Shown here: positions 1-64,000 of the stretch, piece after piece
Layout: each line of letters begins with the position of its first letter
Position numbering within the stretch: the stretch's first letter is position 1
NCBI RefSeq assembly: GCF_000208385.1
Contig: NC_015436.1
Location: forward strand, 186,001 to 250,000
Direction of reading: 5' to 3'
From: Parasphaerochaeta coccoides DSM 17374
GTDB taxonomy: Bacteria; Spirochaetota; Spirochaetia; Sphaerochaetales; Sphaerochaetaceae
Length of the DNA stretch: 64,000 bases
Notes under the pieces: generated by a model
What the model saw: only the letters and a program-made list of their open reading frames with translations
The model's database searches: none
What the model was told of the DNA's origin: nothing
Translations under genes and position numbers: made by a program

Positions 1-1
1 A

Positions 2-28
2 ACGGACAGAGCAGCCGATCATGTCCGT
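2..28 (-). terminator. possible terminator downstream of the phosphate transporter
   Basis: A 7-bp inverted repeat (ACGGACA at 2-8, TGTCCGT at 22-28) with a 13-base loop lies downstream of the minus-strand transporter stop. The window ends immediately after it, so a following T-run cannot be seen. No gene is visible in 1-83. Confidence 0.35.
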
Positions 29-83
29 CAACAGATGATAATAGTTTGTTTCTTTCTTTTTCCCTAGCATGGGCGGATTCCTC

Positions 84-1127
84 CTAGAAGATGTATAGGA
101 ACAGCTTGGCCATAAGGAAGCCGAGCAGTCCGCAGCCGGGAAAGGTAAGCAGCCACGCTGCCACCATGTCCTTGGCTATGTTCCAGTCAACGCTGGAGAC
201 CCTGCGGCTGGCCGCGACGCCCATGACCGCTGTGGTTTTCGTGTGCGTGGTGGATACAGGTAGTCCGGTAAGGGTTGAGAGCAAAAGGGAGACACCTGCC
301 GACGCATCTGATGCAAAGCCTTGGTAGGGGCGCATTTTCACCATGTCCAGGCCGACCGTCTTGATGATTTTTTTGCCTCCGACCAGCGTTCCGATGCCCA
401 TGATGGATGAACAGACCAGCATGACCCAGAGAGGAATGTTGAACGTACCGTCAGCCGCTTTCATGGCGTTTCCGTTCAAGAACAAGGCAAGCATGAAGAC
501 GCTCATGAATTTCTGTCCGTCCTGCGCTCCATGGAGGAATGCCATGAAGGCGGCGGCGGCAATCTGGGCGCGCCTGAAGAATCCATCCGATCGGGCGCGG
601 GAGTAGCGGCAGGCCATTTTTTCTATGAACCTGACGAGAAACCAACCCAAGCCGAAGCCTAGCACCGTGGATGCGACAAGGCCGATGAGAACCTTTGACC
701 ATTCTGCCATGTTGATCGCTGAAACGCCTCCCAGAGCCAGGGCTGCTCCGGTCAGGCCGGCAATGAGGGAATGGCTTTCACTGGTGGGGATGCCGAACCA
801 CCATGCGCCGGTCGCCCAGACGACAATGGCGAACATGGCCGCGGCAAGGACTATGATGGCATTCTGTGTGCTGTCTCCGACGTTGGCAAGCTCGCCGCGC
901 GGACTGAAATCAACCATTTTACTGATGGTATCGGCGACTTCCGTACTGATGCTTGTCATAAGCAGGACGCCGAGGAAATTGAAGACAAAGGCCATGAAGA
1001 TGGCTGAATTGGGACTCATGGCACGGGTTCCGACCGCGCTTCCTATTGCATTTGGCGCGTCAGTCCAGCCATTGACAAAGATTACGGAAAGAACAAGCAC
1101 GATACTAGCGATAAACGCAAAACTCAC
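84..1127 (-). CDS. inorganic phosphate transporter, PiT family
   Basis: Predicted inner-membrane, ion-coupled low-affinity phosphate permease of 347 residues. The N-terminal GWTDAPNAIGSAVGTRAMSP and the C-terminal repeat around GLPVSTTHTKTTAVMGV are the two inverted PiT signature regions; the duplicated GANDxxN-like and STTH motifs are typical. About ten hydrophobic segments are visible, with a long polar loop around residues 165-195. The start is a GTG with GGAGG seven bases upstream. PiT genes often follow a DUF47 (PhoU-like) gene, but none is seen here, so this copy appears to stand alone. Another anion substrate such as sulfate is possible. Confidence 0.9.
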   Translation of the reverse strand: MSFAFIASIVLVLSVIFVNGWTDAPNAIGSAVGTRAMSPNSAIFMAFVFNFLGVLLMTSISTEVADTISKMVDFSPRGELANVGDSTQNAIIVLAAAMFAIVVWATGAWWFGIPTSESHSLIAGLTGAALALGGVSAINMAEWSKVLIGLVASTVLGFGLGWFLVRFIEKMACRYSRARSDGFFRRAQIAAAAFMAFLHGAQDGQKFMSVFMLALFLNGNAMKAADGTFNIPLWVMLVCSSIMGIGTLVGGKKIIKTVGLDMVKMRPYQGFASDASAGVSLLLSTLTGLPVSTTHTKTTAVMGVAASRRVSSVDWNIAKDMVAAWLLTFPGCGLLGFLMAKLFLYIF

Positions 1128-1432
1128 CCGGAAGCCTCCATGTTTATTGGAAAAAGCAGGGGGAAATACCCGGCTAGTATAAAGTTTATGGCGCGGCCTT
1201 TGTATGTGTCAACCAAGTACACATGCTTATTTCATGAAAAATTAACATTTTTGTAACAATCGAGATATTTTTAAAATAGACATCACACGAGAACGGAAAC
1301 AAATAAATATTCAAAATTTTCAAAAGCATAAACAGTCTTAACCTGTCCACAAGCGCATGGCAAGGCGATGGAAGCCCTTTCTTGAATTTTGAAAATGCCT
1401 CTTGAATATGTTATTTCATTTTCATGAATGAA
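1128..1432. other. intergenic region, AT-rich, no gene seen
   Basis: It separates the EamA stop from the phosphate transporter start and should hold the transporter promoter. An inverted repeat (ATTTTCAAAA at 1316-1325, TTTTGAAAAT at 1387-1396) is present. No convincing coding sequence or consensus promoter was found. Confidence 0.5.
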
Positions 1433-2290
1433 CTATATCAAAAGCATACCCGTACCCGCCGTGATAAGCAACAACCCAAGAATTGTGCGCGGACGCGCTT
1501 TTTCCTTCAGGAACAGCCAGGCCGCCAGCACCGTCACCACAATGCTAAGCTTATCCACCGGAACGACGATACTGGCCGGTCCCAGTTGCAGGGCACGGTA
1601 GAAAGCCAGCCATGAAATACCAGTTGTCAACGCGCTTGTCATCAAAAAGAGCCAGCTTCGGCGAGGAATGCTCATGATTAAGTGAGTCTTTTTCTGGCTT
1701 ATGACAATGACCAGTGACATAATCAGGATTACGCCCGTCCTGATTGCCGTTGCCAAAGTGGAATCTATGTCCTTCAGACCGATTTTCACCAAAATTGACG
1801 TAGCAGCCGCACAAAACGCGGACAGGATTGCAGGCACGAACCATGACGTGAATCGGGAACCTTGGTAATCTCCCTTTCTGTCCAACATCAGCCATGTACC
1901 ACAGGCCATGACAGCCATGCCTGCCCAGGAAACACGGGTAGGGACTTCGTGTAAGATGGCAAAGGCAAGCAGCATGGTGATGATCGTACTGCTTTTATCA
2001 ATCGGAGCAATCTGGTGGACATTCCCCCTCTGGAGAGCCGTAAAATAGAAAAGCCACGACGCTCCGGTCGCCATGCCGGAGAGAATCAGGAAGATGAAGG
2101 ATTGCAGGGGAATAGTACCGAGGCCAATGCCGCTTCCGGTAAGCAGAACCATGAGCAAGGAGAAAACAAGGACAAGGGCAGTCCTCACTGCCGTCGCCAC
2201 ATGGGAGTCCACGTTCTGCAACCCTGCCTTTGCAAGGATTGCAGTCAATCCGGCGCTTAAGGCTGAAACGCACGCGAGGAACAGCCACAT
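1433..2290 (-). CDS. EamA/DMT family permease
   Basis: A 285-residue integral membrane protein with about ten hydrophobic helices arranged as two EamA halves. Each half contains the family's GxSW motif region (ATGASWLFYFTALQRGN near residue 75 and TTGISWLAFYRALQLGP near residue 215) followed by an APIDK or VPVDK segment. DMT permeases export metabolites or amino acids by proton antiport; the substrate cannot be told from sequence. The start ATG lies one base past the stop of the upstream metallopeptidase gene, with GGAGT nine bases before it, so the two are probably co-transcribed. Confidence 0.85.
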   Translation of the reverse strand: MWLFLACVSALSAGLTAILAKAGLQNVDSHVATAVRTALVLVFSLLMVLLTGSGIGLGTIPLQSFIFLILSGMATGASWLFYFTALQRGNVHQIAPIDKSSTIITMLLAFAILHEVPTRVSWAGMAVMACGTWLMLDRKGDYQGSRFTSWFVPAILSAFCAAATSILVKIGLKDIDSTLATAIRTGVILIMSLVIVISQKKTHLIMSIPRRSWLFLMTSALTTGISWLAFYRALQLGPASIVVPVDKLSIVVTVLAAWLFLKEKARPRTILGLLLITAGTGMLLI

Positions 2291-2291
2291 A

Positions 2292-5132
2292 TCATAAGAC
2301 TCCTATCAGCCGATGAGATGATGCCCCTATGCCCATTGTGGTTCCCAACATGGAGACATAGCCGCGGACGCTGTTGCGCGCGGGGCTGTAGATGACGCCT
2401 ATCTTAGGCGTTATTGCGGATAGAGACCCTATTTTCAGGGTGATTCCCAGCTCAGCGCTGAGGTATACGTCTTCTTCCCATGCCATGCCGCTGTCAAGCA
2501 GATATGCCATGCTCTCCGCTTTCAGCGTCAGTCCGATTCCCGTGATTCCCCCGTAGCATGGCAAAGGCTGGTCGATTGCCCAGGGGATGCTGTAGGAAAG
2601 ACCGGCGCGGAGCTTTGCCCGGAAGTCGGTATGGGTTTCCCATGGGGAAGCAGAGGATACAGGACTGTTGGATGGAAGCAGGATTGAAGAAATCCGGTGA
2701 TCGGTGAGACTGACTCCCAGGTCGGCATCCAGACGCACTACATGGTTAGCCCGACCTGCTACGGCTTTCTGGACAGACAGGAATGCAAAGGCAGGACTCC
2801 ATGCGTTGCCTGCGCTCTTGTCCTGAGAAGCTGACACTGACATGCCCATCAGGAATCCATCTCGTCCGAACAGGGCAGTGACCGGAGCGGATTCATTCCA
2901 GTCATACTGAAGTGTGATTTTTTCCTGAGACAAAGCAAAACCTTCTGACAGGTCAAACCCCAGATATGCCATCCCTGCAAGATGGAGCAGACCGGTTCCC
3001 CTGAATCCGATTTTACGAGCCAAGGGGACGGTCACAGCAGTCTGCGATTCAAGCACTGACCCCGCGCCGGAGCCTCCATTGAGAGAAAACCCAATGGCCG
3101 TCTGTTGTTCCAGAACAAAGGGGCCAGGCGAATGTCGGTAGAGTGCATAAATGCTGATAATCTGTTCTGCCGTCTGCCATGTCGCGGAAAGATTCACGGA
3201 ATTTTTCTGCAAAAGACTGTCGAATGATGCGCTGACGCCATACACCCCTCCGGTGGAGTCGCCGAACTCCAATCCTAAGACAGGGAACCAGTATGAGAAA
3301 CGTGGGATATCATGATATCGTGATGTCGGAAATTCCTTGGAGGCTTCTTCCGACTGTTCCTGTCCTGACGGACGATGTTCTTCTGTTTTCCAGATGACTG
3401 GTTCGTTAAGAACCTCCGTGGCAGGGATGGAACGGAGTGCCTGCCCTTCGGCGGTAGCCGTGGCGTATATGTACCGCTCTCCATCCCGGATTGCCCCCAG
3501 GACACCAGAGGGGTCGCGTGCCAGAAGAAGAATGGAGCTTTCGCCATCCGTATTCTTTGATGAAGAAATGTCTGCGCCATACAGGGCGAAGGTTCCGTCC
3601 ACATCACTTGAGAAAAGCAGCGTGTCGGAACCACTGAAACGAGGATATCTAATTTCCGCACGTCCTGGCGGGACTACGCTCCTGATGCCATCTTCATCCA
3701 TGATTCGCAGCGATGACAGGCCATGGGAGGTCTCGATGAATGCAATGCTCCGACCGTCGGGAGAGAACCGAGGTTCATAAACGCTTGTCTCAGGATTATC
3801 ATAAAGGACTTCACCGTCCCCACCGTCCATGGGTATCCTGACAAGCCTGTACCGGGTTCCCGTTGCTTCAATGGCTATGAGCTTCTTCCCATCAGGTGAA
3901 AGAGCAGGATGGAGGAACCTGCCGCCTGACGTGAGCCAGACGGATGAGTCGTCATCCACATTGTACAGCACAATGTCCGCATAGCTGACTGCCGCTGTTC
4001 CAATGGCTCCATATTCCCAAGATGTACTATGGATGCGGCTATACGCAACTTTCAGACCATCATCGCTCGCAGAGAAAGAGAGTCCGTCAGCTCCGGGAAT
4101 TACCGCCAGCATGCTAGTTTCCGTCTCATTTGCACCGTAGCGAACCATGCGTGCCGTCCGGTCAGGATGCGCTGTCAGTCCTATCAATCCCGCTTCTGTC
4201 CTGTAGGGCAAGGAGTACGTACCTGGTTCATCCGGGGAAAAAAGGGTTCCTGTCCTGAACCGTGAGCGGGAGGCCAGTTTATCTGCCTGTTCCTTCAATG
4301 CCGCCGAGAAAATCTCTAAAGCTGTCATCCCCGTATGGGAGCGGAATGCGGAATCCATCCCCAGGAAGGGAAAACCGGTGAATTGGTTGTTGATGGCTAT
4401 GATTGTTTCTTCCCCGTAATGATGCACCAGATAGTCAACCATCAGATAACCTGTAAGATAATAGCGGCCTGACGGTGGCATATGAGAAGAATATGAGCCC
4501 TGTGCGAGCGACCACATCTTTTCTTCCAGCAGGGGAGCTTCCCATTGGAGGGCGAAAAGAGGAGAATCTCCACGACCACCCTCGGAGTAGACGGATTCCG
4601 CATAGACGGTGAGTCCTTCTATCCACCACAGGGGCATGAGAACCTGATTGAAAGCGATCATTCCCGGTCCGAATATCGCAAGGTATTTCCCGATTCCTAT
4701 CGGGGATGTCAGGTGCAGGTAGTGGGTAAGTTCGTGGGTGAACACCGTCTTCAACCAATTTTCCGTCCGCGTCCCAAGAAAGCGGTCGTCAGGTGAGGTA
4801 AGGTACAAGGTGATGCGGTTAGGCATTGGAGCGAATGAGCCATTGGCAAAAGCCGTCCTGCCGGCGAGAATCACCGGAATCTTTCCTGACGGGGCATGGT
4901 TCAACGCCCTGGAAATCTTTGTGTACGTCTCATCCGCGAATGAGGCAAGCTCATACGCATGGTGGCTGTCTTTTGGTTCGAAGATTATGAGAAAATGCTC
5001 CGTCTCGCTCTGTTCCCATCCCCGGTAAGGCTCTTGTCCGGATGCATAAAGTGGCGTCAGGGCAAGGAAAGCCAGGCTAAGCAGGAAAAGAACACGACCA
5101 CAGGCAAAAACTGATGTCAAAAAGGATTTCAT
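2292..5132 (-). CDS. secreted metallopeptidase-like / beta-propeller / beta-barrel protein
   Basis: A 946-residue exported protein with a signal peptide ending near LYASGQ (residues 28-33). Residues 40-290 look like a peptidase-MA/gluzincin domain with a zinc-binding HELTH at 133-137 and a downstream glutamate in WWIEGLTVYAES. Residues about 300-570 carry TolB/WD40-like propeller repeats (SPDGKKLIAIE, SPDGRSIAFIE). The remaining 340 residues alternate aromatic and polar residues in short strands, as expected for an outer-membrane beta-barrel or surface domain. Family members are found as large TolB-type proteins in spirochaetes and Bacteroidota. Substrate and exact location are inferred. It sits downstream of csoR and directly upstream of the EamA gene. 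Confidence 0.75.
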   Translation of the reverse strand: MKSFLTSVFACGRVLFLLSLAFLALTPLYASGQEPYRGWEQSETEHFLIIFEPKDSHHAYELASFADETYTKISRALNHAPSGKIPVILAGRTAFANGSFAPMPNRITLYLTSPDDRFLGTRTENWLKTVFTHELTHYLHLTSPIGIGKYLAIFGPGMIAFNQVLMPLWWIEGLTVYAESVYSEGGRGDSPLFALQWEAPLLEEKMWSLAQGSYSSHMPPSGRYYLTGYLMVDYLVHHYGEETIIAINNQFTGFPFLGMDSAFRSHTGMTALEIFSAALKEQADKLASRSRFRTGTLFSPDEPGTYSLPYRTEAGLIGLTAHPDRTARMVRYGANETETSMLAVIPGADGLSFSASDDGLKVAYSRIHSTSWEYGAIGTAAVSYADIVLYNVDDDSSVWLTSGGRFLHPALSPDGKKLIAIEATGTRYRLVRIPMDGGDGEVLYDNPETSVYEPRFSPDGRSIAFIETSHGLSSLRIMDEDGIRSVVPPGRAEIRYPRFSGSDTLLFSSDVDGTFALYGADISSSKNTDGESSILLLARDPSGVLGAIRDGERYIYATATAEGQALRSIPATEVLNEPVIWKTEEHRPSGQEQSEEASKEFPTSRYHDIPRFSYWFPVLGLEFGDSTGGVYGVSASFDSLLQKNSVNLSATWQTAEQIISIYALYRHSPGPFVLEQQTAIGFSLNGGSGAGSVLESQTAVTVPLARKIGFRGTGLLHLAGMAYLGFDLSEGFALSQEKITLQYDWNESAPVTALFGRDGFLMGMSVSASQDKSAGNAWSPAFAFLSVQKAVAGRANHVVRLDADLGVSLTDHRISSILLPSNSPVSSASPWETHTDFRAKLRAGLSYSIPWAIDQPLPCYGGITGIGLTLKAESMAYLLDSGMAWEEDVYLSAELGITLKIGSLSAITPKIGVIYSPARNSVRGYVSMLGTTMGIGASSHRLIGVL

Positions 5133-5236
5133 GTGTGTCTCCCTGTACTCACGATACCCTGAAATAGCGGTGAAGAAAAGAGTATAGGGCGTTCCGGGCT
5201 ATGATAAGGAGAGAGCAAGGAAAGGGAAGCCCCGCC

Positions 5237-5500
5237 TTATTTCGCCAGCTTGTCCATCACATGGAGGATTTCCTCAATCTTCCTGCGGCTGTCATCGGTT
5301 TCCATGACCTGTGCGACGCACCCTTCAAGATGGGCGTGAAGGATGTCACGGTTGATGGTGCGCAAGATGGCTTGTGTCGCCATCAGCTGGTTGGAGATAT
5401 CCATGCAATAGCGGTCTTCATCGACCATCTTCATCAGACCGTCAATCTGTCCCCGCGCTGTCTTGAGAAGGCGTGTCACCTTGTCCCTGTCCGCCCGCAT
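5237..5500 (-). CDS. csoR: CsoR/RcnR-type metal-sensing repressor
   Basis: An 87-residue all-helical protein of the DUF156 family. The Cu(I)-binding triad has exact CsoR spacing: Cys32, His57 and Cys61 (RYCMD, LHAHLEGC), which argues for copper sensing rather than the nickel, formaldehyde or sulfur-sensing branches. It should act as a tetramer that leaves DNA when the metal binds. The ATG has GGAGG seven bases upstream. A matching palindromic operator and a good promoter lie just upstream, so autoregulation is likely. No copper ATPase or CopZ gene is visible nearby; the downstream gene encodes the large metallopeptidase. Confidence 0.88.
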   Translation of the reverse strand: MRADRDKVTRLLKTARGQIDGLMKMVDEDRYCMDISNQLMATQAILRTINRDILHAHLEGCVAQVMETDDSRRKIEEILHVMDKLAK

Positions 5501-5528
5501 CGCATCCTCCTGCTGTCGTAGAAACTAC

Positions 5529-5542
5529 ACCCCCTGAGGGGT
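5529..5542 (-). promoter_or_regulatory. CsoR-type operator
   Basis: ACCCC-N4-GGGGT palindrome (minus strand TACCCC TCAG GGGGT), the known GC-rich CsoR operator form. It lies between the -10 box and the csoR ribosome binding site and so would cover the transcription start. Confidence 0.75.
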
Positions 5543-5548
5543 ATCTTG

Positions 5549-5577
5549 AATATAATGAAAAAACCTCTGGCTGTCCA
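5549..5577 (-). promoter_or_regulatory. csoR promoter
   Basis: On the minus strand, TGGACA (5577-5572), a 17-base spacer and TATATT (5554-5549). The CsoR operator begins seven bases downstream of the -10 box. Confidence 0.65.
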
Positions 5578-5750
5578 TGAAGCGTTTCAAGGAACGGCGT
5601 TTCCCTCAATGCGAGGTCGTCACAAAAGTGTGAAAAATTTAACCGATAACCCCTGACCATGAGGAAAAACGCAGACGGCTTATGCTATCACCGCCTCACG
5701 GTATAACACCGTGTGGTATTGACGCAATTGTGGATTACCGTTGTCGTGAA

Positions 5751-5836
5751 AAGTGACCTCCGTTTGCATGTGGCAGAACGTATACGGGGAGAGAGATAAC
5801 TCCCGCACGTTGCACTGTGCGTGGTGGAGGTCACTT
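5751..5836. repeat. long-loop inverted repeat downstream of the RCC1 lipoprotein gene
   Basis: A perfect 11-bp inverted repeat (AAGTGACCTCC at 5751-5761, GGAGGTCACTT at 5826-5836) encloses 64 bases that contain a further GGGAG/CTCCC hairpin. It begins nine bases beyond the lipoprotein stop codon. It could be a processed 3' structure, a small RNA or a miniature repeat. No T-run follows, so it is not a classical terminator. The rest of 5578-5750 shows no gene. Confidence 0.5.
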
Positions 5837-5844
5837 CAGAGTAT

Positions 5845-7956
5845 CTAAAAAATTACCTGCACGGGCGTGTTTGTGTTGACTATAGTGTTATCACCCAGTT
5901 GACCTTCATCGTTGAGTCCAGTCGCCCAGAGCGTGCCGTCCTTCTTTAAAATCATCGTGGTGGAGGCTCCGGTGGAGACAGCCGCGACATCAGGCATAAC
6001 CAGCACGGGCGTGTTTTTGTTTTCATTATTACCTAGACCCAGTTGCCCCGTCGTGTTGTTTCCAGTCGCCCAGAGCGTGCCGTCCTTCTTCAGAATCATC
6101 GCATGGGATCCTCCGGTGGAGACAGCCGCGACATCAGTCATGACCCCGACCCCACCAGAACCCTTGACCTGTACGGGTATGTTTGTTGTATAGGTGGTCG
6201 CCTCGTCGACACCCAGTTGACCATAAGTGTTGTCTCCAGTCGCCCAGAGCGTGCCATCCTTCTTCAGAATCATCGTGAAAATGTCTCCGCCGGAGACAGC
6301 CGCAACATCAGAACCCATGGACGAAACCTGCATGGGCGTGCTTTTGTTTTCATTATTACCGATACCCAGTTGACCAGAATAGTTGTTTCCCGTCGCCCAG
6401 AGAGTGCCGTCCGTCTTCAGGATCATCGTGTAAATGACTGTGGCGGAGACAGCCGCGACATCAGGCATAACCTGCACGGGCGTGGTTCTGTTGTTCTGAT
6501 CTCCGACACCCAGTTGACCAAAACTGTTGAATCCAATCGCCCAGAGCGTGCCGTCCGTCTTCAGGATCATCGTATAATTCAATCCGGCGGAGACAGCCGC
6601 GACATCAGGCATAACCTGCACGGGCGTGCTTTTATTGGCCGTAGTGTCATCACCCAGTTGACCATACTGGTTGGCTCCCGTCGCCCAGAGAGTGCCGTCC
6701 TTCTTCAGGATCATCGTATGGGTGGCTCCAGTGGAGACTTCCTTGACATCAGTCATGAAGTCGTTGGGATCGGTACTAGCCTTGACCTGAACGGGCATGG
6801 TTCTGTTGTTCTGATCTCCGACACCCAGTTGACCCGCTCCGTTGTATCCAGTCGCCCAGAGCGTACCGTTATTCTTCAGGATCATCGTGTGAGTGTTTCC
6901 GGCGGAGACGGCTCGGTATGGTTTGAACGTAGCGGCCCCGTTTATGCCGTCACCTTCATCCCATTCTCCAATCTCAATCTCAATAGCGGCAACGGCGACT
7001 TCTTCATCAGAGGTATTGAGCGTCATGTTGTAGACATGCTGCTTGCCTTTGTCAAAGTGAATCAGATGCTTGTCTCCGTCAGCTACAGCACCGGTGGTAC
7101 TTGGCTTCCATGTGTATGTACCAGCTCCAGCACCACCGCTCAGGGTAAACTCCAGAATTAAGTTATCCAGAGCAAAAGTGTTGCCCGTAGGTATCAGCAC
7201 AGCCTCGAACCTGCGCTTGCCCGCATCATAGTCTTCTTGACCAAGAGTGTCGGAAACGTTCCGCATGTAAATAGTCTTGTCGGAATTATTGGGAGTAGAC
7301 AGACTTCCGTCATTCAGATTAATACTGACTGTCGTGTGCAACCCTTTGATTGTAGCGTCAAGCGTACCGTCATCAATGGCATCCTTATCAACGGTCGTGC
7401 TCGGAATGATGTTGACAATCAGGCGGGAAAGCATGTGGTCAAGTTTCAGCTGTACCGTCGAGGTATTGTTCTGTACATTGTCGGTGCGTCCCCACAGGGC
7501 GTCTGCCATTCCAGTCTCCTGTTCCCCGTTGCCTCCTGTAATGACATCCAACAACACCTGATCAGCGCCAGGGTACATGGCTGGCACATAAGGAAAGAAG
7601 GCGATGAAATCAAACGTATCACTGGCATTGTTGTCAATGTCATTCCACTTCAGGGTATTGGCATCATCGACAGGAATGAAGCTGGAGGTCTGGGAGGCAA
7701 CGTCAGCCTTGTAGTGTTTGTTGGCGCGCTCGGTGACGGCACTAGCTACCGGATCTTCATGATCCAGCATGTAGATGCTGACTACATCACCAACCTCCCA
7801 TTCGGAATTGGCTGAGACTTTGCGTCCTATTTCCGTGGAGAAGCGCACTGCATTGGTATGTGAGACATTCAGTTTGCTGTCGCATGAAATAAAGGTGATA
7901 AGAAGCATCAGAATGGTCGTAAGAACTATAAAGACTGGTTTGCTAAATTTGTTCAT
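5845..7956 (-). CDS. lipoprotein with fimbrillin-like domain and seven RCC1 repeats
   Basis: A 703-residue protein counted from the ATG at 7956 (MNKFSK). The signal peptide ends in a relaxed spirochaetal lipobox, FISC, so the protein is probably lipid-anchored on the surface. Residues about 30-340 resemble the fimbrillin/Mfa-like adhesin fold of Bacteroidota (SIYMLDHE, FIAFFPYVPA, LDHMLSRLIVNI). The C-terminal half has seven RCC1 repeats of about 50 residues, each with TMILKxDGTLWATG and GQLG, predicted to form one propeller. The start is ambiguous. A GTG at 7965 is in frame, and a better-placed ATG at 8023 with an AAGGAA ribosome site lies beyond a GA repeat but is currently out of frame. 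Expression is therefore probably phase variable. Confidence 0.8.
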   Translation of the reverse strand: MNKFSKPVFIVLTTILMLLITFISCDSKLNVSHTNAVRFSTEIGRKVSANSEWEVGDVVSIYMLDHEDPVASAVTERANKHYKADVASQTSSFIPVDDANTLKWNDIDNNASDTFDFIAFFPYVPAMYPGADQVLLDVITGGNGEQETGMADALWGRTDNVQNNTSTVQLKLDHMLSRLIVNIIPSTTVDKDAIDDGTLDATIKGLHTTVSINLNDGSLSTPNNSDKTIYMRNVSDTLGQEDYDAGKRRFEAVLIPTGNTFALDNLILEFTLSGGAGAGTYTWKPSTTGAVADGDKHLIHFDKGKQHVYNMTLNTSDEEVAVAAIEIEIGEWDEGDGINGAATFKPYRAVSAGNTHTMILKNNGTLWATGYNGAGQLGVGDQNNRTMPVQVKASTDPNDFMTDVKEVSTGATHTMILKKDGTLWATGANQYGQLGDDTTANKSTPVQVMPDVAAVSAGLNYTMILKTDGTLWAIGFNSFGQLGVGDQNNRTTPVQVMPDVAAVSATVIYTMILKTDGTLWATGNNYSGQLGIGNNENKSTPMQVSSMGSDVAAVSGGDIFTMILKKDGTLWATGDNTYGQLGVDEATTYTTNIPVQVKGSGGVGVMTDVAAVSTGGSHAMILKKDGTLWATGNNTTGQLGLGNNENKNTPVLVMPDVAAVSTGASTTMILKKDGTLWATGLNDEGQLGDNTIVNTNTPVQVIF

Positions 7957-7971
7957 ATGCAGCACTCTCAG

Positions 7972-8042
<71 letters not shown>

Positions 8043-8141
8043 GTAAAGAAGATGACAGCATATCAGCACAACCAATGCGGAGATAATAATATATGGTAGT
8101 GTAAATCCGTTATGAGCAGAAAGCTATTACCCAAAAGTATT

Positions 8142-8216
8142 ATTTTGCATGAAAAGCAGAGAAAACCATATAATACTTTCGGGTTAGTTAATGATTTTAG
8201 ATGTTATTAGTGTTAA
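8142..8216. repeat. dispersed intergenic element, copy 1
   Basis: Similar by eye to 43360-43423. Shared blocks are TTTTGC-TGAAAAGC, ATATAAT-CTTTC, GGTTA and TTTTAGA-GTT; this copy carries an extra ten bases or so after GAAAAGC. The AAAGCAT/ATGCTTT palindrome seen in copy 2 is degenerate here. Confidence 0.5.
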
Positions 8217-8293
8217 TAAATTACATTTTGAACGTACACAATGCTAAGATACAGGGTGGATATCAGAATGTTTGTATCAATGACAACTTTCAT
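8213..8293 (-). pseudogene. remnant of a PIN-domain toxin N-terminus
   Basis: From ATG 8293 the minus strand reads MKVVIDTNILISTL, the first strand of VapC-like PIN domains with its metal-binding aspartate. It then runs out after 26 residues. Upstream in the same frame (to 8458) the sequence TETGRVKVIGNKAYNMDMIKEF could be the end of its antitoxin. The fragment is far below the roughly 130 residues of a functional PIN toxin. The identification rests on about 14 residues. Confidence 0.4.
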
Positions 8294-8483
8294 TCCTGTT
8301 CCCGTCTTTTCCTTGCGAAATTCCTTGATCATATCCATGTTGTACGCTTTGTTCCCAATCACCTTTACTCTCCCTGTCTCTGTACGATACACTTCTTTGT
8401 GACCAGAGGTTTGATTTCCTTCAACTCCGCCTTGCTTTGCAAATTCTCGTGGTATCAACTTTGTTCAAAGAGGGGACCGCCTG

Positions 8484-9365
8484 ATGCAGAATTCCGTTCC
8501 GGAAGGAAAATTCTTGGATGTCCATGAGATAGCAACTTCCGTGAGCCCCCGGCTTGCGAAAAAGATACCCCGATGGGTGGAGAACATAATTGCCCGCCTC
8601 ATCCATGAGAATGACCTCAACAAGATGTGGAAACAGCACGAACATAAGGAACCTTTAGCCTTTCTCCAGGGCATCAATAAAGATTTCAACCTTACTACCA
8701 CTTTTGAGAAGGAAGAACGCATCTCCGAAATAGTGGGAAGGAACCCCATATTCGTGGCGAATCATCCGCTGGGAGGAACAGAATCCCTGCTGTTGATGGA
8801 AAAAATCGCTTCATATGACACTTCGGTAAGGATGATTACCCGCAAGCTGTTCATGCGCGTCATTCCCCTTCGGCCTTTCTTCCTGCCCGTGCCACAGACA
8901 AAGGAACGGGAAGAAATCGCTGACTTTCTTGATGCCGTCAAGGAGCCGGGACCCATCATGATATTTCCGGCGGGCTATTGTTCCCGTCCCCTCTCAAACG
9001 GCATCCTCTTTGATTATGAATGGAAATCAACATTCGTCAAGTTCTCCAGGACATCCAGTCGCCCCATTGTCCCCGTGTACATAGAAGGGCAGAATTCACG
9101 GAGATTCTACTACGTAAGCTGGTTGCGCCGTTTCTTTGGCATCAAAGCTTCCCTGGAATCCATCCTCTTGGTCGATGAGATGTTCCGGCAGAATGGCTCA
9201 CATATAGTCTTCAAGGTAGGCAAACCCATTGATTATTCTGTCTTCTCGAAAGACCTGTCTGATTCCGAATGGGCATGCCGCATCCGCCAGCATGTCTTCA
9301 ATCTTTCCTTGGACATTGACGCTGAATTTTCCCCTGGACTCCCCCTCACGCTTCTTGATGCATAA
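8484..9365 (+). CDS. PlsC-like lysophospholipid acyltransferase family protein
   Basis: A 293-residue protein related to the hemolysin/glycerol-acyltransferase branch of the LPLAT superfamily. The catalytic histidine motif reads NHPLGGTES (His94), where the family usually has HPLGG followed by two residues and Asp; Glu100 stands in the acidic position. The block MIFPAGYCSR near residue 160 corresponds to the FPEGTRS substrate motif. It lacks an obvious signal peptide and is expected to be a peripheral inner-membrane enzyme moving an acyl chain to a lysolipid or amino-lipid. GAGGGG precedes the ATG by about eight bases. It is converging with the ABC exporter operon and has no operon partner. 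Confidence 0.7.
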   Translation: MQNSVPEGKFLDVHEIATSVSPRLAKKIPRWVENIIARLIHENDLNKMWKQHEHKEPLAFLQGINKDFNLTTTFEKEERISEIVGRNPIFVANHPLGGTESLLLMEKIASYDTSVRMITRKLFMRVIPLRPFFLPVPQTKEREEIADFLDAVKEPGPIMIFPAGYCSRPLSNGILFDYEWKSTFVKFSRTSSRPIVPVYIEGQNSRRFYYVSWLRRFFGIKASLESILLVDEMFRQNGSHIVFKVGKPIDYSVFSKDLSDSEWACRIRQHVFNLSLDIDAEFSPGLPLTLLDA

Positions 9366-9398
9366 AGTGCATGAGATACGTAGGGTGGGGCATGAACC

Positions 9399-11135
9399 TC
9401 ATGCTCCGCTGGAGAACTGGCTGGTATAGAGGGCGTAATAGGCACCCTTTTTTTCCATCAAGGCGGCATGCGTTCCTTTTTCCACAATGGAACCCTTTTC
9501 CATTACAAGGATTTCATCGGCATTCCTGATGGTGGAAAGGCGGTGGGCTATGACGAAAGTCGTGCGCCCCTTCATCATGCGCTGGAAAGCCTCCTGGATC
9601 TTTTTCTCGGTGAACGTATCAATGTTGCTTGTCGCTTCATCAAGGATGAGCATGGGAGGATCGGCCAGCATCACCCTGGCAATGGTAAGCAATTGAACCT
9701 GCCCCTGCGAAAGTCCTGAATCATCCGTCGCCAGAGGGGTATCATATCCGTGGGGAAGACGACGGATGAAAGAATCAGCATCCGCTTCCATGGCCGCCCT
9801 AATCACATCGTCCCGGCTTGCCTCCGGTCGCGCATAGGCAATGTTCTCATGAATTGTCCCGTCGAACACCCATGTATCCTGGAGTACCATGCCGAAGTGC
9901 CTGCGCAGTCCGCTTCTCGTCAGCCTGCGGATATCCGTTCCGTCCAGGAGGATCGCTCCATGATCCACATCATAAAACCGCATCAGCAGGTTGACCATCG
10001 TCGTCTTTCCGGCTCCCGTGCGGCCGACCAGCGCAATGCGACTTCCTGGTTTCACCTGCATGTCGAAATCTTGGATTAACTTCCGCTCGTGTTCGTAAGC
10101 AAAGCTGACATGCTCGAATGAAATTTCTCCGGTGCAGTCGTCCAGTCGGACAGGATGCGGATCATCAGGGACTTCCTCAGGGGCATCGAGGATGGAAAAA
10201 ATCCTTTCCGCTGATGCTGCCGCCGCTTGTATCTGTGCCATCACGCTTGTGATTTCATTAAAGGGCTTGGAGAAGATGACGGCGTAAAGAAGAAAACTGG
10301 ACAGTTCGCCCACGCTCAGGTTTCCTGTCAAGGCGGCGAGGCCGCCTATGATGCCGACTACTGCATAGGTCGTATTGTTCACTATGCGTGTCGAAGGATT
10401 AGCCATGGCGGAAATGAACTGAGAACGGGTTCCGACCTTCTTCAGCTCCTGGTTCATCTTTGCGAATGTCTCCCGTGCCTGCTGCCCATGATTGAATGCC
10501 AGCACTTCAAGCTGTCCGGTAATCATCTCCTCCGCATATCCGTTGATGACTCCCACGTATCGCGCGGTCTCACGGAACAGCTTTTGGGAACGGACGGTGA
10601 TGAAGCGGGCTACCAGATAGGCAAGCGGAGAAGAAAGAATGATTACTCCGGCCATCAGAAGGTTGATGGAGAGCATGAACACTATGGTTCCCGCAATGGT
10701 GATTATCCCTTGGATAAGGGCGTTCATGCCCTGCAACATACCATCGCTGACCGCCTCGGCATCATTGATGAAACGTGTGGCGACATCCCCGTGGGAGGCG
10801 GTGTCATGGAAGCGGATGGGAACCCGCTGGAGCTTGGAGAAAAGCATCTTCCTCAACCTGTGGCTGGCCTCACAGGAAAGCCTGTTGTCAAGATAGACGC
10901 TTATCCACTGGCCGACCATACCAGCGGCGTAGAATATGGCAAGAATGCCCGCCATGCGGAAAAGCAGGGGGAAATCTACATTGCCACGGCTTTTCAGGCC
11001 ATCGATTGCCTTTCCAATCATTTGGGGAGAAACCAAAATCCCCAAGACGGACACCAAGGAAAAGACAATGACGGCGGCGAACATCAGACGCTTGTCTTTT
11101 AATATCTGGAAAATACGCCGGAAAATTGATGTCAT
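9399..11135 (-). CDS. ABC exporter half-transporter, second subunit
   Basis: A 578-residue fusion of a six-helix ABC membrane domain (residues 1-310) and an ATPase domain. Walker A is GRTGAGKTT (near 372) and Walker B is PMLILDEATSNID. The signature is LSQGQ, where the canonical sequence is LSGGQ. This deviation suggests one degenerate nucleotide-binding site, as in heterodimeric exporters such as MdlAB, LmrCD or TM287/288. The start ATG overlaps the stop of the upstream ABC gene by four bases, so the pair is translationally coupled. The substrate is unknown; multidrug or lipid export is usual for the family. Confidence 0.9.
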   Translation of the reverse strand: MTSIFRRIFQILKDKRLMFAAVIVFSLVSVLGILVSPQMIGKAIDGLKSRGNVDFPLLFRMAGILAIFYAAGMVGQWISVYLDNRLSCEASHRLRKMLFSKLQRVPIRFHDTASHGDVATRFINDAEAVSDGMLQGMNALIQGIITIAGTIVFMLSINLLMAGVIILSSPLAYLVARFITVRSQKLFRETARYVGVINGYAEEMITGQLEVLAFNHGQQARETFAKMNQELKKVGTRSQFISAMANPSTRIVNNTTYAVVGIIGGLAALTGNLSVGELSSFLLYAVIFSKPFNEITSVMAQIQAAAASAERIFSILDAPEEVPDDPHPVRLDDCTGEISFEHVSFAYEHERKLIQDFDMQVKPGSRIALVGRTGAGKTTMVNLLMRFYDVDHGAILLDGTDIRRLTRSGLRRHFGMVLQDTWVFDGTIHENIAYARPEASRDDVIRAAMEADADSFIRRLPHGYDTPLATDDSGLSQGQVQLLTIARVMLADPPMLILDEATSNIDTFTEKKIQEAFQRMMKGRTTFVIAHRLSTIRNADEILVMEKGSIVEKGTHAALMEKKGAYYALYTSQFSSGA

Positions 11136-12865
11136 GAAGCAGCCTCCTGTCCGGTGAGCTGTGACATGCAGATATTTCTGTATACACCGCAGGATTCATG
11201 GAGGCTGGCATGGGAACCGATTCCGGCTATGCGCCCATTGTCACAGACAATAATGATGTCGGCGTCCTTTACGATTCCGGCACGCTGGGAGATGATGAAC
11301 ATTGTACGGTCGGGAGCGTCCCGTCGGATGGCGGTACGTACCAAGGCTTCCGTCCGGAAGTCAAGGGCGCTGGTCGCGTCGTCGAGGATGAGGATGTCCG
11401 GCTGTCTGATCAAAGCGCGGGCAACGGCAATCCTCTGTTTCTGGCCTCCTGAAAGATTCCGCCCGTCCCGGCTCACCGGGGAGTCATATCCCGCTGGCAT
11501 CTCCATGATGAAATCATGGGCTTGGGCAAGGGTGGCGGCATGTCTGACCTGTTCGTCAGGCGCTCCAGGATTTCCCCAACGGATATTGTCCGCGATGGTT
11601 CCTGAGAATAGTTTGGTTTTCTGCGGAACAAAGCCTATCTTCTCCCGCAGCACAGTCAAAGGATAATCCTTCACATCCCGCCCATCGACCCTGACTGAAC
11701 CTTCCATGACATCGAAGAACCGGAGAATCAGCGCGGCGATGGTGGACTTGCCGCTTCCGGTCGCTCCGATGATGCCGACGACCTTTCCACGGGGAATGGT
11801 GAAGTCGGCATTGTCCAGGACAGGTTCCCCCGTCATGTTGTAACCGAAGCGCACATGGGAGAACCCCACCGCCTCGCCAGCAATGGCCGGAGTCTCAGGA
11901 AAGCGTGGATTTTCTATGATATCCGGAGTTATGTCAAACACGTGGTTGATTCTTCCTGCCGCGGCCAAGGAACGAGTAAAGAGAATAATCAGGTTTGCCA
12001 ATACCAGCAAAGCGACCAGAATTTGGTTCACATAGGAAATGAAGGCAATCAAATCACCTTGGGAAAGCGTACCGCCTTCTATGTGTATGCCTCCCTGCCA
12101 GAGTATTGTCAGGATTACTAGATTCACCACCAAGGATGTCAGCGGAGAATAAAGCGCGGAAAGTCTTCCTATGCCAAGCCCAGTGTCGCGTACACCATTG
12201 TTGTCAGAGGCGAATCTCTTTTCCTCATAGTCTTCCTTTGAGAAAGCGCGGATGACCCTGACCCCGGACAGGTTTTCCTTTACACGTCTGCCGAGGATGT
12301 CCAGACGGCTCTGGTAGGAACGGTAGAGTGGTGAGGTGAAGCGGGTCAACAGGTAGATGATCAGACCAAGGAACGGGGTGGCTGCCAGAAGAATCAGCGC
12401 AAGACGGACATCAAGGGAGAACGCCATGATTAAGGAACCGATGATGATGAAGGGGGAACGTGAGACAAGCCGTATCATCATGGCTACCCAGAGCTGCATC
12501 TGGTTGACATCATTTGTCAGCCGATTAGTGAGGGTGGAGGCTCCCATATCCCGGACTTGTCCCGGCGAAAGGCTCATGATATGGCTGAACAGCTTGTCCC
12601 TCAGCATGGTACCGAAGCCCTGGGATGTGTAGGAGGCAACGCGCTGGCATACCCAGGCACACGCAAAGCCTGCGAAGGCCAGTATCACCATAAGTCCGCC
12701 CATTTTCAGAACATAGGATTTGTCCTGCATGATGACACCATTGTTGATGGCCAAGGCCATGATGGTCGGCAATGCAAGTTCGCAGATTACCTCAAGGAAC
12801 TTGAGCAAAGGTCCTATGATGACTTCTTTCCTGTAGTTCCTGAGATGCTTCATCAGTTTGAACAT
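11132..12865 (-). CDS. ABC exporter half-transporter, first subunit
   Basis: A 577-residue protein with an N-terminal membrane domain and a C-terminal ATPase: Walker A GATGSGKST (near 370), signature LSGGQKQRIAVARAL, and Walker B ILILDDATSALD. The catalytic glutamate after Walker B is replaced by Asp (LDD), which again fits a heterodimer with asymmetric ATP sites. AAGGA lies about seven bases before the ATG. It overlaps the next ABC gene by four bases and should form the transporter with it in the inner membrane. Confidence 0.9.
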   Translation of the reverse strand: MFKLMKHLRNYRKEVIIGPLLKFLEVICELALPTIMALAINNGVIMQDKSYVLKMGGLMVILAFAGFACAWVCQRVASYTSQGFGTMLRDKLFSHIMSLSPGQVRDMGASTLTNRLTNDVNQMQLWVAMMIRLVSRSPFIIIGSLIMAFSLDVRLALILLAATPFLGLIIYLLTRFTSPLYRSYQSRLDILGRRVKENLSGVRVIRAFSKEDYEEKRFASDNNGVRDTGLGIGRLSALYSPLTSLVVNLVILTILWQGGIHIEGGTLSQGDLIAFISYVNQILVALLVLANLIILFTRSLAAAGRINHVFDITPDIIENPRFPETPAIAGEAVGFSHVRFGYNMTGEPVLDNADFTIPRGKVVGIIGATGSGKSTIAALILRFFDVMEGSVRVDGRDVKDYPLTVLREKIGFVPQKTKLFSGTIADNIRWGNPGAPDEQVRHAATLAQAHDFIMEMPAGYDSPVSRDGRNLSGGQKQRIAVARALIRQPDILILDDATSALDFRTEALVRTAIRRDAPDRTMFIISQRAGIVKDADIIIVCDNGRIAGIGSHASLHESCGVYRNICMSQLTGQEAAS

Positions 12866-13181
12866 ATTCTCATCCTTACCTATCCCTATACCTGTTCCTA
12901 TGAGAGATGACTATACAGAAAAATAAAATATATTGGAAATGTTTGGTATTCCTGTCCGCAAAGCATGATTCAGAATGATGGCAACAGGGGAGAAGGGAGC
13001 TTGAACACTGCCTTGACTGCATATCCGGTTGATATTTTCTTCAAGGCAAGAGACGGACATAGCCACTGTTCATGACGGACGCATCAGGATGAATAAAATG
13101 GTTCAAAAACAACAAAAACCTTCACTTGTAGCACTTTTGTCCTGATGGGATAGTAAAGTCAGACTAAAAAAGGGGGCTTGT
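12866..13181. other. divergent intergenic region between the ABC exporter and sugar importer
   Basis: It must hold both divergent promoters. AAGGGGG lies just before the ATG at 13182. No clear -35/-10 pair, operator or small gene could be assigned with confidence. Confidence 0.4.
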
Positions 13182-14489
13182 ATGAAGAAAACTTTTACTT
13201 TTCTCTTGATCGTCTTGTTGCTTCTTCCGGCAGTTATTTTTGCCCAAGGAGGAAAAGACAAAAAAGAAGACGGTATCATAACAATTAATTACTGGACTCA
13301 TGAGGATCCAGCAAGAACGCAGCTGGAAACAGAACTGATTGCTCAGTTTGAAGCGGACAATCCGAATATCAAAGTCGTGAGATCCACACAGGCCGCAGTC
13401 AAGCAGATTGAGCTGGTGCAGACTGCTTTTGCCGCCAACCAAGGGCCGGACATGTTCAACCTGCCCATTGAAAACCAGTTTGCCTATATAACCAATGGGC
13501 GTGTTGCTCCTGTCGATGCCCAGGCCGCCGGATACGCGGACATAAGTGAAGTGTACGCAAAGTATGCGCCACACGTCCTTGATGCCGTAACGGTCAATGG
13601 CAAACTGTATGGCCTGCCCCTGGAACTGACGAACTGGGCGATTTATCTCAATAAGAAAGTCTTCCAGAGCGTTGGACTGGATCCTGAAAAGGATTATCCG
13701 AAGACATGGGAAGACATGATGGAGATTTCTGAAAAAATCGTCATCCGTGACGGAGACATCATCGTCCGCCGTGGTTTTGATTTCCGCTACCCGTACTATC
13801 TGACAGAAATGGTTCCCATGGTTGAGCAGTTGGGTGGACAGCTTATCAGTGATGATGGCAAGACGGCGATTGTCGGGGATGAAGCATGGCTCAAAGTGCT
13901 TTCCTTCATGAAGGAATGGGGACCAAGCGGACGCAATCTGGGCTCTCCTACATATAAAGCCGCCCGTAACCTGTTCAATATGGACAACAACGACATAGCC
14001 ATGGCTAACACGGGGCTCTATCAGCAGGGACGCATTGAGAGTGACAACCCGGAATTCTTCAAGAGCGGAGACTGGATGGTCGTACCGTTCCCCGTCTTCA
14101 AGGATGCGGTTCGGGATGTGGCATCCTGCTATTATGGACATTACTTCATGGTGAACGTTGATTCCAGCCCTGCGGTGCAGAAAGCCGCATGGAAGTTGGC
14201 GGGCTTCCTGCTCTCCCATGGAGAAGACTATCTGACACGTGGCGGAAATCTCATTCAACCGACGAAAGCACTTCTTGAATCTGATACGTTGCGCAATATG
14301 CCGTACAGTGATGTATTCATCAACGACATGGCGCGGGCTCATATGGTCTATTTTGAAGAAAACAGCGCGGAAATACAGACACTGATTCGCAATGCGGTGG
14401 AGTCTGTCATGCTTTCAGGAGTTTCCCCTGAAAAGGCTCTGGCTACACTCAAAGCATCCGTTCAGGAAGTCATTGACGAGCAAAGATAA
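13182..14489 (+). CDS. sugar ABC transporter substrate-binding protein
   Basis: A 435-residue family-1 extracellular solute-binding protein (MalE/UgpB-like). The signal peptide is about 22 residues (LLLLPAVIFA, then QGG). The mature protein starts with the ITINYWTHEDP strand and shows typical blocks: NPNIKVV, QGPDMFNLP, LYGLPLELTNWAIYLNKKVF. It would bind an oligosaccharide or sugar derivative in the periplasm and pass it to the two permeases downstream. The YesMN two-component pair nearby is a common regulator of such carbohydrate operons. A stable hairpin separates it from the first permease, which could favour a higher level of this subunit. Confidence 0.92.
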   Translation: MKKTFTFLLIVLLLLPAVIFAQGGKDKKEDGIITINYWTHEDPARTQLETELIAQFEADNPNIKVVRSTQAAVKQIELVQTAFAANQGPDMFNLPIENQFAYITNGRVAPVDAQAAGYADISEVYAKYAPHVLDAVTVNGKLYGLPLELTNWAIYLNKKVFQSVGLDPEKDYPKTWEDMMEISEKIVIRDGDIIVRRGFDFRYPYYLTEMVPMVEQLGGQLISDDGKTAIVGDEAWLKVLSFMKEWGPSGRNLGSPTYKAARNLFNMDNNDIAMANTGLYQQGRIESDNPEFFKSGDWMVVPFPVFKDAVRDVASCYYGHYFMVNVDSSPAVQKAAWKLAGFLLSHGEDYLTRGGNLIQPTKALLESDTLRNMPYSDVFINDMARAHMVYFEENSAEIQTLIRNAVESVMLSGVSPEKALATLKASVQEVIDEQR

Positions 14490-14500
14490 AAGTTCCTATT

Positions 14501-14524
14501 CCATGCCGGTTCATTCCGGCATGG
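14501..14524 (+). promoter_or_regulatory. intercistronic hairpin
   Basis: A perfect 9-bp stem CCATGCCGG / CCGGCATGG with a 6-base loop lies between the binding-protein stop and the first permease. There is no T-run. Such hairpins often stabilise the upstream message or cause partial attenuation. Confidence 0.6.
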
Positions 14525-14552
14525 ATACATCTTTACCATTCTGGCGGTCCAT

Positions 14553-15482
14553 ATGAAAAAAAAATATATCACCATAGAAAAGAAACAGGCTCGCTGGGGG
14601 TTTTTCTTTGTCGTGCCTTCCCTGCTGTTTTTTTCTGTCTTTAGCTTTTATCCCATACTCAATGCGTTTTATACGAGTTTTTTCGACAAGAGAGCATTGA
14701 GCAAAGCTGCGCCTGCTTTTCTTGGCTTGGGAAACTACAAACGGTTGTTCAATCCAGCGACAATGGACAATGCGCTGTCTTTCTACAATTCCTTACGTTC
14801 GACGTTTGTTTTCACCATAGGGACATTCGTCCCCCTGTTGATCATCAGCCTTCTTCTGGCAGTATTCATTTCAAACTTGTCGGGGAACCGGACAAAGAAA
14901 TTCTTGCAGATAGCCTATTATTGTCCGGCGGTGCTGTCTTCTGTTGTCGCCGCGGCTATCTGGATGATCATATTTGATCCCAGAGGCCTGGGGAACCAAT
15001 GGCTGAATGCACTTCTCGGCACTCCGGGCATTGACAGACGATGGCTGGTAGACGGCACGATGGAACAGGTTTCCACCATGGTCATCTACTTTTGGAAATA
15101 CATAGGATATTTCGTCATCCTGTTCATAACCGGGCTTGCTTCCATTCCGCCCACGCTGTATGAAGCCTCCACGATAGACGGAGCCACGAAATGGCAGAGT
15201 TTCTGGAAGATTACCTTGCCCTTGCTGAAGCCAACGGTCGTCCTGGTATCCATCATGGCAATGTTGCAATGCTTGAAGACGTTCAGTACGCAATACATGC
15301 TCTATTCCAATGGAGCTCCCAGGGCACCCATCAACGTCATTACATTCAACATCTATGTGACAGGCATCCAAGAGCAGTACTTGGGACGGGCAAGCGCTAT
15401 GAGCGTGGTTCTTTTCTTGCTCATGCTTTTCTTCACATGGGCTCAATTCAGGGTTTCCAAATCAGACCAGGTAGACTATTAG
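14553..15482 (+). CDS. sugar ABC transporter permease, MalF/UgpA type
   Basis: A 309-residue inner-membrane permease with six predicted helices. The cytoplasmic EAA loop reads YEASTIDGATKWQSFWKITLPLLKP (residues about 205-230), the contact site for the ATPase. The N-terminus is short, as in UgpA/LacF-type subunits. Gene order (binding protein, permease 1, permease 2) is standard. No ATPase gene is in this operon, so a shared MsmK/MalK-type ATPase encoded elsewhere is presumably used. Confidence 0.92.
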   Translation: MKKKYITIEKKQARWGFFFVVPSLLFFSVFSFYPILNAFYTSFFDKRALSKAAPAFLGLGNYKRLFNPATMDNALSFYNSLRSTFVFTIGTFVPLLIISLLLAVFISNLSGNRTKKFLQIAYYCPAVLSSVVAAAIWMIIFDPRGLGNQWLNALLGTPGIDRRWLVDGTMEQVSTMVIYFWKYIGYFVILFITGLASIPPTLYEASTIDGATKWQSFWKITLPLLKPTVVLVSIMAMLQCLKTFSTQYMLYSNGAPRAPINVITFNIYVTGIQEQYLGRASAMSVVLFLLMLFFTWAQFRVSKSDQVDY

Positions 15483-15492
15483 GAGGTGGGAC

Positions 15493-16374
15493 ATGACACA
15501 GAAGACATCCTTGCTCGCATATGGATCCCACATCAGGGCGAAAGTATCGCTTCCGCACATTTTCATATATGCTGTCCTGCTTATCATGTTGGTTTTTACG
15601 CTCATCCCCTTGTTGTTCATGATAACAGCCTCCATGATGACATCCAGAGAAATACTCCAGATGCCGTATAAATGGATTCCTGATAGGCTCAACTATGTAA
15701 ATTTTGTAAAAGCCATCAAAGGAAATGACGGGAACTATATTTTCCTGCGTAACATCTCCAACTCCCTGATAGTCGCCGTCTCGGTATCAATCACTACAGT
15801 CCTGTTGGCATCCATCACAGGGTATGGACTTGCAAAGTTCCATTTTAAAGGAAGGAACTTTGTTTTCATGCTGATCATGGCCACCATGATGATTCCGTTT
15901 GAAGCCATCATGATTCCTCTCTACATGGTTGTCATGCAGCTGCGCATACAGAATTCCTACATAGGTCTTATCTTGCCGTTCATGGTCAGTGCCTTCGGTA
16001 TTTTCCAGATGCGCCAGTATCTTACGACGTTTCCCAAGGAGTTCCTTGATGCCGCGCGTGTCGATGGCATGGGTGAGTTCTCGATTTTCTGGAAGATTGT
16101 ATTCCCCAATTGCAAGCCGGTCATAGCGACCTTGGGCATACTCTCCTTCCGAGGACAATGGGACAATCTTCTTTGGCCGCTGTTGGTGAGCCAGAATGAA
16201 AAAATGAAGACAATCCCGCAGTACATATCCACCTTTGTCCAAGAAAGAAGTACTGATGAAGGCGCGTTGATGGCTGCGGCGCTTCTGGCCAGCATACCCA
16301 TGTTCATCATGTTCATATCGCTGTCGCGTTATTTCATCGGTGGTTCATCTGTATTCGAGTCCAGAAAAGGCTGA
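15493..16374 (+). CDS. sugar ABC transporter permease, MalG/UgpE type
   Basis: A 293-residue permease with six predicted helices and the EAA loop FLDAARVDGMGEFSIFWKIVFPNCKP at about residues 180-205. AGGAGGTGGGAC directly precedes the ATG, the strongest ribosome site of the operon, ten bases after the previous stop. It pairs with the preceding MalF-type subunit to form the membrane channel. Confidence 0.92.
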   Translation: MTQKTSLLAYGSHIRAKVSLPHIFIYAVLLIMLVFTLIPLLFMITASMMTSREILQMPYKWIPDRLNYVNFVKAIKGNDGNYIFLRNISNSLIVAVSVSITTVLLASITGYGLAKFHFKGRNFVFMLIMATMMIPFEAIMIPLYMVVMQLRIQNSYIGLILPFMVSAFGIFQMRQYLTTFPKEFLDAARVDGMGEFSIFWKIVFPNCKPVIATLGILSFRGQWDNLLWPLLVSQNEKMKTIPQYISTFVQERSTDEGALMAAALLASIPMFIMFISLSRYFIGGSSVFESRKG

Positions 16375-16383
16375 TAGAAAACC

Positions 16384-17016
16384 ATGATGCTGAACTCTGC
16401 CCTGGGGCATTCGTTGTTTATCTTTGACATGGGCAACGTGGTGGTGAGGAACATAACGGTACTCAGGGATATTTCTTCCCGATGGAATCTTCCTTGGCAG
16501 GAAATCCAGGATGATTATTGTCATTATGAATTTCCTTTGATGGACGGGACGATGAGTCCTGAAGACTATTGGAAGCATATCCGCCATAAATTCGGCGTCA
16601 CGGTATCCGGTGAGCCTTTTGCCGATTGGTTCAAGCCGGTACCGAACGACCCTATGGTCTTTTTGTTAAAGTATCTGCGCTCCCAAGGAAAAAGGGTGGT
16701 ATGTGGTTCAAACACTTTTGCCCCGCACTGGCAGATACTTGAAGAGAAGGGATTTCTCCGTCTGTTCGATGCCTTGTATCCTTCTCATCTCATAGGTCTG
16801 AGCAAGCCATCACGGTTTTATTTTTCCCATATCCTTGAGGCGGAAGGACAGGAGCCTGATGATACATATTTTGTCGATGACCTTCTGGAAAATATCGATG
16901 CCGCCCGTTCCATGGGGATTCATTGCCTGCATTATGCGCAAACAGACATTTCCGCGGACGATGCCCTCATGAAGGCTTTCGGGAGCGAAGCCACCGGGTT
17001 GGATGCGCAGGGTTGA
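16384..17016 (+). CDS. HAD-superfamily hydrolase, YihX-like
   Basis: A 210-residue HAD phosphatase. Motif I reads FIFDMGNVVV (Asp15), where the second aspartate is replaced by Gly, as in the YihX/alpha-D-glucose-1-phosphatase and related epoxide-hydrolase N-terminal branch. Motif II is VCGSNTF (near 104); the conserved lysine lies in GLSKPSRFYF; motif IV is FVDDLLENID. It is the last gene of the sugar importer operon, nine bases after the permease, which suggests dephosphorylation of a sugar phosphate from the imported substrate. Initiation could be at either of two adjacent ATG codons. Confidence 0.75.
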   Translation: MMLNSALGHSLFIFDMGNVVVRNITVLRDISSRWNLPWQEIQDDYCHYEFPLMDGTMSPEDYWKHIRHKFGVTVSGEPFADWFKPVPNDPMVFLLKYLRSQGKRVVCGSNTFAPHWQILEEKGFLRLFDALYPSHLIGLSKPSRFYFSHILEAEGQEPDDTYFVDDLLENIDAARSMGIHCLHYAQTDISADDALMKAFGSEATGLDAQG

Positions 17017-17057
17017 AAAAGCCTCTGCGACACTTTTGTACTGTCTCTTGCCCTGCA

Positions 17058-17828
17058 TCAGGATATCTGGCTTTGTTCATCGCGGAACTGTGATGGAGTC
17101 TTGCCCGTGTATTTCTTGAAAAGTTTGGCGAAATAACCTGGAGTGGGGAAGCCGCTTTCTGATGCTATCTCACCAATGTTCTTGCCAGGATTCCTCATGA
17201 GCCGTATGGCATTGTTCAATCTGAATGCGTTCAGATATTGCAGGAAGTTTATATCAGTGGCTTCCTTGAATGTCCGGCTGAGATGACTTTCCGTCACTCC
17301 CGCAAACCGGGCCGCTTCTGGCAGCCCTATGGGAGATTGATAGTTTTCCTCAATGAAACGGATGGCGGCATCCGGGACATGCTTTCCCGCTGCGGAAGGA
17401 AGGGCAATGAACAGATTGGAAGCGTCTTGGACTTTCCTGAAACGGGCAAATTCTGATTCTTCTTCGGTAAGCTTTTTCACCAACTCCGTCAAGGTTGATT
17501 CCAGTTGTCCTTCTTCCATTGGCTTTTGCAGGTAATCAAACACGCCAAGCCGTATTGCTTTTTTCATGTACGCGTAGTCAATATATCCGCTTAGGATTAT
17601 GGCATGGTTCACAGGACTATGGGACAACATGTCCAGACCATCCTGTCCGGGAAGCCGTATGTCAGTGATTACAATGTCCGGCTCCATGTCTTTTATGAGT
17701 TCTTCGCCACTCATGCCGTCTTCCGCAGTTCCGATGAGTTCTAAATCCAACTGTTCCCACGGAGTAGTACGGACAAGAGCCTCAAGGGTATATTTTTCAT
17801 CTTCCACAATGACCACTGTATATTTCAT
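17058..17828 (-). CDS. AraC-type response regulator, YesN-like
   Basis: A 256-residue response regulator. The receiver domain (1-120) has acidic pocket residues in VVIVEDEK, phospho-acceptor Asp56 (VITDIRLPGQDG), and the switch and lysine motifs ILSGYIDYAY and YLQKPM. The C-terminal domain (about 155-250) holds two AraC helix-turn-helix motifs, ending with the typical GFPTPGYFAKLFKKYTGKTPSQFR. YesN proteins activate carbohydrate transport genes. The start lies nine bases after the kinase stop with GAGGT upstream. The likely target is the adjacent sugar ABC operon on the other strand. Confidence 0.9.
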   Translation of the reverse strand: MKYTVVIVEDEKYTLEALVRTTPWEQLDLELIGTAEDGMSGEELIKDMEPDIVITDIRLPGQDGLDMLSHSPVNHAIILSGYIDYAYMKKAIRLGVFDYLQKPMEEGQLESTLTELVKKLTEEESEFARFRKVQDASNLFIALPSAAGKHVPDAAIRFIEENYQSPIGLPEAARFAGVTESHLSRTFKEATDINFLQYLNAFRLNNAIRLMRNPGKNIGEIASESGFPTPGYFAKLFKKYTGKTPSQFRDEQSQIS

Positions 17829-17837
17829 TTTACGACC

Positions 17838-19652
17838 TCATGCGTCTTCCAGGGGAAAGCTCAATATGACACACGTCTCTTTGTTTGGGATTGAAGAAAT
17901 CTGTATATCCGCGGCATCACCATAATGAAGTTTCAAACGTCTGTATACATTATACATCCCGCAATGATCGCTCTCTGCAAATTCTTCCAATGTTTCCGGA
18001 ACCCCCTCTGGAGGGAACCCTACGCCATTGTCACGGATTGAAATGAATATGAAGCCCTCTCTTTTTTCTACAAGGATGGCAAGTTTCCATTCGCCTCGTT
18101 TCGGTTCCAGTCCATGAATGATGGAGTTTTCCACAAAAGGTTGGATGATGAGTTTCGGGGTGTGGATATCCAACAAGGATTCATCGACATGCCACGTAAC
18201 CTTAAGCTTGTCCCCAAACCTGATTTTCTGTATGGCGAGATAGTTTTCTATCATGGTCAGGCTGTCACGCAGCGTCACAGTGCTTTGCTGCGTATCAATA
18301 CTGTTTCTCAGAAGCATGCCAAGTTTTGTCGTTATGGTGAGTATTTCCTGTTCTCCATGTAATTTAGCTAAAGCGGTGATGGCGTTGAGTGTATTGTACA
18401 GGAAATGAGGGTTCATTTGTGATTCCAAGGCTTTGCGTTCTGCTTCCTTCAATTTTTCTTCTTCTTCCCTTGTCAGCCTGAGAAGCTCCACGATTTGTTC
18501 AATCATCCGAGAAAACGCATCATCAAGCTGGGCAATCTCCTTGATGTGGGATTCTGTCGGGCTGACTGTGAACTCTCCGTTTTCTACAGTGCGCATAGAC
18601 TGTACAAGATGTTCGACAGGGCGTGAGATAGTGCGGGAGAAAATATACGCAAGCACGCCGGACAGGGCAAGCCCGATTACGGAAACCATAGCCACGATGG
18701 AAAAGAACTCCTGTATGTTCCGTGTATATGACGCTGTTTCCGTTATGCCTACGATTGAGAAGGCCGTACCTGTGATGGGAGCCCAGGAAATCATGGCGTT
18801 GCCGTCCTGCCGGGAACCCATGCGGACAAGCCTGTCGGCACGTATCCTCGACAGGTTCGGGAACGTTGAGAAAGAGCCATATCTTTCAGTATGAAGCAGG
18901 GAAGATGCCAGAAAATTCTCCCTGTCTATCAGGATGACATCAGAAAAGATGCCGTTGATGTTAATATCCTTGTAGAAGCTGTCCAGAAAAATATCGACGA
19001 TGCCATATCCTACTCCTGTCCCGTCCGGCTGGCGTATCCTGCGGAATATGTTTATTCCGGCAAGGCGGTTTGCATCCGATGCATAACGATTGTCCAAGGA
19101 CATGAGGGAGGCTGTCGTTGAATCCGCCAGGGAAAGTGTGAAGAAAGGTTTCATGTCCCGTGATTGATAACGAACATCATATGCGGCAGGAAAAAGATGT
19201 GTTGAATATCTGATGTTCCCTGTATCGCTTACGATGTTGGCTGAGGCAATGTAGGTGTCTCCTTTCATGATGCTGAATAGTTCTTCATAGATGTCCTTGG
19301 ATGATATTTCTCCGGTGGCATCATCTCCTGGGTTCGGCGTAACTGCCTGTATGATGAGCTCATTGGTCGTCAGCAGGTATGTCTTGTGCCTGTAGGACTC
19401 CAGCATGCGGGTTACCAGGATGGAATCATGCAGAATGTCACTTTCACCTTGCTTCTTGAGATTCTCAAGGATTGTCTTGTTTCCAATGACAATGTAATAG
19501 AAGGTGAGCATGACGATAGGGACGAACATGACAATGATGAAGGACGTGATGAGCTGGACAAGAAGGGACCGTTGCCTGTGAGAAGAAAAGGAATGTGCCT
19601 TTGGGCGCAGCACGGAAAATTTCGTGCGTATTCCTTTGCGTTGTGGGGTCAT
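17838..19652 (-). CDS. sensor histidine kinase, YesM-like
   Basis: A 604-residue membrane kinase from the ATG at 19652, which has AGAGG six bases upstream; an in-frame TTG at 19670 is less likely. Two transmembrane segments (near residues 28-50 and 300-325) enclose an extracytoplasmic sensor domain, followed by HAMP (about 325-380). The His_kinase domain has the phospho-acceptor in MNPHFLYNTLNAI (near 410). The ATP-binding domain has N and G boxes FVENSIIHGLEPK and RDNGVGFPPEG. Cognate partner of the YesN-type regulator directly downstream. Confidence 0.9.
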   Translation of the reverse strand: MTPQRKGIRTKFSVLRPKAHSFSSHRQRSLLVQLITSFIIVMFVPIVMLTFYYIVIGNKTILENLKKQGESDILHDSILVTRMLESYRHKTYLLTTNELIIQAVTPNPGDDATGEISSKDIYEELFSIMKGDTYIASANIVSDTGNIRYSTHLFPAAYDVRYQSRDMKPFFTLSLADSTTASLMSLDNRYASDANRLAGINIFRRIRQPDGTGVGYGIVDIFLDSFYKDININGIFSDVILIDRENFLASSLLHTERYGSFSTFPNLSRIRADRLVRMGSRQDGNAMISWAPITGTAFSIVGITETASYTRNIQEFFSIVAMVSVIGLALSGVLAYIFSRTISRPVEHLVQSMRTVENGEFTVSPTESHIKEIAQLDDAFSRMIEQIVELLRLTREEEEKLKEAERKALESQMNPHFLYNTLNAITALAKLHGEQEILTITTKLGMLLRNSIDTQQSTVTLRDSLTMIENYLAIQKIRFGDKLKVTWHVDESLLDIHTPKLIIQPFVENSIIHGLEPKRGEWKLAILVEKREGFIFISIRDNGVGFPPEGVPETLEEFAESDHCGMYNVYRRLKLHYGDAADIQISSIPNKETCVILSFPLEDA

Positions 19653-19957
19653 GTATATCCTCTTAATCAATGGTATATGGAGTCACGCAGTCTCGCAACA
19701 GGGAATATGTGTCGTGGCTCATACCTTAAGGGAACGGGTGGAAAAAGGGAATAAGAAGTTCGCGTTTTTCGTGGAGAGAAAAGGAAGGGTATAAGGGAGG
19801 AATCATCAAGCGTACCATGGGCGCAATCCTCGGCAGCGCGGACGGCAAGAGCATGGCTAAAAGGTGGGACAAATCTTTATAAACGAACAGAGTTAAGCGA
19901 AATTAGTTGCGATGTGTAAAGTCCAAAATATTCTATTTGCGTTCGCTCTGTTTTTTG
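19653..19957. other. intergenic region at the left edge of the accessory island
   Basis: It contains a short open stretch ending at TAA 19880-19882 that reads ...TMGAILGSADGKSMAKRW..., which looks like the lost C-terminus of another gene but is not recognisable. CAGAG/CTCTG inverted copies lie around 19885 and 19945. No complete gene is seen. Confidence 0.35.
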
Positions 19958-19986
19958 TTGAAATTTCGCGCTCTATCTGCTATAAT
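19958..19986 (+). promoter_or_regulatory. promoter of the controller/restriction operon
   Basis: TTGAAA (19958-19963), a 17-base spacer and TATAAT (19981-19986): a near-consensus housekeeping promoter directed at the HTH gene and the restriction genes behind it. Confidence 0.75.
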
Positions 19987-19990
19987 GTCT

Positions 19991-20002
19991 CGTACGTGTA
20001 CG
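19991..20002. promoter_or_regulatory. candidate controller-protein operator
   Basis: CGTAC-GT-GTACG palindrome just downstream of the -10 box, overlapping the expected transcription start. Its position suits autorepression by the HTH protein. Confidence 0.5.
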
Positions 20003-20040
20003 TTCCACCAGGCAGGAGTAAAAAAGCGAGGCGCAGAGCA

Positions 20041-20265
20041 ATGATTAGCTATAAAAAACTATGGCATGTGCTACTGGATAAGGACTTGAAGAAGAAGGAC
20101 TTGATTATGCTTGCGGGTGTTAGCAGCTACACCATCAGCAAACTCAATAGAGGCGATAATGTTACGACCGACGTGCTGCAACGGATATGCAAAGGCTTGG
20201 ATTGCGACTTGTCCGACATCATGGAATTAGTGCCGGATGAAGACGAAAGTACAGCGAGGGATTAA
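20041..20265 (+). CDS. Cro/C1-type HTH controller protein
   Basis: A 74-residue XRE-family DNA-binding protein made of a single helix-turn-helix domain: DLIMLAGVSSYTISKLNRGDNVTTDVLQRICKGLDCDLSDI. Its length and its place directly ahead of restriction genes fit a controller (C) protein that times expression of the operon. An in-frame ATG at 19912 exists but would put the promoter inside the gene, so the ATG at 20041 (MISYKKLW) is chosen. A GAGGCGCAGA stretch precedes it. Three bases separate its stop from the next ATG. Confidence 0.85.
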   Translation: MISYKKLWHVLLDKDLKKKDLIMLAGVSSYTISKLNRGDNVTTDVLQRICKGLDCDLSDIMELVPDEDESTARD

Positions 20266-20268
20266 GGC

Positions 20269-21207
20269 ATGAGTGAGAGCGCCATCGCACCTGCTGTGGC
20301 AGATGAAAACAGCAAACCTTGCTCGTCCGATGTATTGGAAAACGACATCAGGGCACATATGCCGCGCATACTTGAAATCCTGCTTTTGGACAGAACAACC
20401 TCCACGCCCAACACACCCAGGAACATCATTTGGGCGAACGACAATTACGAAGAATACGACGCGACTGTCTACGCGGCGACCGCTCAAATCAAGCCCGAAC
20501 TCATCACTGGCAAGCGAGGCTCCTTGATAAGACCGAGGGCTTTGAAGACAAGGAAATTGCAGAAGGAGCGAACGAAGACAAAGGCCGAAGTCTTCACCCC
20601 CACCTGGGTTGTGAAGAAGCAAAACGACACAGCAGACGAAAGCTACAAAGGTGATGACTTGGAGACATATACCCGCCGTAAGTGGCTTGAAATAACCTGT
20701 GGCGAAGCCCCCTATATGGCGACGCGCTACGACATGGAGACTGGCGAGATAGTCCCACTTTCCGAGCGGGAAGGCTTCGTGGACAGAAAACTCGCCCGGA
20801 TAAACGCCGAGGTGTCCGACAAGGCCGAGTGGCAGCGGTTGGTCGAGCTTGCTTACAAGTCGAGTTATGGGTTCGAGTGGAACGGTGATTCTCTGCTTCT
20901 CGCCCGTGAGAACCTGCTCTACACCTACCGCGACTACCACTTTACCAAGTGGGGCGACGAACCGCTACACGGTCTCTTTGAAGTAATTGCCACCATCATC
21001 AGCTACAACGTCTTCCAGATGGACGGGCTGAAATACACCATTCCCCTGACAGAGAAAATCGAAAGAGTCGAGATGATGCAACTGTCATTGTTCGACATGG
21101 GTGAGCAGCAAGAGGAATGGAAAATCGTCCCCGGCAAGCGGGTCAGAATCATGAATTGGGATACCAACAAAATGGAGTATTTCGACAGGGAGGTAAAACG
21201 GGCATGA
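20269..21207 (+). CDS. restriction-system-associated protein
   Basis: A 312-residue soluble protein resembling those annotated as restriction endonuclease subunit M or type II methyltransferase partners. Recognisable blocks are KAEVFTPTWVVKKQND, TRRKWLEITCGEAPYMATRYD and YKSSYGFEWNGDSLLLAREN. I do not see a complete SAM-binding motif or an NPPY motif, so it is more likely an accessory or specificity component than an independent methylase. Its stop overlaps the next ATG (ATGA), so it is translationally coupled to the large restriction-modification protein. The biochemical role is unknown. Confidence 0.6.
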   Translation: MSESAIAPAVADENSKPCSSDVLENDIRAHMPRILEILLLDRTTSTPNTPRNIIWANDNYEEYDATVYAATAQIKPELITGKRGSLIRPRALKTRKLQKERTKTKAEVFTPTWVVKKQNDTADESYKGDDLETYTRRKWLEITCGEAPYMATRYDMETGEIVPLSEREGFVDRKLARINAEVSDKAEWQRLVELAYKSSYGFEWNGDSLLLARENLLYTYRDYHFTKWGDEPLHGLFEVIATIISYNVFQMDGLKYTIPLTEKIERVEMMQLSLFDMGEQQEEWKIVPGKRVRIMNWDTNKMEYFDREVKRA

Positions 21208-24200
21208 GTGACAAGACCGTGATAAAAACCACAAAGACCGTGTATCCCCAAATCTACGCCTATGTCCTGCTTGGGTATGACCCGAAAGATGGTTGGATAA
21301 AAATAGGGTACACTGAGCGCAAGGATGTGGACAGTCGAATTAAGGAGCAGACCCACACGGCTGCGGTCAATCTGAAATACTCCAAGCTGTGGTCGGAGCC
21401 AGCCAGGTTTTCCGGTTCCGACGTTTGGTTCAAAGACAAACAACTCCATGCTTATCTGCGTAGGTTCAAGAAGATTGCGCAGGAGCCGAACACGGAATGG
21501 TTCTATTACGACGGAACGCCGCAGCAAGCCCACGAAGACTTTGATGATTTCAGGAACAACAACCTGGATAATTCCGTACGGGAGGGCAGTCACCTTGAAT
21601 ACCAGCTTCGCCATGAGCAGGAATTGGCCGTTGAGCAAACGCTTGCCTATGCCAAAGACCACCCGGAAGGCGAGTTCCTCTGGAACGCAAAGCCACGCTT
21701 CGGCAAGACGCTGACCACCTATGATTTAGTCCGCAAGATGGAGGCACAGAAGATTTTGGTCGTCACGAACCGTCCGGCCATCGCCAATTCGTGGTACGAC
21801 GATTTCGAGACCTTCATCGCTTGGCAGACTGACTACCGTTTTGTCTCAACGACCGATTCTCTGAAAGAGCGTCCTGTTCTTACACGTGAGAAATTTCTTG
21901 ATGTTCTGTTCACTCCAGAAGGCAAGGATGCTCGTTGTATCGCTTTCATTTCACTACAGGATCTGAAAGGGGCGATCAGCTTCGGCGGGATGTATAACAA
22001 GCTCACATGGGTGAAAGATCTGGAATGGGACGTGCTTGTTATCGATGAAGCGCACGAGGGGGTCGATACATTCAAGACGGATATTGCTTTCAACAACATA
22101 AAACGAAAATTCACGTTACATCTATCCGGTACTCCTTTCAAAGCTGTAGCTAGTGGTCGGTTCTCTGAAGACCAGATATTCAACTGGACATATGCGGACG
22201 AACAAGACGCAAAAGCCGAGTGGTCGGACGCAGCACAGAACAACCCTTATGAGAGGCTTCCCCGCTTGAATCTGTTCTCTTATCAGATGAGCCAGATGAT
22301 CACCGACGAGGTGAATCAGGGAGCCAATATCGACGGCAAAGACGTAGACTTTGCTTTCGACTTGAACGAGTTCTTCGAGACGAACGACAGCGGCAATTTC
22401 GTTCACGAAGCCGAAGTGAGCAAATGGCTGGATACTCTTACGCGGAATGAGAAGTACCCCTTCTCCACGAAGGAGCTACGCGACGAGCTGAGACACACTT
22501 TCTGGCTGCTCAACCGCATAGCGAGCGCGAAGGCTCTTGCGAAGCTCTTGAAGCAGCACCCTGTCTTTGAGAACTACGGGATCATCTTGGCGGCAGGTGA
22601 TGGCCGGACAGAGGATGACCCGACCGTCAACGAGAAATCGCTGGACAGAGTACGCGCTGCAATCAAGGCGCATGGGAAGACGATAACCCTCTCCGTAGGG
22701 CAGCTTACAACTGGCGTTACCGTCCCCGAATGGTCAGCCGTCCTCATGCTCTCCAACGTGAAGTCGCCCAGCCTCTATATGCAAGCCGGTTTCCGCGCGC
22801 AGAATCCGTGGGACTATGAAGCGGATGGCGAAATGCAACAGAAGCAGAACGCCTACATCTTTGACTTCGCCCCGGAGCGCACCCTTATCATCTATGACGA
22901 GTTCGCCAATAATCTGAACAGCAAGACCGTCTCTGGCGGCGGCACGACGGTTGACCGCGAGACACATATCAAGACGCTGCTCAACTTCTTCCCGGTCATC
23001 GCCGAGGATGACGAGGGCAAGATGGTGGAGCTTGACGTTCGGCAGGTTCTGACCATCCCGAAGGCATTAAAGGCAAGAGAAGTCGTCAGGCGTGGCTTTA
23101 TGTCAAACCTCTTGTTCCAGAATATCTCCGGCATTTTCGCCTCGTCGGAAGCACGAGAAATCTTGGGGCAGCTCAACCCTGTTGATGTGGGAAAGGTCAC
23201 GCCGCGTCAAACTGACGATCCCATTGACACGCAGGGCGTTCAAGTGGACGGCTACGGTGACGCTATGGTGCCGCCCCCAATGGTTCTCAAAGAAACCGAA
23301 GCTCGCTTTGGCGAGAAGGTCTACGCCGATATAATCGGTGCCGCTCAACAGGCGACAGAGCAATCGGCTTCGAATCTGATAAACACTGTCGCCACAGCCT
23401 TCACACAGAATGTACTGGATACGGTAAAGGAGCTTGCGAAAGACAGTGCCGTCACGATGGCGCAAGCGGAGCAGGTGGTAAAGCAAAACGCCAATATCAT
23501 AGCCCGCGAGGTCGAGGTCGTCCAGAAACAAGCCGAAATCAAACAGGCCGAGGCAAAGGTCGAATTTGACCGCCAAGTCGCCGTCGCCCAAGATGACAAG
23601 GCAGCGGTCGCCGAGGCCAAGGCGAAGTTTGAGGCGACGACACAGAAGATACAGGATGACTTCAAGAAAGAAGTTGTCTCCACAGTTGCAGAGAAAACGA
23701 AAGAACTGACAAAGAAGTCCACCGAAACCATCCTCAAAAAAGCCGAGGAAAAGAAAAAGACAACTGTTGAAGATGACATCCGCGCCCGTCTGCGCGGCTT
23801 TGCCCGTACCATTCCGTCGTTCCTGATGGCATACGGCACGCCCGACACGACGCTTGCAAACTTCGACGAGAACATCAAGGACGTGGTATTCAAAGAAGTT
23901 ACCGGTATAACGCTTGACCAGTTCCGCACCTTGCGAGACACCTATGAGTTCTTTGACGGCGTTGTCTTCAATGAATCCATACAGGAGTTTCTGCACAAGA
24001 AAGAACAGCTTGCCGACTACTTTGATGACAGCCATGATGAAGACATCTTCGACTACATCCCGCCGCAGAAGACCAATCAGATTTACACACCCAGAAAGGT
24101 TGTCAAGCTGATGATCGACAAACTGGAAGAAGAAAACCCGGACATCTTCACCGACAAAGACAAGACCTTTGCCGACCTGTATGTGAAATCCGGTTTGTAT

Positions 24201-25460
24201 TTGACAGAAATCGTAAAGCGACTGTATACGGCTCTGGCCGGGCAGATACCCGACGAGAAGCAGAGGATCAAGCACATTCTTGAAAACCAGATTTACGGCT
24301 TCGCACCAAGCGAGATCATCTACAATATCGCCAGGAACTTTATTTTTGGTAGCTTTGCGAATATCAACGATTCGCACTTGCAATGTCGTGACTTGACCGA
24401 AATGGCCAAGACCGGAAGGAGCTTGGATATGAAATTCGATGTCGTGGTGGGGAATCCGCCGTATCAGGATGAAGCGGTCGGAGGTAGTACGAGTAACGAC
24501 CCAATATATAACCACTTTTATAATTTAGCTGAACTTATAGCACCAAAGTATTGTTTGATATCTCCCGCAAGGTTCCTATCTAAAGCTGGGTATACTCCTA
24601 AAACATGGAATGAGCAAATGTTAAATGATGAGAATCTGAAAGTCGTGTATTATGAGCAAAAATCTGCTCTTATTTTTCCAAATACAGATATTAAAGGTGG
24701 TGTAGTTGTCTTGCTTCGGGATAAAGATAAATCTTTTGGAAAGATAGGGACTTTTACAAACTTTGAGGAATTAAACTCCATACTGTTTAAAGTCTCCAAA
24801 ATAACCTCAAAAACAATTGAGACCCTGATTACTGGACGTGGTGTTTATCGCCTTACCAATATTGCTGTGTCTGAGTATCCTCAGATTGTTGATATTCAGT
24901 CCAAAGGGCATAAGTATGATGTTGGTACTGGAGCGTTCAAAATTTTGGATAATATAATTTACTTTGAAGATAAGCCTGACGATGGGAACGACTACGTTCA
25001 GATATTGGGATTGTTTGGCGGACAACGTGTTTATCGATATATTAGGAAAGACTTTATTAACTGTCCCCATGGGTTTACAAGTTATAAAGTGATTTTACCT
25101 AAGTCTAATGGCACAGGAGCTATTGGTGAGATATTAAGTACACCCCTAATCGGGGAACCCCTAATCGGGTTTACTGAAACCTTCATATCTATCGGTGCGT
25201 TCAATAATTCAACTGAAGCTGAAAACTGTCTGAAATATGTAAAGTCAAAGTTTGCTCGTACAATGCTTGGTGTGTTAAAAGTTACACAGGATAATCCGCG
25301 AGATAAATGGTCAAAAGTTCCACTTCAGGACTTTACACCGCAGAGCGATATCGACTGGACAAAATCTATCCCTGAAATAGACAAGCAGCTCTATGCAAAA
25401 TATGGATTAGACGAAAAGGAAATCGCCTTCATCGAAGAAAAAGTGGCGGCAATGGAGTGA
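21204..25460 (+). CDS. fused GIY-YIG-like nuclease / helicase / N6-adenine methyltransferase
   Basis: A 1418-residue single-chain restriction-modification enzyme starting at MSDKTVIKT. Residues about 8-110 resemble a T5orf172/GIY-YIG nuclease (YAYVLLGY...WIKIGYTER). A DEAD-like translocase follows: Walker A PRFGKT near 165, DEAH at 281-284, and C-terminal helicase motifs around GRTEDDPT and QAGFRAQNPW. A charged coiled coil spans about 750-855. The Eco57I-like methylase has a degenerate motif I (DLYVKSG near 991) and motif IV NPPY at 1084-1087. The last 320 residues, probably the DNA target domain, are encoded by noticeably AT-richer DNA. The architecture recalls Type ISP enzymes, but with a GIY-YIG-like instead of an Mrr-like nuclease. 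Confidence 0.85.
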   Translation: MSDKTVIKTTKTVYPQIYAYVLLGYDPKDGWIKIGYTERKDVDSRIKEQTHTAAVNLKYSKLWSEPARFSGSDVWFKDKQLHAYLRRFKKIAQEPNTEWFYYDGTPQQAHEDFDDFRNNNLDNSVREGSHLEYQLRHEQELAVEQTLAYAKDHPEGEFLWNAKPRFGKTLTTYDLVRKMEAQKILVVTNRPAIANSWYDDFETFIAWQTDYRFVSTTDSLKERPVLTREKFLDVLFTPEGKDARCIAFISLQDLKGAISFGGMYNKLTWVKDLEWDVLVIDEAHEGVDTFKTDIAFNNIKRKFTLHLSGTPFKAVASGRFSEDQIFNWTYADEQDAKAEWSDAAQNNPYERLPRLNLFSYQMSQMITDEVNQGANIDGKDVDFAFDLNEFFETNDSGNFVHEAEVSKWLDTLTRNEKYPFSTKELRDELRHTFWLLNRIASAKALAKLLKQHPVFENYGIILAAGDGRTEDDPTVNEKSLDRVRAAIKAHGKTITLSVGQLTTGVTVPEWSAVLMLSNVKSPSLYMQAGFRAQNPWDYEADGEMQQKQNAYIFDFAPERTLIIYDEFANNLNSKTVSGGGTTVDRETHIKTLLNFFPVIAEDDEGKMVELDVRQVLTIPKALKAREVVRRGFMSNLLFQNISGIFASSEAREILGQLNPVDVGKVTPRQTDDPIDTQGVQVDGYGDAMVPPPMVLKETEARFGEKVYADIIGAAQQATEQSASNLINTVATAFTQNVLDTVKELAKDSAVTMAQAEQVVKQNANIIAREVEVVQKQAEIKQAEAKVEFDRQVAVAQDDKAAVAEAKAKFEATTQKIQDDFKKEVVSTVAEKTKELTKKSTETILKKAEEKKKTTVEDDIRARLRGFARTIPSFLMAYGTPDTTLANFDENIKDVVFKEVTGITLDQFRTLRDTYEFFDGVVFNESIQEFLHKKEQLADYFDDSHDEDIFDYIPPQKTNQIYTPRKVVKLMIDKLEEENPDIFTDKDKTFADLYVKSGLYLTEIVKRLYTALAGQIPDEKQRIKHILENQIYGFAPSEIIYNIARNFIFGSFANINDSHLQCRDLTEMAKTGRSLDMKFDVVVGNPPYQDEAVGGSTSNDPIYNHFYNLAELIAPKYCLISPARFLSKAGYTPKTWNEQMLNDENLKVVYYEQKSALIFPNTDIKGGVVVLLRDKDKSFGKIGTFTNFEELNSILFKVSKITSKTIETLITGRGVYRLTNIAVSEYPQIVDIQSKGHKYDVGTGAFKILDNIIYFEDKPDDGNDYVQILGLFGGQRVYRYIRKDFINCPHGFTSYKVILPKSNGTGAIGEILSTPLIGEPLIGFTETFISIGAFNNSTEAENCLKYVKSKFARTMLGVLKVTQDNPRDKWSKVPLQDFTPQSDIDWTKSIPEIDKQLYAKYGLDEKEIAFIEEKVAAME

Positions 25461-25473
25461 CAGCGGAGGGACT

Positions 25474-26505
25474 ATGCGTGACAAGCCGACATACACCATA
25501 ACAGAGAAAGCCGCTGACTCTGTGGCAAAAATTGTCGAGACGGTGGGACGTCTTACAGGGGAGAGGGAGTTTGTACGTGATATACGGTTGCACCGGGAAA
25601 ACCGCATACGGACTATCCATTCGTCCTTGGCAATTGAAGGAAATTCTCTTTCCCTGAAAGATGTAACTGCCGTTCTTGATGGGAAAATCGTCGCAGGGAA
25701 GCAAACCGATATCAAGGAAGTGAAAAACGCTTATCAGGCTTATGACGAGATTATGAGCTGTGACCCTTACGACATCACGGATTTCCTGAAAGCACATAAG
25801 CTGATGACCGATGGATTGATACGTGAATCGGGAGTATTCCGCAGTGAGGATGTAGGAGTATTTGATGGAGATGTTCCCATCCATAGTGGGGCGCGTCCGC
25901 AGTTTGTCCCGCGGCTCGTAGAAGATTTGTTCGTCTGGGGACGCGGGTCTGACCTTCACCCTGTGCTCAAAAGTGCGATCATCCACTATGAAATCGAAAC
26001 GATCCATCCCTTTGCTGATGGGAACGGACGCATGGGACGTTTGTGGCAAACTCTCATCCTTGCAAAATGGAATTCTCTTTTCGCGTGGATTCCCATGGAA
26101 TCGGTCATGTATAAGAAGAGGCCCCTCTATTATGAGGCCATTGAAGCTTCACGTGATGTAAATGATTCCGGAGCCTTCATCGAGTTCACTCTTTCGGCTC
26201 TTCTGGAAATCATAACGACTCAGGTGACGCACACGAACAGGGATGAAGCAGAGCACCAAGTAAAGCACCAAGTAAAGCACCAAGTTGAATTAACAGAGAT
26301 TCATGTCTCAGTGTTGAGAGCACTGGAGAAAAAACCTCTGTCACGCAAAGAAATCTTTTCATTTCTCGCCATGAGCGGAGACACCAGGGCATATCAACGG
26401 CATCTTGCACCACTTCTTGACTCCGGGCTCATCGAAAGAACCATCCCCGACAAACCTAACAGCAGGATGCAGAAATATCGGTTGACCGATAAGGGAAAGT
26501 CTTAG
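25474..26505 (+). CDS. Fic family AMP-transferase with C-terminal winged helix (copy A)
   Basis: A 343-residue protein. The Fic motif HPFADGNGRMGR begins at residue 178, complete with catalytic His and the phosphate-binding Arg. The N-terminal inhibitory motif SSLAIEGN is at about 50-57, so this is a self-inhibited Fic that could transfer AMP or another nucleotide to a target. The C-terminal 70 residues look like a winged helix (RKEIFSFLAMSGDTRAYQRHLAPLLDSGLIE). A linker of three HQVK-like repeats (12-bp tandem DNA repeat) joins the two. GGAGG precedes the ATG 14 bases after the restriction gene, so it may belong to that operon. Confidence 0.88.
   Translation: MRDKPTYTITEKAADSVAKIVETVGRLTGEREFVRDIRLHRENRIRTIHSSLAIEGNSLSLKDVTAVLDGKIVAGKQTDIKEVKNAYQAYDEIMSCDPYDITDFLKAHKLMTDGLIRESGVFRSEDVGVFDGDVPIHSGARPQFVPRLVEDLFVWGRGSDLHPVLKSAIIHYEIETIHPFADGNGRMGRLWQTLILAKWNSLFAWIPMESVMYKKRPLYYEAIEASRDVNDSGAFIEFTLSALLEIITTQVTHTNRDEAEHQVKHQVKHQVELTEIHVSVLRALEKKPLSRKEIFSFLAMSGDTRAYQRHLAPLLDSGLIERTIPDKPNSRMQKYRLTDKGKS
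26253..26285 (+). repeat. 12-bp tandem repeat in the Fic linker
   Basis: GCACCAAGTAAA occurs twice plus nine bases of a third copy, encoding HQVK-HQVK-HQV in the hinge between the Fic domain and the winged helix. The unit is a multiple of three, so copy-number change alters linker length without a frameshift. Confidence 0.8.
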
Positions 26506-26507
26506 AA

Positions 26508-26615
26508 GTGTTTAATCTGGCGTTTACTGGGTGTTTATTGATTTTAAACGATGGGGGAGTTAAACGCTTCTCTTCATCCAAATCAGGGGATTTAAACAGA
26601 ATTCTTCGCAATTCT
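26508..26615. repeat. dispersed repeat with TTTAAAC boxes, copy 1
   Basis: The first 30 bases (26508-26537) are identical to 29909-29938. The flank continues with several TTTAAAC/GTTTAA boxes (26543-26549, 26557, 26592). It lies directly upstream of the CtkA-like fragment and could carry its promoter or operators. Confidence 0.7.
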
Positions 26616-26626
26616 TGGAGGATAAA

Positions 26627-26833
26627 ATGAAAATATATGATTTTAATATGTTCAAACAAAATAAACAGTTTTATGGGGGGTTGGCTGGGCCTAAAATGGG
26701 CATTACTATTGATGGAGAAAATTATATTATTAAATTTCCTAAGAATATCAGAGACAAGAAAGACCAGTTTCGTACAGGGTTAAGTTATTCCAATAGTCCT
26801 GTTTCGCGCATGGCATTCAGGATATATAGATAG
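26627..26833 (+). pseudogene. N-terminal fragment of a CtkA-like Ser/Thr kinase (copy A)
   Basis: Sixty-eight residues beginning MKIYDFNMFKQNKQFYGGLAG. The segment FYGGLAGPKMGITIDGENYIIKFP matches the glycine-rich nucleotide loop and first strands of the CtkA/HipA-like kinases of about 300 residues. After LSYSNSPVSRMAF, which still aligns with the family pattern, the reading frame ends. No kinase catalytic loop follows, so this copy is a truncated relic. TTGGAGGATAAA gives a good ribosome site. The missing C-terminal part of such a kinase appears at 33918-34376 in the second module. Confidence 0.65.
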
Positions 26834-26849
26834 GTTGATAGAGCAAGAC

Positions 26850-26942
26850 ATGATGCATTATCCTGATACCGTTAAAGCTGCTAGGACAATGGCTGAGAAA
26901 AAAATAGAAAATGATAAATATCGTATGAAAACGAAGAAATGA
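26850..26942 (+). CDS. short ORF between the two kinase genes (copy A), unrecognised
   Basis: Thirty residues, MMHYPDTVKAARTMAEKK..., lysine-rich at the end, nine bases before the HipA-like gene. The frame is open upstream to about 26830, so it may be the tail of a longer lost gene. No similarity to the 72-residue ORF in the same position of the second module is evident. It may not be a functional gene. Confidence 0.3.
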   Translation: MMHYPDTVKAARTMAEKKIENDKYRMKTKK

Positions 26943-26950
26943 GGTAAATC

Positions 26951-28198
26951 ATGGATACTACTGGAAAATATATTTTTATGCATAGAGATGATGAAGCCGC
27001 TGTAGTGGAATTTAACTTGGAAGACGGGTATTTGTTCAATGTTCTTGAGGTAAAGAATGAAAACCTTATTCCCCTTCGTGCAAATAAGAGTATCGGTGAT
27101 TTCCGACGATGGTGGCAAGATAGAGCAGTCCCTCGGACACAAGGATCGGTCTTAAATTTTCTTAGGAAATATGATATTCACACAACGCAAGGATATCTTT
27201 TGAAAAACTTTGGATTGAGTCTTAGTGATCATTATTGGGTCAAGCCGAAAGACAGCCAGTTAGCATGGGAAGATGTCAATTTGTTTTCCCACGATTTTGC
27301 TGAACCTTTTTCTATGCTTCGGCACAATATCGGAAGTGAAGGCTATGAAAAGGGAAGGTTTTCCCCTGCGGCTTCTACAGGCGGTGAAATGCCCAAACAT
27401 TGGGTAATACAAGACGGGGAAAGATATCTCATTAAGGAACCTGAAAGACCTCTGTTCCAGCAGGCAATCAATGAAGTATTTGCAACTCAACTTCATGAAA
27501 TGCAAAAGAAACAGCCTTTTGTATCTTATTTCTTTGCCAGTCAAAGAAACGATCCTGAGCGAATTTTTTGTGCATGTAAAAGTTTCGCCTCACTTGACTT
27601 GGAGTTCATCCCTGCTGTTGACCTGGTGGGAGGAGGGGAAAATACCGGAAAGAATGGATTTGACCTTTTCATCGATAGATGCGTAGAGGGGGGATTGGAT
27701 AAGGATAAAATTAGAGACTTCTTAGAATATCAGATTGTCACGGATTTTCTCATCTCCAATACCGACCGGCATCTCAATAATTTTGGAGTATTGCGCGATA
27801 CCCATACTCTAAATTATGTGTCACCTGCGCCGATTTTTGATTCTGGAAACTCCATGTTCTATCTGCATCCGCTTGGGGCGGCCTCTAAGCTGGCGATTAT
27901 TGATATCCAGACGAACAGTGTTTTTGCGGATGAGAAAAGCCTTATTGGATATGTGAAGAATCTGAACTGCGTTGATGTTTCCGAACTGCCTGGAGCAGAG
28001 GTCGTTGAAACATTGTATTCAAAGGATCCCCTCAAGACCACGCAAGCAAACAAAAAAATAGCCGAAGGGTATTCATTGAAAATTGACATGCTAAATCAGC
28101 TCCAGCGTGGCATTCCTTTTGACCATCTTTTTGAAAAAGAAATATCAAAGACCAATTTACATCCTTCGCTACAAAAAGACAGAAAGCGAGAAAGATGA
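26951..28198 (+). CDS. HipA-like Ser/Thr kinase family protein (copy A)
   Basis: A 415-residue protein with a family-specific N-terminal domain (MHRDDEAAVVEFNLEDGYLF, RRWWQDRAVPRTQG, LSLSDHYWVKP). The HipA-type catalytic core has LIKE at the phosphate-binding strand (near 162), catalytic loop NTDRHLNNFGVL at 270-281, and metal-binding IFDSGNSMF in place of DFG. All core residues are present, so it could be active, unlike the CtkA-like relic ahead of it. GAGG lies six bases before the ATG. Substrates are unknown; HipA itself phosphorylates GltX. Paralogue of 34737-35942, with more than half of the aligned residues the same by eye. Confidence 0.8.
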   Translation: MDTTGKYIFMHRDDEAAVVEFNLEDGYLFNVLEVKNENLIPLRANKSIGDFRRWWQDRAVPRTQGSVLNFLRKYDIHTTQGYLLKNFGLSLSDHYWVKPKDSQLAWEDVNLFSHDFAEPFSMLRHNIGSEGYEKGRFSPAASTGGEMPKHWVIQDGERYLIKEPERPLFQQAINEVFATQLHEMQKKQPFVSYFFASQRNDPERIFCACKSFASLDLEFIPAVDLVGGGENTGKNGFDLFIDRCVEGGLDKDKIRDFLEYQIVTDFLISNTDRHLNNFGVLRDTHTLNYVSPAPIFDSGNSMFYLHPLGAASKLAIIDIQTNSVFADEKSLIGYVKNLNCVDVSELPGAEVVETLYSKDPLKTTQANKKIAEGYSLKIDMLNQLQRGIPFDHLFEKEISKTNLHPSLQKDRKRER

Positions 28199-28285
28199 AC
28201 ATATTATTTGTAAATTGACTACTTGTACTCTTTGAGCTGCCGCGTATAAACTTGTGATTGAAAAACTTCCCATGGAAGAATTTTT

Positions 28286-28552
28286 TCAACGGTCATATAC
28301 TTCCCGGCGATGGGCAACATCGGAAATAAAAATAATCATGCTCTTGCTATCTATCGTGGCAATTAGACGGTATGCGCCGACCCGATACCGCCAGAAGCTT
28401 TTTTTGTTTCCTGTGAGTGCTTTTCCATGCAAGCGTGGGTTTTCGCATCCGGAAAGATTTTTTTCAATCCACCGGTATATGATGTATGAGATTTGGCGGT
28501 CGAGGCTTTTCATTGCCTTGACCGCTTTGTCTTCTAATTCTATGGAATACAC
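28286..28552 (-). CDS. RelE/ParE-family toxin (copy A)
   Basis: An 88-residue RelE-fold protein: MYSIELEDKAVKAMKSLDR at the N-terminus and WRYRVGAYRLIATIDSKSMIIFISDVAHRREVYDR at the C-terminus. The R-R-Y core suggests a ribosome-dependent mRNA interferase. It starts one base after the antitoxin stop, so the pair is coupled. Close paralogue of the toxin at 32509-32775 on the opposite strand. It converges with the HipA-like kinase gene. Confidence 0.9.
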   Translation of the reverse strand: MYSIELEDKAVKAMKSLDRQISYIIYRWIEKNLSGCENPRLHGKALTGNKKSFWRYRVGAYRLIATIDSKSMIIFISDVAHRREVYDR

Positions 28553-28553
28553 T

Positions 28554-28781
28554 TTATTTGAATCCTAGGATTTTTCCGACTTCATCAAGAGAATACAACT
28601 TTGCGGTTCCGTTTTTTCTTGCGGTCTCAAATTCCTGTAGGGTTTTCAGGTCGTACTCGTCTTCCAGCCTATCAAAGATAGCATTCCTTACGGCGTTGGA
28701 CAGGCTTTGTCCCTTCACCTTGGCATAGCTGTCCAGCCAGATTTTTTCTTGTTCGGACACTCTGAAAGATACATGTGGCAT
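28554..28781 (-). CDS. RelB/DinJ-like antitoxin (copy A)
   Basis: Seventy-five residues starting MPHVSFRVSEQEKIWLDSY, a ribbon-helix-helix N-terminus followed by a toxin-binding helix (AVRNAIFDRLEDEYDLKTLQEFE). The ATG at 28781 has GGGAGGAAACC ahead of it; an upstream in-frame ATG at 28814 is less well placed. Antitoxin precedes toxin, as in classical relBE. Confidence 0.88.
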   Translation of the reverse strand: MPHVSFRVSEQEKIWLDSYAKVKGQSLSNAVRNAIFDRLEDEYDLKTLQEFETARKNGTAKLYSLDEVGKILGFK

Positions 28782-28893
28782 GGTGGTTTCCTCCCTGTGA
28801 TACACATGTAGCACAGATGGCTTTTTGTGTCAACCTTTGGCGCTTTTCAAGTTTTCCAAGCACGGTGAACGGGCTTGGAAACGGCAGAAAAAC

Positions 28894-28931
28894 CTTCGTA
28901 CTTTTGGCGAAAATCTTCGTACTTTTGGCGA
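28894..28931 (+). repeat. iteron-like direct repeats, site 1
   Basis: Two exact 17-bp copies of CTTCGTACTTTTGGCGA with a period of 21 bases, at 28894-28910 and 28915-28931. Confidence 0.7.
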
Positions 28932-28956
28932 CATCTCCCCACACCCCTCTTATAAT

Positions 28957-29026
28957 GTACCCAGTAGTACCAGTAGATAAGACCATTAAAGTCTCAATTC
29001 GGCAAGATAGCAAGAAAAGTCAGTAA
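28957..29026 (+). pseudogene. relic of a gene start behind iteron-like repeats, site 1
   Basis: ATGTACCCAGTAGTACC starts a 23-residue reading frame (MYPVVPVDKTIKVSIRQD...). The same 5' sequence recurs at 30770-30793 as IPVVPID. Both copies follow paired direct repeats, which suggests two remains of the same plasmid-type gene. The product is not recognisable. Confidence 0.35.
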
Positions 29027-29072
29027 TGGAGGGACGGCTAAATGAGCCTCCGTTACTTTTCCTATCTCATTT

Positions 29073-29231
29073 TCAAGATAGTCGTGCTTCGGTCTTCACT
29101 TTATTTTTTGCTCCTTTTGGCCGACCGGATTTTCCTTTGCGGCTTTTCAGTTGCTCCATGACAGTATCGTCAATCAGATATATCCCGCCGAATTCTGCGG
29201 CAGCTTCTTTGACCGTAATGTATTTTGACAT
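29073..29231 (-). CDS. small putative DNA-binding protein
   Basis: Fifty-two residues, MSKYITVKEAAAEFGG...GRPKGAKNKVK. The start looks like the first helices of excisionase/MerR-like HTH proteins and the end like the basic GRPKGSKNK tail often found on them, but the middle is short, so it may be a deletion derivative. It begins one base after the stop of the small membrane peptide and is probably co-transcribed with it. Confidence 0.45.
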   Translation of the reverse strand: MSKYITVKEAAAEFGGIYLIDDTVMEQLKSRKGKSGRPKGAKNKVKTEARLS

Positions 29232-29232
29232 G

Positions 29233-29319
29233 TCACTTCACCAGAGGGATGATGATATTGACGATATTCAGCACAATCAGGGCAATGAGCAGCCATTCAG
29301 TTCTTGTAAGTTTATTCAT
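29233..29319 (-). CDS. 28-residue single-pass membrane peptide
   Basis: MNKLTRTEWLLIALIVLNIV followed by NIIIPLVK: a short polar N-terminus and one long hydrophobic helix. AAGGAG lies eight bases before the ATG, a strong ribosome site, so translation is likely despite the size. Size and layout resemble small hydrophobic toxins or membrane regulators. No known family can be assigned. An 8-bp hairpin lies in its leader. Confidence 0.5.
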   Translation of the reverse strand: MNKLTRTEWLLIALIVLNIVNIIIPLVK

Positions 29320-29356
29320 TGACGTTTCTCCTTGTTCGTTATAGATTTATCAATAG

Positions 29357-29378
29357 CGGAGGGAGTTTCCTCCCTCCG
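29357..29378. promoter_or_regulatory. hairpin in the leader of the membrane peptide gene
   Basis: CGGAGGGA (29357-29364) pairs with TCCCTCCG (29371-29378) across a 6-base loop, 38 bases upstream of the peptide start. It could be a terminator of an opposing RNA or a translation-control stem. Further upstream, TAGTAG-TG-CTACTA (29422-29435) is another palindrome. Confidence 0.5.
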
Positions 29379-29379
29379 T

Positions 29380-29908
29380 GTCCGCTTAGAAGATGGAGAG
29401 TACCGTTTTCAGGATTTCTGGTAGTAGTGCTACTAGAGCAATCTTATCGGTTCTTCTCCATCTTTTCTTTTTCCGTTTCACATTGTTTTTACATCCCTTT
29501 TTTCTTGATGATTAATAGTACCATGATACCCTCTCCCATTTTGTCAATATATTATTTAGTATAATCAGTAATATATTTGAGTAACCTATAGACTGTAACC
29601 AAAGTTGTAGCGTTGTAAATGGTGGTGATGCGATATGGACGAATAGAAAAAAAAACGCCCAAGTTTTGAATAGAGAAAAGGTCGAAGCAGGAACTTCCAA
29701 TGCGGATGTCCGTCACTGCAAAAGTGCAGCCATGGAAAATGAAGACAGAGGTGCTGGTTGGTAATTATGATATTAGAGAGCTTATGGTCATTCAGTATCA
29801 TTGAAGCTAAGGATGATTGATTTCGCAATTTCTCACATCTGATTTCGCGAAATACTATGCTGTAGAAATAAACACTCAGTAAACAATATGGATAAAACAG
29901 ACAAAAAG
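29380..29908. other. AT-rich region without recognisable genes
   Basis: It contains a minus-strand TTGACA near 29550 and an 11-codon ORF (MVLLIIKKKGM) behind a GGGAGAGGG ribosome site, possibly a leader peptide for the small membrane peptide gene. The remainder shows no coding similarity. Confidence 0.35.
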
Positions 29909-30013
29909 GTGTTTAATCTGGCGTTTACTGGGTGTTTAACTTTTTTAAACGTTCTGGATGTTAAACAGGTTGGATAGGTATGAGAGCTGTTTTAAACGCT
30001 TCTTTTCGCAAAA
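29909..30013. repeat. dispersed repeat with TTTAAAC boxes, copy 2
   Basis: The first 30 bases equal 26508-26537. The flank again has TTTAAAC boxes (29944, 29960, 29992) and ends with a shared TTTAAACGCTTCT...TTCGCAA stretch. Here no kinase gene follows; the 23-bp tandem array does. Confidence 0.7.
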
Positions 30014-30051
30014 TTATCAGTGTTTCTTGGATTAATCACTATCAATCTATT

Positions 30052-30362
30052 CTGGATTCAACAATCATCTACTTCTGGATTCAACAATCATCTACTTCTG
30101 GATTCAACAATCATCTACTTCTGGATTCAACAATCATCTACTTCTGGATTCAACAATCATCTACTTCTGGATTCAACAATCATCTACTTCTGGATTCAAC
30201 AATCATCTACTTCTGGATTCAACAATCATCTACTTCTGGATTCAACAATCATCTACTTCTGGATTCAACAATCATCTACTTCTGGATTCAACAATCATCT
30301 ACTTCTGGATTCAACAATCATCTACTTCTGGATTCAACAATCATCTACTTCTGGATTCAACA
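30052..30362. repeat. 23-bp perfect tandem array, 13 copies plus a partial
   Basis: The unit starts CTGGATTCAACAATCATCTA and ends CTT. Thirteen identical copies run from 30052 to 30350, then a 12-base partial copy. A degenerate unit (TTGGATTAATCACTATCAAT) sits just upstream at about 30027. There are no spacers, so it is not a CRISPR. Because 23 is not divisible by three, the array stays open in two frames over 100-139 codons; those frames are most likely incidental. Confidence 0.9.
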
Positions 30363-30425
30363 CTTTTTCCGACGCATAAGCAAAAAATGTAAAAAATAAA
30401 TCTATACAAAATAAGCAAATAGCAC

Positions 30426-30498
30426 TGGAGCTTAGGGGATTCGAACCCCTGACCTATTGATTGCGAACCAATCGCTCTACCAACTGAGCTAAAGCCCC
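30426..30498 (-). tRNA. tRNA-Ala (anticodon CGC)
   Basis: A 73-base cloverleaf on the minus strand. Acceptor GGGGCTT pairs with AAGCTCC and includes the G3:U70 pair that identifies alanine tRNAs. The D-arm is AGCTCAGTTGGTAGAGC, the anticodon loop TTCGCAA, the T-arm AGGGGTTCGAATCCCCT, and the discriminator A. CCA is not encoded. It lies between the two accessory modules. Confidence 0.95.
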
Positions 30499-30715
30499 GA
30501 ATATTTCATGTTGAGAAAACCAATTTAACGTATTTACTACGCAAAATAACCCCACTAAACTAACATAATTCCGGAAGTGCGTAAAGTATCTTCGGACACC
30601 ATAGCGACAAAAAAACTCTCGTGCCTATGACGGCGCAGGGAGAGCCGATGATTCGTCAAAATGTGTACATCTTGATTTGTCCACAGGTTATCCCCGTGAA
30701 TCTAGGTTAAGAAGC
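30499..30715. other. intergenic region upstream of tRNA-Ala, no gene seen
   Basis: It includes TGTGTACATCT near 30661, a partial match to the iteron-like unit that follows. It should contain the tRNA promoter. Nothing else could be assigned. Confidence 0.4.
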
Positions 30716-30793
30716 GCGTAAATCTACCGTAAAAAGTGCGTACATCTACCGTAATTTTCTATATATAAGGTATACCAGTAGTACCAATAGATA
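30716..30793 (+). repeat. iteron-like direct repeats and gene-start relic, site 2
   Basis: GCGTAAATCTACCGTAA (30716-30732) and GCGTACATCTACCGTAA (30738-30754) form a pair with a 22-base period. Sixteen bases later comes a sequence close to 28957-28979 (CAGTAGTACCA-TAGATA). The arrangement parallels site 1. Confidence 0.6.
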
Positions 30794-30867
30794 GTACCCA
30801 ATAATTATCTACTGGACATACGGAATACATTTACTTAGTGATAGGAAAGAGCCGGGCATTTTTATTT

Positions 30868-31122
30868 TTACCCTGTACCCATGGACAAGGCTTCTTTCTC
30901 TGCTTGCTGGCCTTCGTTGAAGGAAAGAGGGTAGACTTTCACTTCAATATCAAAGTCAACCCGAAACGCATCGACAGCTTTTTCCCGGTGTTCTACCCGT
31001 TGTATTTCATCAAGGAACAGATAACGCCTGTGGTTTTTCGTCAGCATTCCCTTCACTGTGAGATAAGGATTTTTGTAATCCTTGATTCCGAGAGTACGTG
31101 TCTCATAAAAAATACTGTACAC
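30868..31122 (-). pseudogene. AAA_14/DUF4143-type ATPase fragment with internal deletion
   Basis: Eighty-four residues. RRYLFLDEIQRVEHREKAVDAFRVDFD is the Walker B region of the AAA_14 ATPases of about 400 residues. It jumps directly to IEVKVYPLSFNE, which in intact members lies some 35 residues later, after the sensor segment. Walker A and the whole C-terminal domain are absent. It is a decayed remnant; the sequence after SFNE is unrelated. Confidence 0.65.
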
Positions 31123-31169
31123 TATGCACTGTCCGCAGGCCGAGAGATCCTGCGAAGGAGGACATGCCC

Positions 31170-31748
31170 ATGAAAAAAATATTCACAGCCGTACTGATCT
31201 GTTTCATCGCGGGAGCCGGAGCACACCTGGCGGCCGATTTCTACATCGGTCCAGTCGTAACCTTTTCCTCTAATGCACGAGCTGTGTTTTATGCAGAGGA
31301 TGACCTGGGCGGAGGACCGCAGGAAATCAACAACAGCATTGACGTGGGATTCGCCACACGCGTTTCGGGCAGGCTCCTCCAGCTTGACGCTCTGGCGAGC
31401 TGGTCGCGCAGCGGCGACAATAACATCTTCTGCGCCGAAATCACCGGCGGCGTGCGCATAGCCCTGAATAATGGGCGCGATGCGTATTATGTTTCCGCAG
31501 GGGTAGGACCTGCCCTTATTTTCTCTCCCCAGGACAACGGGAGAACGTTCGTCAGCAACGGACGGACCGGCTCATTCGGGGATGTCCTGCGCTCCGTGCC
31601 GCTCATCGGCAAGGTGTCGCTCGCCTATGAGTCCGCTGACGGGAATGTGCTCGACGCCACGCTACGCGGGATGCCCTTTGAGAAAAGCGGGAGGATTTTC
31701 AGTGACTCGTGGAGCATCCAGGTGAGCTATCTCATAGGACTCACGTAG
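31170..31748 (+). CDS. small outer-membrane/periplasmic protein, hypothetical
   Basis: A 192-residue protein with a clear signal peptide (MKKIFTAVLICFIAGAGAHLAA, then D). The mature part alternates short beta-strands (DFYIGPVVTFSSNARAVFY, YVSAGVGPALIFSP, WSIQVSYLIGL) and ends in a hydrophobic strand, consistent with a small eight-stranded beta-barrel. No family name can be given. GGAGGA lies seven bases before the ATG at 31170 but only one base before the ATG at 31164, so 31170 is preferred. Its GC content is higher than its AT-rich neighbours, so it is probably original chromosome. Confidence 0.65.
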   Translation: MKKIFTAVLICFIAGAGAHLAADFYIGPVVTFSSNARAVFYAEDDLGGGPQEINNSIDVGFATRVSGRLLQLDALASWSRSGDNNIFCAEITGGVRIALNNGRDAYYVSAGVGPALIFSPQDNGRTFVSNGRTGSFGDVLRSVPLIGKVSLAYESADGNVLDATLRGMPFEKSGRIFSDSWSIQVSYLIGLT

Positions 31749-31764
31749 ACGCAAGGAACCATCC

Positions 31765-32238
31765 ATGGATCTGAACCACGAACAGAAGGCCGCGGTCGAG
31801 GATTTTACGCACAACCTGCTCATCCTCGCCGCCTCCGGATCCGGGAAAACACGGGTCATCACCGAGAAGGTCATTCATGCCATCCGAGAGAAGGGGTATG
31901 CGGGCAGCGAGATCCTTGCCATAACCTTCACACGCAAGGCGGCCACGGAAATGCAGGAGCGCCTGCGCACGGGCCTTGACGAGAAGGAGAGGCGTGGTCT
32001 GACAGCCCAGACGTTCCATGCGTACGCGGCCCATGTGCTGCGCACCTATGGATGGCACATCGGCCTTCCCCAGGGATGGAAAATCGCCGATGGGCTGATT
32101 TCACCGGTATTACACTGGCAGATCATAAAGAATCGCTCCTGGGAAATCCTTGGCGAGCTGATAGAAACCGAGGGAGGAACACTCCCGGCGCTTGAAGCCT
32201 TGGCAATTCAGAACTATCTACACAAGGGAAAAGATTGA
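31765..32238 (+). pseudogene. truncated UvrD/Rep-type DNA helicase
   Basis: The first ~115 residues are a normal superfamily-1 helicase N-terminus: Q-motif MDLNHEQKAAVE, Walker A LAASGSGKTRVITEKV, motif Ia ITFTRKAATEMQ and TAQTFHAYAAHVLR. After GWKIADG the sequence becomes unrelated and stops at 157 residues, where about 650-750 are expected. It is therefore a decapitated helicase gene cut at about 32110, 170 bases before the relBE pair. The remainder is not found in this window. Confidence 0.75.
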
Positions 32239-32280
32239 TTAAAAAGCCTAAACGTATTACGTTGTAATACGGATGGATAT

Positions 32281-32508
32281 ATGCCACATATCACATTCAG
32301 GGTTTCCGACCAAGAAAAGAGCTGGATAGACAGCTATGCACAAGTGAACGGAGTAAGTATTTCCGATGCAGTAAAGACGGTTTTCTTTGAGAAGCTGGAA
32401 CACGAATATGATTTGAAAATCATACAGGAGTTTGAAGCGGAGAAAAAAAGCGGCTCCTTGAAGGTTTATTCTCATAACGAAGTGGGAAAAATGCTGGAAT
32501 TGAAGTGA
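32281..32508 (+). CDS. RelB/DinJ-like antitoxin (copy B)
   Basis: Seventy-five residues, MPHITFRVSDQEKSWIDSYAQV..., the same length and layout as the antitoxin at 28554-28781, with a ribbon-helix-helix N-terminus and a C-terminal toxin-binding segment (EVGKMLELK). The stop is followed immediately by the toxin ATG. Confidence 0.88.
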   Translation: MPHITFRVSDQEKSWIDSYAQVNGVSISDAVKTVFFEKLEHEYDLKIIQEFEAEKKSGSLKVYSHNEVGKMLELK

Positions 32509-32775
32509 ATGTACTCCGTAAAATATACCGAGGGAGCAGTCAAGGGAATGCAGAAGCTCGACCGCCATACGGCGATGCTCATATACAGTTGGATTGAAAA
32601 AAACCTTGTCAGGGGTACTGACCCACGCTTACATGGGGAAGCCCTTGGCGGCGATAAAAAAGGCTATCGGCGGTATCGTGTCGGTTCGTACAGGTTGATT
32701 GCTGAAATAGATGATGGGCAGGTAATTATTTACCTTATCAATGTAGCTCATCGCAGGGACGTATACGACCGTTGA
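32509..32775 (+). CDS. RelE/ParE-family toxin (copy B)
   Basis: Eighty-eight residues with the RelE core RLHGEALGGDKKGYRRYRVGSYRLIAEI and the ending AHRRDVYDR, matching the copy A toxin in length and in most conserved positions. It directly abuts the antitoxin. The pair faces the Fic copy B module, whereas the copy A pair faces away from its module on the other strand. Confidence 0.9.
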   Translation: MYSVKYTEGAVKGMQKLDRHTAMLIYSWIEKNLVRGTDPRLHGEALGGDKKGYRRYRVGSYRLIAEIDDGQVIIYLINVAHRRDVYDR

Positions 32776-32904
32776 TCTTTGACCGGAGAGGGGAAAAGCC
32801 TTTGGCAGAAAGAGTTGTTCTGAGTTCCGAAACTATGAGATCAAAGAAAGAAAAACGACCAAGAGTCTATTGGCACAGCGGATGTTGCAGGAAAAATAAG
32901 ATGG

Positions 32905-32927
32905 TATTAACATTATTCATGTTAATA
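32905..32927. promoter_or_regulatory. palindromic operator candidate upstream of Fic copy B
   Basis: TATTAACAT-TATTC-ATGTTAATA, a perfect inverted repeat with 9-bp arms, lies 43 bases before the Fic start. Its position suits an autoregulatory site for a toxin-antitoxin operon. Confidence 0.55.
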
Positions 32928-32969
32928 ACATAATTAAGACTGAGAATTGAACACCGGCGGGAAATTGCT

Positions 32970-33767
32970 ATGGATGATACAAAAGAAAAAATATTCGAGG
33001 CCGTCGATGCACGAAAGGCCGCCTTCGATACAATAAGACCTTTTGAAGGCGCACATATGAAGCAGCTCAAGGAACATTATCGCGTTGAAACTACGTGGAG
33101 TTCCACTGCTCTGGAAGGCAATACGCTGACCTTGAAAGATACCGTAATGATCCTTCATGAAGGAATCACCGTAGGGGGGCATCCCTTCCGGGAAACAATG
33201 GAAGTGTACGGACATGCCAAAGCGTTTGATTTCATGTATTCCTTGATAGGTCAAAAGAGGATCACGGAGGGGGATATCAAAAGGCTGCACGAACTTGTGG
33301 CATTTGAGAATAAAGAGATTACTCCTGGACGGTATCGGGATAGTAATGTCATGATTGTGGGAGCGCAGAGCATCCCTCCCCGATGGCAGGATCTTCCCAA
33401 GGAATTATCGTCTTATTATAACTGGCTTGAAGCATACAGGGATCGGTATCATCCGATTGAATATGCGGCTCTTGCCCATCAGAAGTTGGTGGCGATACAT
33501 CCGTTCCGTGACGGAAACGGCCGGACATGCCGTCTTGTCATGAACGCTCTATTTCTCCAGGAAGGCTATATGCCTCTTTCTATAACGCCTGATACCAAAC
33601 GGGAGTATGACCAGGCTTTGGACATTGCGGCCTCATGGGGGAATGCCGTGCCGTTCGTGGAGTTCATAGGTCGCAAGCAGATTGAAAATTATGACAAGCT
33701 CATGGAGAGGTTACATGTCCCTTTTCAGGAGCAGGGCGGGGGGATTGAACGTGAGAGAAGCCGGTAG
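32970..33767 (+). CDS. Fic family AMP-transferase (copy B)
   Basis: A 265-residue Fic protein with catalytic motif HPFRDGNGRTCR from residue 177 and inhibitory motif STALEGN near 45-51, so it is self-inhibited like copy A. It lacks the C-terminal winged helix and HQVK linker of copy A. The end of the gene overlaps the start of a Phd-like ORF by 23 bases, an unusual order because phd normally precedes doc. GGCGGGAAATTGCT precedes the ATG. Confidence 0.88.
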   Translation: MDDTKEKIFEAVDARKAAFDTIRPFEGAHMKQLKEHYRVETTWSSTALEGNTLTLKDTVMILHEGITVGGHPFRETMEVYGHAKAFDFMYSLIGQKRITEGDIKRLHELVAFENKEITPGRYRDSNVMIVGAQSIPPRWQDLPKELSSYYNWLEAYRDRYHPIEYAALAHQKLVAIHPFRDGNGRTCRLVMNALFLQEGYMPLSITPDTKREYDQALDIAASWGNAVPFVEFIGRKQIENYDKLMERLHVPFQEQGGGIERERSR

Positions 33768-33921
33768 TGCAGTCATTTTCAAGAATAATCGTCCCAAGTA
33801 TTTGTTGGTTGACTTGTCGCAGGAAGCACTTTTGGAACTCACTGATGATGAGAAGATTGAGATTGTCGCCAAACGTATTCTTGAGAAGCATCGGAAAGCC
33901 TTTGAAGAACTGGCAAGATGA
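33745..33921 (+). CDS. Phd/YefM-like antitoxin, short form
   Basis: Fifty-eight residues from a TTG at 33745 with a GGGCGGGGGGA ribosome site: MNVREAGSAVIFKNNRPKYLLVDL..., then a charged helix (LTDDEKIEIVAKRILEKHRKAFEELAR). The AVIFKNNRPKYLLVDL strand-turn-strand resembles the Phd/YefM DNA-binding fold, but the first 20 or so residues seem shortened. An ATG at 33715 is an alternative start. The stop overlaps the ATG of the next ORF, so it is translationally coupled to it. It may neutralise the overlapping Fic protein; this is inferred from position. Confidence 0.55.
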   Translation: MNVREAGSAVIFKNNRPKYLLVDLSQEALLELTDDEKIEIVAKRILEKHRKAFEELAR

Positions 33922-34376
33922 ATAATGGTAACTGGGGAATCCCCCTTAATAAGAATGAAGAAATACGTTTAGCTCCTGTATATGATAATGGGAATTGTTT
34001 ATCAGACAAATGGGATGTCCCAAAAATGGAAAGGGTGTTGGAGCTGCCACCGAAAGAGAAGATAGGATGGTTAACTGAAAAGACCTGTATTTTTGAAAAC
34101 GATGGGAAAAAGATCAATCCTAATAAGTATATTTTATCTCTTGCCAATATAGACGGTAACAAGGCGGCAGAAAGGCTGGTTTCTCAAATCATTTCAGCAC
34201 AACCGCACATAGAAAAAATGATAAACGATATCCCTATTATATCTGAAATACAGAAGAGATATTATAAAGAATCCATGCAAGCTCGATTGGAGTATTTTTT
34301 AATTCCTGCCTACAACAAGCTGCGTGGAGTCGAGATGAGTCATGACGTGCCGAACCGAGGAGGGCGGGGAAGATGA
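33918..34376 (+). pseudogene. C-terminal part of a CtkA-like kinase (copy B)
   Basis: A 152-residue frame that begins inside the kinase catalytic loop: MNNGNWGIPL corresponds to the RHNGNWG motif, followed by the metal-binding LAPVYDNGNCL and the C-terminal helices. The N-lobe and the catalytic aspartate are missing, so it cannot be an active kinase alone. It complements the N-terminal fragment at 26627-26833 of the first module, although the middle ~100 residues are lost from both. It starts at an ATGA overlap with the Phd-like gene, so it may still be translated as a shorter protein. Confidence 0.65.
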
Positions 34377-34591
34377 GTTCTTATGTAGATAAGGGTCTGA
34401 TTGTTGATTTCCCAATGCCTGAAGGGCTGCGGGAAAAGGTAGACAGATTGGAAAGTTTGGCGGATGGAGATGACTACCTGGCTTATGAGAATCTTTTAGA
34501 AGAGGTTGACACAACTGCAAAACGATATTGTGCAGGTGGAAAGATAACATATGAGCAATATCAGACAATCCTGCGAAAATTCGGGATATAA
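34373..34591 (+). CDS. small acidic protein between the kinase genes (copy B)
   Basis: Seventy-two residues (MSSYVDKGLIVDFPMPEGLREKV...), predicted to be mostly helical, with an acidic middle (ADGDDYLAYENLLEEVD). It starts within an ATGA overlap with the kinase fragment and has GGAGGGCGGGG upstream. It is not a recognised family. Its place between two kinase-fold genes suggests a partner or antitoxin role, but this is inference. Confidence 0.6.
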   Translation: MSSYVDKGLIVDFPMPEGLREKVDRLESLADGDDYLAYENLLEEVDTTAKRYCAGGKITYEQYQTILRKFGI

Positions 34592-34736
34592 ATATCATAT
34601 GAGAATTAATATTCATCAAATGTAAACACTGTTTATAGAGTGTCCAGGAGGGAGTTTTATAATAATGGTATCCCGCCGCTATCTGGATTTGAAAAATGGT
34701 GATCTGTGATATGATTGCGAGTGAGAGGGAGCGCAT

Positions 34737-35942
34737 ATGGAATCTGCAAAATATATGTTGATGCACCGGGATGACGAAGCCGCAGTACTGGAGTTCAACC
34801 AGGAGGATGGATATCTTTTTCAGGTTATCGAGAAAAAGAACGAAGATCTTATTCCTATACGCGCAAATAGGAGCACTCTTGACTTTAGATCATGGTGGAA
34901 TGACAGGGCTGTTCCTAGAACACAAGGTTCGATTCTGAGCTTTCTCCGAGAGCTTGAGATACCAACGACCCAAGCCTATCTGCTGAGAAATTTAGGTTTA
35001 GGTCTGAATGACCATTACTGGGTGCGGCCAGAGAAAAGTTCGTTGACCTGGGAGGCCGTCAATCTTTTTGATAATGAGTTTACTTCCCCGGCCACTTTTC
35101 ATCATCGAAATACGGCAGATTCTAATGCGGTAACGACTTTTTCTCCGGCTGCGTCCACAGGAGGAGAATTGCCGAAGCGATGGGTTGTAAAGGATGGTAA
35201 GCGGTATCTGATCAAGGAGAGTTCCGTCCCATTATCCCAGCAGAGTCTCAACGAAGTATTTGCATCTCACATTCATGAGAAGCAAGCTCGCTTTCCATTT
35301 GTATCTTATTCATTGGCACGACAAAGCGGATCCTCGAAGTTGGCATGTATCTGTGAGTGCTTTACTTCTAATTTGCTTGAGTATATTCCCGCATGGGACT
35401 TGGTGGGAAAGCAGCAGAGGAAGGACGGTGAACCATTATTTGATAGTTTCATCAAAGGGTGTGTTGCTGGCGGGCTGAAAGAAGAAAGTGTCCGAGGTTA
35501 TTTGGATTATCAGATTGTCACGGACTATCTCTTATCTAATACGGATCGTCATCTGAACAACTTGGGTGTATTGCGCGATACCCATACCCTCAACTATGTT
35601 TCCATGGCCCCCATTTATGATACTGGAAACTCGATGTTCTATAATGATCCTTTGTCCGCGCTCTCCAAGACATCTTTGTTTTTCCTAAACGTGAACAGTT
35701 TTTATTCCAATGAACGGAAATTACTGGCACGTGTCAATGATTTTGATTGTGTGGATCTCAATAAAATGCCAGAACGTCAAGATGTTGAAACATTCTATGG
35801 GAAGGATCAAGGATTAAGAGCTGCGAACTTCAATTCACATATTGCTATCGGATATATGAAAAAACTAATTCTGCTGAAAGAGCTTCAAAAAGAGAAGAGC
35901 CTTTCTGGAGTTCTGGAAAAAAGTTGTTCACGAGAACGATAA
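34737..35942 (+). CDS. HipA-like Ser/Thr kinase family protein (copy B)
   Basis: A 401-residue paralogue of 26951-28198 with the same N-terminal domain (MLMHRDDEAAVLEFNQEDGY, SWWNDRAVPRTQGS, LNDHYWV). The catalytic core is intact: LIKE near 160, NTDRHLNNLGVL at 268-279, and IYDTGNSMF. It may be transcribed separately, since a TTGAAA and a TATGAT with a 15-base spacer occur upstream (about 34688-34714). The biological target is unknown. Its AT-rich composition matches the rest of the island rather than the flanking chromosome. Confidence 0.8.
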   Translation: MESAKYMLMHRDDEAAVLEFNQEDGYLFQVIEKKNEDLIPIRANRSTLDFRSWWNDRAVPRTQGSILSFLRELEIPTTQAYLLRNLGLGLNDHYWVRPEKSSLTWEAVNLFDNEFTSPATFHHRNTADSNAVTTFSPAASTGGELPKRWVVKDGKRYLIKESSVPLSQQSLNEVFASHIHEKQARFPFVSYSLARQSGSSKLACICECFTSNLLEYIPAWDLVGKQQRKDGEPLFDSFIKGCVAGGLKEESVRGYLDYQIVTDYLLSNTDRHLNNLGVLRDTHTLNYVSMAPIYDTGNSMFYNDPLSALSKTSLFFLNVNSFYSNERKLLARVNDFDCVDLNKMPERQDVETFYGKDQGLRAANFNSHIAIGYMKKLILLKELQKEKSLSGVLEKSCSRER

Positions 35943-35990
35943 ATAACATATGAAAAATAATAATTAATATATGATGATGGGAGTGAATTA

Positions 35991-36155
35991 ATGGTTAATG
36001 AATATTCGGTGAAATCTGAGAAAGATAAACAAGAACCTTTTATTGCCGGAAGCCATCAGGCCGTGTCCAGTCCAGTTCGCAATTTGGGAAGAAGAATCCC
36101 GGAAATTCCTTGTGTGTCATGCGGCATTCTCCAGCAGCCGCTTCTGTTCTTGTAA
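35991..36155 (+). other. 54-codon ORF downstream of HipA-like copy B
   Basis: MVNEYSVKSEKDKQEPFIAG starts behind a GGGAGTGAATTA ribosome site but soon runs into sequence that reads as coding on the other strand. It is probably the first 20-25 codons of a gene whose remainder was replaced. Not recognised. Confidence 0.3.
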
Positions 36156-36340
36156 TACCGCCACACTGATATAGCTTCTGTCACTCTGGCAGTCTTCCTC
36201 ATATTCCAGCAGGTACGGCACCTCCAGTCTCAGGTAACTCCGTCTACTGGGAAATATTCCGACCCATTCGTGTCCTCCTGCGTATATTATTGGTGGGTTT
36301 TCTACGGCTGTCTGCTTCGTACCAACCGCATGAAGGTATC
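36117..36340 (-). pseudogene. C-terminal fragment of an unidentified gene
   Basis: The minus strand is open from about 36340 to TGA 36117-36119 with protein-like text (ENPPIIYAGGHEWVGIFPSR, LRLEVPYLLEYEEDCQSDRS, VLQEQKRLLENAA). There is no in-frame start. It abuts the truncated ORF at 35991-36155 in the opposite sense, marking a recombination joint near 36100. The family is unknown. Confidence 0.4.
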
Positions 36341-36454
36341 AAGGGTTATAAGCCATTTTTGCTGTTCAGGCTTATACGAAGCATGTATTTTCTGCGGACT
36401 TCAATAACATGGGTTCATGTTGATTATATGACAAAAATGGAATATATTATAAGT

Positions 36455-36766
36455 ATGAAAAAAACAGTCATTATCCATTCTAATATTCATGACTTCATGA
36501 AAAAATATGGAAAGCCTGCAATAGCGGAAATTGACAAGGTTGTGGATATTTTGGAAACCATAGGAACAGGTGGACTTTATATCAAATCTTTACGGAATCA
36601 GATATTTGAAATTAAGAATGGACGAATACGTGTTCTGTTTTTTTATCATAAGAATAACATCATTGTTCTTGCGTGTGCTTATTTGAAGAAAACTCAAAAA
36701 GCATCAACGTCAGAGATAAGAAAAGCAATCGAGATTAAAGGGAAACTTGAAGGAGAAATAAAATGA
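36455..36766 (+). CDS. HigB/phage Gp49-like toxin
   Basis: A 103-residue RelE-superfamily protein: IKSLRNQIFEIKNGRIRVLFFYHKNNIIVLACAYLKKTQKAS is the HigB core with the terminal KKTQK motif. The start is uncertain between ATG 36428 and ATG 36455, and neither has a clear ribosome site; the shorter form fits the family's length. The toxin precedes its HTH partner, the usual higBA order, and overlaps it by four bases. Confidence 0.8.
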   Translation: MKKTVIIHSNIHDFMKKYGKPAIAEIDKVVDILETIGTGGLYIKSLRNQIFEIKNGRIRVLFFYHKNNIIVLACAYLKKTQKASTSEIRKAIEIKGKLEGEIK

Positions 36767-37062
36767 AAAAAGAGTTTTATAGCCTTGAAGAAACAAAAAA
36801 AATGTTTGATATGGATAATCTGGAAGTGAAGAATCTCAAAGAAGAATTAAAAAATGAAACCTATATCATATCTGAAATTCCCCTTTCGGAAATCAGAAAG
36901 GCTCAAAATTTAACGCAGGCTGAGCTTGCGGAAAAAGTTGGGCTTTCCCAAACTGACATCAGTAAAATTGAAAAGGGGAAAAAGAGGATAACTATTTCCC
37001 GATTGCAGGAATTGGCAAATGGTATGGGAATGGATGTTCACATCACATTTGTTCCCAGATAA
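36763..37062 (+). CDS. HigA-like XRE-family antitoxin
   Basis: A 99-residue protein with a C-terminal HTH (LSEIRKAQNLTQAELAEKVGLSQTDISKIEKGKKRITISRLQELANGMGM). The N-terminal 40 residues probably contact the toxin. The ATGA overlap with the toxin stop shows coupling. It is the right-hand end of the accessory island. Confidence 0.85.
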   Translation: MKKEFYSLEETKKMFDMDNLEVKNLKEELKNETYIISEIPLSEIRKAQNLTQAELAEKVGLSQTDISKIEKGKKRITISRLQELANGMGMDVHITFVPR

Positions 37063-37140
37063 AAGGAAAGGGAAGCATTTCACTCGCTACCTTCCTCATT
37101 CCAGGCGCGCCGCCCTTTTTGGGGAGGCTTTCCTTTGTCC

Positions 37141-37201
37141 CCCCTGGCCACAATCGAACCGGTCAGCTGGGCATGGGCCCTCATGTGGAGAACTGCCAGG
37201 A
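37141..37201. other. nested inverted repeats in the island's right junction
   Basis: CCTGGC (37143-37148) pairs with GCCAGG (37195-37200); inside, CCACA pairs with TGTGG, and a small GGGC-ATGG-GCCC hairpin fits within. No T-run and no known RNA family. The surrounding 37063-37301 shows no gene that I can recognise. Confidence 0.35.
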
Positions 37202-37301
37202 GGCTCCCGACGTGATAACAACCCCGTCCTTTCACGACTGTCGGCGACAGCATGGGATTTTCGACATTATAAAAAATGATAAAAGCGGAGCAAAGGCGTA
37301 T

Positions 37302-38600
37302 TTACCCTTTATCCATGACCTCGGCCGCCGCCTTGTATAGTGTATCCACCAGAAGCGGAATAAGAGCCACATCCACGCTGGAGTAGGCAATCCGCAGCAA
37401 GACTTCCTGCAAAGCTATAGTGCCGATTCCGTAGTTCTCCAACAGGTGCAGACGGAGCTTCTCCGCCTTTCCCGTGAACCTGAAGGACATGAAATAACCC
37501 GAATTGAACGACAATGGAATGAGAATGTCCGTAGGCTTCTGCCGTGCTATGGCAGCTTTCATGGCCATATAACGCTCACGCAGAGGCTTCACATTGTTCT
37601 CCCGTTGAGTGGCAGTCTCAGGATTCTTCAGGGCATCACGGATGAACGCTTGGGAAACCGTAGGGGAGCAACTCACCGTTCCCCTGACAGCACCGCCTGT
37701 CTTTTGGAGCAAAGCATCATACTGCGCTTCACTCATGCCCTTGCAGCCGTAGGTGATGAAGCCCGTGCGGAAACCCCAGACCATCAGCTCCTTGGTTGCC
37801 GCATCCCCCTTTACTGCCAGAATATTCTCGTGAGCATCGACCAGATAGGCAAAAAGAGATTGTCTTTCAACTCCGTCTTCATAGACCAAGCCGAAATAAG
37901 CATCATCAATCATTGCCAGGATTGTCGTCCCTCTCTCCGCATGACGGACAAGGATATCCGTGATACCCGCAGCTTCAACCGTGGTCGGCGTATAGCCCGT
38001 GGGATTGTTAGGGAAGTTGAGGAGAAGTATCACTTTCTTTCCCGCATGGTCGGCAAGTACCGCGTCAAGACCTTTCAGGTTGAAGCCTCCCTGCTCATCA
38101 TAGAAGGAAAACAGGACGATGTTCGCACGACGCTGTTCTTCCAGTACCATGGAGTAGTTGTCCCAGTAGTAGTCCGGCATCAACACAGTGTCACCCTCGT
38201 CAATGAACAGCGAACCAATGGAGCTGATGGCATGGGTCAGGCCGGAGACAACCAATGGCAGGGAAAATGACTTACCCTGTAAGGAGGGATTCTTGTTTAT
38301 TAAGTCCTCTTTCCACAGTTTCCGGAGTTCAGGAAGCCCCATGGTCGGCGCATACGGGAACACATCGCCTAAAGACACGTCAGGAGAAAAGCGGGAACGG
38401 ATGGCAGGGAGGAACATGGGCAAACCTTCCGCTGTCGCTATCCCGATTGTCGCATTGATGGCATGTGCCTTCTGTTTTGCCTCCGCAGATTGGGCTATGA
38501 TGCCTTTCGGGGTGAACATGTGCCGTCCGTAAGAAGACAGGAGGACGTATGCGGATGTACCTTCAAGCGTTTCATTCAGTGTGCGGGCAAGTGGATTCAT
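37302..38600 (-). CDS. class I/II pyridoxal-phosphate aminotransferase
   Basis: A 432-residue fold-type I aminotransferase starting MNPLARTLNETLEG; GAGAGG lies seven bases before this ATG, so it is preferred over an in-frame TTG at 38621. Visible motifs: substrate loop NATIGIATAEG, LLLNFPNNPTGYTP with the conserved Asn, the DDAYFGLVYED cofactor aspartate and tyrosine, and the Schiff-base lysine in AATKELMVWGFRTGF. It resembles aromatic/aspartate aminotransferases of spirochaetes and clostridia. The exact amino acid specificity cannot be assigned. It stands alone, with the FAH-family gene 97 bases upstream on the same strand. Confidence 0.8.
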   Translation of the reverse strand: MNPLARTLNETLEGTSAYVLLSSYGRHMFTPKGIIAQSAEAKQKAHAINATIGIATAEGLPMFLPAIRSRFSPDVSLGDVFPYAPTMGLPELRKLWKEDLINKNPSLQGKSFSLPLVVSGLTHAISSIGSLFIDEGDTVLMPDYYWDNYSMVLEEQRRANIVLFSFYDEQGGFNLKGLDAVLADHAGKKVILLLNFPNNPTGYTPTTVEAAGITDILVRHAERGTTILAMIDDAYFGLVYEDGVERQSLFAYLVDAHENILAVKGDAATKELMVWGFRTGFITYGCKGMSEAQYDALLQKTGGAVRGTVSCSPTVSQAFIRDALKNPETATQRENNVKPLRERYMAMKAAIARQKPTDILIPLSFNSGYFMSFRFTGKAEKLRLHLLENYGIGTIALQEVLLRIAYSSVDVALIPLLVDTLYKAAAEVMDKG

Positions 38601-38717
38601 GGCAAGCCTCTCAATGCGCAAGGATCAGGAAAGTCCCGGCAGGATGTGGACGATGATATCAGGAAGGCATCGTTTTTTCTAGCAGGGGAAAGAAAATGAA
38701 GCCTAAAAAACAGGCCA

Positions 38718-39482
38718 TCACTTCTTTACAGGATTGGACAAGGTTCCAATTCCCTCAATGGTGATTTCCACGACATCCCCGCCAGCGAGCGAGCCTATGC
38801 CTCCGGGAGTACCCGTCATGATGATGTCTCCCGGCTTGAGCGTCATCACCTGTGAAATGTAGCTGACAAGATAGGCTGGCTTGAAGATGAGATTGGCGGT
38901 AGTGGAACTTTGCTTCACCTTGCCGTTCACTCGTGTCTCCAGCGTCACATCGCTGACATCAACGCCGGTCACTACCGCAGGGCCAAGAGGCAGGAAAGTG
39001 TCAAAGCCTTTTGCCACAGTCCATTGTCCATGGGGATCCTGGAGGTCGCGGGCGGTGACATCATTGCCGATCGTATAGCCGAAGATATAGGACGGGGCAT
39101 CTTTTTCACTTACATTTTTGGCTGTCCGGCCAATGACAATGACTAATTCGCCTTCATAGTCGGTTCGACCGCTGAGCCATGTGGGAGGGATGATTTCCTG
39201 TCCGGGTCCAATGACGCAGGTGTCCGGTTTTATGAAGATGACAGGAGTGACGGGCAGGGAGGCTTTCATTTCTTCCATGTGCGTGTGGTAGTTCATCCCC
39301 ACGCAGACTGCCTTTGACGGACTGACGGGGGAAAGGACCGTGACATCGGACAAGGCAAGGGGACTGCCGGACGCTTCCCATCCCTCTCCAAGGAAATTGG
39401 ATGAAATCGGCTGCACATGGTCTCCGGATACCGTGCCGTACCCAATGGAATTTTTGTAAGAATAACGAATGAATCGCATCAT
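38718..39482 (-). CDS. fumarylacetoacetate hydrolase family protein
   Basis: A 254-residue FAH-superfamily enzyme. CVGMNYHTHMEEM begins the catalytic domain (near 60). The metal site uses the E-x-E pair of DYEGELVIVIGR and the aspartate of IGNDVTARDLQ, and the end has GDIIMTGTPGGIGSL. Members are hydratases, isomerases or acylpyruvate/oxaloacetate decarboxylases; the substrate is unknown. GGAGGCAGTC precedes the ATG. It may share a transcript with the aminotransferase downstream. Confidence 0.85.
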   Translation of the reverse strand: MMRFIRYSYKNSIGYGTVSGDHVQPISSNFLGEGWEASGSPLALSDVTVLSPVSPSKAVCVGMNYHTHMEEMKASLPVTPVIFIKPDTCVIGPGQEIIPPTWLSGRTDYEGELVIVIGRTAKNVSEKDAPSYIFGYTIGNDVTARDLQDPHGQWTVAKGFDTFLPLGPAVVTGVDVSDVTLETRVNGKVKQSSTTANLIFKPAYLVSYISQVMTLKPGDIIMTGTPGGIGSLAGGDVVEITIEGIGTLSNPVKK

Positions 39483-39690
39483 GACTGCCTCCTGTTTGGA
39501 CTGACTGTATCACATCCGGACGTACTTCTTCCAGAAGGCGCGCTTCATGGGGAATCCCCTGAGGGACAGGGGACGATGACGGACGCGTGCGCTGTCGGAT
39601 TATGGACGGATTATGGACGAAAGAATGGTGGACGAAAGGCCGGTTAAACAAGTATTCTTGGAGTGATATGACCGCTATAGGAGGAAACAC

Positions 39691-40242
39691 ATGAGTATTA
39701 TCTGGATTATCATTGCCCTTGTTGTCATCGTGGTGCTTTATGCCATCAGCGTATACAACCGTCTGGTACGGCTCCGCAACCAGGGAGAAGAAGCGGAAGC
39801 TGCCATTGATGCGCACCTGAAACAACGATATGACTTGGTTCCCAACCTGGTCGAGACGGTGAAAGGTTATGCCCAGCATGAACAGAAGACGCTGACGGCG
39901 GTCATTGAAGCACGCAACATGGCCGTCAATGCCACGGGGCTGGAAGCACGCGATGCCGCTGACAAGACGTTCGCATCGACGCTGAAAACTCTGTTCGCTG
40001 TCGCCGAGGCATATCCCGACCTGAAGGCGAACAAGGGATTCCTCGACCTCCAGACCCAACTCCAGAAAATTGAAGCAGAACTGCTCAACGCCCGCAAGTA
40101 CTATAATGCCATCATCAAACAGTTCAACACGGTCATTGAAATATTCCCTTCCTCTGTGATAGCCGGAATGGGTCATTTCACCAAGAAACCATACCTGACC
40201 ATTGAGGCCGAGGCTCGCGAACGGGTCCAGGTCAAGTTCTGA
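39691..40242 (+). CDS. LemA family protein
   Basis: A 183-residue protein with one N-terminal transmembrane helix (residues 2-20) and the LemA helical core: YNRLVRLRNQGEEAEAAIDAHLKQRYDLVPNLVETVKGYA, later YYNAIIKQFNTVIEIFPSS. GGAGGAAACAC precedes the ATG. It sits 14 bases before a DUF2207 membrane protein, a pairing common in bacteria and thought to be involved in envelope functions. Confidence 0.92.
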   Translation: MSIIWIIIALVVIVVLYAISVYNRLVRLRNQGEEAEAAIDAHLKQRYDLVPNLVETVKGYAQHEQKTLTAVIEARNMAVNATGLEARDAADKTFASTLKTLFAVAEAYPDLKANKGFLDLQTQLQKIEAELLNARKYYNAIIKQFNTVIEIFPSSVIAGMGHFTKKPYLTIEAEARERVQVKF

Positions 40243-40256
40243 GCGGGAGGCACGAC

Positions 40257-42155
40257 ATGCGCCGTTTTCTTCTTGTGCTTTTTGCAGTGTGTGCTCTGGG
40301 AATCGCGCCGTTGGTTGCGGACAATGGTTATAACGTGGAATTTTTGGATATGTCCATTGACGTGATGGATGATGGTCGGTTCGCCGTCAAAGAGTCCTTT
40401 GCCCTACGGTTTCTTGAAGGACGCCACGGCATCTATCGGGATATTCCGGTAGGATATGGCACACTCCGCGCCACTGTCACTGATATCAGCGCATCAGTGC
40501 CTCTTGCCATAGAAAAAAGCCTCAATTATGTCTCCATCCGTATGGGCGATGAAAACCGCATGCTTAAAGGGGCGGAGAATTTCATCCTGAGGTATGTCTA
40601 CAATCCTTATGCAACACAAGGGGACGGCAAAAACCAGTACGATGAATTCTATTACAACCTGATCGGTGAAGGATGGACGAGCGATATCCGCGAGTTCTCC
40701 GCCGAGATATATTTTCCCAAACCCGTTGATGCTTCCCGCGTCTGGCTTACCCGCGGCTTCTGGGGTTCGACATCCTCTGATGGGATTTCCTGGCAGCTGT
40801 CCGATGATGGGATGACGCTATCCGTCCGCGCGTCGGGGTTTACTCCTGACCAAGCCCTTACTGTCCGGGTCGAACTGCCCGAAGGTTATTTTGATTTTTC
40901 CCAGGTGTCGTCTTCCGGCGGGACTGCCTTGCTCGTCAACATAGTAGTGGTGATTATCGCGGTGGCAGCGGCTTTCCTTGTCTGGTCTCGCTGGGGACGT
41001 GATGACGATCCTATCGTCGTTGTGCGTTTTGAACCGCCGGAGGGCATGAGCCCCATGGATGTCGGATACTGTGCCGATGGACGACTTGATGCGCGTGACA
41101 TCACATCCATGCTTTTCTTTTGGGCGGACAGAGGATACCTGACCATAGAGGAAAAAAGCAAAAGGGGAAAAAAGACAGTGTTCACGCGGGTGAAGAAACT
41201 GGAGAATGCGCCTGCTCATGAGAAGAAGTTGTTTGATGCTTTCTTTGCCTGTGGTACAGACGGAGTGGTCACTATCAAGGACTTGGAAGGGAAGTTCGGC
41301 CTGAGCATGGAAGCCGTCCGTTCTGCCCAGGCTGACTATTTCAAAGGCGAGCATGCCCTGAAGAAGGTCAGTTCATCGGTTGCCAGCGGGCTGTCATTGT
41401 TTCTTGCCGCTGTTCCAATCCTTGGATACAGCTATGTCGGCGGAGGATTGTACATAGACGGTATGCTCCCGACAGCCGGACTCATCCTTGGCGGGCTCGG
41501 ACTGCTGTATGCCTTCATCAACGGGGGCGTTATCGCATCCTTGATGCGTACATGGCATATGAAAAGTAACAGGACGCGAGTGTTCTGGATTATCTTTGTC
41601 GGCAGCATGGCTTTGGTGTTCGCGGGCGCTGGCGTCATCCTGTCGAGTTTTCTCACCAGCCAGATTTGGTATATATCCATCCTGTCTACCGTGGTGATGA
41701 TCAGTGGTATCATCCTTATTGTAAGCATTGCCCTTGCCACGCAGAAACGCAGCGCATATGGACAGAAAGTCCTGGAACAAATACTTGGCTATCGGGAGTT
41801 CATCGACAAGGTCGAGGTTGACAAGCTGAAGACTCTCATCAATGATGACCCGGAGTTTTTCTACCATGTCCTTTCCTATGCCATCGTGCTTGGTCTTGAA
41901 GATACATGGGCGCGTAAGTTTGCATCCATCACGGTGGAACAGCCGTCATGGTATTCCACGTCCGCACCAGTCCATGATGTGTTTTTCTACAGCATGCTGG
42001 CTTCACGGCTCAATACGCGCATGACTGCCGCTTCCATTCCGGTTTCCTCCAACAAGAGTCCTTCCAGTCCCGGTTCACATTTCGGCGGTTCGTCATTTGG
42101 TGGAAGCGGGTTCTCCGGCGGAGGCTTTGGAGGAGGGGGAGGGCGCTCATGGTAG
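40257..42155 (+). CDS. DUF2207 membrane protein
   Basis: A 632-residue protein. A signal peptide (residues 1-21) is followed by an extracytoplasmic beta-rich domain (DMSIDVMDDGRFAVKESFALRF), a transmembrane helix near 228-248, and a cytoplasmic winged-helix-like stretch (DVGYCADGRLDARDITSMLFFWADRGYLTIEE). Further helices lie around 380-500. The C-terminal tail is Gly/Ser-rich (GGSSFGGSGFSGGGFGGGGG), which is typical for the family. GGGAGGCACG precedes the ATG. It likely acts with LemA. Confidence 0.88.
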   Translation: MRRFLLVLFAVCALGIAPLVADNGYNVEFLDMSIDVMDDGRFAVKESFALRFLEGRHGIYRDIPVGYGTLRATVTDISASVPLAIEKSLNYVSIRMGDENRMLKGAENFILRYVYNPYATQGDGKNQYDEFYYNLIGEGWTSDIREFSAEIYFPKPVDASRVWLTRGFWGSTSSDGISWQLSDDGMTLSVRASGFTPDQALTVRVELPEGYFDFSQVSSSGGTALLVNIVVVIIAVAAAFLVWSRWGRDDDPIVVVRFEPPEGMSPMDVGYCADGRLDARDITSMLFFWADRGYLTIEEKSKRGKKTVFTRVKKLENAPAHEKKLFDAFFACGTDGVVTIKDLEGKFGLSMEAVRSAQADYFKGEHALKKVSSSVASGLSLFLAAVPILGYSYVGGGLYIDGMLPTAGLILGGLGLLYAFINGGVIASLMRTWHMKSNRTRVFWIIFVGSMALVFAGAGVILSSFLTSQIWYISILSTVVMISGIILIVSIALATQKRSAYGQKVLEQILGYREFIDKVEVDKLKTLINDDPEFFYHVLSYAIVLGLEDTWARKFASITVEQPSWYSTSAPVHDVFFYSMLASRLNTRMTAASIPVSSNKSPSSPGSHFGGSSFGGSGFSGGGFGGGGGRSW

Positions 42156-42249
42156 CGGAAATGGTGGCAGAAATGATAGCAGAAACTGCTCTGCCTGTGG
42201 TGGTTTTGCCTATGTCGGGCAAGCGGACAATAAGGAAAAGGGGGATACT

Positions 42250-43281
42250 ATGAGGGAAAATGAAATCATCGCTGCGCAGGAGTTATTGGATGAGAAAGGG
42301 CATCTTGTAAACCCCGGATGGTCACGTTCTTTGTTCGCACGCTATGACCAGAGCAAGATCAAGGCCAGTCGCCTGCGTATCAAGGACTGGGATTACTATT
42401 ATGTAGGTGATGGGCGGAATGTGCTTGCCTTGACGATAGCCGACCTGGGATATATTGGTCTTGTGACAGTGACGGTGATCAATCTGGAAGAAAAGACGGA
42501 ACACAATGTTACGGCAATGCCTTTATTGCCTTTGGGCAGGCTGGGCGTTCCGGTCGGGGATTTGAGCGGTGATGTACGCTACAGGGATAAGAAACTGGAT
42601 GTGAGTTTCATCGACAAAGGGGAAATCCGCACCCTGCTCTGTCATGTTCCTGCCTTCAAGGACGGTCAGTCGCTTGACGCGGAAATCACGCTTCACCAGC
42701 CTCCCATGGATACCATGGTGATCGCGACTCCATGGAAGGAGAACCCGAAAGCCTTCTACTATAATCAGAAGGTCAACTGCATGGTGGCAGAGGGCATCGT
42801 GACAATCGGCAAGGAGAAGATAGCATTTGATCCTTCAACGGCATTTTCCACCCTTGACCGTGGGCGGGGGGTATGGACGTATGACAACACATGGTATTGG
42901 GGCAGTGGCAACGGCATTGTGGACGGCTCGCCATTCGGACTCAACATTGGTTACGGATTCGGGGATACATCACGGGCAAGCGAGAATATCATTTTCTTCA
43001 AGAATGAAGGGCATAAGCTCGGTCGCTTGACGTTCGGCATCCCTCAGGAAAGCTATTGCAGGGAAGAACTCCCGTGGTCTTTTGTGTCGGAAGACGGACG
43101 GCTGGACATGCAGATGAAACCTGTTTACGACCGGCGAGCGTTAATCAAGATAGGCCCTATCCTCAATGACGGGCATCAGGTGTTCGGGGTGTTCTCAGGA
43201 CATGTTCTCCTTGATGATGGGACGAAGCTTCGTTTCAAAGACATCCACGGTTTTGCCGAGAAGATACACAACAAATATTGA
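42250..43281 (+). CDS. DUF2804 family protein
   Basis: A 343-residue protein starting MRENEIIAAQELLDEKG with GGGGGA just upstream. It shows the DUF2804 pattern: NPGWSRSLFARYD, IKDWDYYYV, CMVAEGIVTIGKEKIAFDPSTAF, RGVWTYDNTWYWGSGNG and the end RFKDIHGFAEKIHNKY. The fold is related to lipocalin-like AttH/CrtC proteins, which would suggest lipid or isoprenoid binding; no catalytic role is established. It is the last gene of the LemA-DUF2207 cluster. Confidence 0.85.
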   Translation: MRENEIIAAQELLDEKGHLVNPGWSRSLFARYDQSKIKASRLRIKDWDYYYVGDGRNVLALTIADLGYIGLVTVTVINLEEKTEHNVTAMPLLPLGRLGVPVGDLSGDVRYRDKKLDVSFIDKGEIRTLLCHVPAFKDGQSLDAEITLHQPPMDTMVIATPWKENPKAFYYNQKVNCMVAEGIVTIGKEKIAFDPSTAFSTLDRGRGVWTYDNTWYWGSGNGIVDGSPFGLNIGYGFGDTSRASENIIFFKNEGHKLGRLTFGIPQESYCREELPWSFVSEDGRLDMQMKPVYDRRALIKIGPILNDGHQVFGVFSGHVLLDDGTKLRFKDIHGFAEKIHNKY

Positions 43282-43318
43282 TGTGCCCTGGCATAGGGAG
43301 TGGCATGAGGAAGTGACC

Positions 43319-43364
43319 GGCGCACCGGAACGACCTGTAATTGGTTGGCGTGCGCCGATATTTT
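43319..43364 (+). terminator. terminator after the LemA/DUF2207/DUF2804 cluster
   Basis: GGCGCAC (43319-43325) pairs with GTGCGCC (43350-43356); a shorter stem TTGGC-GTGC-GCCGA is an alternative. TATTTT follows. A closely similar hairpin ends the gene at 58170. Confidence 0.5.
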
Positions 43365-43423
43365 GCGTGAAAAGCATATAATGCTTTCAGGTTATTTGGT
43401 GGTTTTAGACGTTGATGCTGTTT
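43360..43423. repeat. dispersed intergenic element, copy 2
   Basis: Resembles 8142-8216. Here it contains a perfect palindrome AAAGCAT-ATA-ATGCTTT (43371-43387) and a TATAAT. It lies between two convergent genes, so a promoter role is doubtful. Confidence 0.5.
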
Positions 43424-43488
43424 GTTAATTCTGTTTTAAATGTAAAAAATGTGTTTTCTGGGGGAACAGAGAGCGTGGATAAAAGAAT

Positions 43489-43508
43489 GGAGCCGGTTTC
43501 CCGGCTCC
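43489..43508 (-). terminator. terminator of the RRM protein gene
   Basis: A perfect 8-bp stem GGAGCCGG / CCGGCTCC closed, on the minus strand, by a GAAA tetraloop and followed by ATTCTTTT. Confidence 0.75.
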
Positions 43509-43545
43509 GCTTGTCACTGGATCGTACATGTGTTAGTGAATTCTT

Positions 43546-43821
43546 TTAGTCGCGGTAAGAGCGGACAGGGCGGCTCTTGGCAATGGCTTCGTTGACACGA
43601 AGGTTGCGGCCGTCGAATTCTTTTCCATCGAGCTGGGAAATCGCTGCGTCAGCAGCACCGTCATCTTCCATCTCAACGAACGCAAAGCCCTTGGGGCGAT
43701 GTGTCTCGCGGTCAATGATGATGTTGGCACTGGAAACAGTCCCATACTGAGCGAACAGGTCCCGAAGCTGATCTTCGGTGGTGCGGTAATTCATATTACC
43801 GACATAAATCTTTTTTGCCAT
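43546..43821 (-). CDS. RRM-type RNA-binding protein
   Basis: A 91-residue single RNA-recognition motif. RNP2 is KIYVGNMNY and RNP1 is RPKGFAFVEM, with the intervening helix LRDLFAQYGTVSSANII. The start is MAKKIYVG: GGAGG lies nine bases before this ATG, whereas the ATG at 43830 directly abuts it. Such short RRM proteins act as cytoplasmic RNA chaperones, often cold-inducible. The gene is monocistronic with its own terminator. Confidence 0.92.
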   Translation of the reverse strand: MAKKIYVGNMNYRTTEDQLRDLFAQYGTVSSANIIIDRETHRPKGFAFVEMEDDGAADAAISQLDGKEFDGRNLRVNEAIAKSRPVRSYRD

Positions 43822-44234
43822 GAAAAGCATCCTCCACAGGCCTATGCCTGTATAAAAAGTGTTATTGCTTTAATTGGCGGCATGCACGGATTTTACCTGT
43901 CTGCGGGAATAGACCCAGTGACGGATACTCGAAAGATAGGAAAAGAACCAGCAGCAACTCAAAAACTAAAGCATGCAAACGGTAGCATGCCGTTCAGCCG
44001 CTGTCAACGGACAGGGGAGCGACAATGCGAAATTACTGTAAAAAATGCATTTTGACTGTCTTTTTTTGCCTTTTTTTACACGTGACACTCTGATTGGACT
44101 GTCTGCTCGTGGACAATACGAATGCGGCAAAGCCGCATGGGGTAGAACAGAAACATACTGAACTCCCAAAGGCGAATGGACTCCCGGTAATGAAAACCAT
44201 CTCCTGCCCTTGCGCAGGAGGGTAAGGCTGGGGC
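43822..44234. other. divergent intergenic region
   Basis: It holds the promoters of the RRM gene and of the lipid-kinase pair. A hairpin CTCCTGC (44201-44207) / GCAGGAG (44214-44220) lies 14 bases before ATG 44235 and its 3' arm includes the AGGAGGG ribosome site, so it could hide that site. Nothing else is assigned. Confidence 0.45.
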
Positions 44235-44912
44235 ATGATGATAATCATGGATAGGAATTTTCTTGGCCTTGTCATTTCCGTGGCGTATCTTGCGTTCGTG
44301 ATAGGTATCGGTTATCTCATCTATATAAGGAAACTCGCTTCGTCAGACGTGGTGAGGAAAGTTGTGCATATCGGTGTTTCCAACTGGTGGTTCGTTCTGG
44401 TGACCTGCTTCGATACCCCCCTGTTGCCAGTCATCGGCACGGGTTTCTTCATCATCATGAACGGCTTGGCGACGTGGCACGGCTGGACACAGAAATTCTT
44501 CGGCCTAAAAGAGGAAAAGAAGCATCACGGGCTTGTCTATTATCCTGCATCCCTCCTGGGGCTTGTCCTCCTTGTCTACGTAGCGGATTTCCCTCTGCAT
44601 GCCGCCACTGCGGGCGTGCTTGCCATGGGATACGGTGACGGCATAGCAGGACTTATCGGACATCGCTTCGGTCGGAGGAAGCTCCCCGGTTCTGAGAAGA
44701 CATGGCTGGGGACGGGGATGATGTTCCTTGTTTCCTGTGTCGTTGTCGCCGGAGTGCTTTTGGCTTGGAATCTTTCCGGCAGGATGTTCGTTCCTGTCAT
44801 TCTATCGACCGCCTTCATCGCGGCCTTGCTGGAAGCGGTTTCTCCCTATGGGCTGGACAATCTGAGCGTTCCCTTCGGCGTTGCTTTCTGGATGATGATG
44901 CCATGGTGGTAG
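44235..44912 (+). CDS. phytol/dolichol-kinase-like (VTE5/SEC59) membrane protein
   Basis: A 225-residue membrane protein of the CTP-dependent polyprenol/diacylglycerol kinase superfamily, related to CdsA. It has about seven hydrophobic segments and characteristic VRKVVHIGVSNWWF near residue 40, then GYGDGIAGLIGHRFGRRKLPGSEKTWLGT (about 136-160), the family's catalytic signature. It would phosphorylate an isoprenoid alcohol or lipid. Its stop overlaps the DUF92 gene that follows, so the two are coupled. Confidence 0.75.
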   Translation: MMIIMDRNFLGLVISVAYLAFVIGIGYLIYIRKLASSDVVRKVVHIGVSNWWFVLVTCFDTPLLPVIGTGFFIIMNGLATWHGWTQKFFGLKEEKKHHGLVYYPASLLGLVLLVYVADFPLHAATAGVLAMGYGDGIAGLIGHRFGRRKLPGSEKTWLGTGMMFLVSCVVVAGVLLAWNLSGRMFVPVILSTAFIAALLEAVSPYGLDNLSVPFGVAFWMMMPWW

Positions 44913-45766
44913 AATACCTCGACTCCCTGCTTTATCAATGGGGGTTCCTTCCTGCAATGCTCATCATTTCTGTCTTCATGACAGGAGTGGCGGTGGTGGC
45001 TTACCTGAAAAAACAACTGACCATCTCCGGTACTCTTGCCGCTTGGTGCGTAGGCGTGGTCGTCACATGGTCATTGGGGACAGGAGGGCTGTTCCTCCTC
45101 CTTTTTTTCTTTCTCAGCGCAGCTTTCCTTGGCAGGTTGGGCAAGGCTTCCCCCCAGAAGCATACGGCGGTACTTCTACAGCAGAAAGGCGGGCGGCGCG
45201 ATGCCATGCAGGTATTCGCCAACGGGGGAGCAGCTACAATCGCAGCCCTGTTGTTTTTCGTTGATGGCGGGAGCGGGACTGCCTTGGTGATGTTCGCCGC
45301 CGCAGTAGGAGAAGCCGTCGCCGACACGTGGGCGGGAGAAATTGGAATCCTGTCCCGTGAGAAGCCTCGTTCCCTCCTTACGGGAAACCCTGTTGAACCG
45401 GGGATGAGCGGAGGCGTTACTTTTTTGGGAAGCATGGCTGCCGTGATAGGTTCCTGTGCCACGGCTGCTGTTTGGATGGTGGGTTGCGGGGCGGTCTTCC
45501 TTGGTTATGACTCTTTGGTCTTCCTTTATGCCGGGATAGCCACGATATGCGGCATTGCAGGATGCTTTCTCGACAGCTGGCTTGGCGCGACGTTGCAGGC
45601 CCATTACGAGGATTCCATCACCGGCTCATTGACTGAAAGGGAATCAAGCAGAGGATTGCCTAATCGTCTGATGCGGGGACTGAAATGGCTGGACAATGAC
45701 ATGGTTAACCTAATTTCCAATTTTTTTGCCGCTGCGGCGGCATATGCCCTGTCACTTTTTGTTTGA
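44903..45766 (+). CDS. DUF92 membrane protein (VTE6-like)
   Basis: A 287-residue membrane protein from the ATG at 44903 (MVVEYLDSL), overlapping the kinase gene by ten bases. DUF92 blocks: GTLAAWCVGVVV, RDAMQVFANGGAATIAALL, GEAVADTWAGEIGILS, and RSLLTGNPVEPGMSGGVTFLGSMAAVIGS. Plant VTE6 phosphorylates phytyl phosphate, the step after VTE5. The coupled arrangement here therefore suggests two-step phosphorylation of an isoprenoid alcohol in the inner membrane. This function is inferred from the plant pair. Confidence 0.8.
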   Translation: MVVEYLDSLLYQWGFLPAMLIISVFMTGVAVVAYLKKQLTISGTLAAWCVGVVVTWSLGTGGLFLLLFFFLSAAFLGRLGKASPQKHTAVLLQQKGGRRDAMQVFANGGAATIAALLFFVDGGSGTALVMFAAAVGEAVADTWAGEIGILSREKPRSLLTGNPVEPGMSGGVTFLGSMAAVIGSCATAAVWMVGCGAVFLGYDSLVFLYAGIATICGIAGCFLDSWLGATLQAHYEDSITGSLTERESSRGLPNRLMRGLKWLDNDMVNLISNFFAAAAAYALSLFV

Positions 45767-45865
45767 GTTTTCTTTAACGTTTTCTTTGATAATTTATTAC
45801 TTGAATATCGGAGAATTTATTTGTATGTTACGTAACGGTGGATTTGCATACGTCAGGTTCACTGA

Positions 45866-45894
45866 TTGTGCTGCCAGCACTGTTGCCAGCACAA
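45866..45894. promoter_or_regulatory. inverted repeat upstream of groEL, not a CIRCE element
   Basis: TTGTGCTG (45866-45873) and CAGCACAA (45887-45894) form 8-bp arms around 13 bases; TGCCAGCAC is also directly repeated inside. It lies 42 bases before the groEL ATG. The HrcA operator TTAGCACTC-N9-GAGTGCTAA is absent. Confidence 0.5.
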
Positions 45895-45911
45895 GGCAAA
45901 GAAAGTAATGA

Positions 45912-47573
<1,662 letters not shown>

Positions 47574-47591
47574 GCTGTCCCAACCGGTTCT

Positions 47592-47629
47592 GAAAAGAGT
47601 CATGGAACTTATTCTGTGACTCTTTTTTT
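47592..47629 (+). terminator. groEL terminator
   Basis: AAAAGAGTCA pairs with TGACTCTTTTTTT across a 15-base loop, ending in T7. Confidence 0.85.
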
Positions 47630-47785
47630 GTATCAAGGAATACTTTAGACAGTCATCGGACGAGTCATCGGATGAGCCTCGGCAAAACTTGACGCGGCTT
47701 GTCCTATCGTGATACTTTGTACATCTACTGAACGGCCTGCCGGGGAGAGCCTCCACGTGGGTCGGCTAAAGCGAGGAATCAAAAC

Positions 47786-48271
47786 ATGCATGCATTGATA
47801 GCAGCTCTCGGAGCGTCTGGCGCCAGTGGTTCGCCTTCTGGAGGCAGTTCCATACCGACCCTTGTCACCTTTGGTCTTGTCGCCTTCATTTTCTATTTCA
47901 TGATTATCCGTCCCCAGAGGAAACGTGACAAGGAAGCCAAGAACATGATCGCCGCCATTAAGAAAGGCGACCGTGTCGTCACCATCGGCGGTATCTACGG
48001 AACTATTGTGACGGTGAAGGAGAACACAGTTGTCCTGAAGGTTGATGATAATGCGCGGCTTGAGTTTGCCAAGTCTGCGATTTCCAGCGTCGTCAACAAG
48101 AAAGTCGAGCCTGTGTCCGAAGCCAAGGAGTCCAAGGAGACGAAAGGCAAGGAAACCTTCAAGAAGAAAGACGAGGCTGAAGATGCTGTCATTGTGGAAG
48201 ACAAGGCTCCAGCTCCTGCTGCCGATGATGTACAAACCGCAGAAACCGCGGATGCCACGAAAACAAAATAA
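47786..48271 (+). CDS. yajC: preprotein translocase subunit YajC
   Basis: A 161-residue protein with one transmembrane helix (about 25-45) followed by the YajC signature MIIRPQRKRDKEAKNMIAAIKKGDRVVTIGGIYGTI. The C-terminal 60 residues are a long charged Lys/Glu-rich extension not seen in most YajC proteins of about 110 residues. It is first in the yajC-secD-secF operon and acts with SecDF at the Sec translocon. Confidence 0.95.
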   Translation: MHALIAALGASGASGSPSGGSSIPTLVTFGLVAFIFYFMIIRPQRKRDKEAKNMIAAIKKGDRVVTIGGIYGTIVTVKENTVVLKVDDNARLEFAKSAISSVVNKKVEPVSEAKESKETKGKETFKKKDEAEDAVIVEDKAPAPAADDVQTAETADATKTK

Positions 48272-48307
48272 TAAATCTCAGGCTCACAGTCATTCTTGGA
48301 GAGTAGC

Positions 48308-50038
48308 ATGAATAAACGAGGACGTTTGGTAGTTGTTCTTCTGGTTGCAGTGCTGGCGGTGGTCTTTCTTGTCCCCACCATCACATGGTATGGCTTCATA
48401 CCCCAGGAAACAAAGGATTTGGCATTGAGTTCGGTTGCCCGTATCTCCGATTACGCCGGAGAGAGGGGAAAGGCCGACTTAGATGAATTATTGGGGCTTG
48501 TCGATAAAAATGAGAACGCCTTGCTTCCCGCTGAATACGCTTACCTGAAAGATAGTGTGAAATCTTGGTATGCGGATGCAGGGAAAGCTGTTCCCTCCCC
48601 GTGGACTGTCGTGGATGTATTCCGCACACAGCCCAACGCCGATGCCATGCAAGCTCTCCTTGAAGCGCATTATCGCAACGAGATTCTGGAGGTTCGTGAT
48701 TCCAGCCGACGTGTGATTAAATTAGGGCACGACCTTGTGGGCGGGACTTCCGTCAGCTTGAAAGCGGATTTTGCCACTCTTGAAGAATCCTTGGGTCGTT
48801 CGCTCTCCGCTGTTGAAAAGTCTGATATCCTCCGCCGTTCCGCGGAAATACTCCGCGACAGGCTTGATGCCTTCGGTCTGGCGGAGCCTTCAGTGAACAT
48901 CATCGGTGCTGATACCGTCACGGCTGTCATACCGGGCTATGCCGACACTGATAGCTTTGCAGGATACCTGGCAGGCAAGGAATCTCTTTCCTTCCGTCTG
49001 CTTGACGCTTCTCTTTCCAACCAGATTGTTTCTTATTATAACAGTAACCCTGATGCAATGTTTGACGCTGATGGAAACCTTGCGCAGCCGGATACGCTTC
49101 CCGCAGGCAAAAAGGTCGTCGGTTTCTATTACACGGATAATTACGGGTCACAGTTCCTGTATGCACCGTATGTAGTAGATGAGGAAAGCGCGCTGGAAGG
49201 AAAGTATGTTGAAAATGCCTTGACCTATGCCGGTACTGCCAGCACCGATGCTGGAGTGCGTTTCAACCTTGATGCCACGGGCAGCGATATTTTCTATAAA
49301 CTTACCTCGGCGAACACCAACGCCTATTATGTGGTTGAGTTTGATGGAAAGATTATTGCTCCTCCCCAGTCCATCACGACCGGTATCCGTGGTTCCGTCG
49401 CTGTGCCCGGCTTCCCCGCGTCAACAGCCAATGAGTTGGTTCGCGCTCTGAGTACGGATGCCTTCCCTGTTGCCCTTGAAGTGACGGGAGTCCATGCTGT
49501 CGGACCTTCCCTCGGACTCAAAGGAGTGACCACGGGAATTGCCGCTGCTGTGGGAGGACTCCTGCTTGCGCTGGCTCTTATGTTCGTCGTGTATAATGTT
49601 ACTGGCTTGGCTGCCAATGCTTCCCTTTTGTTCAATGCTCTGGTTTTCCTTGCTGTGCTTTCGTCTCTCGGCATAACGTTCACTGTGGCGGGACTGGTGG
49701 CAGCGGCCATCATCCTGCTGGTTTGCCTTGATGCACATGTTGTGCTCTTTGAACGAATCAAGGAAGAAAAGGCCGTAGGCAAGACTGATCAGGCGGCAAT
49801 TCGCAGCGGCTACGCCAAGTCGATGACAAACATCGTGGAAATCCATCTTGTCCTCCTTCTTGTCGCTATTGTCCTGTCCCAGATTGGAAGCATCGCCCTT
49901 GAAGGGTTTGCAATCATCCTTGCGATTGGTCTGGTGAGTTCCCTCTTTTCCGTCCTGTACGTGACACGACTCATTCTTGATGCCACCGTGACGGAACGAA
50001 AGAGCGCGAAACTGCATATCAGCTGGAGGAGAAACTAA
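48308..50038 (+). CDS. secD: protein translocase subunit SecD
   Basis: A 576-residue membrane protein with an N-terminal transmembrane helix, the LGHDLVGGTSVSL motif, and the P1 periplasmic domain (LRDRLDAFGLAEPSVNIIGADTVTAVIPG). A C-terminal five-helix RND-type block has LLVCLDAHVVLFERIKEE and IRSGYAKSMTNI. It drives late steps of Sec export using the proton or sodium gradient. Start MNKRGRL at 48308 has GGAGAG upstream. Its stop overlaps secF by one base. Confidence 0.96.
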   Translation: MNKRGRLVVVLLVAVLAVVFLVPTITWYGFIPQETKDLALSSVARISDYAGERGKADLDELLGLVDKNENALLPAEYAYLKDSVKSWYADAGKAVPSPWTVVDVFRTQPNADAMQALLEAHYRNEILEVRDSSRRVIKLGHDLVGGTSVSLKADFATLEESLGRSLSAVEKSDILRRSAEILRDRLDAFGLAEPSVNIIGADTVTAVIPGYADTDSFAGYLAGKESLSFRLLDASLSNQIVSYYNSNPDAMFDADGNLAQPDTLPAGKKVVGFYYTDNYGSQFLYAPYVVDEESALEGKYVENALTYAGTASTDAGVRFNLDATGSDIFYKLTSANTNAYYVVEFDGKIIAPPQSITTGIRGSVAVPGFPASTANELVRALSTDAFPVALEVTGVHAVGPSLGLKGVTTGIAAAVGGLLLALALMFVVYNVTGLAANASLLFNALVFLAVLSSLGITFTVAGLVAAAIILLVCLDAHVVLFERIKEEKAVGKTDQAAIRSGYAKSMTNIVEIHLVLLLVAIVLSQIGSIALEGFAIILAIGLVSSLFSVLYVTRLILDATVTERKSAKLHISWRRN

Positions 50039-50823
50039 TGGCAACAAAAACTCTGTCGGTTGTTCGCAACCGGGTCATCATCCGTATCGCGACAGCCCTT
50101 CTGTTGGTTGCGGCTTTGGCGGGTATCGTACTGGCTGGTTTTGCCGGCTCTCAGGATGCCGGTACAGTAAATGTATCCCAAGTCCATTTCAGCAATCTTG
50201 TCGTAGGCATTGTAGTCTCTGCTGTCTTGGTTACGGCATTCATGTGGTTCCGCTTCAAGCTGCCTGGGGCGCTGGCTGCCTTGGTTGTACTTGCTTTTGA
50301 TGTTGTCCTTTCCATCGGGCTTGCTTCATGGCTTGGTTTTACCATATCTTCCGCGATACTGGCAGCCATTGTCGGCATTGCGTTCATTTCGCTGGTGAAT
50401 TCCACTGCTTTCTTTGACAAGCTCAAGGAGAAGGGCAAGGTTTCGGCTGATATCCCCTTTGCCGTTATCGTGGATACAAGCATAACGGCAGTTCTTCCTC
50501 GTATTGCCGTAACGACTTCATTAGTCATTGCCATGGGAATCATCATACCGTTGGCTTTGCCTTCCGGCGCAGCTCATGACGCTGCGGTTCTTCTTATCGG
50601 CGGGGCAATAGTGTCCGCTTTCTCCGCTGTCTTCCTGACACCGATTAAAGTGCTGGCGTTCTCTGGCCACAAGGCAGTGGACAAGCATGTCAAGGTAATT
50701 GGCGGGACCTCGGCGGAAGAAATTGAAAAGGATGAAGCCATTGCTCCGGCAAAGACTTCGTTCACTGTGTCGGCACCTGTAGCGGAACGCAAGCTGAAAG
50801 GGAAACGCCACGAACGGAAATAA
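50038..50823 (+). CDS. secF: protein translocase subunit SecF
   Basis: A 261-residue partner of SecD, somewhat shorter than typical SecF proteins of about 300 residues. It has an N-terminal helix (IRIATALLLVAALAGIVLAGFAGS), a much reduced periplasmic domain, and the C-terminal five-helix bundle with VVLSIGLASWLGF and VNSTAFFDKLKEKG in the positions of the conserved D-x-T/VVFDRI region. Translationally coupled to secD (TAATG). Confidence 0.93.
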   Translation: MATKTLSVVRNRVIIRIATALLLVAALAGIVLAGFAGSQDAGTVNVSQVHFSNLVVGIVVSAVLVTAFMWFRFKLPGALAALVVLAFDVVLSIGLASWLGFTISSAILAAIVGIAFISLVNSTAFFDKLKEKGKVSADIPFAVIVDTSITAVLPRIAVTTSLVIAMGIIIPLALPSGAAHDAAVLLIGGAIVSAFSAVFLTPIKVLAFSGHKAVDKHVKVIGGTSAEEIEKDEAIAPAKTSFTVSAPVAERKLKGKRHERK

Positions 50824-50923
50824 ACGTGTTCAGCAGTATTTCCCTTGGACACCATGATGAAAATATGAAATGCACCGCCGCGGGACTTCCTGTGGCGGTG
50901 TATCATTCCAGGGAGGAATGAAG

Positions 50924-51832
50924 ATGAAACTGGTCATGGCGCGGGCAATGGGTTTTTGCAACGGAGTCAAGAGAGCCATCACTGTTGCCTCTGCTGCCCT
51001 TGCTGCGTCGGGGAACGCTCAAGGCGTGGCTGTCACTGGCCCGTTGGTGCATAATCATCAGGTGACTGATGCACTGGAAGCCCAAGGGTTGCATGTCCTT
51101 GAAACCGATGATGAGATTCCACCAGAAACTACACGGGTCGTAATTCGTGCCCATGGCATCACAGATGCACGAAGAAAGAAACTGGAGTGTGCTTGTCTGG
51201 ATATTTACGACGCAACGTGTCCTCTGGTCTCCCGCGCTCAAGATGTCATTCGTACCCAAGCAGGCAAGGGGCGTCATATTGTGGTCGTCGGGGTTCCGTC
51301 CCATGGAGAGACGGTCTCCATGATGGGAGTTGACTTTCCTGATGGAACGCCGATTCACGCTTCCCTTGTTTCCTCGGTGGAGGGTGTCGCTTCCTTGCCG
51401 GTCGATAAGGCTTTGACAGTGATGGTTCAGTCAACCTTTCCCCAGAAGGAATGGAATGTCATTGAAAAAACCTTGAAGGAACGGAGCTTCTTCCAAGATG
51501 TAGAATTTGGCAATGCCATTTGTCCAGCTTCTGTTCAACGTCGCAAGGCGGTGGAAGAGCTGTGTGATTCCTGTGATGCCATCGTCGTCATCGGTGGCCG
51601 CCACAGTTCCAATACCGTTGCCCTTACGGAAATCGTGGCAGAAAGGAAGCTTCCCGTCTTTCATGTAGAAAATGCTGACGAAGTCCCTGTTCTCATAGTA
51701 GGATATAAAATAGTAGGCATCACCGCGGGAGCTTCAACTCCCAAGGACGTGATTACCGCTGTATGCTCGAAGTTGCGTTTTCTTGCGGACAGCCAGACAA
51801 CCACGTCCCCTATGGATTCCGCTCTGTCGTGA
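50924..51832 (+). CDS. ispH: 4-hydroxy-3-methylbut-2-enyl diphosphate reductase
   Basis: The last enzyme of the MEP isoprenoid pathway: reduces HMBPP to IPP and DMAPP with a [4Fe-4S] cluster in the cytoplasm. Length 302 residues. Cluster cysteines are at Cys12 (GFCNGV), Cys99 (DATCPLV) and Cys200 (NAICPAS). Catalytic histidine/glutamate motifs LVHNHQV, RAHGI and GVPSHGE are present. The start is ATG 50924, seven bases after GGAGGA; the ATG at 50918 is too close to it. A CACCGCC/GGCGGTG hairpin at 50873-50900 precedes the gene. Confidence 0.95.
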   Translation: MKLVMARAMGFCNGVKRAITVASAALAASGNAQGVAVTGPLVHNHQVTDALEAQGLHVLETDDEIPPETTRVVIRAHGITDARRKKLECACLDIYDATCPLVSRAQDVIRTQAGKGRHIVVVGVPSHGETVSMMGVDFPDGTPIHASLVSSVEGVASLPVDKALTVMVQSTFPQKEWNVIEKTLKERSFFQDVEFGNAICPASVQRRKAVEELCDSCDAIVVIGGRHSSNTVALTEIVAERKLPVFHVENADEVPVLIVGYKIVGITAGASTPKDVITAVCSKLRFLADSQTTTSPMDSALS

Positions 51833-51847
51833 TGCCAAGGAGAGACA

Positions 51848-52522
51848 ATGATTCATAAAACCCTGGGTCCGATTCCCGTGCCGACAATCAAGCGTTTGCC
51901 CTCATACCTGCGTGTTGTCAAACAATACAAGAGTGAAGGCGTCAAATGGGTGAGTGCCACCATGATTGCCGAGGAACTGAGATTGACGCCTATCCAAGTA
52001 CGCAAGGATATTTCCTGCACCGGAATAGAAGGCCGTCCCAAGGTGGGTTTCCAGATAGACGACCTGATTGATGCCATCATCTATAATTTAGGTTGGGATA
52101 ATACGACGGATGCCATTATTGTAGGCGCCGGTCATCTTGGACAGGCGTTGGCCGGATATGAAGGCTTTGATAGTTACGGTTTGAGGATTATCGGAGCATT
52201 CGACCATAATAAGAAGAAAGTCGGCGGACACATAGGCAAGGTCGAGATATATCATGTCGATACCATGGAATCCTTTGTCCTGAATAACCGCATACGTCTG
52301 GGAGTCATCGCCGTTCCCGCGAAAGCTGCGCAGGATATCGCGACCCGGATGGCGGACTGCGGAATCCTTGGCATATGGAACTTTGCCCCCCGCGACCTGA
52401 AGGTTCCTGACGGAGTGATTCTCCAGCGAACCGATCTTGCCACTAGCTTTGCCGTAATTTCCGCGAAACTGAGGCGTGAGATTAGCGTCGGGGAATACTA
52501 TGCTCCCATCATTGATGACTGA
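51848..52522 (+). CDS. rex: redox-sensing transcriptional repressor Rex
   Basis: A 224-residue NAD+/NADH-responsive repressor. The N-terminal winged helix (IPVPTIKRLPSYLRVVKQY...VSATMIAEELRLTPIQVRKDIS) binds DNA. The Rossmann domain has the fingerprint VGAGHLGQAL at 92-101. AAGGAGAGACA precedes the ATG. Rex usually controls fermentative and respiratory genes; no Rex box was identified here with confidence. Confidence 0.96.
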   Translation: MIHKTLGPIPVPTIKRLPSYLRVVKQYKSEGVKWVSATMIAEELRLTPIQVRKDISCTGIEGRPKVGFQIDDLIDAIIYNLGWDNTTDAIIVGAGHLGQALAGYEGFDSYGLRIIGAFDHNKKKVGGHIGKVEIYHVDTMESFVLNNRIRLGVIAVPAKAAQDIATRMADCGILGIWNFAPRDLKVPDGVILQRTDLATSFAVISAKLRREISVGEYYAPIIDD

Positions 52523-53024
52523 CATGAAGCTTGATGAAGGACTCCTCACGGCTCTGTGCGACCTCATTGAGGAAGCAGGGGACATTCATTCCCAATATTG
52601 CGGACTTGCCAACGCAGCGGCATTTCTTGCCGTCAACACCCCTGATATCAACTGGCTGGGTTTCTATGTGACCGTGGAAGATGGTGCCGTGGGAGACGCT
52701 TCCTCCCAAGGCAGATATCTCATCCTGGGACCTTTTTCCGGACTTCCTGCCTGTACGCGCATCACGTGGGGGAAGGGCGTCTGTGGAACTGCCGTGTCCC
52801 AGGACATCGTCCAGCGGGTGGCGGATGTACACGCCTTTGCCGGTCACATAGCCTGTGACCCCGCGTCCCGCAGCGAGCTTGTCATCCCGCTTCATGATGC
52901 AAAAGGCGTGGTAGTCGGTGTCCTTGACATCGACAGCCCGGTTCCTGACAGATTTTCTCCTGATGATGAAATCTTTTTCAGCGCGGCCGCGCGCATCATC
53001 GAGAGAAAGCTCTTTTCCTGGTGA
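52500..53024 (+). CDS. msrC: free methionine-(R)-sulfoxide reductase (GAF domain)
   Basis: A 174-residue GAF-domain enzyme that reduces free methionine-R-sulfoxide. All three redox cysteines are in the family pattern: Cys85 (LPACTRI), Cys95 (KGVCGTAV) and Cys119 (GHIACDPAS). SELVIPL and DIDSP also match. The start at 52500 has GGGGAATACT ahead and overlaps rex by 23 bases; a start at 52524 would avoid overlap but lacks a ribosome site. Co-transcription with rex fits a redox role. Confidence 0.9.
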   Translation: MLPSLMTDMKLDEGLLTALCDLIEEAGDIHSQYCGLANAAAFLAVNTPDINWLGFYVTVEDGAVGDASSQGRYLILGPFSGLPACTRITWGKGVCGTAVSQDIVQRVADVHAFAGHIACDPASRSELVIPLHDAKGVVVGVLDIDSPVPDRFSPDDEIFFSAAARIIERKLFSW

Positions 53025-53039
53025 GGTTTCCTATTGACT

Positions 53040-53372
53040 ATTTTCCTGACTATGCGCATCCTTTAGACAAAGGCAGAGACGAAGACGAGTAGTCAGTCCA
53101 GACGGCCAAGAGAAAGATGTCCATTGGAAAATGGGTGTGAGACATCTGCCGGGCTCCTGATGAAAACCCCTTCCGAGCCGCAGGTCGAAAGAGAAATCCG
53201 GTAGGCCCCGCCGCCCACCCTTGGCGTTACAGGGAAAAATGAGAGTCCGTGTCGGCGTATAAGAGACGGCAGGGGAATCAAGGTGGAACCGCGGAAACAT
53301 GAGCCTTCATGTTCCCGTCCTTGGGCAGATTTGTGGAAACGAATCGCAAGGGCTGGAGCATGAAGGTTTTTT
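53040..53372 (+). promoter_or_regulatory. T-box riboswitch of thrS
   Basis: A tRNA-sensing leader. The T-box sequence AAGGTGGAACCGCGG is at 53280-53294, and its antiterminator partner CGTCCTT at 53316-53322. A competing terminator pairs CCTTCATG (53304-53311) with CATGAAGG (53359-53366) and GTCCTTG (53317-53323) with CAAGGGC (53347-53353), followed by T6 (53367-53372). Stem I includes a GATGTC/GACATC helix with a CCATT-GGAA-AATGG tip. A candidate threonine specifier ACC is at 53166-53168. A TTGACT at 53034 may be the -35 box. Uncharged tRNA-Thr should permit thrS transcription. Confidence 0.88.
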
Positions 53373-53395
53373 CATATCGCGGGAGGAGGAAGGAC

Positions 53396-55162
53396 ATGGC
53401 TGAAATAATGGAAAAGGGCGGACAGGATGCCGCGCAGGAAAAACTGGAACGTATCAGACATTCCATGGCACACGTGATGGCGGAAGCGGTACTCCAGATG
53501 TTTCCGACGGCTCAGATTGCCATTGGACCGGTGATTGAGAATGGGTTTTATTATGACTTTGATCTGCCCCGGCCACTGGTCAAGGATGATTTAGAGGAAA
53601 TCACCGAGAGGATGAAGAAGATTATTGCCGAAGACAAGCCATTCATTCGTACTGTCGTCTCCCGTGATGAGGCGCGTCGGCGTTTTTCCGACCAGAAATA
53701 CAAAGTCGAGCTGCTTGATGCCATACCCGCCGACGAGGATGTTTCCCTTTATGACCAAGGTGGCTTCATCGACCTATGTCGTGGCCCCCATGTGGCTTCC
53801 ACCAAGGAGCTTCGCTCTGATTCCTTTGCCCTGCTCAACATAGCCGGCGCATATTGGAGGGGTAAGGAGACGAACCCCATGCTGACACGCATCTATGGCA
53901 CGGCATGGGCCAATCCTAAAGATTTGAGACTGTACCTCCAACATCTGGAAGACGTCGAAAAACGGGACAACAGACGGTTAGGCAAGGAACAGGATCTTTT
54001 CAGCCTGCATGAGGAAGCGGGTCCCGGTCTGGTCTACTGGCATCCGCGTGGAGCCAGGGTCAGGGTCGCCATAGAGAATTTCTGGCGTGACGAACACTAT
54101 AAGAACGGTTATGAGATGGTGTTTTCTCCCCATGTGGGACGGTCATGGCTCTGGGAGACAAGCGGCCACCTTGGATTCTACAAGGACAGCATGTATCCTG
54201 CCATGGAGATGGACAAGTCAGACTATTATGTGAAGCCGATGAACTGTCCTTTCCATATCATGATTTACAACAACAGCAAGCGTTCATACCGTGACCTGCC
54301 GATACGCATGGCCGAGCTGGGGACTGTCTATCGGTACGAGAAGGCGGGAGCCCTTCATGGTCTGATGCGGGTTCGCGGGTTCACTCAGGATGATGCCCAT
54401 TTGTTCTGTACTCCCGAACAGATGGATGATGAAATCCGGAAGGTTCTTGAATTTTCCCTCTACATGCTCCGTTCTTTCGGATTCCAGGATGTGAAAGCTT
54501 ACCTGTCCACCCGTCCTGAAGAATCAGTAGGTGAACGGGAACGCTGGGATGCCGCTACCAAGGCTCTGCGCAACGCCATAGAGAAAGAAGGACTTGCCTA
54601 TGAGGTCGATGAAGGAGGCGGAGCTTTCTATGGGCCGAAGATTGACTTGAAGGTAAAGGATGCCATCGGACGCGAATGGCAGCTATCCACCGTACAGTTC
54701 GACTTCAACATGTCAGACCGTTTCCAGATGACTTTCGTGGACAAGGACGGACAGGAGAAACGCCCGTACATGATTCATCGTGCCCTTTTGGGTTCCATTG
54801 AGAGGTTCTTCGGTGTCCTCATTGAAAACTATGCCGGAGCGTTCCCGCCATGGCTTGCCCCGGAACAGATCATGGTAGTGCCTGTGGGAGAGGCTTTTTT
54901 CCCGTATGCCACGGCATTGAGGGATCGTCTGCGCAAGGAAGGACTCCGGGCAGACGCCGACCTGAGCGATGACCGGATGAATGCCAAGATACGCAATGCC
55001 CAGCTCCACAAGATACCGTACCAGCTTGTCGTTGGTGAACGTGAGCAGAGTGAGGACAAGGTGTCGGTTCGCTATCGTAATGGCAATAAGGCCAATGATG
55101 TCCCGACAGCTGATTTCATTGCCGAAGTGAAGGCCGCGGTAGCCGCGCGGGAGCAGGTGTAA
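53396..55162 (+). CDS. thrS: threonyl-tRNA synthetase
   Basis: A 588-residue class II synthetase that charges tRNA-Thr. It starts at MAEIMEKGGQD behind a GGAGGAGGAAGGAC ribosome site downstream of the T-box terminator. The editing domain carries the HSMAH metal motif. Motifs 2 and 3 appear as MRVRGFTQDDAHLFC and IHRALLGSIERF, and the zinc-site cysteine is in MNCPFH. The usual N-terminal TGS domain of about 60 residues is missing. An in-frame ATG at 53309 would start inside the riboswitch and is rejected. The M32 peptidase gene follows after one base. Confidence 0.95.
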   Translation: MAEIMEKGGQDAAQEKLERIRHSMAHVMAEAVLQMFPTAQIAIGPVIENGFYYDFDLPRPLVKDDLEEITERMKKIIAEDKPFIRTVVSRDEARRRFSDQKYKVELLDAIPADEDVSLYDQGGFIDLCRGPHVASTKELRSDSFALLNIAGAYWRGKETNPMLTRIYGTAWANPKDLRLYLQHLEDVEKRDNRRLGKEQDLFSLHEEAGPGLVYWHPRGARVRVAIENFWRDEHYKNGYEMVFSPHVGRSWLWETSGHLGFYKDSMYPAMEMDKSDYYVKPMNCPFHIMIYNNSKRSYRDLPIRMAELGTVYRYEKAGALHGLMRVRGFTQDDAHLFCTPEQMDDEIRKVLEFSLYMLRSFGFQDVKAYLSTRPEESVGERERWDAATKALRNAIEKEGLAYEVDEGGGAFYGPKIDLKVKDAIGREWQLSTVQFDFNMSDRFQMTFVDKDGQEKRPYMIHRALLGSIERFFGVLIENYAGAFPPWLAPEQIMVVPVGEAFFPYATALRDRLRKEGLRADADLSDDRMNAKIRNAQLHKIPYQLVVGEREQSEDKVSVRYRNGNKANDVPTADFIAEVKAAVAAREQV

Positions 55163-55163
55163 C

Positions 55164-56702
55164 ATGACACGAGAGGAAGCATTGGTACTGTTGGAGGAAA
55201 TGGACAGGGAAATCACCCGTATCTCCCATATCACCGCTATCTTGGGATGGGATTTACAGGTCGGAGGCATGCCGTCTGCGGCTGCGCGGGACAGGGGTGA
55301 ACAGATAGGCTGGCTTGAAACTCAAGCGCACGCTGTTTCCGCAGGGAAACAGATGGAGGAAGTCCTGACTGTCTTGGGAGCTTCTCCCGACCAGCCCAGT
55401 GGCAATCCATTCCTTGATGACCGGAGTGCCGCATTGGTACGCCTGCGCTATGATGCATGGAAGAAAAGCCATGCGCTGAGCCCTGACTATATCCGGCGCA
55501 ACGCTGTCGCCGTAGGCATGGCACAGGTGGCATGGCAGAAGGCTCGCGAACAGGATGACTGGGCGGCCTTCAAGCCCCATCTTGAACTGAACGTATCCCT
55601 TGCCCGCGAGAGGGCGGCTCTTTATGGCAGTGGTGATGGCAGTCCTCTGTATGACGCTTTGCTTGATATTTATGAACCAGGGATGACATCTGTCCGTGTC
55701 GATGAAATATTCGCCAGCATGGAGTCGCATCTGCGCTCCCTGCTCAATCGGATTTCCGGCAAACCCGTGCCACGTCAGGATTTTCTCCATCAGAACTATC
55801 CGGTGGATGTCCAAGAGCGTTTTTCCCGCAAGGTTCTGGCCGACATGGGCTTTGATTTCTCCAGGGGACTCACGGGATTGTCCGCCCATCCGTTCACTAC
55901 GACGCTCGGTTCCCACGACATCCGCATCACGACGAATTATAAGGATAAGTCAGTTGCGGAACCTCTGTTTTCAACGATTCATGAAGGAGGACATGCCTTG
56001 TATGAACAGGCGGCCTCCAACGACATGACCAGTGGCACAAGCCTTGCCGGAGGAGCCAGCCTTGCTCTCCATGAAAGTCAATCACGCCTCTGGGAGAACA
56101 TTATTGCCCGCAGTCCAGCATTCTGGACACATTATTATCCTGTTTTCACCACATTGTTTCCTCATGAAACTGAAGGCATTTCCCGTGATGATTTTGTCCG
56201 AGCCATCAATGTTGTCCGTCCCAGCCTGATTCGTACAGCCAGTGACGAGGTGACCTACGGCCTTCATATCATCCTCCGCTATACTCTTGAAAAAGCTCTG
56301 ATTAGCGGGGAACTGGGAGTAGATGACCTGCCCTCAGCATGGAATGACGGCATGGAAAGACTGCTCGGTGTTCGACCGCGGAATGCCGCACAAGGCGTAC
56401 TCCAGGACATTCATTGGGCAGGAGGTGATTTCGGATATTTTCCGACGTATGCGCTGGGGAATCTGTATGGAGCGCAATTCTGGTATGCGATGCGCCGGGA
56501 CATGGGTGCGGAGGCTGTCGATCATGGCATTGAAAGGGGAGACCTTTCGCTAGTCCGTGAATGGCTGAAAAACAATATCCTCCGTCACGGAAGCATTTAT
56601 ACTGCACGAACGTTGGTCGAAAAAGTGACTGGGTCGCCCCTTGACGCGGTGTGGTTTGCCCGCTACCTTGATGAAAAGTATACAGCTTTGTATGACCTTT
56701 GA
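55164..56702 (+). CDS. M32 family metal carboxypeptidase
   Basis: A 512-residue thermostable-type carboxypeptidase (Taq family). The zinc-binding HEGGH is at 273-277 with the downstream glutamate in GGASLALHESQSRLWENI. Family motifs TTLGSHDIRITTNY, DEVTYGLHIILRYTLEKALISGEL and DIHWAGGDFGYFPTYALGNLYGAQFW are intact. It removes C-terminal residues from cytoplasmic peptides. The ATG lies one base past the thrS stop, so it probably shares the T-box-controlled transcript. Confidence 0.95.
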   Translation: MTREEALVLLEEMDREITRISHITAILGWDLQVGGMPSAAARDRGEQIGWLETQAHAVSAGKQMEEVLTVLGASPDQPSGNPFLDDRSAALVRLRYDAWKKSHALSPDYIRRNAVAVGMAQVAWQKAREQDDWAAFKPHLELNVSLARERAALYGSGDGSPLYDALLDIYEPGMTSVRVDEIFASMESHLRSLLNRISGKPVPRQDFLHQNYPVDVQERFSRKVLADMGFDFSRGLTGLSAHPFTTTLGSHDIRITTNYKDKSVAEPLFSTIHEGGHALYEQAASNDMTSGTSLAGGASLALHESQSRLWENIIARSPAFWTHYYPVFTTLFPHETEGISRDDFVRAINVVRPSLIRTASDEVTYGLHIILRYTLEKALISGELGVDDLPSAWNDGMERLLGVRPRNAAQGVLQDIHWAGGDFGYFPTYALGNLYGAQFWYAMRRDMGAEAVDHGIERGDLSLVREWLKNNILRHGSIYTARTLVEKVTGSPLDAVWFARYLDEKYTALYDL

Positions 56703-56764
56703 ACGTTCAGGGGGGCAGCGAAGCTGATTTCCTATACTGCGGGATATACCGCGGGAGAGGCATG

Positions 56765-57361
56765 ATGAATGTACCGAACAAGCTGACGGTGACCAGGCTC
56801 ATACTGGTTCCTGTATTTTTCGTCGTTTTCAACCTGAGCCGCTGGTTCGGTGATTCCCTCGCCGACCTTGCGACTGTCATGGTAATCATTTTGTTTATTG
56901 TGACGGAGGCCACCGATATCCTTGACGGACAGATTGCCCGTCGCCGGAACATGGTCACTGACCTTGGGAAAGTGATGGATCCTTTTGCTGACACGCTTAG
57001 CCATCTGACGTATTTTGTCTGCCTCATGATGGCCGGAATCATGCCTGACTGGGCTTTTGTCATCATCATGTGGCGGGAGTTTGGCATCCTGTTTGTCCGT
57101 ATGCTCATGATGAAGACAGGCAAAGCCGTTCCAGCGAATATCTGGGGCAAGAGCAAGACAGTCCTTTATGCGGTCAGTTCCATCCTGGGTATCCTTTTCC
57201 TGGCTTTCCGGCGATGGATGCCTGATGCCGCATGGCTTTCGACTGGCTCCTACGTGCTGGTTGCCGTCTTTGCCCTTGCCGCCGCGGCCTCGGTGATTTC
57301 TTTTCTCACCTATATCATGGCCATCATTTCCAGCAAAGTCCTGTCCCACTTGAGCAGATGA
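56765..57361 (+). CDS. pgsA: CDP-diacylglycerol-glycerol-3-phosphate 3-phosphatidyltransferase
   Basis: A 198-residue membrane enzyme making phosphatidylglycerol phosphate. The CDP-alcohol phosphotransferase signature D-x2-DG-x2-AR-x8-G-x3-D-x3-D is complete (TDILDGQIARRRNMV, then GKVMDPFAD). Six hydrophobic segments are visible. Start NVPNKLTVTRLILVPVF is characteristic for PgsA. ATG 56762 and 56765 are both possible; the second is better spaced from GGGAG. Its stop overlaps the next gene (ATGATG). Confidence 0.9.
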   Translation: MNVPNKLTVTRLILVPVFFVVFNLSRWFGDSLADLATVMVIILFIVTEATDILDGQIARRRNMVTDLGKVMDPFADTLSHLTYFVCLMMAGIMPDWAFVIIMWREFGILFVRMLMMKTGKAVPANIWGKSKTVLYAVSSILGILFLAFRRWMPDAAWLSTGSYVLVAVFALAAAASVISFLTYIMAIISSKVLSHLSR

Positions 57362-58170
57362 TGGCTGTTCAGATGATGAAACCTTTATCTGCGCTTGCTT
57401 CCTCGGATGTCTCTGATCTCCGCTGGGTTTTGACTGATGTCGATGACACGATTACTACCCAGGGAAAGCTTCATCCGGTGGCGTTGCAGGCATTATGGGA
57501 TCTCCATGACGCAGGGTTGAAGGTCGTATGTGTCACAGGAGGATCCGCGGGTTGGGCCGATGTCTATCTGCGTCAATGGCCTCTGGAGGCTGTCATAGCG
57601 GAAAGTGGTACGGTGGTCTTTGAGCGCGATGCCGCCGGAGTTATTTTTCGGACCCCTCATCCTTCTATCGATGAAGATACCTACGCCCATCGGGTCAATG
57701 AGCTGGAAATCCGTGTCCGTGAGGCGGTTCCCCATGCACTCCTGTCCAGCGATCAATTCGCCCGTATCTATGATGTCGCATGGGAAGTATCACCGTTGTC
57801 CGAGAAAGAAAAAGAGATGGTCATCACCATTGCCCATGCTCTGGGCGCAAGCGTGGCGGTCAGTTCCATCCATATCAACTGTTGGTTCGCCGCGACGGAC
57901 AAATACGAGGGCGCGCGCTCTTTTCTGGTGAGCCGTGGCGAAAGGGAAGAAGATTTTTCCCGTACTGTGATGTACTGTGGTGATGCTCCCAACGACCAAG
58001 TGATGTTCTCCCGTCTGTCGCTGTCCTTTGGCGTAGGAACGGTACGTGAGAACCAGCATAAGTTCACGACGCTTCCGGCTTTCTGCGCTTCTTCCGGCTA
58101 CGGGGAGGGTTTCAGCGAAATTGCCCGTGCGGTGATTGGAGCGAAGCGGCGTAGCGGAACGGCCTGGTGA
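57358..58170 (+). CDS. HAD-superfamily phosphatase, Cof/IIB-like
   Basis: A 270-residue soluble hydrolase. Motif I is LTDVDDTITTQG (nucleophile Asp27, acid/base Asp29); motif II is VCVTGGSAGW; motif IV is MYCGDAPNDQVMF. The alpha/beta cap between motifs II and III is of the IIB type. The start overlaps the pgsA stop, so the genes are coupled. A phosphatidylglycerophosphate phosphatase role is tempting from context, but cytoplasmic Cof-type enzymes normally act on sugar phosphates, so the substrate remains open. Confidence 0.85.
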   Translation: MMAVQMMKPLSALASSDVSDLRWVLTDVDDTITTQGKLHPVALQALWDLHDAGLKVVCVTGGSAGWADVYLRQWPLEAVIAESGTVVFERDAAGVIFRTPHPSIDEDTYAHRVNELEIRVREAVPHALLSSDQFARIYDVAWEVSPLSEKEKEMVITIAHALGASVAVSSIHINCWFAATDKYEGARSFLVSRGEREEDFSRTVMYCGDAPNDQVMFSRLSLSFGVGTVRENQHKFTTLPAFCASSGYGEGFSEIARAVIGAKRRSGTAW

Positions 58171-58174
58171 TTGG

Positions 58175-58194
58175 TTGGTGCGTGCGCCAATTTT
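58175..58194 (+). terminator. terminator after the pgsA-HAD operon
   Basis: TTGGTG-CGTG-CGCCAA stem-loop followed by TTTT. A near relative lies after the DUF2804 gene. Confidence 0.6.
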
Positions 58195-58466
58195 CTCCTG
58201 CCTTCTAGTCAAAAAATAATCTGCGCAGGCGTGCTTCTGTCAGTCTTGGTGCCGTTTCCCGGTTGGCGATTTTGCCGGGACATGCAACAAAGACGAAAAG
58301 CGCCATGAGGATGCTTATGAAAGCAATACTATTTTTCTCACTTTCCCCCCCCCTTGCCTTTCCCTGAAAAACCCATGAGCAAGGAAATGAAAATCATGGA
58401 TGTAAATCAGAATATCTCAACAATTTTTACATATATATGAATGCAGGGGAAAACCCGTGAACCGCT

Positions 58467-58503
58467 AAAATCTGGAAAAATCCGGGAAATGCAGATTTTT
58501 TTT
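58467..58503 (+). terminator. second terminator upstream of the rRNA promoter
   Basis: AAAATCTG (58467-58474) pairs with CAGATTTT (58492-58499), ending in a run of T. It would insulate the rRNA promoter from upstream transcription. Confidence 0.6.
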
Positions 58504-58628
58504 GCAAACTACTGGACGCGAATGTGTTTGTCGGTTACTATCCGATTCGCTTCATGTGGAGACTCGGATGCGAGCCGCCTGAAAGATGGTGGACAACGAA
58601 GTTTTCTACTGGAAACCAGGTTGCCTAC

Positions 58629-58658
58629 TTGACAATGTGAAGTGCTTGTTGGTATGTT
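58629..58658 (+). promoter_or_regulatory. rRNA operon promoter
   Basis: TTGACA (58629-58634), an 18-base spacer and TATGTT (58653-58658), about 320 bases upstream of 16S rRNA. The leader contains TTTTTTGACA at 58721-58730, which is repeated in the 16S-23S spacer and may be an antitermination or processing signal. No protein gene is seen between 58195 and 58982. Confidence 0.6.
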
Positions 58659-58982
58659 AATCGAGCGCCTTGAGAACTGCCTTGTGAAACAAGGTGATTT
58701 TAGAAGTCGCGGATGTTTTGTTTTTTGACAGAGATATGAGAGAAGAGAAGAGAGAGAATGTCGTGTGAACGATTGCCTTCGGGTCGTTGGTTTACATGAT
58801 GAGACGAAAGTCTGTGTAAGGGAAGCGAAGGGCTTTCCAGTCAATTCTTTGAAATAATAAGAGGACAGAGCGACAGCTTTGTTCAGCCCCTGGAAGCCGG
58901 AGCCCGCGAGGGCGAAGGGGGACGGGGGGGACTGGGATTGAACAGTTATAGAAGAGGCGGGTTCTTCGGAACCCGTACTACC

Positions 58983-60519
<1,537 letters not shown>

Positions 60520-60651
60520 GAGAAGAAAGGGAGCCTGTGGGGCGGAAGTCCTGGAGGCGGACAAACGGACGTTGTCCAGCAGGAGGAAGGACCTGCACGG
60601 GCCCTTGCCCCCTTACATCTCTTTCTCTTCTTTGATATCTCTGAAACACCG

Positions 60652-60725
60652 GGGACTGTAGCTCAGGTGGTTAGAGCGCGTGCCTGATAAGCACGAGGTC
60701 ACAAGTTCAAGTCTTGTCAGTCCCA
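60652..60725 (+). tRNA. tRNA-Ile (anticodon GAT)
   Basis: A 74-base cloverleaf in the 16S-23S spacer. Acceptor GGGACTG pairs with CAGTCCC, the anticodon arm is CGTGC-CTGATAA-GCACG, and the T-loop is GTTCAAG. The discriminator is A, and CCA is not encoded. Confidence 0.97.
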
Positions 60726-60808
60726 GCAGACACTGCGCTCGCTACCAAAAGAAACGGGACGGTGTTGTTTTTTTGACATAAATGAGAGACGGGCTGGAAG
60801 AAAAATAT

Positions 60809-63772
<2,964 letters not shown>

Positions 63773-63849
63773 ATATTCTTGTTCCGGCCCGCACACAGCG
63801 GGCTGCGCCCGCGCCTCTTCCGGATCGGAGGGAGCGCAGGGGGCAGCCG

Positions 63850-63962
63850 GCCCGGTGGTCATAGCAGAGTGGTCATACCCGTTCCCATCCCGAACACGGC
63901 AGTCAAGCACTCTCGCGCCGATGGTACTGCGTTTTTCGCGGGAGAGTAGGTCGCCGCCGGGC
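63850..63962 (+). rRNA. rrf: 5S ribosomal RNA
   Basis: About 113 bases. The 5' GCCCGGTGGT pairs with the 3' GCCGCCGGGC. The core CCGTTCCCATCCCGAACACGG and GGGAGAGTAGGTCG is standard. It lies 77 bases after 23S. Confidence 0.95.
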
Positions 63963-63970
63963 CTTTTTTT
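63954..63970 (+). terminator. rRNA operon terminator
   Basis: The 5S acceptor stem runs directly into T7 (63964-63970). Confidence 0.6.
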
Positions 63971-64000
63971 ATGCCCTCTCGTTCGGCAGAAAAAAGCTGA

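Follow-up and report, generated by a model that had tools for sequence, protein, structure and literature searches.

A threonine T-box leader upstream of thrS in Parasphaerochaeta coccoides and its history in the Spirochaetia

Described T-box systems and the spirochaete locus

The closest described relatives of the leader analyzed here are the class I thrS T-boxes of the Bacillota (RF00230, TBDB), in which the same Stem I with an ACC specifier, a UGGN bulge and an antiterminator/terminator pair precede the same controlled gene. The Bacillota thrS gene often carries two or three leaders in tandem (PMC12452182), whereas the spirochaete gene has a single one. The spirochaete system also differs in its host, in a threonyl-tRNA synthetase (ThrRS) that is from another lineage and lacks the TGS domain, and in its operon partners, an M32 carboxypeptidase gene and pgsA in place of, for example, infC-rpmI-rplT. 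A second likeness is found in the Anaerolineae, where thrS leaders (for example, L266, L268 and L269) have the same ACC, a UGGA bulge and a terminator-like hairpin upstream of a TGS-less ThrRS from the same large clade, but where the leader sequence, unlike that of the spirochaete, falls with Firmicutes leaders. T-boxes of class II (translational), for which the Actinobacteria are the best-known source, share the sensing parts and differ in output, in that they sequester the ribosome-binding site while the leader described here ends in a terminator.

The locus lies in a stretch of 64,000 nucleotides (the window; 50.2% GC), which is positions 186001-250000 of the single-contig genome of Parasphaerochaeta coccoides DSM 17374, described as Sphaerochaeta coccoides with a single 2.23-Mb chromosome at 50.6% GC (PMC3726837). 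As to T-boxes in spirochaetes or Sphaerochaeta, the literature yielded only the zero count of a 2008 survey, in which T-boxes were mostly from Firmicutes and none was found in six spirochaete genomes (PMC2494555); single sequences may already stand in TBDB or Rfam. The mechanism of the T-box at this locus is ordinary, and its distribution and history are less so.

Architecture and specificity of the leader

All of the features described below are on the forward strand, with coordinates given as positions in the window. The leader RNA, from Stem I to the antiterminator, matched the full RF00230 model (1-219 of 219) at 53067-53325 in a cmscan search, with a positive score of 74.4 bits and an E-value of 2.3e-16 in a 501-bp search (2.4e-16 against the whole genome); the alignment spans the K-turn and the distal parts of Stem I. 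This was the sole RF00230 match when the 2,227,296-bp genome was searched with the covariance model. The T-box is absent from the default Rfam scan of the window because its score is short of the 93-bit gathering score, and the leader was recovered by searching on E-value. The same holds for many relatives: in family f1, our label for the genomes ranked in the window's own family, 70 of the 122 genomes with RF00230 matches likewise score below 93.

The base of Stem I, with the K-turn/GA motif region, reads GACGAAGACGAGTAG (53078-53093) in the alignment to RF00230 and is near-identical among family leaders. That alignment also places the specifier codon, ACC for threonine, at 53166-53168. Positions 53280-53294 hold the T-box core, AAGGTGGAACCGCGG, which contains the bulge UGGAACC (53284-53290), the UGGA of which is complementary to the 3' UCCA of tRNA-Thr. 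The antiterminator (53278-53324) consists of helices A1 (53278-53283 with 53319-53324) and A2. When the RNA was folded only as far as 53325, the unconstrained minimum-energy structure was this canonical antiterminator, with the 7-nt bulge unpaired (-17.6 kcal/mol). Longer RNA favors a competing intrinsic terminator at 53301-53372, which ends in six T residues (53367-53372) and has a predicted energy of -40.5 kcal/mol, compared with -17.9 +/- 3.0 for same-base shuffles and -25.0 for the best shuffle. The terminator sequesters six of the seven nucleotides of the antiterminator 3' strand, as it does in almost every family relative, and the two structures are mutually exclusive, as is typical of class I. 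The fold of the whole leader beats shuffles by only a modest margin (z -2.0), as is expected where tertiary contacts hold much of Stem I. The core, antiterminator and competing T6 terminator that the original prediction had read by eye within 53040-53372, an interval that takes in both leader and terminator, were thus all found by covariance model and folding. With Stem I, specifier, bulge, antiterminator and exclusive terminator in place, the leader can be classed as a true, class I (transcriptional) member of the T-box family, with as much support as sequence can give.

A putative promoter (TTGACT - 17 nt - CATCCT) at 53034-53062 would place the start of the transcript probably near 53069. 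Taken by itself, this element in the window was no better than shuffles, and a generic promoter scan listed nothing near the leader. Its support comes only from its fixed position in relatives: in most of the f1 loci read, a TTGACW-17-NATNNT element ends 3-5 nt upstream of the T-box.

The specifier was assigned by a rule that takes the codon 6 nt before the conserved GAG. In support of this placing, the same rule applied elsewhere gives TTC upstream of pheS (L003), TAC upstream of a gene like that for tyrosine phenol-lyase (L036) and AAC upstream of an aminotransferase gene (L076). The sequence AAA-ACC at the specifier is kept in nearly all of the spirochaete thrS leaders read. In Firmicutes T-boxes the base following the specifier is usually a purine; in the window leader it is C. 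The tRNA-Thr anticodons of the genome are GGU, CGU and UGU, and tRNA-Thr(GGU) is cognate to ACC. The claim that the T-box is transcriptional and threonine-specific is borne out by the specifier, by this tRNA and by the strong, mutually exclusive terminator.

At the acceptor contact, all three tRNA-Thr genes have discriminator U73, which complements the A of UGGA, so that the variable base of the UGGN motif is paired in the window genome. Across the spirochaetes the pattern is less regular. tRNA-Thr(GGU) had U73 in all 48 genomes examined, while the variable T-box base was A in 20, U in 24, G in 3 and C in 1; no covariation between the two positions was seen in these 48 genomes, since the tRNA base is constant and the T-box base is not. 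According to TBDB, this contact is a Watson-Crick pair in the majority of cases, with wobble allowed (PMC7778990), and the U-U mismatch in 24 genomes (UGGU against U73; for example, L081 with L205) was unexpected. The discriminator pair is thus no safe rule in spirochaetes, because half of the leaders have UGGU despite U73. UGGU was commoner among leaders without a recognisable terminator, a count for which the relatedness of the genomes may account.

The gene downstream, thrS (53396-55162, with an ATG start codon at 53396), encodes a threonine--tRNA ligase of 588 residues (TIGR00418, 716 bits), the only ThrRS of the genome. Its Pfam domains are SAD, tRNA-synt_2b and HGTP_anticodon; the Pfam scan found no TGS domain, and about 20 residues precede the SAD/editing region. 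The M32 (Taq) carboxypeptidase gene (55164-56702; PF02074, 537 bits) begins 1 nt past the thrS stop codon and is the second gene of a probable operon, with pgsA (56762-57361; TIGR00560, 133 bits; start codon picked by homology) as the probable third. On the other side, the gene for a GAF-domain protein (52476-53024; PF01590), a conserved neighbor, ends upstream of the leader promoter. The order GAF-T-box-thrS-M32-pgsA recurs in nearly all f1 loci that extend far enough, and M32 also follows thrS in six further families (f7, f11, f17, f18, f19 and f21). Read-through from the T-box is likely to co-regulate M32, because of the 1-nt gap and the conserved gene order, and the suggestion in the original prediction that the carboxypeptidase is under the same control is thereby probable. 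Beyond these genes and that of a HAD-family hydrolase, the window contains a 16S - tRNA-Ile - 23S - 5S rRNA operon (58983-63962).

Distribution of T-boxes among spirochaetes

At least one T-box match was found in 122 of the 139 genomes of f1, and matches were found in 72 of 393 genomes sampled across the phylum. Among the loci read, thrS is the gene immediately downstream of 81 T-boxes (47 in f1, with the other 34 spread over twelve more families of the Spirochaetia), and 28 precede other genes; thrS T-boxes are thus found in 13 families of the Spirochaetia. Within the 81 thrS leaders, 403 of the 405 cells of the A1 helix are paired, a count that leans to pairing because the 3' strand was sought from a GTCC anchor and the best-pairing candidate was taken. 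Compensatory changes occur at three of the five A1 pairs (C-G to T-A and A-T to G-C), and almost every f1 leader retains the terminator. Rather than having come recently from Firmicutes, the leader has long been inherited in the Sphaerochaeta-like family and across much of the Spirochaetia.

The survey also turned up T-boxes of other kinds. Five thrS leaders from other spirochaete families (L037, L039, L048, L066 and L068) lack a T-run and have a long Stem I, and their ribosome-binding site is paired with the bases that follow GUCC; these are probably translational T-boxes, judging from their predicted pairing. In f1, T-boxes with valine or isoleucine codons as specifiers (GTC, GTA and ATC) stand before the gene for a protein of about 755 residues (L012, L083-L096, L100 and L110), which by reading alone resembles a fusion of an HTH-cupin part with an AMP-forming acyl-CoA ligase. 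In family f9, TAC (tyrosine) T-boxes (L032, L034, L035, L033, L051-L053 and L036) precede sodium:solute symporter-like, AMP-ligase-like and tyrosine phenol-lyase/tryptophanase-like genes. A T-box stands before trpB in one spirochaete (L062, family f8), and one with an AAC (Asn) specifier precedes the aminotransferase gene in another class of the phylum (L076, family f37). The pheS gene with its Phe T-box (L003, G049:C241) is on an AT-rich contig of 3.5 kb, probably a contaminating Firmicutes contig.

Histories of the leader and the enzyme

ThrRS trees were built from 87, 142 and 59 sequences. In these trees the window ThrRS falls in a Spirochaetia clade that also includes families f2 and f5, which have no T-box. 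A second spirochaete type of ThrRS (f3, f6, f7 and f11) is sister to the enzymes of Beta- and Gammaproteobacteria, and a tree constrained to join the window ThrRS to this type was rejected (p-AU 0.0007). In six genomes (G341, G471, G268, G437, G490 and G477), a second-type enzyme is the sole ThrRS and stands behind the same thrS leader; the M32 neighbor was kept in several genomes with an exchanged enzyme. The leaders of second-type enzymes do not cluster in the leader tree, which rests on about 250 alignable columns, and are instead intermixed with first-type leaders. The same leader thus precedes two or three unrelated types of ThrRS. Because distinct single-copy types of ThrRS sit behind the same leader, leader and enzyme have separate histories, in which the enzyme was exchanged and the leader kept its place.

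A probable exchange on a finer scale is seen within genus g13 of f1. Three of its genomes retain GAF, T-box, M32 and pgsA around thrS, but the ThrRS of one (G081) is 73% identical to that of the window, whereas those of the other two (G082 and G083), each in single copy, are only 44-46% identical to it. The leader of G083 is 63% identical to the window leader, with specifier, bulge and terminator preserved. The enzymes of G082 and G083 were probably swapped between an unchanged T-box and unchanged neighbors; very fast divergence, which their long branch would also allow, is the less likely reading.

The alternative that survives best, though we consider it rather unlikely, is that a T-box and a TGS-less ThrRS were transferred together in ancient times between the Chloroflexota (Anaerolineae) and an ancestor of the Spirochaetia, and were inherited vertically from then on. 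Outside the spirochaetes, the nearest relatives of the window ThrRS are those of Chloroflexota and of the Verrucomicrobiota/Kiritimatiellota (PVC) group, with Actinomycetota nearby (node support 100/99); the Chloroflexota enzymes are among the closest, at 56-61% identity, and a tree that unites the spirochaete type with Chloroflexota plus Actinomycetota was not rejected (p-AU 0.26). A T-box core is found upstream of thrS at seven Chloroflexota loci, mostly Anaerolineae, five of which were confirmed by the covariance model with an ACC specifier, and most of these ThrRS are without a long N-terminal part. However, the Chloroflexota leaders group with those of Firmicutes (99/99), with the qualification that joining them to the spirochaete leaders was not rejected (p-AU 0.38). 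No T-box core was found upstream of the PVC ThrRS of the same clade, and the branching order within the clade is not settled by the tree. The likeness between Anaerolineae and spirochaetes may also reflect shared inheritance with losses.

The other alternatives fare much worse. It is highly improbable that the leader is a degenerate, T-box-like relic that has lost its switching: it scores under the Rfam cut-off and the genome has no other T-box left, but none of its functional elements is damaged, the tRNA fits at both contacts, and the specifier, bulge, antiterminator and terminator have been kept over large sequence divergence. A translational T-box that hides the Shine-Dalgarno sequence, which some of the spirochaete relatives seem to be (the five leaders noted above), is a still more remote prospect for the window leader, in which neither a hidden ribosome-binding site nor the lack of a terminator was found; the strong T6 terminator lies ahead of the thrS ribosome-binding site (about 53383-53394), and the pairing partner of the antiterminator 3' strand is inside the terminator rather than at that site. 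Finally, the proposal in the original prediction that leader and thrS came jointly into the lineage from a Firmicutes-like donor is hardly credible, for although T-boxes are mostly a Firmicutes feature by the 2008 count and the UGGA core and ACC specifier resemble those of Firmicutes thrS leaders, grouping the window ThrRS with Firmicutes was rejected (delta lnL 213, p-AU 4.1e-54), the Firmicutes enzymes read have a long TGS-sized N-terminal part that the window ThrRS lacks, thrS T-boxes occur in 13 spirochaete families, the same leader precedes unrelated enzymes, and the window leader groups with family leaders while the Firmicutes and Chloroflexota leaders stand apart from all spirochaete leaders.

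The thrS leader is thus very probably a threonine-specific transcriptional T-box that was inherited in the Spirochaetia and has outlasted exchanges of the enzyme. From its parts and the matching tRNAs, we infer tRNA binding, switching and operon read-through along familiar lines. Transcription would begin just upstream of Stem I. With uncharged tRNA-Thr, the GGU anticodon would pair with the ACC specifier and the UCCA end with the UGGA bulge, so that the antiterminator would be held and the polymerase would continue into thrS. With charged tRNA-Thr, the acceptor end could not dock, the more stable terminator would form, and transcription would stop near 53372. A shortage of threonine would in this way turn on thrS.

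With these leaders the range of the T-box gains a major Gram-negative lineage, and the standard Rfam cut-off still overlooks most of the spirochaete cases. We would go one step further only tentatively, leaning slightly against it: the Spirochaetia thrS T-box may be a resident control module whose synthetase has been repeatedly exchanged, and which works in about half of the lineages despite a U-U mismatch, with the acceptor-end rule relaxed. The leader also provides a clean case of a regulatory RNA that stays at its locus as the enzyme behind it is replaced, which bears on how riboswitches spread.
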